This document shows, piece after piece, positions 1-24,789 of a stretch of 24,789 nucleotides of DNA. A model generated the notes under the pieces. That model saw only the letters and a program-made list of their open reading frames with translations. It was not told the origin of the DNA and did not search any database. Within the stretch, counting starts at the first letter, position 1. Each line of letters opens with the position of its first letter. A program made the translations under genes and the position numbers. The stretch is taken from positions 1 to 24,789 of the IMG/VR virus record IMGVR_UViG_3300043640_000155; one strand, 5' to 3'. This DNA comes from a virus.

Positions 1-24
1 ATACCCGAAAGAGGTGCTACCTCC

Positions 25-210
25 ATGGTAGTGGAATCGAACGACATTCCCATCAACGGCGCGAAACCGCCCGCCGAGCCGGAGAACAGCATCACCGAGC
101 TGTCCGCGCTGGCCAGCAAGACCGACAACTCCGCCTACTGGGCCGGCCTGTTTTCCGGCTTCATGATCGGCTGCTGTGTCGTTCTGGCCGCTTGGCTGGT
201 CAGCCTGTGA
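25..210 (+). CDS. Small single-pass membrane protein, unknown function
   Basis: A 61-residue protein. The first ~36 residues are polar and proline/alanine rich; residues ~38-60 (AYWAGLFSGFMIGCCVV onward) form one hydrophobic membrane segment reaching the C-terminus, so it is probably a tail-anchored or single-pass protein. The ATG at 25 follows a GAGGTG ribosome site at 11-16. That site lies in a small inverted repeat (GAGGT 11-15, ACCTC 19-23), so its access may be limited. The stop overlaps the next start (GTGA at 207-210), which indicates translational coupling. I do not recognise a family. It is the first gene of a tightly packed accessory cluster upstream of the replication genes, and its promoter must lie left of the window. 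Confidence 0.7.
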   Translation: MVVESNDIPINGAKPPAEPENSITELSALASKTDNSAYWAGLFSGFMIGCCVVLAAWLVSL

Positions 211-869
211 CCGCCTTCCGGATCACCTTCGATACCGCCTCCCGCAACTGCCCCTGTGGCGCACTGCTTCAGTTCGTCTTCGGCGAGGAAGACAGTGAAG
301 GCCGCTGCGAGCAGTGCCAGCGCGAAGGTGAGTGGGACGACGAGCTCCCGATGGTCATCGCCCTCGACACCATCGCCTCGGAGATCGCCATCGCCGACGA
401 CCGCACCGCACGGATGATCCTCGCGGATGCCGAACGGGTGATCGACGAGATCGGCGTGGCGCTCGTCCCCGAGGGCTCCGGCCGGTACCAGACCGACAGG
501 CAGTTCCTCCGGGAGTTGATGCACCGGCTCACCCCCGCCAACCTCGGCGGAGAACGCCTGCTCGAACTGGTGGCGCTGCTGGTACCGAACACCACCAAGG
601 ACGACCTGCAGGCGGGTGTGGACGCCCTGCGCATCCACCAAGCGGCGTTGGAGACCGAAGGCACCGTGGCCGAAACCGCGATGCTGCTGCTGCCGCTCGC
701 GCCGGATACCGCCACGGTCGGCGAAGCGGTGGACCTCCTCGGGATCGATTTCGAGAGGTTCACCAACGTCATCGCGGTGCTGGCTGCTCAGCTCGGCGTG
801 GCCGTGTCGGACCTGCCGACCAACGTCGTCGCCGGTGCCATCGCCGACAGCAAGGTGGCCGGCCAGTGA
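207..869 (+). CDS. Hypothetical protein with N-terminal zinc-ribbon-like cysteines
   Basis: A 220-residue protein if it starts at GTG 207, which overlaps the previous stop; an in-frame TTG at 192 is a less likely start. The N-terminus has two cysteine pairs, C15-x-C17 and C34-x2-C37, in the arrangement of a small zinc ribbon. The rest is an acidic, leucine-rich, probably helical region (residues ~45-215) with no catalytic motif that I recognise. The gene ends in a GTGA overlap with the DUF4326 gene, so the two are probably co-translated. The zinc ribbon suggests nucleic-acid or protein binding, but that is inference. The function is unknown. Confidence 0.75.
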   Translation: MTAFRITFDTASRNCPCGALLQFVFGEEDSEGRCEQCQREGEWDDELPMVIALDTIASEIAIADDRTARMILADAERVIDEIGVALVPEGSGRYQTDRQFLRELMHRLTPANLGGERLLELVALLVPNTTKDDLQAGVDALRIHQAALETEGTVAETAMLLLPLAPDTATVGEAVDLLGIDFERFTNVIAVLAAQLGVAVSDLPTNVVAGAIADSKVAGQ

Positions 870-1432
870 TCGACGAGAAGTACGCCAAGGTGATCGACGG
901 CGAGCCGGTGTTGTCCAGGCTCGGGATGGCCCTGCTGTGCGGCGTCACCGAGGCCGAGTTGTCCGCCGAGTACGAGCGGCAGGGACGGCCCGAGGCGCTC
1001 CGGATGCCGCAGGAATGGATCCGCAAGGGCAAGGCGATCAGCGCCCGGATCGGCACAGACAACATGGCGGAGGCGCTGGCCGTGCTCATCGCGGAGCACG
1101 AAGCCGCCGGCCCGGACGCCACGGTGATCCGGTTCCCGCGAGTGCCGAAGCGCATCCGCTGGAACCGGTTCGACGGTCCGCTGCCGACCGGCGCGAAGTC
1201 GGTGATGCGGCCCAGCCGTTGGGGCAACCCGTTCCGAGTGGTCGGGCCAGCAGCGACGGAGAAGAACGGGCTCGCGGTCGAGCAGTTCCGGCTGTGGCTG
1301 ATGGGTCAGCCGGAGTTGGTTGCCCGCGGCCGGCTGGAGTTAACCGGCTTCGATCTGGCCTGCAACTGCCCGCTGGGCTGGCCGTGCCACGCCGATGTGT
1401 GGCTGCGGATCGCTGCCGGCGGTGAGGTGTGA
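866..1432 (+). CDS. DUF4326 domain protein
   Basis: A 188-residue protein. Residues ~95-182 carry the DUF4326 signature: RPSRWGNPF (115-123), an F-x2-WL helix (~141-145), and a cysteine-rich end with C166-x-C168, then C174-H175-A-D (CNCPLGWPCHADVWL). Residues 1-90 are a separate helical, acidic region that I do not recognise. DUF4326 is common in phages and mobile elements of actinobacteria and its biochemical role is not established; the conserved Cys/His set looks like a metal site. The start is GTG 866, overlapping the upstream stop by four bases, and its own stop overlaps the next GTG, so it sits in a coupled operon. The domain assignment is fairly firm; the function is unknown. Confidence 0.85.
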   Translation: MIDEKYAKVIDGEPVLSRLGMALLCGVTEAELSAEYERQGRPEALRMPQEWIRKGKAISARIGTDNMAEALAVLIAEHEAAGPDATVIRFPRVPKRIRWNRFDGPLPTGAKSVMRPSRWGNPFRVVGPAATEKNGLAVEQFRLWLMGQPELVARGRLELTGFDLACNCPLGWPCHADVWLRIAAGGEV

Positions 1433-2067
1433 GCACCCACCAGGGCAGCCTCCGCGAGGCCGTAGAACGCCACGTCAACCGGCAACAGCAGACCCCCGAC
1501 ATACAGATTGCCCGGCCGACCAGCAGCACCACGAAGGAGACCACGGTGACCACCACCGAGCACAAGCACGCTATCGGTACCCCGGTCGAGATCATCGCGA
1601 CCGAGGCCGTCGGGGTCACCCACGGTTGGGTCGGAGTCGTCGATGGCTACGAGTACGACGGCCGGTACATCGTCAAGTTCGAGCACGGTGACCACGTAGA
1701 TCGGGCCGTCTACGGCGAGGACGAGATCCAGTACCACATCAGCGACGAAGAGGACGAGGAGATCCAGAAGGGCTTCGCCGTCGACCACATCCGCAAGGGC
1801 TATTTCGATGACGGCGACCTCGAAATCCTCGGCATTACCGAGGATGAGGCCAACGCCAGCATCCGAAACCAGCACGTCCAACGGCTCGCCAGGACCTACA
1901 CGCCGGAGGTGCTGCGCAAGGCGCTGGCATTGGCGGAAGACCCCGCGAAGGGTGCGCGCAGCCCGTTGCGGCTAGTGGGTCGCGGGGACATTTCGTCCGC
2001 CGAGGACGACCCGTGGCCGCCGGTGGCGCGGCCCGGCTCCGGCGTACTGCCGAAGGTCGGTCGCTGA
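1429..2067 (+). CDS. Hypothetical acidic protein, two possible in-frame starts
   Basis: From GTG 1429 (overlapping the DUF4326 stop) the frame gives 212 residues. A second in-frame GTG at 1546 has a far better ribosome site (AAGGAG at 1534-1539) and would give a 173-residue protein starting TTTEHKHAIGTPVEI. The residues added by the longer form are low-complexity and Thr/Gln rich, so the shorter form may be the main product. Residues ~47-95 (long form) look like a small beta-barrel (GTPVEI, GWVGVVDGYEYDGRYIVKF), followed by an acidic stretch (DEEDEEI). The C-terminal part holds EDDPWPP, which resembles the EDDPWA/ADDPWA linkers of actinobacterial SSB tails, including the one encoded downstream. 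No family is recognised and the function is unknown. Confidence 0.65.
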   Translation: MSTHQGSLREAVERHVNRQQQTPDIQIARPTSSTTKETTVTTTEHKHAIGTPVEIIATEAVGVTHGWVGVVDGYEYDGRYIVKFEHGDHVDRAVYGEDEIQYHISDEEDEEIQKGFAVDHIRKGYFDDGDLEILGITEDEANASIRNQHVQRLARTYTPEVLRKALALAEDPAKGARSPLRLVGRGDISSAEDDPWPPVARPGSGVLPKVGR

Positions 2068-2068
2068 C

Positions 2069-2278
2069 ATGCCGACCAGGGAGACCCCGCTCGCCGTCGT
2101 CGACGGACCCGTGTACCCGCCCGGTTCGCCGCTGGACCAAGCCGCACAGCGCAACGGCCGCTGCCGGGCGTGCGGAAAGGCGTTGCTACACGTCGATTCG
2201 ATCGCCGCCGGCTTCTGCGCGCCAGACCGGATCACGTACGTCTGGCCCAGCACCAACCGCACCGAAAAGAAGGACTGA
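2069..2278 (+). CDS. Small hypothetical protein with Cys motif
   Basis: A 69-residue protein. ATG 2069 lies one base after the preceding stop (TGAcATG), so it is probably translated by re-initiation. It contains CRACGK (residues ~32-37) and a further Cys in GFCAPD, resembling half of a zinc knuckle, and ends in a charged RTEKKD tail. No known family is recognised. The codon use matches its neighbours, and the packing in the operon supports a real gene despite its size. Confidence 0.65.
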   Translation: MPTRETPLAVVDGPVYPPGSPLDQAAQRNGRCRACGKALLHVDSIAAGFCAPDRITYVWPSTNRTEKKD

Positions 2279-2280
2279 TC

Positions 2281-2541
2281 ATGGCTGGCGATTTCGAGCC
2301 CGAGCCGGGCTTCTACAGCACGAAGACCATGAACACGCCGCACGGGTACGACGGCTGGAAGCTCGGCCAGGACGAGTTCGCCGACCTGATCGCCGAGGCA
2401 GCCGAGTCGCTGCACTTCCTGTTCACCCACTTCCCCGAACACGCCAACCAGCGCGCTTGCCTGGCTAACACGTTGTCGCTGCTGGCCAACATCTCCAACG
2501 GCCTGCGCGCCACCAACACAGACGGAGGTGGCCACTCCTGA
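2281..2541 (+). CDS. Small hypothetical protein upstream of ssb
   Basis: An 86-residue protein. ATG 2281 is preceded by GAAGGA at 2269-2274, a good ribosome site, and starts just after the previous stop. The sequence is acidic with a helical central part ([18 protein letters not shown]) and no Cys or membrane segment. A ribosome site for the next gene (GGAGGTGG, ~2523-2530) lies in its last codons, and its TGA overlaps the ssb ATG (TGATG at 2539-2543). The location suggests a link to replication, but no function can be assigned from sequence. Confidence 0.7.
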
Positions 2542-3041
2542 TGGCCGGAGACACCACGATCAGCGTGATTGGCAACTTGACCGACAACCCCGAATTGCGC
2601 TTCACCGCGTCCGGGGCTGCGGTGGCGAAGTTCACCGTGGCCAGCACGCCCAGGTCGTTCGACAAGACCGCGAACGAGTGGAAGGACGGCCAGCCGCTGT
2701 TCCTGCCGTGCTCGGTGTGGCGCGACGCGGCGGAGCACGTCGCCGAGTCCCTGGAGCGGGGCGCCCGAGTCATCGTCGTCGGCCGACTCGTCCAGCGGTC
2801 GTACGAAACGAAGGCGGGCGAGAAGCGCACCGTCTATGAGCTGGAGGTCGACGAGATCGGGCCCAGCTTGAAATGGGCGTCCACCAAGATCCAAAAGATG
2901 TCTCGCAGCTCGGCGGGCGGGGCCAGCGCACCGGCAAAGACCGGCTTCGCGGCTGATGACCCGTGGGCGGCATCGACGCCGGACAAGCCGTCGGCGGAGA
3001 CCAGCCGTAACAGCCAGTTCGACGAAGAGCCGCCTTTCTAG
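2541..3041 (+). CDS. ssb: Single-stranded DNA-binding protein
   Basis: A 166-residue OB-fold SSB. The N-terminal ~115 residues show the family pattern: [24 protein letters not shown], a W-x(n)-F-L-P-CSVWRD strand, and then [20 protein letters not shown] Gly/Ala/Ser-rich linker carries ADDPWA, and the acidic DEEPPF end is the tip that recruits partner proteins in bacterial SSBs. The length is typical for an actinobacterial SSB. It should coat single strands during replication and recruit the Prim-Pol/RepA machinery encoded next. The start overlaps the upstream stop (TGATG) and has GGAGGTGG ahead of it. The assignment is secure; whether it replaces or supplements the host SSB is unknown. Confidence 0.95.
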
Positions 3042-3072
3042 GCCATCTCTGTAGCGAGTGGAACGCCCCGAT

Positions 3073-3109
3073 GCCGGAACCGGCCGGAGCACCCGTGGTC
3101 AAGCCACGG
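3073..3109. other. Two small inverted repeats between ssb and the Prim-Pol gene
   Basis: In the ~109-base gap after ssb there is a 12-bp palindrome (GCCGG-AA-CCGGC, 3073-3084) and a perfect 6-bp stem with a 5-base loop (CCGTGG 3093-3098, CCACGG 3104-3109). There is no T-run, so this is at best an actinobacterial-type terminator/attenuator or a binding site. The Prim-Pol frame stays open through the gap (GTG 3058), but the peptide encoded there is not family-like. Confidence 0.4.
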
Positions 3110-3150
3110 CGGGGCACGGTACCTCCCGAAACTCCACATTCTTGGTCCTC

Positions 3151-4074
3151 ATGAACGGGGGCAGCACCGTGAACAGCAGCACCAGCGAGACCGTGAACGC
3201 CGCCATGGCGCGCGTGTACGCCAACGCCGACCTCGCCATCTTCCCCGTGTGGTGGCCCATCGATGGGCACTGCGCGTGCCCTGAAGGACGCACCTGCGGA
3301 GCCAACGCAGCCAAGCATCCGCTCACCGCCCACGGTGTCAGCGACGCCAGCCGCGACCCGGAAACGGTCGCTGCATGGTGGGAGAAGTGGCCACTCGCGA
3401 ACATCGGCATGGCCATCGGAGGCAACGGACTGGCAGCCCTGGACGTCGACCCGAAGAACGGTGGGGACAAGTCCGAGCAGCGACTCCGCGACTACATGGA
3501 ACGCAAGGGCCAGCCGATGCCGGCCACCATGACGGCGATCACCGGCAGCGGCGGGCGGCACTACATCTTCACCGCCCCCGAGGGCGGCATCAAGAGCATG
3601 GCGAAGGCGTTCGGCCCGGACATGCCCGGCCTGGACACCCGCGGCCGGGGCGGGTACTGCGTTGTGGCGCCTTCCCTCCACGTCAGTGGCCGCCGCTACG
3701 ACTGGATCAACTTCTTCGCCGATATCGCACAGTGGCCGGACCTGCTCATCCGGCTCATGGATCCGCCGAAGCCCGCGCCACCGCCGTACACCGGGCCGAG
3801 CAAGCCCATCGGTGACCGGTACGTAGCCAAGGCGCTGACCGAGGAAGTGGAAGCCGTCCGGTCGACCACGGAGGGCGGACGCAACGACCGGCTGAACATG
3901 GCGAGCTTCAACATTGGCCAGTTCGTCGGCGGGGGCTACCTGACCGAGGGGCAGGCCCGGGTGGAGTTGTACAGGGCTGCGCTGGCGTGCGGGCTGGGCG
4001 AAAGCGAAGCGGCGAAGACCATCGCGTCCGGGCTGCGCAAGGGCATGGCGACGCCACGGGAGCGCACCAAGTGA
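3151..4074 (+). CDS. Bifunctional DNA primase/polymerase (Prim-Pol, AEP superfamily)
   Basis: A 307-residue protein from ATG 3151. GTG 3169 (preceded by a G-run at 3157-3161) is an equally good alternative, and GTG 3058 is unlikely. Prim-Pol landmarks: a cysteine motif HCACPEGRTCG (40-50) followed by KHPLTAHG (56-62), W-W-x2-WP, NIGMAIG (84-90), the metal-binding DVDPKNGGD (98-106, with D98 and D100), SGGRHYIF (133-140), and GLDTRGRGGYCVVAPS (160-175). Residues ~200-307 are a helical C-terminal region. The family makes primers and extends DNA for plasmid, AICE and phage replication. It is coupled to the RepA-like ATPase by a GTGA overlap and lies after ssb, a compact replicase module. Confident in family. 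Confidence 0.92.
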   Translation: MNGGSTVNSSTSETVNAAMARVYANADLAIFPVWWPIDGHCACPEGRTCGANAAKHPLTAHGVSDASRDPETVAAWWEKWPLANIGMAIGGNGLAALDVDPKNGGDKSEQRLRDYMERKGQPMPATMTAITGSGGRHYIFTAPEGGIKSMAKAFGPDMPGLDTRGRGGYCVVAPSLHVSGRRYDWINFFADIAQWPDLLIRLMDPPKPAPPPYTGPSKPIGDRYVAKALTEEVEAVRSTTEGGRNDRLNMASFNIGQFVGGGYLTEGQARVELYRAALACGLGESEAAKTIASGLRKGMATPRERTK

Positions 4075-5093
4075 CAACCGCCGTGGTGCTGCCGTTCGAC
4101 CAGCGGGCCGACTGGATCGACGAAGCCGACGAGCCGAGCTTCCTGGACAAGCTCCGGGACGCCCTGGTCGACTCCGCCGGGCTGGACGACATTCCCGACC
4201 CGGATCCGCTCATCGGCGAGGACATCCTGTTCCGGGACTGCCTGGTGTGGATGGTCGGCAAGCCGGGCTGCATGAAGTCGTTCACCGCGCTGGACATGGC
4301 CGGCTGTGTCGGCACCGGCGAGCGGTGGCAGGGCTACCCGGTCGCGCAGGGCACCGTGCTCTACCTCGTCGCTGAAGGCGTCCGGGGCACCAAGAAGCGC
4401 GTGCGGGCGTGGGAGAAGGCCATGGGTCACGAGATGACCGGGGTCAACTTCCTGCCCGTCGCGGTGCAGTCGAAGAACGCGACCCAGTGGGACGCCCTGG
4501 TCGAACTGGTCCGCGAGGTCAAGCCGTCCATGGTGGTGCTCGACACCCAGGCCCGGATCACCGTCGGCGTGGAGGAGAACTCCAACACCGAAATGGGCGA
4601 GTTCGTCGACCGGGCGGAGCGGCTGCGGAAGGCGTCCGGAGCGTGCGTGATCATCGTGCACCACATCGGGCGCAACGGGGACACCGGCCGCGGTGCCACC
4701 ACCCTGGACGGCGCCATGTCGACGATCATCAAGGTCAGCAAGGACGAGGACCAAGTCAAGCTGGAGTGCACCAAAAATAAGGACGGCGCCGAGTGGGACG
4801 ACATCGACCTGCGGGCGGTGCCGATGGGCGAGTCCGTGGTGCTGATGCCCAGCGACGGCCGGCGCCGGGACACCGGTCGGGAGAACCTCACGTCCCGCAA
4901 ATGGGTGCAGGACTGGTGGCGTCAGCATCAGGACGAGCCGGTCAGCATCAGCGTTCTGGTGCGCACCGGCGTGGTCAGTGAGACCAACTTCCACAACTAC
5001 AAGGCAGCCCTGATCGCTGAACACATTGTGATCAAGGAGGGCACTCCAACCAGGCCCCTTTACCGGCTGACCGGTGACCCGACTCCGGGGTGA
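4071..5093 (+). CDS. RepA-like AAA-family ATPase/helicase
   Basis: A 340-residue P-loop ATPase of the RepA/AAA_25 kind (RecA-fold, hexameric replicative helicases of plasmids and phages). Walker A is GKPGCMKS (63-70), YLVAEG lies at 98-103, Walker B is SMVVLDT (153-159), and a sensor-like IIVHHIGR (194-201) precedes GRGATTLDGAM (207-217). The C-terminal ~80 residues look like a winged helix (SVLVRTGVVSETNFHNY), which could bind origin DNA. The start GTG 4071 overlaps the Prim-Pol stop. The gene ends directly on the iteron-like array: the last base of its TGA is the first base of the first heptamer. The inferred role is origin unwinding and helicase loading together with the Prim-Pol. Confidence 0.9.
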   Translation: MTTAVVLPFDQRADWIDEADEPSFLDKLRDALVDSAGLDDIPDPDPLIGEDILFRDCLVWMVGKPGCMKSFTALDMAGCVGTGERWQGYPVAQGTVLYLVAEGVRGTKKRVRAWEKAMGHEMTGVNFLPVAVQSKNATQWDALVELVREVKPSMVVLDTQARITVGVEENSNTEMGEFVDRAERLRKASGACVIIVHHIGRNGDTGRGATTLDGAMSTIIKVSKDEDQVKLECTKNKDGAEWDDIDLRAVPMGESVVLMPSDGRRRDTGRENLTSRKWVQDWWRQHQDEPVSISVLVRTGVVSETNFHNYKAALIAEHIVIKEGTPTRPLYRLTGDPTPG

Positions 5094-5180
5094 CTCCCAC
5101 ACTCCCATCCCTAAGGGAGATGGGAGTGGTGGGAGTGATGTCACGGCTCCCATGGGACTCCCATGGGAGTGATGGGAGCC
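5093..5180. repeat. Iteron-like heptamer array with two nested inverted repeats; candidate replication origin
   Basis: Eight copies of ACTCCCA / TGGGAGT (two ending in C instead of T) lie at 5093-5099, 5101-5107, 5121-5127, 5130-5136, 5146-5152, 5157-5163, 5164-5170 and 5173-5179, four in each orientation. Copies 1-4 pair into one long imperfect hairpin (arms 5093-5111 and 5115-5136, with stems of 3, 8 and 7 bp). Copies 5-8 form a second: a 9-bp outer stem (GGCTCCCAT 5145-5153, ATGGGAGCC 5172-5180) around the perfect 14-bp palindrome ACTCCCATGGGAGT (5157-5170). Adjacent direct copies are spaced 8 or 9 bp. The place, immediately after a RepA-like gene, suits an iteron origin. A transcription terminator is the main alternative, but there is no T-run. 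Confidence 0.65.
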
Positions 5181-5247
5181 ACAACATCGATCGATGAAAA
5201 ACATGTGATGACCAGCCACGACCCGCACGAAGCGAAGGAGTAGGCCG

Positions 5248-5529
5248 ATGCCATACGGATCAAGCTCCGAAGCCGCCTACTGGGACCGGATTGAGGAAGA
5301 CATGGGAGCCACAACGAACGTCGATGTCCGCCGGGCCAACGACCTCCGCGACGAAGAGGACCAGAGGGTCGTGACCACCGCAAACGCCTTCCGGCAGTGC
5401 CGTCAGAACCGGCCGTACGACGAGTGGGAGTGGTCCGTGTGCAGTCAAGACGACGTCGACCGGGCCCGCGAGCTGGTCTACGCGATCGACTGCCTGACCC
5501 AGGAGGCACAGCGACAGGCCGCCGGCTGA
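5248..5529 (+). CDS. Small hypothetical protein downstream of the candidate origin
   Basis: A 93-residue acidic, helical protein (YWDRIEEDMG, a DEWEWS region, and a C-terminal helix ARELVYAIDCLTQEAQRQ). ATG 5248 has AAGGAG at 5235-5240. Residues 19-22 are encoded by a segment (5302-5315) that exactly repeats 14 bases from the right end of the origin array (5172-5185), so part of the gene may derive from, or double as, origin sequence. The TGATG overlap couples it to the next gene. I do not recognise a family. An actinophage early protein or a copy-control protein is possible, but without support beyond location. Confidence 0.65.
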   Translation: MPYGSSSEAAYWDRIEEDMGATTNVDVRRANDLRDEEDQRVVTTANAFRQCRQNRPYDEWEWSVCSQDDVDRARELVYAIDCLTQEAQRQAAG

Positions 5530-5924
5530 TGGACCGCCAACCGGACCTCACCACCGAGCTGGACCAGATGCTCACCGACCGGGTCGCCGCCGCGGTAGCC
5601 CGCAGGACCCGCACCGCCAACACCCGGGCCGCATTCAACGCCCGACGCACCGCCGGCAAAGCACGAGGCCACGCCGACCGGCTGGCCAACAGCAAGGAGG
5701 ACCCGATGCCGACCAACGGCAGCACCGTGACCGTCACCCGCACCACCACCGCCACACGGTCCCGGTGCAGGTACTTGACCAAGTCCGGCCGGATCACGAC
5801 GGGCATCGAGTTGACTCGATGCTCTGCCGAGGTCGCCGAGGAAGGCTCCGAAATCGACCTTTGTCAAGGTCATCTAGCTAAGGCACTCGCGCTGCTGACA
5901 CGTCGCCTGGCCGGTGGCCAGTAA
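5529..5924 (+). CDS. Hypothetical basic protein with strong internal start
   Basis: 131 residues from ATG 5529, which overlaps the upstream stop (TGATG). Residues 1-58 are Arg/Ala rich and helical (VAAAVARRTRTANTRAAF). At 5706 an in-frame ATG has a near-perfect ribosome site (AAGGAGG, 5695-5701) and would give a 72-residue protein (MPTNGSTVTVTRTTT...) with three cysteines, in SRCRYLTKSG, TRCSAE and DLCQGH. This is a possible Cys/His metal site. Either this is a fusion of two neighbouring small genes that lost the stop between them, or both products are made. No family is recognised. Confidence 0.6.
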   Translation: MDRQPDLTTELDQMLTDRVAAAVARRTRTANTRAAFNARRTAGKARGHADRLANSKEDPMPTNGSTVTVTRTTTATRSRCRYLTKSGRITTGIELTRCSAEVAEEGSEIDLCQGHLAKALALLTRRLAGGQ

Positions 5925-5982
5925 CCCGGGCATCCCTACAGCAATACGTAGACACGTACTACCGTTCACACAGGAGGAACCC

Positions 5983-6195
5983 ATGACCATCGCCGCCGCC
6001 GGACCCGCCCAGCACACCGCCTTCTGCCCCCGCTGCGGGACCTCGCTCACCGGAACCGTCGCCACGGCAAGGTACGTCGGAGGGCTGACGACCGGGCAGC
6101 ACATCAAGCACGGCATCGCCACCGTGCTCACCGCCGGACTCTGGGCGCCGTTCTGGGCACTGACCGCGTGGCTCGGCCGACGGCGAATCCGGTAG
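5983..6195 (+). CDS. Small membrane protein with zinc-ribbon-like CPRCG motif
   Basis: A 70-residue protein. ATG 5983 has AGGAGG at ~5971-5977. The N-terminal FCPRCGTS (residues ~14-21) is half of a zinc ribbon with no second CxxC visible. Residues ~44-63 (GIATVLTAGLWAPFWALTAWL) form one membrane helix, followed by a basic GRRRIR tail. The 58-base gap upstream (5925-5982) shows no clear promoter. Similar short CxxC/TM proteins are common in actinobacterial elements; no function can be assigned. Confidence 0.65.
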   Translation: MTIAAAGPAQHTAFCPRCGTSLTGTVATARYVGGLTTGQHIKHGIATVLTAGLWAPFWALTAWLGRRRIR

Positions 6196-6197
6196 CC

Positions 6198-6491
6198 ATG
6201 TCCAAGGGATGGGCGGGAGGCAGCACCACCAGGTGGCGGAAGGTACGCCTGGTGGTGCTGGCCAGGGACCACTACAGGTGCACCATCCGGGTACCCGGCA
6301 CATGGACCACCAGGCACGGCAAGCAGCAGAGGTGCATGGGTGTGGCTGACCAGGTACACCACATGCTGGGCAAGGCAGTGAGCGGTGATGACATGAGGTA
6401 CCTCGCTGCTGCATGTGGGCCATGCAACCAGCGCATAGGCGAGCCTGCCTCAGCACCTGACCCACAACCACGAGCAGGCACCCGATGGTGA
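6198..6491 (+). CDS. HNH endonuclease
   Basis: A 97-residue HNH nuclease. It has ARDHYRC (C28), C46, the core DQVHHM (H54, H55), and ACGPCNQRIG (C73, C76, N77), the four cysteines fitting a zinc-stabilised beta-beta-alpha metal fold. HNH proteins just upstream of terminase genes in HK97-like siphophages assist cos cleavage and packaging, which is the likely role here. Codon use is unlike the neighbours: six of its twelve Arg codons are AGG, with several GCA, CCA, GTA and an ATA, suggesting separate acquisition. A perfect 13-bp inverted repeat lies in its first codons (6221-6260). The start ATG 6198 is two bases after the previous stop. Confidence 0.88.
   Translation: MSKGWAGGSTTRWRKVRLVVLARDHYRCTIRVPGTWTTRHGKQQRCMGVADQVHHMLGKAVSGDDMRYLAAACGPCNQRIGEPASAPDPQPRAGTRW
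6221..6260. repeat. Perfect 13-bp inverted repeat inside the HNH gene
   Basis: CAGCACCACCAGG (6221-6233) and CCTGGTGGTGCTG (6248-6260) are exact reverse complements with a 14-base spacer. The stem lies in codons ~8-21 of the HNH gene and would form a very stable mRNA hairpin close to the start, able to slow translation or serve as a processing or attenuation site. Coincidence in G+C-rich coding DNA is less likely at 13 perfect pairs. Confidence 0.6.
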
Positions 6492-6578
6492 CCTCAATGC
6501 ATCGTTTTTTCCCAAAGCGGACACCTAGGACACCCCCAGTCCTCTGTTCTCTCTCCCTCCGCGCAGATTGGCGCTGAA
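6492..6578. other. Non-coding gap before terminase, candidate cos region
   Basis: This 87-base gap is unlike its surroundings. It has a T6 run (6505-6510), a direct repeat GGACACC-TA-GGACACC (6519-6534) centred on the palindrome CCTAGG, and then a pyrimidine tract (CTCTGTTCTCTCTCCCTCC, ~6542-6560). A 5-bp stem (CGATG 6483-6487, CATCG 6500-6504) just before the T-run could act as a weak terminator for the HNH gene. The place between HNH and the small terminase is where cos sites of HK97-like phages lie, so a cohesive-end site is a reasonable guess. No ribosome site for the terminase is visible here. Confidence 0.4.
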
Positions 6579-6926
6579 ATGGCTGGTCAGGGACCGATTG
6601 AGCGAGCGTTCGCCGAGTCGATCAAGATCGCGCCGGTTGCCGGGCAGGACGTCGCGGGGGCTGCTCTGGCTCGCCGGTACGCCCAGTTGCTGGACGGTGT
6701 TCGCGGTGCGGAGACCGAGGCCGAGGTGTACCGGGATCTGGGTCCGAAGTTTCAGGCTGTCCTGACCGCTCTGGGTCTGACCCTGGCCGGTCGGGCCCCG
6801 GTGACGAAGGGAGGAGGTGTTTCTGGTGGTACTCCAGCTGGCACAGCCCTCGACGCTCTCCGAGCAGAGCATGGGTCCGGTGCTCGGGCGAACCGAGGCG
6901 CGAATCTTCACGCCGTCTCTGACTGA
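6579..6926 (+). CDS. Terminase small subunit
   Basis: A 115-residue protein. The core LARRYAQLLDGV ... YRDLGPKFQAVLTALGLTLAGR (residues ~30-75) matches the pattern of small terminase subunits in actinobacterial siphophages, followed by a Gly-rich stretch and a short Arg/Ala-rich tail (LDALRAEHG). The small subunit recognises the packaging site and regulates the large subunit. ATG 6579 has no clear Shine-Dalgarno sequence. The last ~100 bases overlap the start of the large subunit in another frame, and the ribosome site for that gene (GGGAGGAGG) lies within this one. The assignment rests on sequence pattern and position. Confidence 0.75.
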   Translation: MAGQGPIERAFAESIKIAPVAGQDVAGAALARRYAQLLDGVRGAETEAEVYRDLGPKFQAVLTALGLTLAGRAPVTKGGGVSGGTPAGTALDALRAEHGSGARANRGANLHAVSD

Positions 6927-8367
6927 GCTGAGTCCGGCGACCAGCTACGGGTACGCCGTGATCGACTTTGCCCGTGACGTGCTGGGTGAGCCGCTGGACC
7001 CGTGGCAGGAGTGGGCCGTCATCCATGCCGGTGAGCTGTTGCGGGATGGCCGGCCGCGGTTCCGGCACGTCCTGGTACTCGTCGCAAGGCAGAACGGTAA
7101 AACGCACTTATTGAAGGTGCTTGCCCTGTTTTGGTTGTTCGTCGAACAGTGGCCCCTGATCCTCGGGACATCGACGAACCTCGATTATGCTCGAGAGTCC
7201 TGGGACAAAGCTGTGGAGTTGGCCGAGTCCAGCGAGATCCTGGCCGAGCTGGTGCCGCGCAATGGTGTCCGCCGGGCCAACGGCGAGCAGACCCTGAAGA
7301 CCGTGGACGGGTGCCGGTACAAAATCGCGGCCAGCAACCGCCGCGGTGGCCGGTCGCTCTCGATTGACCGCCTCATCCAAGACGAGCTACGCGAACACCC
7401 GGACTGGCAAGCGTGGAACGCCGCGACGAAGGCGATGAACGCCCGCCCGTTCGGGCAGTCCTTCAGCTTGTCGAACATGGGCGATGAGGCGTCCGTGGTG
7501 CTCAACTCGCTGCGGAAGTCCGCGCTGGCCTACATCCAGACCGGCGCCGGTGACCGCAGAGTCGGGCTGTTCGAGTGGTCCGCACCGCCGGACTGCGACC
7601 CAATGGACACCGACGCCTGGGCCAGCGCGAACCCGAACCTGGGCCGACGGCTCGACCACGACACCATCGCCGGTGATGCCGTCCGGGCCATCGAGGCAGG
7701 CGGCGAGGAACTGACCGGTTTTCGGACCGAGGTTCTGTGTCAACTGGTGCCGGTCCTTGATGCCGCGGTCGACCCGCGCGCCTGGGAGGCGTGCCACGTC
7801 CCGGGCGACCTGTCCGGGCTCCGGTCGCGCGTCGCCATGTGTCTGGACGTGTCGCCGGACCGGGCACACTGCACGCTGGCCGCCGCAGCGACGCTTCCCG
7901 ATGGTCGGGTGCGGGTTGAGGTTCTGGCCGCCTGGAGTGGCGTACAGGCCACCGCCGAGCTTCGCCGGGACCTGCCCGGCTGGGTCAAGAAGGTCAAGCC
8001 GCAGGTGCTGGGCTGGTTCCCTGCCGGCCCGGCTGCCGCCCTGGCCGCCGAGTTGGCCGCGAAGAAGGGCCGCGCGGGTTGGCCGCCGCCGGGCGTCACC
8101 GTCGACGAGCTACGCGCGGAGGTCACCGCGGTCTGCATGGGCTTCGCCGAGCAGGTGGCCGCCAGCCAGGTGGTGCACAACGATGACCCGTTGCTGAACG
8201 CCCACGTGACCGGCGCTGAGCGGCTGCGCTCCGGCGACACCTGGCGCTTCTCTCGGAAGGGCGGAGGGCACGCCGATGCCGCGTATGCCGCCGCCGGTGC
8301 CGCGCACCTCGCCAGAACCCTGCCGGCGCCGATCGGCAAGCCGAGGATCGTGGTGGCCGCCGACTAG
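6826..8367 (+). CDS. Terminase large subunit
   Basis: A 513-residue HK97-type packaging motor. The ATPase half has the Walker A-like VARQNGKT (86-93) and Walker B with the catalytic acid in LIQDELREH (D186-E187). The nuclease half has CLDVSPDR (D341) and a late acidic motif GHADAAYA near the C-terminus, as in RNase H-like terminase nucleases. It cuts concatemers and drives DNA into the prohead through the portal encoded next. The start chosen is GTG 6826, about 8 bases after the strong ribosome site GGGAGGAGG (6810-6817); GTG 6817 overlaps that site and is less likely. It overlaps the small subunit by ~100 bases. Length and order are normal. Confidence 0.93.
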   Translation: MVLQLAQPSTLSEQSMGPVLGRTEARIFTPSLTELSPATSYGYAVIDFARDVLGEPLDPWQEWAVIHAGELLRDGRPRFRHVLVLVARQNGKTHLLKVLALFWLFVEQWPLILGTSTNLDYARESWDKAVELAESSEILAELVPRNGVRRANGEQTLKTVDGCRYKIAASNRRGGRSLSIDRLIQDELREHPDWQAWNAATKAMNARPFGQSFSLSNMGDEASVVLNSLRKSALAYIQTGAGDRRVGLFEWSAPPDCDPMDTDAWASANPNLGRRLDHDTIAGDAVRAIEAGGEELTGFRTEVLCQLVPVLDAAVDPRAWEACHVPGDLSGLRSRVAMCLDVSPDRAHCTLAAAATLPDGRVRVEVLAAWSGVQATAELRRDLPGWVKKVKPQVLGWFPAGPAAALAAELAAKKGRAGWPPPGVTVDELRAEVTAVCMGFAEQVAASQVVHNDDPLLNAHVTGAERLRSGDTWRFSRKGGGHADAAYAAAGAAHLARTLPAPIGKPRIVVAAD

Positions 8368-8368
8368 C

Positions 8369-8430
8369 CGTCTGCACGGCAGACGATCTGCGGTAGAGAC
8401 GATCTGTCGTACAGACGGTATGCTCGGCAT
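8369..8430. promoter_or_regulatory. 16-bp tandem repeats with inverted repeats and a leaderless-type -10 before the portal gene
   Basis: The 63-base gap after the terminase holds three tandem 16-bp units starting at 8381, 8397 and 8413. The first two read AGACGATCTG then YSGTAS; the third is diverged (AGACGGTATGCT). It also holds two perfect inverted repeats: CGTCTGC-ACG-GCAGACG (8369-8385) and TCTGT-CGT-ACAGA (8403-8415), the latter with the GT-N3-AC core seen in GntR-type operators. In the third unit TATGCT (8419-8424) lies 6 bases before ATG 8431, the arrangement of actinobacterial leaderless promoters. No good -35 is visible. A regulated internal promoter is the best reading. Confidence 0.5.
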
Positions 8431-11400
8431 ATGGGTTTCTGGCGTACGGCTGGGCGGCGGCTGTTCCGCTTCTCCGGCGAGTCGTCCGAGTCCGAACCGA
8501 TGCCCATCGACAGGTTGGTCTACCTGATCAACGGCGGCGGAGAGTTCCCCGTGGCCAACCGGGCCGAGGCCCTGACCGTCACCAGCGTGCTGCGCGGCCG
8601 GAACCTCATCTGCTCGATCGCGACGCTGCCGCTGGTGCAGTACAGCCCGGATCGACTTCGGTCGCCGCTGTCGCTGCTGACCCAGATCGATCCGAACGTG
8701 GCCAACTCGGTGACCATCGCGGAGACCGTGGAAGACCTGCTCTTCGAGGGCACATCCTGGTGGGAGATCACCCAGTTCGGTGCTGACGGCTACCCGGTCA
8801 ACGCGACTCACCGGGCCCCGTCGTCGGTGTCGCTGCTGCCCCCGGGTACCAACCGGTCGCCGGCGCCGTTGCCGTCCGGGTTGGACCCGTGGCAAGCGTC
8901 GGTGTGGGTTGACGGCCACGAGGTGTCGACCCTGTCGATGATCAGGTTCGACTCGCCGAACCCGCCGTTGTTGAAGTCCGCCGGCCGGGCTGTGCGCCAG
9001 GCCGTGATGTTGGACCGCATGGCGACGATGTACTCCGAGAACCCCAGACCACTCGATTACTTTTCGCCGTCCGACCCGACCAGCGACCCGGTCGACGACG
9101 ACTCGGTCGCGGAGATCCTGCGGAACTGGAACGAGTCGCGCCGCAAGCGCAGCACCGCGTACGTTCCGGCCGCCCTGCGGTACAACGTCGTCGATACGCC
9201 GACTCCGGCGGACCTCCAACTCGTCGAGCTGCAAAAGCGCGCCGACCTGGCCATCGCCAACGCGCTGGGCCTGGACCCGGAAGACCTCGGCGTCTCCACC
9301 ACGTCCCGAACGTACGCCAACGACGTGGACCGCCGGCAGGACCGGGTCAACGACACCTTGGCGCCCTATATGAAGGCCATCACCGACCGACTGTCGATGG
9401 CCGACGTCACCAAGCGGGGCTACTGCGTTGAGTTCGACCTCGACGACTACCTGCGGGCCGACCCGGTCGCCCGGTGGGGGACGTACCAGACCGCGTGGGA
9501 CATGGGCGCGATGACCATCGAGGAAATCCGGGTTAAGGAAGGGCTTTCGATCAAGCCGGCGCCCGGGATGGGAACGCTGAAGGCTCCGACCCCGCCGCCA
9601 GCCATCGAGGCCGCACCAGCCGACCCCGCAGCCACCGACCCGGGTCAGCCGACAGAGGGACAGCGTGTCCCTCAGCCCGTTGCCGCGTCCGGCGCACCCG
9701 AGGTGACCCTGGCCGCTGATACCGAGCTGTTCGAGGCCGATGTACCGGTCGAGCGGTTCGCGGCCAGCGCCGAGAAGCGGGTCATCAGCGGCCTGGCCCT
9801 GCCCTACGGCCGGGTGGCCGTCAAGAACGGCCGCCGCTTCCGGTTCCTGCCCGGCTCCATCGAATGGTCCGAGCTGTCCCGCGTGAAGCTGCTGCGCGAC
9901 CACGACTTCAGCCAGGCAATCGGCCGGGCTATCGACATCCAAGACACCGACGGCGGGTTGCAGGTCACCTTCAAGGTGGCGCGCGGCCCGGACGGTGACA
10001 AGGCGCTGGCCCTGGCCGAGGACGGCGTAACAGACGGGTTCTCCGTCGGCGTGGACATCCTCGACGCCGTCCCGGATCCGAACAACCGCGGCGTGATGCT
10101 CGTTCGCCGCGCGCTTCTCAGCGAGGTGTCGCTACTCGCGATGCCCGCTTTCGACGATGCCCGGGTGACACACGTTGCCGCGAGCCGTGACGGAGGAAAA
10201 TCGATGGACCCCGAGGACACCACGGCTGAGGGCACCGAGGGTGCCGACCAGCCAACCGAGGAGGCCGCGGGTGGCGTCACGCTCTCCCGCGAGCAGCTCA
10301 CGACCCTGCTGGAGCACCCCGGCGCGCTCGCGGCGCTGAGCGGTTCGCTCACCCCGGCTACTCCGGCGACGCCCGCAGGCGCGCTGACCCTGTCCCGTGA
10401 GCAGCTCGACGCGCTGATCGCCAACGGTGGTCTGGGTGCGCTGCTCGGCATGCCGAACCTGGCCGCGCCGCGCCAGCAGCCCGAGCAGCGCCAGGCGGTC
10501 AACCCGATCCGCCGGACCGCGCAGACCGCTGTCGCCGAGGAGGCTCCGTACCGGTTCGACCGGCGCGGCAACCTGACCCGGGGCTCGCGGTACGACTTCT
10601 CCTCCGACGTCATCGCCGGGCTGCGCGACGGCGACACCGAGGCGATCGAGCGGGCGCAGACGTTCATGCGGGCCCAGTTCGACACCGACATGGCAGACGC
10701 CGCGACGCTGAACCCGAACATCAACCGCCCTGACCTGTACGTCGACCAGAAGGAGTTCGCGTACCCGATCTGGGACGCCATCAACAAGGGCACCATCGCG
10801 GACGCCACCCCGTTCGTGCTGCCGAAGTTCTCGTCGTCGTCCGGCCTGGTCGCCGCGCACACCGAGGCCACCGAGCCCACCGCCGGGTCGTTCACCGCGA
10901 CGTCGCAGACGATCACCCCGTCGGCCGTGTCGGGCAAGGTGTCGATCACCCGGGAGGCGTGGGACCAGGGTGGCAACCCGCAGCTGTCCGGGCTGATCTG
11001 GACCCAGATGGTCCGAGGCTGGTTCGAGGCTCTGGAAGCCGCCGCGGTGGCCGCGCTCAACGCGCTCACCCCGACCGGTATCACCCTGACCGCCGGTGCG
11101 GTGAACGCCGCCCTGGTTGGCCAACTGGAAGGCGAGTTGGCCGCGCTCCAGTTCGTTCGCGGCGGGATGCGGATGCGGGACTTCTTCATCCAGGTCGACC
11201 TGTACAAGGCGCTGATCGGGGCTGTGGACGGCGACGGCCGCAAGCTGCTGCCGATGATCGGCCCGGTCAACGCCAACGGCCAGACGTCCGAGTTCTTCGC
11301 CGACGTGATGATCGGCGGGCTGCGGGGCCGCCCCGAGTGGGCCCTGGCCGCGACCGGTTCGGTGGCCGCATCCAGCTACCTGTTCGACCGGGCGTCCATG

Positions 11401-11544
11401 TCCGGCTGGGCGACCGCGCCGCAGCGCCTCACGTTCCAGGACGTTGAGGTCCGCTACGTGCACCTCGGCATCTGGGGCTACAAGGCCTTGGCCAACACGG
11501 ACCTGACCGGTGTCCGTGAAGTCATCTATGACCCGGCGGCGTGA
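8431..11544 (+). CDS. Portal-protease-major capsid fusion polyprotein
   Basis: One uninterrupted 1037-codon frame covers three head functions. Residues ~20-385 are an HK97-family portal (RGRNLICSIATLPLVQY, LEGTSWWEI-like LFEGTSWWEI, DLAIANALGLDPEDLGV). Residues ~386-445 are a Pro/Ala-rich linker. Residues ~446-585 are a U35/S78-type prohead protease (EKRVISGLALPYG, RDHD with H491, DGFSVG with S538, LLSEVSLLAMPAFDDARV). From M592 comes a delta-like N-arm and then an HK97-fold capsid protein. An internal ATG at 10204 with a GGAGG site allows separate capsid synthesis; the portal-protease joint has no comparable internal site. ATG 8431 has no Shine-Dalgarno but sits 6 bases after a -10-like TATGCT. 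The protease could release its own partners by cleavage. Domain calls are firm; the processing is inferred. Confidence 0.88.
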   Translation: MGFWRTAGRRLFRFSGESSESEPMPIDRLVYLINGGGEFPVANRAEALTVTSVLRGRNLICSIATLPLVQYSPDRLRSPLSLLTQIDPNVANSVTIAETVEDLLFEGTSWWEITQFGADGYPVNATHRAPSSVSLLPPGTNRSPAPLPSGLDPWQASVWVDGHEVSTLSMIRFDSPNPPLLKSAGRAVRQAVMLDRMATMYSENPRPLDYFSPSDPTSDPVDDDSVAEILRNWNESRRKRSTAYVPAALRYNVVDTPTPADLQLVELQKRADLAIANALGLDPEDLGVSTTSRTYANDVDRRQDRVNDTLAPYMKAITDRLSMADVTKRGYCVEFDLDDYLRADPVARWGTYQTAWDMGAMTIEEIRVKEGLSIKPAPGMGTLKAPTPPPAIEAAPADPAATDPGQPTEGQRVPQPVAASGAPEVTLAADTELFEADVPVERFAASAEKRVISGLALPYGRVAVKNGRRFRFLPGSIEWSELSRVKLLRDHDFSQAIGRAIDIQDTDGGLQVTFKVARGPDGDKALALAEDGVTDGFSVGVDILDAVPDPNNRGVMLVRRALLSEVSLLAMPAFDDARVTHVAASRDGGKSMDPEDTTAEGTEGADQPTEEAAGGVTLSREQLTTLLEHPGALAALSGSLTPATPATPAGALTLSREQLDALIANGGLGALLGMPNLAAPRQQPEQRQAVNPIRRTAQTAVAEEAPYRFDRRGNLTRGSRYDFSSDVIAGLRDGDTEAIERAQTFMRAQFDTDMADAATLNPNINRPDLYVDQKEFAYPIWDAINKGTIADATPFVLPKFSSSSGLVAAHTEATEPTAGSFTATSQTITPSAVSGKVSITREAWDQGGNPQLSGLIWTQMVRGWFEALEAAAVAALNALTPTGITLTAGAVNAALVGQLEGELAALQFVRGGMRMRDFFIQVDLYKALIGAVDGDGRKLLPMIGPVNANGQTSEFFADVMIGGLRGRPEWALAATGSVAASSYLFDRASMSGWATAPQRLTFQDVEVRYVHLGIWGYKALANTDLTGVREVIYDPAA
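9655..9673. repeat. Perfect 8-bp hairpin in the portal-protease linker
   Basis: GAGGGACA (9655-9662) and TGTCCCTC (9666-9673) are exact complements with a 3-base loop, in the stretch coding for the Pro/Ala-rich linker between portal and protease. It lies where an intergenic region would be in phages with separate genes, so it may be a relic of, or a pause site at, the old gene boundary. Confidence 0.5.
10192..10206 (+). promoter_or_regulatory. Internal ribosome-binding site for the capsid protein
   Basis: GGAGG (10192-10196), 7 bases ahead of an in-frame ATG (10204), lies exactly at the junction between the protease domain (ends VAASRDGGK) and the capsid N-arm (MDPEDTTAEG). Spacing and strength equal the best ribosome sites in the window. 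Confidence 0.7.
10204..11544 (+). CDS. Major capsid protein (nested, internal start)
   Basis: A 446-residue product predicted from the internal ATG, in frame with the larger fusion. Residues 1-~115 are a delta/scaffold-like arm, acidic then Ala/Leu rich, with a duplicated motif LTLSREQL (fusion residues 616-638 and 652-672). The HK97-fold core follows: YDFSSDVIAGL, PTAGSFTATSQTITPSAVSGK, VSITREAWDQGGNPQLSGLIW, LAALQFVRGGMRMRDFFIQ, GWATAPQRLTFQDV. A capsid needs hundreds of copies against twelve portal subunits, so separate initiation from the GGAGG site is expected. The delta arm would be removed by the protease domain encoded in the same frame. The fold call is firm; independent translation is inferred. 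Confidence 0.7.
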   Translation: MDPEDTTAEGTEGADQPTEEAAGGVTLSREQLTTLLEHPGALAALSGSLTPATPATPAGALTLSREQLDALIANGGLGALLGMPNLAAPRQQPEQRQAVNPIRRTAQTAVAEEAPYRFDRRGNLTRGSRYDFSSDVIAGLRDGDTEAIERAQTFMRAQFDTDMADAATLNPNINRPDLYVDQKEFAYPIWDAINKGTIADATPFVLPKFSSSSGLVAAHTEATEPTAGSFTATSQTITPSAVSGKVSITREAWDQGGNPQLSGLIWTQMVRGWFEALEAAAVAALNALTPTGITLTAGAVNAALVGQLEGELAALQFVRGGMRMRDFFIQVDLYKALIGAVDGDGRKLLPMIGPVNANGQTSEFFADVMIGGLRGRPEWALAATGSVAASSYLFDRASMSGWATAPQRLTFQDVEVRYVHLGIWGYKALANTDLTGVREVIYDPAA

Positions 11545-11545
11545 C

Positions 11546-11827
11546 ATGGCTGTGACTCGTAAAGACACCGCGGCACTGACCGGCACGGATCCAGCGACCG
11601 TGCCGGCGCCCGGCGCAGAGACCGATCCGGCGATCGCACCGGAGCCCGGCGCAGCGCCGGACCCGACGGCGGCACCGGTCGTGCCGTTCCTGTCCGAGGG
11701 CGTCCGGGGCGACCTGGCTGCCTGGGGCAAGGCCACCGATCCGGCCACCGGCGGCACGTTCGCCAGCGACCCGGACACCGCCAAGGTGACCTTCACCGAC
11801 CGGGCCGGCAACGTCACCGAGCTGTAA
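11546..11827 (+). CDS. Small hypothetical protein after the capsid gene
   Basis: A 93-residue protein with ATG 11546 one base after the capsid stop. The first ~50 residues are Pro/Ala/Thr rich and repetitive (PAPGAETDPA, PEPGAAPDPT), probably disordered. The end (PFLSEGVRGDLAAWGKATDPATGG, then VTFTDRAGNVTEL) is more conserved-looking. Small genes of this kind directly follow the capsid gene in many actinophages; a role in head completion or decoration is possible but unproven. Confidence 0.7.
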   Translation: MAVTRKDTAALTGTDPATVPAPGAETDPAIAPEPGAAPDPTAAPVVPFLSEGVRGDLAAWGKATDPATGGTFASDPDTAKVTFTDRAGNVTEL

Positions 11828-11848
11828 CGACGGGGGGAGGTGATCACG

Positions 11849-12442
11849 GTGGAGGCACGGACCAGCACGTCGGTGCTGTTGCCGGTCGGCGGTCTGTGGA
11901 CTGTCGAAGTGCGGGCCGAGAGTATGCCGACCATCGTGATCACCCCGCCGAACGGCACGCCCGGCGACCCGGTCGACATGGACCAGGTCGACGCGTACCG
12001 CAGCATCCCGTCAAGCTGGCGGTACCGCACCGAGACGACCCTGGCCACGCCCGGCCGGTACGTGGCCCACGTGGCCACCGACACGGACGCCCTCGATTTC
12101 GCCGTCTACGCGGCCGGCCCGACCAGCGGCACGGGGATGCCCGACGCGGACGCCCTGGCGCACTACATGCGCGACGGCGCGGCCAGCTGGGAACCCGAGG
12201 ACCTTACCGACGCGCTGGCCATCGAGGCGGCCGCTCAGCGGGCGCGCTGCCGTGTTGGAGCGGTGTACCCGGATGACTTGCGCGGCGCGCTGCTGCGCCG
12301 GGCCCAACGCAACCTCGCGATGCGCAACCTGCCACTGGCGATGCCACAGGGCGACGCCGACTCCGGCCCGTCGATCCTGCCCGGCAACGACCCGGAAGTC
12401 CGCCGGCTGGAAGCCCCGTACCGAAAGCTGGTGTTCGGGTGA
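11849..12442 (+). CDS. Head-tail connector protein (gp6-like)
   Basis: A 197-residue protein. The start GTG 11849 is about 8 bases after a strong GGGGGGAGG site (11832-11840); GTG 11840 overlaps that site. The N-terminal ~95 residues are beta-rich (SVLLPVGGLWTVEVRA, PTIVITPPNG, GRYVAHVATDTDALDFAVYA), like an immunoglobulin-type domain. Residues ~110-165 are a helical connector region (DALAIEAAAQRARCRV, DDLRGALLRRAQRNLAM) of the type that docks under the portal. It should form the first ring between portal and tail. The assignment rests on the helical pattern and place; the Ig-like front is an addition to the usual short form. Confidence 0.7.
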   Translation: MEARTSTSVLLPVGGLWTVEVRAESMPTIVITPPNGTPGDPVDMDQVDAYRSIPSSWRYRTETTLATPGRYVAHVATDTDALDFAVYAAGPTSGTGMPDADALAHYMRDGAASWEPEDLTDALAIEAAAQRARCRVGAVYPDDLRGALLRRAQRNLAMRNLPLAMPQGDADSGPSILPGNDPEVRRLEAPYRKLVFG

Positions 12443-12774
12443 CCATCCGGGACGACTTCGCCGCCGCACTGTCCACCGTGGACGACGTGAAGGGCTACGC
12501 ATACCGGCCGACCGCTGCGCGGGCCGGTGACGGCTGGCCGCTGCTGTCCGCGATGGACCGGGCCGACGGCATGTCGTTCTACGTCACCTGGCGGGTCCTG
12601 ATCCTGCTGTCCTCCGACGAGCGGGTCGCGTCCGACTGGATCGACGCGCATGCCGAAGCCCTGGTCGACGCGCTGGAACCGGTCGCCTTCGTTGACCGGC
12701 TGGAACCGGTCGCGTCCGGGCCCAGCGGCAGCGAACAACTCATGCTTCAAATCTCGATGAGAGGTGAACGATGA
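12439..12774 (+). CDS. Tail terminator / head-tail joining protein
   Basis: A 111-residue protein with GTG 12439 overlapping the previous stop by four bases. An N-terminal helix (DDFAAALSTVDDVKG) is followed by strands (SFYVTWRVLILLSS) and a helix DWIDAHAEALVDALE, then PVAFVDRLEPVASGPSG and LMLQISMRGE. This alpha/beta pattern and the size fit tail terminators of siphophages, which cap the tail tube and join it to the head. The position directly before the tail tube gene supports this. A head-closure role is the alternative. Confidence 0.7.
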   Translation: MTIRDDFAAALSTVDDVKGYAYRPTAARAGDGWPLLSAMDRADGMSFYVTWRVLILLSSDERVASDWIDAHAEALVDALEPVAFVDRLEPVASGPSGSEQLMLQISMRGER

Positions 12775-13187
12775 CCGCTTTCGCGGGCGCGCACGTGATG
12801 CGCAACGCCGTGATCACGATCGATGACGTGGTGTACGGCAACCAGGTGACCAAGGCCCGGCTGGTGCCCGACACCCCGATTCAGACCCTGCGGACCCTGG
12901 TGCCCGACGGCGTGGTCCAGGACGTCGACTCGACCATCTGGACGCTCGAACTGTCCGGGGTACAGGCGTATGGCACCGGGAGTCTCGGTGCCGCGCTGAA
13001 CGCGGCCAGCGGTACGCAGATCGAGGTGATCGTGCAGCCGAAAGCGGGCACCGCTCAGGACGTGGCGACGTGCACCATCATCGCCATGCCGGTGGAGTTC
13101 GGTGGCGAGCAGGGCAACTTCCGTACCTTCGACGCCACCTTCCCGATCGTGGGCGCTCCGGTGTTCAGCCAGTCGGCTGGCGGCTGA
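12771..13187 (+). CDS. Major tail protein (tail tube)
   Basis: A 138-residue protein with ATG 12771 preceded by GAGAGGTGA. It is beta-rich: NAVITIDDVVYGNQVTKARLVP, IQTLRTLVPDGVVQDVDSTIWTLELSG, then EVIVQPKAG and TCTIIAMPVEFGG, matching the strand pattern of siphophage tail tube subunits (gpV/Hcp-like fold). It lies between the tail terminator and the tail chaperones, the standard place. It should polymerise around the tape measure protein. Short for the family, with no extra C-terminal Ig domain. Confidence 0.85.
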   Translation: MTAFAGAHVMRNAVITIDDVVYGNQVTKARLVPDTPIQTLRTLVPDGVVQDVDSTIWTLELSGVQAYGTGSLGAALNAASGTQIEVIVQPKAGTAQDVATCTIIAMPVEFGGEQGNFRTFDATFPIVGAPVFSQSAGG

Positions 13188-13190
13188 GCC

Positions 13191-13517
13191 ATGGCCAAGC
13201 TCGTTTTCGAACTCGACGTGGAGATGGAGGACGGTCACACGTTCTCCGTCGTCGCCGATCAGCGCGACGTAGCCAAGTTCGAGGTGCAGCCGTTCGGTTT
13301 TCCCTGGGGCGACAAGGTCGAAGAGAAGATGGGAATGGGAACGTTCCGTTTCCTGGCGTGGTCCGCGGGCACCCGGCAGGGCCTGACGTCGTTGCCGTGG
13401 GCGGACTTCGATGCCCAGTGCGTGGAGGCGTTGCCGCCCGATGACGAGGAAGGCGAGTCGGCCCCGGCGGATGATGTCGAGGACCCTGGCCTAACGGTTC
13501 TGTCAGGCACGCCCTGA
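13191..13517 (+). CDS. Tail assembly chaperone, G part
   Basis: A 108-residue protein. Its N-terminal ~75 residues (LVFELDVEMEDGHTF, RDVAKFEVQPFG, FLAWSAGTRQGLTSLPWADFDAQ) have the familiar pattern of actinophage tail assembly chaperones, and the C-terminal ~35 residues are acidic (DDEEGESAPADDVED). It should bind the tape measure protein and be absent from the virion. The product is extended by a -1 frameshift into the following segment (see next entry). ATG 13191 is 3 bases after the tail tube stop. Confidence 0.85.
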   Translation: MAKLVFELDVEMEDGHTFSVVADQRDVAKFEVQPFGFPWGDKVEEKMGMGTFRFLAWSAGTRQGLTSLPWADFDAQCVEALPPDDEEGESAPADDVEDPGLTVLSGTP

Positions 13518-13648
13518 TCTCACTGGCTTTCGCCAGTGGGTTCGGGTTGACAGAACTGGAGCAATGGCACCCGCGAGACATCGCGACACTGTGCGACTTC
13601 TTGGATGAGCAGCAAGCGGCCGAACGCAGAGCGAACAGGAAGGCGTAA
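13475..13648 (+). CDS. Tail assembly chaperone, T part reached by -1 frameshift
   Basis: In the -1 frame relative to the G gene, an open stretch runs from 13475 (previous -1 stop TGA 13472-13474) to TAA 13646-13648. It encodes ISLAFASGFGLTELEQW then HPRDIATLCDFLDEQQ, typical of the T extension of tail chaperones, and has no good start of its own. The switch must occur between 13475 and 13517. CCT at 13485-13487, which can re-pair as CCC, or CCC at 13512-13514 just before the G-part stop are possible slip points. A 7-bp hairpin with a TTTC loop (13521-13538) follows and could promote slippage. The full GT product would be about 151 residues. The stop overlaps the next ATG (TAATG). Confidence 0.75.
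   Translation, partial: CRGPWPNGSVRHALISLAFASGFGLTELEQWHPRDIATLCDFLDEQQAAERRANRKA
13521..13538 (+). promoter_or_regulatory. Hairpin downstream of the tail-chaperone frameshift window
   Basis: CACTGGC (13521-13527), TTTC loop, GCCAGTG (13532-13538), a perfect 7-bp stem extendable by a wobble and one further pair. It starts a few bases after the G-part stop (13515-13517), in the place of a frameshift-stimulating structure. Confidence 0.55.
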
Positions 13649-14103
13649 TGGCGAGCTCGCTGGACAACCTGATACGCGACCTTCGCAAGTTCGAGGGCCG
13701 CAAAGAGGTCGTCAAGGAGTTACGCAAAGAGATCCGCAAGCCGCTGCCGGATTTGCGTAAGGCTATTAAGCGCCGGGCACTGGACACGTTGCCCCACGGC
13801 AACGGTCTGGGCGCGTGGGTGTCGCGGATCAGCGTCACCGCACGCATCCGGCTATCAGGTCGAGCCGCAGGCGTCAGCATCAAGGGCGGCCGCAACTCCG
13901 TCGGGGCACGGTCCGACATCAACGCGATTGACCGAGGGCGGGTCCGGGCGCCGTCCTGGGGCCGCCGAGGAAAAGGCGCCTGGCATAACCAGGAAGTCAG
14001 GCCAGGGTTCTTCACCGAAACGGTCGGAGACGTCACCCAGTGGCGCGAAGCGTGTAGCCGCGCGGCCGATCAGGCGCTGGACACGATACGGCGAGGGAGG
14101 TGA
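13648..14103 (+). CDS. HK97 gp10-like minor structural protein
   Basis: A 151-residue basic protein with ATG 13648 overlapping the T-part stop and GGAAGG at 13638-13643. It begins with a highly charged helix (LRKFEGRKEVVKELRKEIRKPLPDLRKA), then strands around RISVTARIRLSGRAAGVSIKGG, GRVRAPSWGRRGKGAWHNQEV and PGFFTETVG. This is the pattern of HK97 gp10-family neck/tail proteins. In most HK97-like phages this gene lies before the tail tube gene; here it is between the chaperones and the tape measure. A function in tail completion is inferred from family only. Confidence 0.65.
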   Translation: MASSLDNLIRDLRKFEGRKEVVKELRKEIRKPLPDLRKAIKRRALDTLPHGNGLGAWVSRISVTARIRLSGRAAGVSIKGGRNSVGARSDINAIDRGRVRAPSWGRRGKGAWHNQEVRPGFFTETVGDVTQWREACSRAADQALDTIRRGR

Positions 14104-14109
14104 TTACCC

Positions 14110-16122
14110 ATGGCGGATCGTGATGTGACGATTGACATTCTCGGTCGTGACAAGACCGACGGCGCCGCGAAGTCCGCCACGCGCAATTTCGAGCGGCTGG
14201 ACGCGAAGGTCAAGGCAACCAGCAAGGACACCGACCGGTTCGGCAAGGTCGGCGACAAGGTCAGCAAATCGATGGCGACGGCGGCCAAGGCTGTAGCCAA
14301 GGTCGCTGCGACCGTGGCCTCGGTCGGGTCGCTCGTCGGTCCTGCCGTGACGGGCCTGTTCGCCGCGGCGAAGGGCGCCGTGGCGCTGGGGAAGGCCGGC
14401 GCCAGCCTCGCACCGCTGGCCGCGTTCCTGCCGTCCATGGTCGGCTCCGTGGGGCTGCTGGTGGGCACGGTGAAGCTCGCCGGTCCGGCGTTCGCCAAGG
14501 CGTTGACGCCGATCACGCGGCAGTTCTTCGATGCGGACGGCAACGCCAGCAAGCTCACCAAGCGGGTGCAGGCACTCGCCACCAAGGGTGTCGGGCCGCT
14601 GGCCGCTGGGTTCGTCAAGCTGAACATGCCGACGATCGGCAAGGCCATGGAACGCATCGCCACCGCGACGAACCACGTCGTGGTGGGGGTTGGTAAGTGG
14701 GTCAACACGATCGCGGGTCAGCAGCTGATCGCGCAGGTCAGCAACGCCACCGCCAAGGCGGCCGAGACGCTGGCACCGAAAATCACCGCCGCGTCGATCG
14801 CGGTCGGCAACCTGGCGAAGCGTGCGGGCGACCGCGGTATCACCGGGTTCGCTTCGCTGATCGGCACGATCGTCGACAAGTTCACCGCATGGGCTAACGG
14901 CACATCGACCGCCGACATCAACAAGGCGCTATCAAATCTGGCGTTGGCGTTCGACAAGCTCAAGGCCGCATGGGGCAGAGTCAAGGGCGTCATCGATTGG
15001 CTGGCCGCCAACAGGGCCAAGGTGAAGGCGTTCAGCACCGCGTTGGGCTTGGTGGGTATCGCCCTCGGGGTGCTCAGTGGCAACTGGCCTGCCGTTGTCA
15101 TCGGCGCGTTCTCGTTGGTGGCCAACCACTGGAAGTCGTTCCAGTCCACCTTTAGTGCTGTGCCCGCGTGGTGGGATGGCGTGTGGGCAAAGGTCAGCGG
15201 GAACAGCAACCTGCAACATCTCGGTCACACGATCTCCGGGTTTTTCACCACGCTCGTTGGCCCGGTCAAAGCCACATTCGACAAGATCGCGGGCGCGGTT
15301 GGTCCGCAGTTGTCGAAGCTGAAAGACGTCATCCTCAACCAGCTGGTGCCCGCGATCTCGGACTTCATTGAAGCGGTCAAGCCCATGGTGGCGTGGTTGG
15401 TGGACAAGCTGGGCCCGGTCCTGGCCAAGGTGTGGGCCGCCCTGGTGGCGATCATCAGGGGCGCGGTGGAGGTTATCTCCGGCATCATCAACGTATTCAC
15501 CGGGCTGCTGACCGGCAACTGGTCAAAGGTCTGGGAGGGCATCAAGCAGATTTTCAAGGGCGTCTGGGACATTGTGGTGGCTGTCCTCAAGGCTGCTCTG
15601 GCCATCATCGTTGGCCTGTGGAGCATGGCGAAGAACGCCATCATCAGCGGGGCACAGGCCATCGTCGGCGTCTTCCTATCGACATTCGGCATGATCATCA
15701 ACGGTGCCGTCAGTGCTTTCGGTTGGATTCCGGGTATTGGCCCCAAGCTGAAGTCAGCACAGCAGGCGTTCAACCGGTTCAAGGACGGCGTGAATTCGGC
15801 GCTGCAAGGACTCAAGGACAAGACCGTCACCATTCACACGTACATCACCGGTGCCGGTAAGAAGATCATCGAGAACCAGGGTTCGGTCCGGGTCGCGGGC
15901 GAGGGACTCAACATCGCCGCTTCCGGTGGCGTGTCATGGGCACGGAACTTCGCCATGGATGGTGGCGCCGGAGCCTCGCGTACGGGCGGCCCAACGCCGG
16001 TATCGGTGAACAGCAACGTCACGGTGAACCTGGACGGCGCGCCGTTCCGGGCGATGACGGCAACGGCTATCAGCGGCGCCGAGCGGCGCCAGGACTGGCG
16101 GAACAGGATGAGGCGTCGATGA
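14110..16122 (+). CDS. Tape measure protein
   Basis: A 670-residue protein, ATG 14110 after GGGAGGTGA. The N-terminal ~60 residues are charged coiled coil (FERLDAKVKATSKDTDRF). Two hydrophobic regions follow (around VAKVAATVASVGSLVGPAV and GLVGIALGVLSGNWPAVVIGA). The C-terminal third has repeated aromatic motifs typical of the family (LLTGNWSKVWEGIKQIF, KGVWDIVVAVLKA). It is compact for a tape measure: at the usual ~0.15 nm per residue the tail would be about 100 nm. It sets tail length and helps DNA delivery through the membrane. Position after the chaperones and before tail-tip genes is standard. Confidence 0.92.
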   Translation: MADRDVTIDILGRDKTDGAAKSATRNFERLDAKVKATSKDTDRFGKVGDKVSKSMATAAKAVAKVAATVASVGSLVGPAVTGLFAAAKGAVALGKAGASLAPLAAFLPSMVGSVGLLVGTVKLAGPAFAKALTPITRQFFDADGNASKLTKRVQALATKGVGPLAAGFVKLNMPTIGKAMERIATATNHVVVGVGKWVNTIAGQQLIAQVSNATAKAAETLAPKITAASIAVGNLAKRAGDRGITGFASLIGTIVDKFTAWANGTSTADINKALSNLALAFDKLKAAWGRVKGVIDWLAANRAKVKAFSTALGLVGIALGVLSGNWPAVVIGAFSLVANHWKSFQSTFSAVPAWWDGVWAKVSGNSNLQHLGHTISGFFTTLVGPVKATFDKIAGAVGPQLSKLKDVILNQLVPAISDFIEAVKPMVAWLVDKLGPVLAKVWAALVAIIRGAVEVISGIINVFTGLLTGNWSKVWEGIKQIFKGVWDIVVAVLKAALAIIVGLWSMAKNAIISGAQAIVGVFLSTFGMIINGAVSAFGWIPGIGPKLKSAQQAFNRFKDGVNSALQGLKDKTVTIHTYITGAGKKIIENQGSVRVAGEGLNIAASGGVSWARNFAMDGGAGASRTGGPTPVSVNSNVTVNLDGAPFRAMTATAISGAERRQDWRNRMRRR

Positions 16123-16742
16123 CTACCACCCCGAACGTTGGCCTGACCCTCTACACGGGCAGCGACGAATTCGTGTCCTCCGGCGGCTTCCCGACCAACC
16201 CGAACTCGATCCTGGGCATCATCGACCGGCTCGCCGGTGCGGCGGGCGCCAGGATCTCCACCGCCACGGTGGCCAGCAGCACGGCGGAGACGGCGATCGC
16301 GACGCTGAGCCTTCCCGCCGCTGTGGCCGCCGCCGGGTCGGTGTACCGGCTGAACACCTACGGCACCTTTGCTATCGGGTCGTCGGAGACCATCAAGTTC
16401 TCCACCCGGGTCGGCGGGGCCGCCGGCACTCAGGTCGCCACCTTCACCAGCACCGCCGGCACCACCGCGGCCGTGAACTTCTTGGTGGAGGCGGAGTACA
16501 TCTGCGTGACCGCCGGCGCCGCGGCTACCTGGCTCGGGTGGCTGCGCATCACCTCCACGGTCGGCAGCGCCCTCATCGCGAACCCCGCCGGGCAGCTGGC
16601 CATCGGTACCGCGCCGGTAACGAAGGACTCCACCGGCGCCCTGGACCTGGTCATCACCGCGACGCACTCCGTGTCCAACGCGGGCAACACCCTGTCCGCC
16701 TTCGGTGGCTCCGGCTTCAAGGTCACGAACGCAGGCGCCTGA
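16119..16742 (+). CDS. Beta-rich tail protein, probably minor tail or tail-tip decoration
   Basis: A 207-residue protein, ATG 16119 overlapping the tape measure stop (ATGA). The composition is Ala/Thr/Ser/Gly rich with many alternating hydrophobic residues (SVYRLNTYGTF, GTQVATFTSTAGTTAAVNF, ALDLVITATHSVSNAG), suggesting beta-sandwich or fibre-like folds. The N-terminal 20 residues include TTPNVGLTLYTGSDEF, reminiscent of actinophage tail-fibre N-termini. No enzyme motif is visible. Its place after the tape measure suggests a tail-tip component. Confidence 0.6.
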   Translation: MTTTPNVGLTLYTGSDEFVSSGGFPTNPNSILGIIDRLAGAAGARISTATVASSTAETAIATLSLPAAVAAAGSVYRLNTYGTFAIGSSETIKFSTRVGGAAGTQVATFTSTAGTTAAVNFLVEAEYICVTAGAAATWLGWLRITSTVGSALIANPAGQLAIGTAPVTKDSTGALDLVITATHSVSNAGNTLSAFGGSGFKVTNAGA

Positions 16743-17596
16743 TGTCCAACGAACTGCTGGGCGAACTCGCTGGGTCGACCTTCTTCGACCTGGTGGGCCG
16801 CACGTTCGGGTCGTTCACCGTGTCCGTCACCGCCACCGAGCTGGGCGCCTGGCCGCCCTCGGTGCTGGTCTCCGTCACCGGTCTCACGCTGGGCGACGCG
16901 GTCGAGCTGTACCGCGTCGTCGCCGGTGAGCGCACCGCGGTGCGGGCCGGCACTGATCCCGCGGTCACCGATACCTCGTTCCTGCGCACCGACGCGGAGC
17001 TGCCTTTCGGCGTCCCGGTGGAGTACCTGGCGCTGGTCAACGGGTCGACGGAGTACTGGACCAGCGCGGTAACCCACACTCTGCCCGGCGGCAAGGTCGC
17101 CATCACCGACGCCGTGTCCGGGCTCGCCGCCGAGGTTGTGGTGCTGGCGTGGGGTGACAGCGTCTACGGCCGCACGTCCAGCGTCTTCCCTGTCGGTGGC
17201 CGCAACGTCGCGGTGCTGGGCCCGATGGGGCAGTACACCTCCACGCTGGAGCTGTTCCTGGAGAACACGTCCTCGGTCGAGAACGTGCGCACCGTGCTGG
17301 ACAACGCCACCGCCGGCACCGTCCAGATCCGCCAGCCCGGCGGGTACGACGGCGTCGACTCCTACCTCGCGGTGTTGCAGGCCACGGTGCGCCGGTTCTC
17401 CCAGGACGGTTCGGACCCCCGCCGGGTCTACGCCCTGGACGTCGCGCAGGTGGAGGGCTGGGCACCCGACCTCGAAGACCAGGGCGCCACCCTGCAAGGC
17501 ATCGCAGACGCGTACGACGGCCTGACCCTCAACGACCTGTCCGGCGACTACGCCACCCTGCTTGCGGTCGCCGAGGCCGACTGGAGCATGCCGTGA
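16742..17596 (+). CDS. Distal tail (Dit-like) minor tail protein
   Basis: A 284-residue protein with ATG 16742 overlapping the previous stop. Residues ~22-115 form an Ig/fibronectin-like beta region (FTVSVTATELGAWPPSVLVSVTGL, LYRVVAGERTAVRAG). Residues ~120-284 contain YGRTSSVFPVGGRNVAVLG, STLELFLENTSSVENVR, and RVYALDVAQVEGWAP, which fit the galectin/tube-like part of distal tail proteins of actinophages. It should form a ring at the end of the tail tube under the hub. The position is right, but the family match is by pattern only. Confidence 0.6.
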   Translation: MSNELLGELAGSTFFDLVGRTFGSFTVSVTATELGAWPPSVLVSVTGLTLGDAVELYRVVAGERTAVRAGTDPAVTDTSFLRTDAELPFGVPVEYLALVNGSTEYWTSAVTHTLPGGKVAITDAVSGLAAEVVVLAWGDSVYGRTSSVFPVGGRNVAVLGPMGQYTSTLELFLENTSSVENVRTVLDNATAGTVQIRQPGGYDGVDSYLAVLQATVRRFSQDGSDPRRVYALDVAQVEGWAPDLEDQGATLQGIADAYDGLTLNDLSGDYATLLAVAEADWSMP

Positions 17597-18672
17597 TCGA
17601 GCTGAGCGACGCCGCGACCTCGGTGCTGGGCCGGAGCTTCCGCTACTACCTCGCGGTCGATTCCTGGTACGGCGGTGACCTGCTCGCCGCCGACATCCCG
17701 GTCACGACCGGCAGCGAGGAAGTCGACCGGTCGCTGAAGGTACCCGAACGGCTGACCCTCACGGTGCCGCGCGTCGACCGGGGCACCTCGTGGTCGCCGG
17801 TCGCCTACGACCACCCGCTAGCCGCCAATGGCCAGAGGCTGCGGGTCCAGCTCGGTATCGGCCTGGGCGGGGCCGACGTGGAGTGGTTCCAGCGCGGGTG
17901 GTACCTCATCGGCGAATCCAGCGTCGACGCTGACACGGTCACCGTGACCGCCACCGGGCTGCTGACCCTGATCGATGAGGCCCGGCTGGTCTCGCCGTAC
18001 CAGCCGACCCTCACCATGATCTCCACCATCCGGGGCCTGGTCGAACCGGCGCTGACCGTGGTCGTCGACGACTCGGTGGCCGACCGGTCCGTCCCGGCCG
18101 GCATCAACTTCGATCAGGACCGGCTGCAGGCGGTGCTCGACCTGCTCGACGCGTGGCCGGCCACCGCATCCGTGGACCCGGACGGATACCTGTTCGTCAC
18201 CAGCACCACCATCGACACCACGCCGGTACTGGCCCTGACCAACGGCGCAGGCGGCACGGTCATCACCGCGACCGGCAGCAGCACCCGCGAGGGCGGCTAC
18301 AACGTCGTGGTGTCCCAAGGCTCGGCGGCCGACGGCGGGGCGGTCCAGGGCGTCGCGTACGTCTCCAGCGGCCCGCACAGCTACACGGGCGAGTTCAGCC
18401 CGCTGCCCGTGCCGTACTTCTTCGACTCGCCGCTGTTGACCACGAACGCCCAGTGCACCGCTTCATCTCAGACGATCCTGGCCCGGCTCCAGCGGTCCAA
18501 CACGGTGAGCTTCGACATCGAGATGGTTCCGCACCCGGGCATGCAGACCGGTGACGTCGTGTCCATCACCACCGACGACCACACCGACCTTGCGTGCACG
18601 GTGGAGCACCTGGCATTGCCGCTGACCGCCGATGGCGGGGCGCAGAAATGCACCGTGAGGAGCCTCGCGTGA
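17593..18672 (+). CDS. Tail hub-like minor tail protein (DUF5047-like)
   Basis: A 359-residue protein with GTG 17593 overlapping the upstream stop. The N-terminal ~130 residues (RSFRYYLAVDSWYGGDLL, LKVPERLTLTVPRVDRG, GWYLIGESSVDADTVTVTATG) resemble the DUF5047-type minor tail proteins of actinophages, with a hub-like ring domain. Residues ~160-200 are helical (DQDRLQAVLDLLDAWP), and the C-terminal ~150 return to beta strands, ending LACTVEHLALPLTADGG. It probably forms the tail hub that the tip proteins attach to. Confidence 0.65.
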   Translation: MIELSDAATSVLGRSFRYYLAVDSWYGGDLLAADIPVTTGSEEVDRSLKVPERLTLTVPRVDRGTSWSPVAYDHPLAANGQRLRVQLGIGLGGADVEWFQRGWYLIGESSVDADTVTVTATGLLTLIDEARLVSPYQPTLTMISTIRGLVEPALTVVVDDSVADRSVPAGINFDQDRLQAVLDLLDAWPATASVDPDGYLFVTSTTIDTTPVLALTNGAGGTVITATGSSTREGGYNVVVSQGSAADGGAVQGVAYVSSGPHSYTGEFSPLPVPYFFDSPLLTTNAQCTASSQTILARLQRSNTVSFDIEMVPHPGMQTGDVVSITTDDHTDLACTVEHLALPLTADGGAQKCTVRSLA

Positions 18673-19427
18673 ACACCCCGCTGGACCTGACCGGCACCGG
18701 CGCCCTCAAGGCCACCGCCACCGCGGCCGCCGCATCCAACCAGGTGACGGTCAGCATCGGCGGTCAGGTCACCACCATCAACGTGGCCAGGGATCTCACC
18801 GTCGCGTCGGGCGACGTGCTCATCGTGATGCGCGTCGGGGCCGAGTGGTTCGCCATCGGGCGCGCCTACGGGGCCGCACCGACACCGGACCCGACCGACC
18901 CGCCGCCCGTCACGCCTCCTCCGAAGCCACCCGTGGTCAACGGCAAATCCGTGTTCGCGCCGGTGGAGACCCGGTCGTACCGGACGGTGTTCACCGGCTG
19001 GCGGACGGACAACACGTCGGTGTACCAGGGCCAGTACGGCGGGAACGGCAACCACACCGGGTGCGCTTTCTACGGCACCGCACCGCGGTCGCTGGCCGGT
19101 GCCACGGTGACCTCCGCACGTATCCAGGTCCAGCGGCTGTCCGGCGGGGCATACGCCGCGCAGCCCACCACGATGCGGCTGGTCACCCAGCGGACCCGCC
19201 CGTCCGGCGCCCCGACGCTGACCAGCTCCACGTCCGGCCCGTCGCTCGCGGTCGGCGCGACCAACAACAGCTTCGCCATCCCGACCAGCTGGGCACAGGC
19301 AATGGTGGACGGCACCGCCGGTGGGCTCGGGTTCTTCGACTCCGACGGCAGCCCGTACGTGCGGTTCGCCGGACGGGGCGACTGGGGCCCGGCATTCACG
19401 ATCACGATCAACTGGCAGAGGGGCTGA
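18669..19427 (+). CDS. Tail-tip protein with OB-like front and putative receptor-binding C-terminus
   Basis: A 252-residue protein with GTG 18669 overlapping the hub gene stop (GTGA). Residues ~20-70 (VTVSIGGQVTTINVARDLTVASGDVLIVMRVGAEWFAIG) look like the OB-like barrel found in siphophage tip proteins. A proline-rich linker (PTPDPTDPPPVTPPPKPP, ~76-93) leads to a C-terminal beta domain of ~155 residues (SYRTVFTGWRTDNTSVYQG ... GLGFFDSDGSPYVRFAGRGDWGP), similar in character to carbohydrate-binding jelly rolls. It is a good candidate for binding the host surface. Confidence 0.65.
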   Translation: MNTPLDLTGTGALKATATAAAASNQVTVSIGGQVTTINVARDLTVASGDVLIVMRVGAEWFAIGRAYGAAPTPDPTDPPPVTPPPKPPVVNGKSVFAPVETRSYRTVFTGWRTDNTSVYQGQYGGNGNHTGCAFYGTAPRSLAGATVTSARIQVQRLSGGAYAAQPTTMRLVTQRTRPSGAPTLTSSTSGPSLAVGATNNSFAIPTSWAQAMVDGTAGGLGFFDSDGSPYVRFAGRGDWGPAFTITINWQRG

Positions 19428-19429
19428 CA

Positions 19430-19978
19430 ATGGGCACCACTTCGCGCGGCTACCCGTACCCGGAGAGCACCGACAATGTGCGGCTGTGGGAGCACTTCCA
19501 GGCACTGGCCAACGCGCTCAACGTGGACATCGGCGCCGTGGCGAACCGGAAGATGTGGACGCGCGCGTTCACCGCGACCAGCGGCACCGCGACCACGGCC
19601 GGTCTGGTAGTCACCACCGTTCCCGCCGCGACCTACCCGGCGCACACGGCATTCCGCCTTGAGTTCCGTGGGCTCGTGCGCGGCCCGGCCGGCTCGACTG
19701 CCACCTCAGCCACCCTGTCCATTCGCGACACCGACGCTTCCGGGACGATGCGCGGTGACCCGTTCGTGTTCCCGATCCTGGTGGCGAACCGCACGCAGGG
19801 CTTCATTCACTACATCGCCAACAACACCGGGGCCGACATCACCGGCCGCGTGCTGTGCCTGACGCTGACCCCTGATACCAGCACCGCCCAGATCAACGCT
19901 GGCGCCAATGAGCCCTGGTTCCTCAACTGCCACGTCGCGGGCGTTGACACGGACTACCCGGAAGCCGTTGCGCTGTGA
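19430..19978 (+). CDS. Minor tail / fibre protein
   Basis: A 182-residue protein; ATG 19430 follows AGAGGGG. The N-terminus (TTSRGYPYPESTDNVRLWEHFQALANALNVDI) is the typical attachment segment of actinophage tail fibre proteins, which anchors them to the tip. The remaining ~140 residues are beta-rich (AFRLEFRGLVRGPAG, TATSATLSIRDTDASG, GRVLCLTLTPDTSTAQI) with no enzymatic motif. Coupled by GTGA to the lysin gene. Likely host-contact component. Confidence 0.7.
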   Translation: MGTTSRGYPYPESTDNVRLWEHFQALANALNVDIGAVANRKMWTRAFTATSGTATTAGLVVTTVPAATYPAHTAFRLEFRGLVRGPAGSTATSATLSIRDTDASGTMRGDPFVFPILVANRTQGFIHYIANNTGADITGRVLCLTLTPDTSTAQINAGANEPWFLNCHVAGVDTDYPEAVAL

Positions 19979-20898
19979 GCATCGTCCTGGACTGCACCAG
20001 TACCCCGTCTGTGGCGAGCCTGAAGGCCGCCGGGGTAAGCGGTGTCACCCGGTACCTGTCGTGGCTGCCGAACTCTAAGGTGATCCAGCAGGCCGAGTTC
20101 AACCGCCTCACCAAGGGCGGTGTCAGCGTCACCCTCAACTGGGAGTTTTCCGCGCGGGATTGGATGGGCGGCGGATCGGTCGGCCAGTCGCACGCAGCCG
20201 AGGCGGTCCGCCAGGCACGCGCGTTGGGCTACGCGAAGGGCTGCTCGATCATCGGCTCGGCGGACTTCGACATGACGGCCGCCGAGTGGGGTTCGGCGTG
20301 CCGGGCCTACGCGATCGCGTTCGCGACCGGCATCCGGGCAGCCGGGTACGTCGCTGGTGTCTACGGACCCTGGGACGTTCTGGCCCGGTGCCGGGCACTC
20401 GGCGGGTTCTCGATCTTCTGGCAGGCCGGCATGTCCACCGCGTGGTCCGGTGGCCGCAACGCACAGCGGTGGCCCGGCGCACATCTGCGCCAGCTACGCG
20501 GCGGCACGGTCGGCGGGGTGTCCGTCGACGTCAACGAAGTCCTCATCGCGGCCTACGGGCAGTACCTGCCTGGGTCCGCCACACCTGCAGCAGTCATCGA
20601 ACCGGAGGAGAACCGCGTGCTTACCGTCGTGCAGGAGAAAGGCTCCAAGGACGTCTACGTAGGCGATGGCATGGCGCTGCGGCTCCTGAGCCCGGCCGAG
20701 GTCGACGGGTTCCAGGCGTGGGCGGTCAACCACTGGCCAGCCGGGACCGTATACCTCGGCCCGGACCCGAAGAAGCCGGTCGTGATCCAGCAGATCACTC
20801 CGGGGTCGCTGGGCGTGTTCGGGCAGCTGGCACCGCCGGTCGTCGCACCCAGTGCCGAAGCCATCGCCGCGGCGCTCATCGCGCAGCTCAAGGGCTGA
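19975..20898 (+). CDS. Endolysin with Rv2525c-like (DUF1906, GH25-type) domain
   Basis: A 307-residue protein; GTG 19975 overlaps the preceding stop. Residues 1-~195 match the Rv2525c-like glycoside-hydrolase-like fold: IVLDCTSTP (D6), LNWEF (E57), IGSADFDM (D97, D99), GVYGPW, and SVDVNEV (D185), the acidic residues expected at the active site. Residues ~205-307 are a separate domain (VVQEKGSKDVYVGDGMALRLLSPAEVDGFQAW), likely cell-wall or substrate binding. It has no signal peptide, so release would need a holin, and three small membrane proteins follow. It should cut host peptidoglycan glycan strands at lysis. The fold is well supported; the exact bond cleaved is not. Confidence 0.85.
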   Translation: MSIVLDCTSTPSVASLKAAGVSGVTRYLSWLPNSKVIQQAEFNRLTKGGVSVTLNWEFSARDWMGGGSVGQSHAAEAVRQARALGYAKGCSIIGSADFDMTAAEWGSACRAYAIAFATGIRAAGYVAGVYGPWDVLARCRALGGFSIFWQAGMSTAWSGGRNAQRWPGAHLRQLRGGTVGGVSVDVNEVLIAAYGQYLPGSATPAAVIEPEENRVLTVVQEKGSKDVYVGDGMALRLLSPAEVDGFQAWAVNHWPAGTVYLGPDPKKPVVIQQITPGSLGVFGQLAPPVVAPSAEAIAAALIAQLKG

Positions 20899-20901
20899 CC
20901 C

Positions 20902-21297
20902 ATGTCCGTCGTCATCGTCGGCCGGCTACGGGTCCACGAAGTCCTGCTGCTGGTCATCTCGCTGGTCATCGGACTCGCCGACCTGCTCGGCACACCGCCG
21001 GCCGTGTCGCTGTCCGCGCTGCTCCCGTCGTGGGAGATCCGCGCCTGGGCCGCCGGGATGCTCGCCTCCGGCGCCGTTGGCCTGGTCGGGTTGGTCCGGT
21101 GGAGGGACGTCGGCGTGGCCCTGCACCTTGAGGCTGGCGCGATGCTCATCGGCGCCGGGTCCTTGCTGCTGTACGGGACGGCCGTGTTCAACGCGGTCGG
21201 CGTGCGAGGCCTGGTCGCCGGCGGCATCACCTACGCCTGGATGTTGGCGAACCTGATCCGCGCCAACCAGATCCGCACCGAACTGAAGGAGACGTAG
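20902..21297 (+). CDS. Multi-pass membrane protein in the lysis cassette
   Basis: A 131-residue protein. ATG 20902 is four bases after the lysin stop. Three or four hydrophobic segments are visible (~10-29 LLLVISLVIGLADLL, ~46-66 AWAAGMLASGAVGLVGLV, ~72-93 VALHLEAGAMLIGAGSLLLYG, ~98-118 VGVRGLVAGGITYAWMLANL), ending in a charged RANQIRTELKET tail. A holin or holin regulator is the obvious candidate role by location. No specific family is recognised. Confidence 0.7.
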   Translation: MSVVIVGRLRVHEVLLLVISLVIGLADLLGTPPAVSLSALLPSWEIRAWAAGMLASGAVGLVGLVRWRDVGVALHLEAGAMLIGAGSLLLYGTAVFNAVGVRGLVAGGITYAWMLANLIRANQIRTELKET

Positions 21298-21299
21298 CG

Positions 21300-21671
21300 G
21301 TGGACACCGGAACGGTCCTCGTGTCCCTCGGCGGTGCGCTGCTCACCGGCGGCGGCGGAACCGCGATCGTCACCGCGATCACCCGGCGCGGCCGGCGCAA
21401 AGCCGACGTCGCGGAAGTCCTGACCGACACGGCCATGGACATTATGGCGACGTTCAAGGCCGACGCGAAGGCCGCCAGGGAAGACGCCGCCGCGTTCAAG
21501 ACCGAGGCCGCGGAGGCCCGCCGGCAGATTGTCGATCTGGGCCAGCAGGCGGAACGCCTCGCGCACGAACTGCGCCGGATCATCGGCGCGATCCACGAAC
21601 CAGCACAGACCCTCGACCGCCTGCGGGTCCTGGTGCCGGCCCAAGCCAGCACCAACGGCCACAACCTCTGA
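21300..21671 (+). CDS. Membrane-anchored coiled-coil protein in the lysis cassette
   Basis: A 123-residue protein; GTG 21300 is two bases after the previous stop. One N-terminal membrane segment (VLVSLGGALLTGGGGTAIVTAI, ~5-26) is followed by a basic RRGRRK cluster and ~75 residues of heptad-like helix (ADVAEVLTDTAMDIMATFKADAKAAREDAAAFKTEAAEARRQIV). This architecture recalls spanin-like or holin-associated proteins; its place between two other small membrane proteins suggests it acts in lysis. No family is assigned. Confidence 0.65.
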   Translation: MDTGTVLVSLGGALLTGGGGTAIVTAITRRGRRKADVAEVLTDTAMDIMATFKADAKAAREDAAAFKTEAAEARRQIVDLGQQAERLAHELRRIIGAIHEPAQTLDRLRVLVPAQASTNGHNL

Positions 21672-21684
21672 CGTTGGGAGACCC

Positions 21685-21933
21685 ATGACCAACCCGTTGC
21701 CTGTCCCGGTGCAGACCCGGACCGATGCCCTGATCCGCGCTGCCCGGACCTTCGTCCAGGGCCTGATCGCCACCGTCCTGGCCGCAGTCGTTCCGGTGGT
21801 GATGGCCGCTACCGGCTCGATCCAGTGGACGTCCGGCTGGTGGATCGGCATCGCGTCGCTGGTCGGCACCACCGCGCTGACCGCCGTCGTGTCCTACGTC
21901 TCGCGGTTCACCAACCCGCCGAAGACGTCATAA
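21685..21933 (+). CDS. Holin, r1t-like
   Basis: An 82-residue protein; ATG 21685 follows GGGAGA. It has two membrane segments (~20-41 FVQGLIATVLAAVVPVVMAAT and ~50-71 WIGIASLVGTTALTAVVSYV) joined by a short SIQWTSGW turn, with short polar ends, like r1t-type phage holins. It is the last gene of the late operon and lies just before the strong terminator. It is the best holin candidate of the three lysis membrane proteins. Confidence 0.75.
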   Translation: MTNPLPVPVQTRTDALIRAARTFVQGLIATVLAAVVPVVMAATGSIQWTSGWWIGIASLVGTTALTAVVSYVSRFTNPPKTS

Positions 21934-21949
21934 CCGCAGGTCAGCGAAT

Positions 21950-21966
21950 AGTCCCCGTGGGGGACT
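21950..21966 (+). terminator. First hairpin after the late operon
   Basis: AGTCCCC (21950-21956) and GGGGACT (21960-21966) form a perfect 7-bp stem with a 3-base loop, 16 bases after the holin stop and followed by TCTTC. It may be a terminator working together with the larger hairpin downstream. Confidence 0.55.
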
Positions 21967-21991
21967 TCTTCGGCATGCCCCGAAAAACGTG

Positions 21992-22031
21992 AAGCCGCCC
22001 CGCCCTCCGTCATGGAGGTGCGGGGCGGCTT
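21992..22031. terminator. Strong bidirectional terminator between late operon and XRE gene
   Basis: AAGCCGCCCCGC (21992-22003) pairs with GCGGGGCGGCTT (22020-22031) over 12 bp, with an inner stem CCTCC/GGAGG (22004-22008, 22014-22018), a 5-base loop and one bulge. The + strand runs on into TTT. On the opposite strand, GGCTTCACGTTTTT follows. It lies exactly between convergent transcription units, so it should end both. Confidence 0.9.
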
Positions 22032-22054
22032 TCGTGCGTCCAGCGTCCGGCCGT

Positions 22055-22603
22055 TCAATACGGCGAGTCGACCGGCCCGTCGCCACGCAGGAACAGCGAC
22101 AGCGCCCGGTATAGATCAACCACCTGGTTGCGCGCCACCTTCGATGCGCCGTCCGGACCGTCGCGCAGTTCGACGCGCAGCACGCCGTCATCCAAGGTCA
22201 CCCACCGTTGCCCGTTGCGGTGGCGTCCCACCTCGGCGCGCATCTCGTGGAGGTTCATCACCAGGACAGTCACCGGAGGTGCCTCGGCCAGGACGGTTGA
22301 TCCGTCCCCGCTGAGTGCCCGAAGTTCCGCCTCCGGCAGCACGGTCGGTGTCAGCAGCACGCTCACGTGCAGATCCATAGCCGCCGCGATGTCCACGAGC
22401 ACCGGGTAGCGGTTCAGTGGCCGACTCCCGTTCTCGATCATTGAGAGGTACTCACGCGTGTACCCCGCCCTGTCGGCAAGCTGCTGCTGAGTCATCCCGA
22501 GATGCTCCCGGTACCGGGCGATGCGTAGACCGATCCGGCGCGGCGCTGCACCGGCCCGGGCGAGCCGCGCCGCTGACAGGGGGTCCCCTAACCGACGGCT
22601 CAC
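22055..22603 (-). CDS. XRE-family helix-turn-helix regulator
   Basis: A 182-residue protein. Residues ~25-82 are a Cro/CI-type HTH (RIARYREHLGMTQQQLADRAGYT, then YLSMIENGSRPLNRYPVLVDIAAAM). Residues ~90-182 are a predicted alpha/beta part with no known motif (LHEMRAEVGRHRNGQRWVTL). The start is GTG at 22603, chosen for its four-base GTGA overlap with the upstream gene's stop. It is the last gene of a three-gene minus-strand operon and lies next to the late operon, the place of a lysogeny regulator. It may be the phage repressor, but the lack of a visible operator pair leaves that open. Confidence 0.85.
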   Translation of the reverse strand: MSRRLGDPLSAARLARAGAAPRRIGLRIARYREHLGMTQQQLADRAGYTREYLSMIENGSRPLNRYPVLVDIAAAMDLHVSVLLTPTVLPEAELRALSGDGSTVLAEAPPVTVLVMNLHEMRAEVGRHRNGQRWVTLDDGVLRVELRDGPDGASKVARNQVVDLYRALSLFLRGDGPVDSPY

Positions 22604-22785
22604 GCGTCCCGCCACAGATCCGGATGCACTCCGGCGGCCGTCAGCTGTAGACCGGCCCACCGGCGCTCGTCGCAGTTCTCATCGCCGCAGGTACACGGCC
22701 AGTCGGTGTGCGCCAAGTACCGTTCGATATAGATGTCCTTGAGCCGCCGGGACATGACGATCGGCGGCATGTCTGCCACGGTCAC
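22600..22785 (-). CDS. Small Cys-rich protein in the regulator operon
   Basis: A 61-residue protein. It starts at GTG (22783-22785 on the complement), overlapping the stop of the upstream gene (GTGA), and ends overlapping the XRE gene start. It contains CTCGDENCDERRW (a C-x-C-x4-C set), suggesting a metal site, and a conserved-looking end (LTAAGVHPDLWRDA). No family is recognised. Its tight coupling to the XRE gene suggests a linked role. Confidence 0.65.
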   Translation of the reverse strand: MTVADMPPIVMSRRLKDIYIERYLAHTDWPCTCGDENCDERRWAGLQLTAAGVHPDLWRDA

Positions 22786-22994
22786 CACCGCCACCAGGCG
22801 CGCACCGTGCTGACCGCCCGGCGCACCGGGTTGGGTGTGGTCGGAGGCTGGTACTCCGGGACGGTGCCGGCGGCAACGCGCTGCTGGTACTCACGTTCGA
22901 AGCGTTCGAGTTGGTCGCGGGCTTCGGCGTTGGACAGCTTCGGCACCGCAGACCGGAGCAGGCGGCCCAGCTTGTCCTCGGAACGTTCGGCCAT
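22782..22994 (-). CDS. Small helical protein, first gene of the regulator operon
   Basis: A 70-residue protein, ATG at 22994 on the minus strand, with GAAGGGTGG just ahead of it. A charged helix (EARDQLERFEREYQQRVAAG) is followed by a Pro-rich stretch and a basic, Trp-rich end (VRRAVSTVRAWWRW). Its stop overlaps the next start. Unknown family. The operon promoter should lie in the 372-base gap to the divergent GntR gene. Confidence 0.6.
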   Translation of the reverse strand: MAERSEDKLGRLLRSAVPKLSNAEARDQLERFEREYQQRVAAGTVPEYQPPTTPNPVRRAVSTVRAWWRW

Positions 22995-23366
22995 CACGCC
23001 ACCCTTCGTCAGGTGCGGCGGGCCGACCGGGGCTGCTGATGTCGTCGTGATCCGGCCGGACCGCCACACGTATGGATGGGGGTGCGGCGGAAACGCTCGG
23101 CCGCACATCGGCGGCAACCGTTGACCGGGCCGAGCGGGCGGGTACCACCGCACCCCCGGCGCGCAGACGGGGCCTTGGCCGGCAAGCCCGTTCGCACGCC
23201 TGTTCAGGTGGTGCGACTGGCGAGCACACTGCGCCGAGCCATCGTCACGTTGTGCTGTACCAGCCGCACCACGCAGCACGGTACACTCATACACATGAGT
23301 CGTCTAGATGTGTTGGTTGATCGCTCATCTGATCAAGGCGGCTGGACAGGGGTAAGGTCGGGAATC
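22995..23366. promoter_or_regulatory. Divergent regulatory region between the minus-strand operon and GntR
   Basis: No supported gene lies in this 372-base gap. It holds a TTGACC (23121-23126) with only a weak -10 match downstream, a TACACT hexamer (23282-23287), a 6-bp inverted repeat ACTCAT-ACAC-ATGAGT (23285-23300), and a perfect inverted repeat TTGATC-N8-GATCAA (23317-23336). A TAAGGT (23353-23358) lies 8 bases before the GntR GTG, as in leaderless actinobacterial promoters. The TTGATC/GATCAA pair would lie over the -35 area of that promoter, a good place for autoregulation. An in-frame ATG at 23295 exists but gives a longer N-terminus unlike GntR proteins. Confidence 0.5.
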
Positions 23367-24149
23367 GTGCCGAGCCAGCACCCGAAGCGATCGCCGCGCT
23401 ATGTCGTGGTCGCCGCAGAACTACGCCACCGGATACGGGCCGGTGCCATCCCGCCTGGAAGCCTCCTGCCCAGCGAGCCGCAACTCATCGCAGAGTTCGG
23501 CGACTCGCGAGGCACCATCCGCGACGCCCTGGCGTTGCTGCGCGCTGAAGGTCTACTCGTCACCGAGCAGGGCCGAGGCACGTACGTGCGCCCGGTGCTG
23601 CCGGTCCGGCGTGTCGCCAGCACCCGGTACCGCGCCGAGCGTGACCAGCGTGCCGGTGGCCAGGAACCCGCGACGTCCTTCACCGTCGACCAGGGCATCG
23701 GCTGGGCGGACTACCAGCTGGACCGCGAGTTCCGAGAGGTGCCCGCGTCGCCGGAGGCCGCCGCGCTGTTCGAGGTCGCGCCGGACACCATGCTGCTGGA
23801 ACGCCGCTTCGTGTTCCGGGCGATGGGCGTCCCGGCGCAGATGTCGACCAGCAGCTACCTGCTCGACATGGTCGCCGGCACGCCGGTCGCGGACCCGGCC
23901 AACGAGCCGTGGGCGGGCGGCAACATCGCCCAGTTGCAATCGCTGGGCATCGAGGTGACCGCCGTCGTCGAGCGGGTCAGGGCCCGGATGCCGATGCCCG
24001 ACGAGATCGAGACGCTGCGCCTTGGTGGTGGCGTGCCGGTCCTGGCCGTGGTCCGCCAGATGTACGCCGGTGCGCGGGTGGTGGAGGTCGCTGACGCGAT
24101 CGTCATGCCGGGCGACCGCAACGAACTGGAGTACCGGACCGACCTGTAG
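23367..24149 (+). CDS. GntR-family (HutC-type) transcriptional regulator
   Basis: A 260-residue regulator from GTG 23367. Residues ~10-76 are the winged helix-turn-helix (AAELRHRIRAGAIPPGSLLPSEPQLIAEFGDSRGTIRDALALLRAEGLL, then TEQGRGTYV). Residues ~110-255 are a UTRA effector-binding domain (MLLERRFVFRAMGVPAQMSTSSYL). HutC-type GntR proteins of this kind are common on actinomycete integrative and conjugative elements and plasmids, where they control transfer or replication genes. The GTG lies 8 bases after a TAAGGT -10-like hexamer, so the mRNA may be leaderless. ATG 23295 is an alternative start. Candidate operators are described in the upstream region entry. Confidence 0.92.
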   Translation: MPSQHPKRSPRYVVVAAELRHRIRAGAIPPGSLLPSEPQLIAEFGDSRGTIRDALALLRAEGLLVTEQGRGTYVRPVLPVRRVASTRYRAERDQRAGGQEPATSFTVDQGIGWADYQLDREFREVPASPEAAALFEVAPDTMLLERRFVFRAMGVPAQMSTSSYLLDMVAGTPVADPANEPWAGGNIAQLQSLGIEVTAVVERVRARMPMPDEIETLRLGGGVPVLAVVRQMYAGARVVEVADAIVMPGDRNELEYRTDL

Positions 24150-24153
24150 CGGC

Positions 24154-24192
24154 GTAGCTGGAGAAGTGTGCTCCGGACGCTTCTCCAGCTAC
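24154..24192. terminator. Perfect 13-bp inverted repeat between convergent genes
   Basis: GTAGCTGGAGAAG (24154-24166) and CTTCTCCAGCTAC (24180-24192) form an exact 13-bp stem with a 13-base loop between the GntR stop (24149) and the stop of the minus-strand gene (24189-24191). It has no T-run; in high-G+C actinobacteria such hairpins still often act as terminators. It may serve both strands. Confidence 0.7.
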
Positions 24193-24503
24193 CGCACCCG
24201 AGTGCCGGTCAGCCGGTGGTAGGCACGCTTTGCCCGGTCCAGCCGGCCGGCCAGCGTGTCCCGGACCGCCAGGTCGATGGACAACGCCAGAAGCCGGGCA
24301 CTGTCCCAGGCGTCCAGTTCCGCGTCCGGCAGGCGGATGCTCACCCGCACCTCCAGCCACCCGGACCGGTCGCGCTGGACCCGGGTGGCGCTCATCCCGC
24401 CGTAGATGGCCGGCAGGTTCAGCGGGTCGGAGCGGTGCTCGCCGCCGGGCGAGTCGGCAGTGCACCGGTGGCCGCCGGCACACCACTCGGGGCATCCGGT
24501 CAT
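24189..24503 (-). CDS. Hypothetical protein with N-terminal Cys/His motif (DUF6907-like)
   Basis: A 104-residue protein, ATG at 24503 on the minus strand, overlapping the stop of the upstream gene (ATGA). The N-terminus has CPEWCAGGHRC (a C-x3-C-x4-H/C cluster), then GGEHRSDPL. The following ~75 residues are beta then helical (WLEVRVSIRLPDAELDAW, ARLLALSIDLAVRDTLAG). This pattern recalls actinobacterial DUF6907-type proteins common in phages and mobile elements; that family name is a tentative recall. Its function is unknown. The C-terminal end overlaps the terminator hairpin. Confidence 0.65.
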   Translation of the reverse strand: MTGCPEWCAGGHRCTADSPGGEHRSDPLNLPAIYGGMSATRVQRDRSGWLEVRVSIRLPDAELDAWDSARLLALSIDLAVRDTLAGRLDRAKRAYHRLTGTRVR

Positions 24504-24736
24504 TCGAGGTCGCCCCGATGCTTGGTCCAGAACGTCCACAGCCGCCGGCCGACCCGGACCCGCGCGCCATCACCCCGGCAGCGACGGCACCGCCGGAAGT
24601 TCTTGCCGTTGCCCGACCGGCGCTTACCCGACCCGCCGCACACCCGGCACGCCGAGAACGGGAACACGGCGCAGGCGATCAGGTAGCCGACCGTCCACAC
24701 CAAGGCGGCAACGATCAGGATCAAGGTGGCCTTCAT
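24500..24736 (-). CDS. Small membrane-anchored zinc-knuckle protein
   Basis: A 78-residue protein. ATG at 24736 was chosen for the GGAG site about 7 bases ahead; GTG 24757 is an alternative. Residues ~4-27 are a membrane segment (LILIVAALVWTVGYLIACAV). This is followed by CRVCGGSGK and CRRCRGDG, a pair of CxxCxGxG-type repeats like the zinc centre of DnaJ, then a basic end. It probably binds a metal on the cytoplasmic side. It is coupled to the next gene (ATGA). An 18-bp palindrome lies upstream at the window edge. Confidence 0.75.
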   Translation of the reverse strand: MKATLILIVAALVWTVGYLIACAVFPFSACRVCGGSGKRRSGNGKNFRRCRRCRGDGARVRVGRRLWTFWTKHRGDLE

Positions 24737-24757
24737 CGATACGCTCCGGATCTTCAC

Positions 24758-24787
24758 CTAGCATCGAGAGGTGCTAGAACTAGCACC
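24758..24787. promoter_or_regulatory. 18-bp palindrome and third half-site at the right edge, candidate operator
   Basis: GGTGCTAG-AA-CTAGCACC (24770-24787) is a perfect palindrome with 8-bp arms. A third CTAGCA half-site lies at 24758-24763, 22 bp from the CTAGCA at 24780-24785. The CTAG tetramer is rare elsewhere in the window. The site is immediately upstream of the minus-strand pair and is a good candidate operator for the GntR or XRE regulator. The promoter probably extends past the window. Confidence 0.6.
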
Positions 24788-24789
24788 CC

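Follow-up and report, generated by a model that had tools for sequence, protein, structure and literature searches.

Genes in which a prohead protease, a scaffold segment and a major capsid protein are fused have been published for actinophages with small genomes (PMC5513430, PMC7302621), and the same papers describe portal–MuF and MuF–protease fusions of actinophages, which also combine two head functions but with different partners and no capsid protein joined. The word "internal" is absent from both papers, hence no internal start is described there. In the Arthrobacter AN, Microbacterium EE, Gordonia CW, and Rhodococcus RRH1 fusions, a single frame encodes the protease, the scaffold, and the HK97-fold capsid. 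A protease is likewise fused to the capsid protein in the capsid polyprotein of Pseudomonas phage PAJU2, although its portal gene is separate and lies downstream; of this polyprotein, a citing paper (PMC8306868) mentions autocatalytic cleavage alone. The PAJU2 sequence has a strong Shine–Dalgarno (SD) sequence and an ATG at codon 197, where a scaffold-like segment begins. Nested products of one frame are known from two further systems: lambda C/Nu3, in which a long product bearing the protease is accompanied by abundant short Nu3 made by an internal translation start, and herpesvirus UL26/UL26.5, in which UL26.5, the abundant short product of the 3' part of the same frame, has its own transcript. 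In both, the nested product consists of scaffold only; at the locus analyzed here it would also include the major capsid protein, and the portal is an additional part of the long product.

This locus occupies positions 8431–11544 of a stretch of viral DNA of 24,789 nucleotides, below called the window; the frame, its parts, and the terminase gene are on the + strand. It is a single open frame of 1037 codons plus stop, with the terminase large subunit gene (6817–8367) just 5' and tail genes 3'. Similar to the double fusions of small actinophages, it joins protease, scaffold, and capsid in one frame; these phages also have a compact genome, their portal and protease are approximately 28–40% identical to those of the window, and most of those checked share its internal SD-led start. 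However, these phages encode the portal in a gene of its own, often with a 4-nt overlap, while the portal of the window lies in the same frame.

The portal domain (aa 1–390, 8431–9600) matches Pfam family Phage_portal, PF04860, at aa 62–371 (E 2.2e-27; 96.5 bits, cut-off 39.1), and the protease domain (aa 444–574, 9760–10152) matches Peptidase_S78, PF04586, at aa 447–585 (E 1.6e-9; 38.6 bits, cut-off 21). PHROG 2263, "major head protein", matches aa 426–1031 (E 3.5e-47), spanning both the protease and the capsid parts. No matching family was found in Pfam for the capsid part, which was therefore tested by structure. The AlphaFold2 model of aa 592–1037 (mean pLDDT 75, 36 aligned sequences) matches, by Foldseek, the capsid proteins of HK97 (1ohg; E 5e-11, target-normalised TM 0.60) and Bxb1 (E 2e-11), as well as those of D3 and other HK97-fold capsids (E ~1e-10); the major capsid protein is placed at aa 691–1037 (10501–11541). 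The model of aa 1–591 (mean pLDDT 77) matches HK97-family portals (3kdr, E 1.8e-17; 8fql, E 4e-15), followed by a low-confidence linker at approximately aa 392–443 (9604–9759) and the beta-rich protease domain. The low-confidence linkers between the modelled domains are probably disordered. A scaffold (delta-like) segment is assigned to aa 592–690 (10204–10500), as it sits between the protease and the capsid fold.

The catalytic-type residues Ser538 (codon 10042–10044) and His491 (codon 9901–9903) are retained in 43/43 and 42/43 non-redundant relatives, respectively. By the family match and these conserved residues the protease is an S78 member, predicted to cleave the capsid precursor. A first-pass annotation had called the same three domains, naming H491 and S538, and had proposed structure prediction as a check; the profile matches, the relatives, and the portal and HK97 capsid folds of the models, with a beta-rich protease domain between them, bear out these calls.

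Third-position G+C is 0.83–0.97 along the whole frame, including both junctions, and dN/dS of both linkers between close relatives is 0.10–0.20, with few changes in the first linker; to judge from these sequences, both linkers are translated and under purifying selection. We also scanned viral contigs and bacterial genomes for portal/protease/capsid loci. Portal, protease, and capsid share one open frame in 36 loci (28 of them below 85% identity), while 24 relatives (15 below 85% identity) have a separate portal. The fused loci come from viral contigs and from prophages of Micromonospora, Asanoa, Amycolatopsis, Prauserella, and Jiangella. Among 301 sampled genomes of the family to which the carrier of locus L060 belongs, 19 have a relative and 12 have the triple fusion, which one of these carries twice. 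One bacterial genome (G001) harbors two different triple-fusion prophages, L089 and L103.

There is a negligible probability that the frame is an artefact of sequencing or assembly, or a prophage gene in decay. The window is a single contig, and one decayed relative carrying a stop (L097) does exist; however, dozens of contigs and genomes obtained independently have the same fusion as an open frame, which excludes a sequencing error and a stop or frameshift lost in assembly; in addition, the catalytic residues and the gene context are intact, and purifying selection is seen. The open frame reported by the first-pass annotation is thus real, and the search for other triple fusions that it recommended has yielded the loci above; as far as the sequences go, the triple fusion is a trait of a clade and not peculiar to this genome. 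The view that such a fusion is unusual holds in part: since the protease–scaffold–capsid portion has already been published, the novelty is confined to the attached portal. In the openly licensed literature searched, neither a triple portal–protease–capsid fusion nor an internal capsid start was described, which is no proof of absence.

On the portal+protease tree, four changes between the fused and separate states are required, three of them forced by well-supported branches; the changes are counted without a direction. L095, a portal-separate locus, falls within the group of fused loci closest to the window (support 99/91); at L025 (3793–6894) portal and protease–capsid share a frame with one TGA between them, a natural near-fusion. 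Together, these observations indicate that the portal/protease stop codon is labile. The portal stays separate in the sister lineages and is separate in all named outgroups; when named phages were compared with three triple-fusion queries, none matched over 80% coverage.

The portal–protease joint differs between clades. In the clade of the window, an SD-led start 5' of the protease is found in 3/23 loci, no commoner than the background of 12% per 40-codon stretch, while it is present in 5/5 loci of the Pseudonocardiaceae clade and 4/5 of the Jiangella group. This difference means that the fused set comprises two grades: in the first, each of the three proteins may still have its own start inside one frame; in the second, that of the clade of the window, portal and protease are, by their start signals, obligately joined. 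No strong SD-led in-frame candidate for a start of the protease's own, and none in the portal/protease linker, was found in the window. A GTG at 9665 was considered as the protease start and rejected, being out of frame.

The border between protease and scaffold is different. Here, the window has GACGGAGGAAAATCG-ATG, with the SD-like CGGAGG at 10191–10196, 7 nt 5' of the ATG (M592, 10204–10206). SD energies were obtained by our own scoring, as ViennaRNA duplexes with the anti-SD CACCUCCUUU, with a cut-off of ≤ −5.5 kcal/mol; in the scan for in-frame starts, best scorers deeper in the linker were ignored, since they had no recurrent position. An ATG or GTG with an SD lies 0–4 codons 3' of the protease in 41/43 non-redundant loci, a count that overstates independence, as the loci are related and do not represent 41 independent events; other five-codon stretches have a start with an SD in 4.7% of cases on average and 28% at most. 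The SD of L043 narrowly misses the cut-off, L067 has its internal start at 8 codons, and L004 and L005, near relatives of L002, have weaker SDs. All of the 11 non-redundant loci fetched later have an ATG 2–6 codons 3' of the protease, with SD energies from −4.7 to −11.7.

Relative to the reading frame, the SD is found in each of the three codon phases (7/22/14), and its flanking residues differ, which argues that a nucleotide signal is kept rather than a peptide motif. Compared with synonymous shuffles of these genes, the internal SDs are somewhat stronger (−8.6 observed vs. −7.7 mean; Wilcoxon p 0.002), the shuffle mean showing that the upstream amino acids already favor SD-like codons. Selection thus appears, from the sequences, to act on the nucleotide start signal. 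In 11/43 loci, e.g., L003 (5248), L060 (6723), and L062 (3469), the scaffold segment opens, directly at the internal Met, with a CxxC zinc-ribbon-like N-terminus, as a genuine protein start would. The portal-separate relatives retain the same internal start. An SD-led post-protease start is also present in the named double fusions VitulaEligans, Maggie, Coeur, Hadban, RRH1, Efeko, Berka, Adaia, Kels, PuffyCat, Nocturne116, Concrete, and PAJU2; among those checked, Emperor, SallySpecial, and EricDab show no clear start at the homologous place. An upstream candidate, M571 with the SD-like GAGGTGTC, also seen in some relatives, was rejected as a start: the sequence there codes for the protease's conserved EVSL..PAF motif, and peptide constraint explains the resemblance.

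A conserved SD-led start located exactly between protease and scaffold–capsid argues that the capsid protein is probably not made mainly within the triple protein. The locus would then belong with genes having nested in-frame starts: the SD and the start are found at the domain border, and the short product is predicted. The suggestion of the first-pass annotation that internal initiation may matter is borne out by this signal. Its statement that the protease is joined to both of its presumed substrates is true of the frame, but most of the capsid protein is probably made separately, from the internal start; cis self-processing is plausible for the predicted minor full-length product.

The alternative of a pure polyprotein, in which all capsid protein is synthesized full-length and then freed by the protease acting in cis or in trans, the SD-like sequence being incidental, agrees with the open frame, with translated and probably disordered linkers, and with a protease placed between its presumed substrates; cleavage of a protease–capsid fusion is also proposed for PAJU2 (PMC8306868). 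We nevertheless regard it as unlikely. It leaves unexplained why 41/43 and 11/11 loci have an SD and start precisely at the domain border, and why the same start is found in relatives whose portal is separate, and it would yield portal and capsid at 1:1, far from the ratio needed. A phage head contains 12 portal subunits and hundreds of capsid subunits. At 24/28 fused loci, the best SD near the portal start is weaker than the internal one (median −3.1 vs. −8.35, p 5e-5). Given the head composition and the weaker portal SD, the simplest reading is low synthesis of the full-length protein and high synthesis of scaffold–capsid. Initiation is predicted only imperfectly by SD strength, and leaderless or weak-SD starts are common in actinobacteria; a weak portal SD may therefore not mean weak portal synthesis.

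We consider it quite probable that scaffold–capsid is made mainly from the internal start, along with a rarer full-length portal–protease–scaffold–capsid precursor that is cut by the protease. In this reading, the gene serves head assembly in a small siphophage of actinobacteria, and the stop codon that would part the portal from protease–scaffold–capsid is absent. Initiation at the portal codon (8431), which has a weak SD, would provide the full-length precursor at a low level, and initiation at the SD-led ATG at 10204 would provide an abundant precursor of scaffold and capsid alone, restoring the ratio of portal to shell subunits, about 12 to several hundred. The S78 protease, being tied to the portal, would be delivered to the portal vertex, and would cut the linkers and the scaffold segment during maturation.

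The capsid excess might instead come from a separate transcript or from intragenic RNA processing, and not from internal initiation on the long mRNA. Here the internal start would be used either way, and its conservation fits this route as well; we give it a slightly lower probability still than the pure polyprotein. A simple scan of 8200–11900 for sigma-70-like promoters found none, which is weak evidence against a separate transcript, since actinobacterial promoters are poorly captured by such scans.

Initiation at 10204 on the long mRNA remains our preferred source of free scaffold–capsid, and the conserved internal start is the most useful and testable consequence of the triple fusion. This start signal within the fused gene probably allows the phage to produce far more shell protein than portal. 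It also alters the reading of genes annotated as "major capsid and protease fusion" in many cultured phages: by their sequences, most of them probably make a free capsid precursor from a start that is unannotated in the records. For HK97-like phages it has long been asked how one portal per head is ensured and by what route the protease gets into the head; a natural portal–protease–capsid fusion offers a direct handle on both questions. More tentatively, the full-length protein could be a functional assembly seed, twelve copies forming the portal ring and nucleating the head at one vertex, with protease and the first capsid subunits attached, while free scaffold–capsid builds the remainder; if true, this would be the tailed-phage counterpart of Gag/Gag-Pol dosing.

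Several minor observations concern neighboring sequences and relatives. In the window, three 12-nt repeats (CAGACGATCTGC, GAGACGATCTGT, and CAGACGGTATGC) with exact 16-nt spacing occupy 8380–8423, directly 5' of the start codon of the fused gene and sitting within a larger inverted repeat; they are possibly an operator or a leader element. Arthrobacter phage Adaia and L073 (OR067381, Pseudomonas phage Hadban) have near-identical portals and proteases, which is odd given that Hadban is recorded as a phage of Pseudomonas aeruginosa. At L009 (5562–7421; Gordonia phage Emperor), L079 (2945–4852), and L080 (4023–5501), approximately 115–130 extra residues precede the protease–capsid in frame, forming in Emperor a membrane-spanning, holin-like segment, and an AAAGGA-led ATG lies at the protease N-terminus; these loci are a further stop-less fusion, with a probable nested start.
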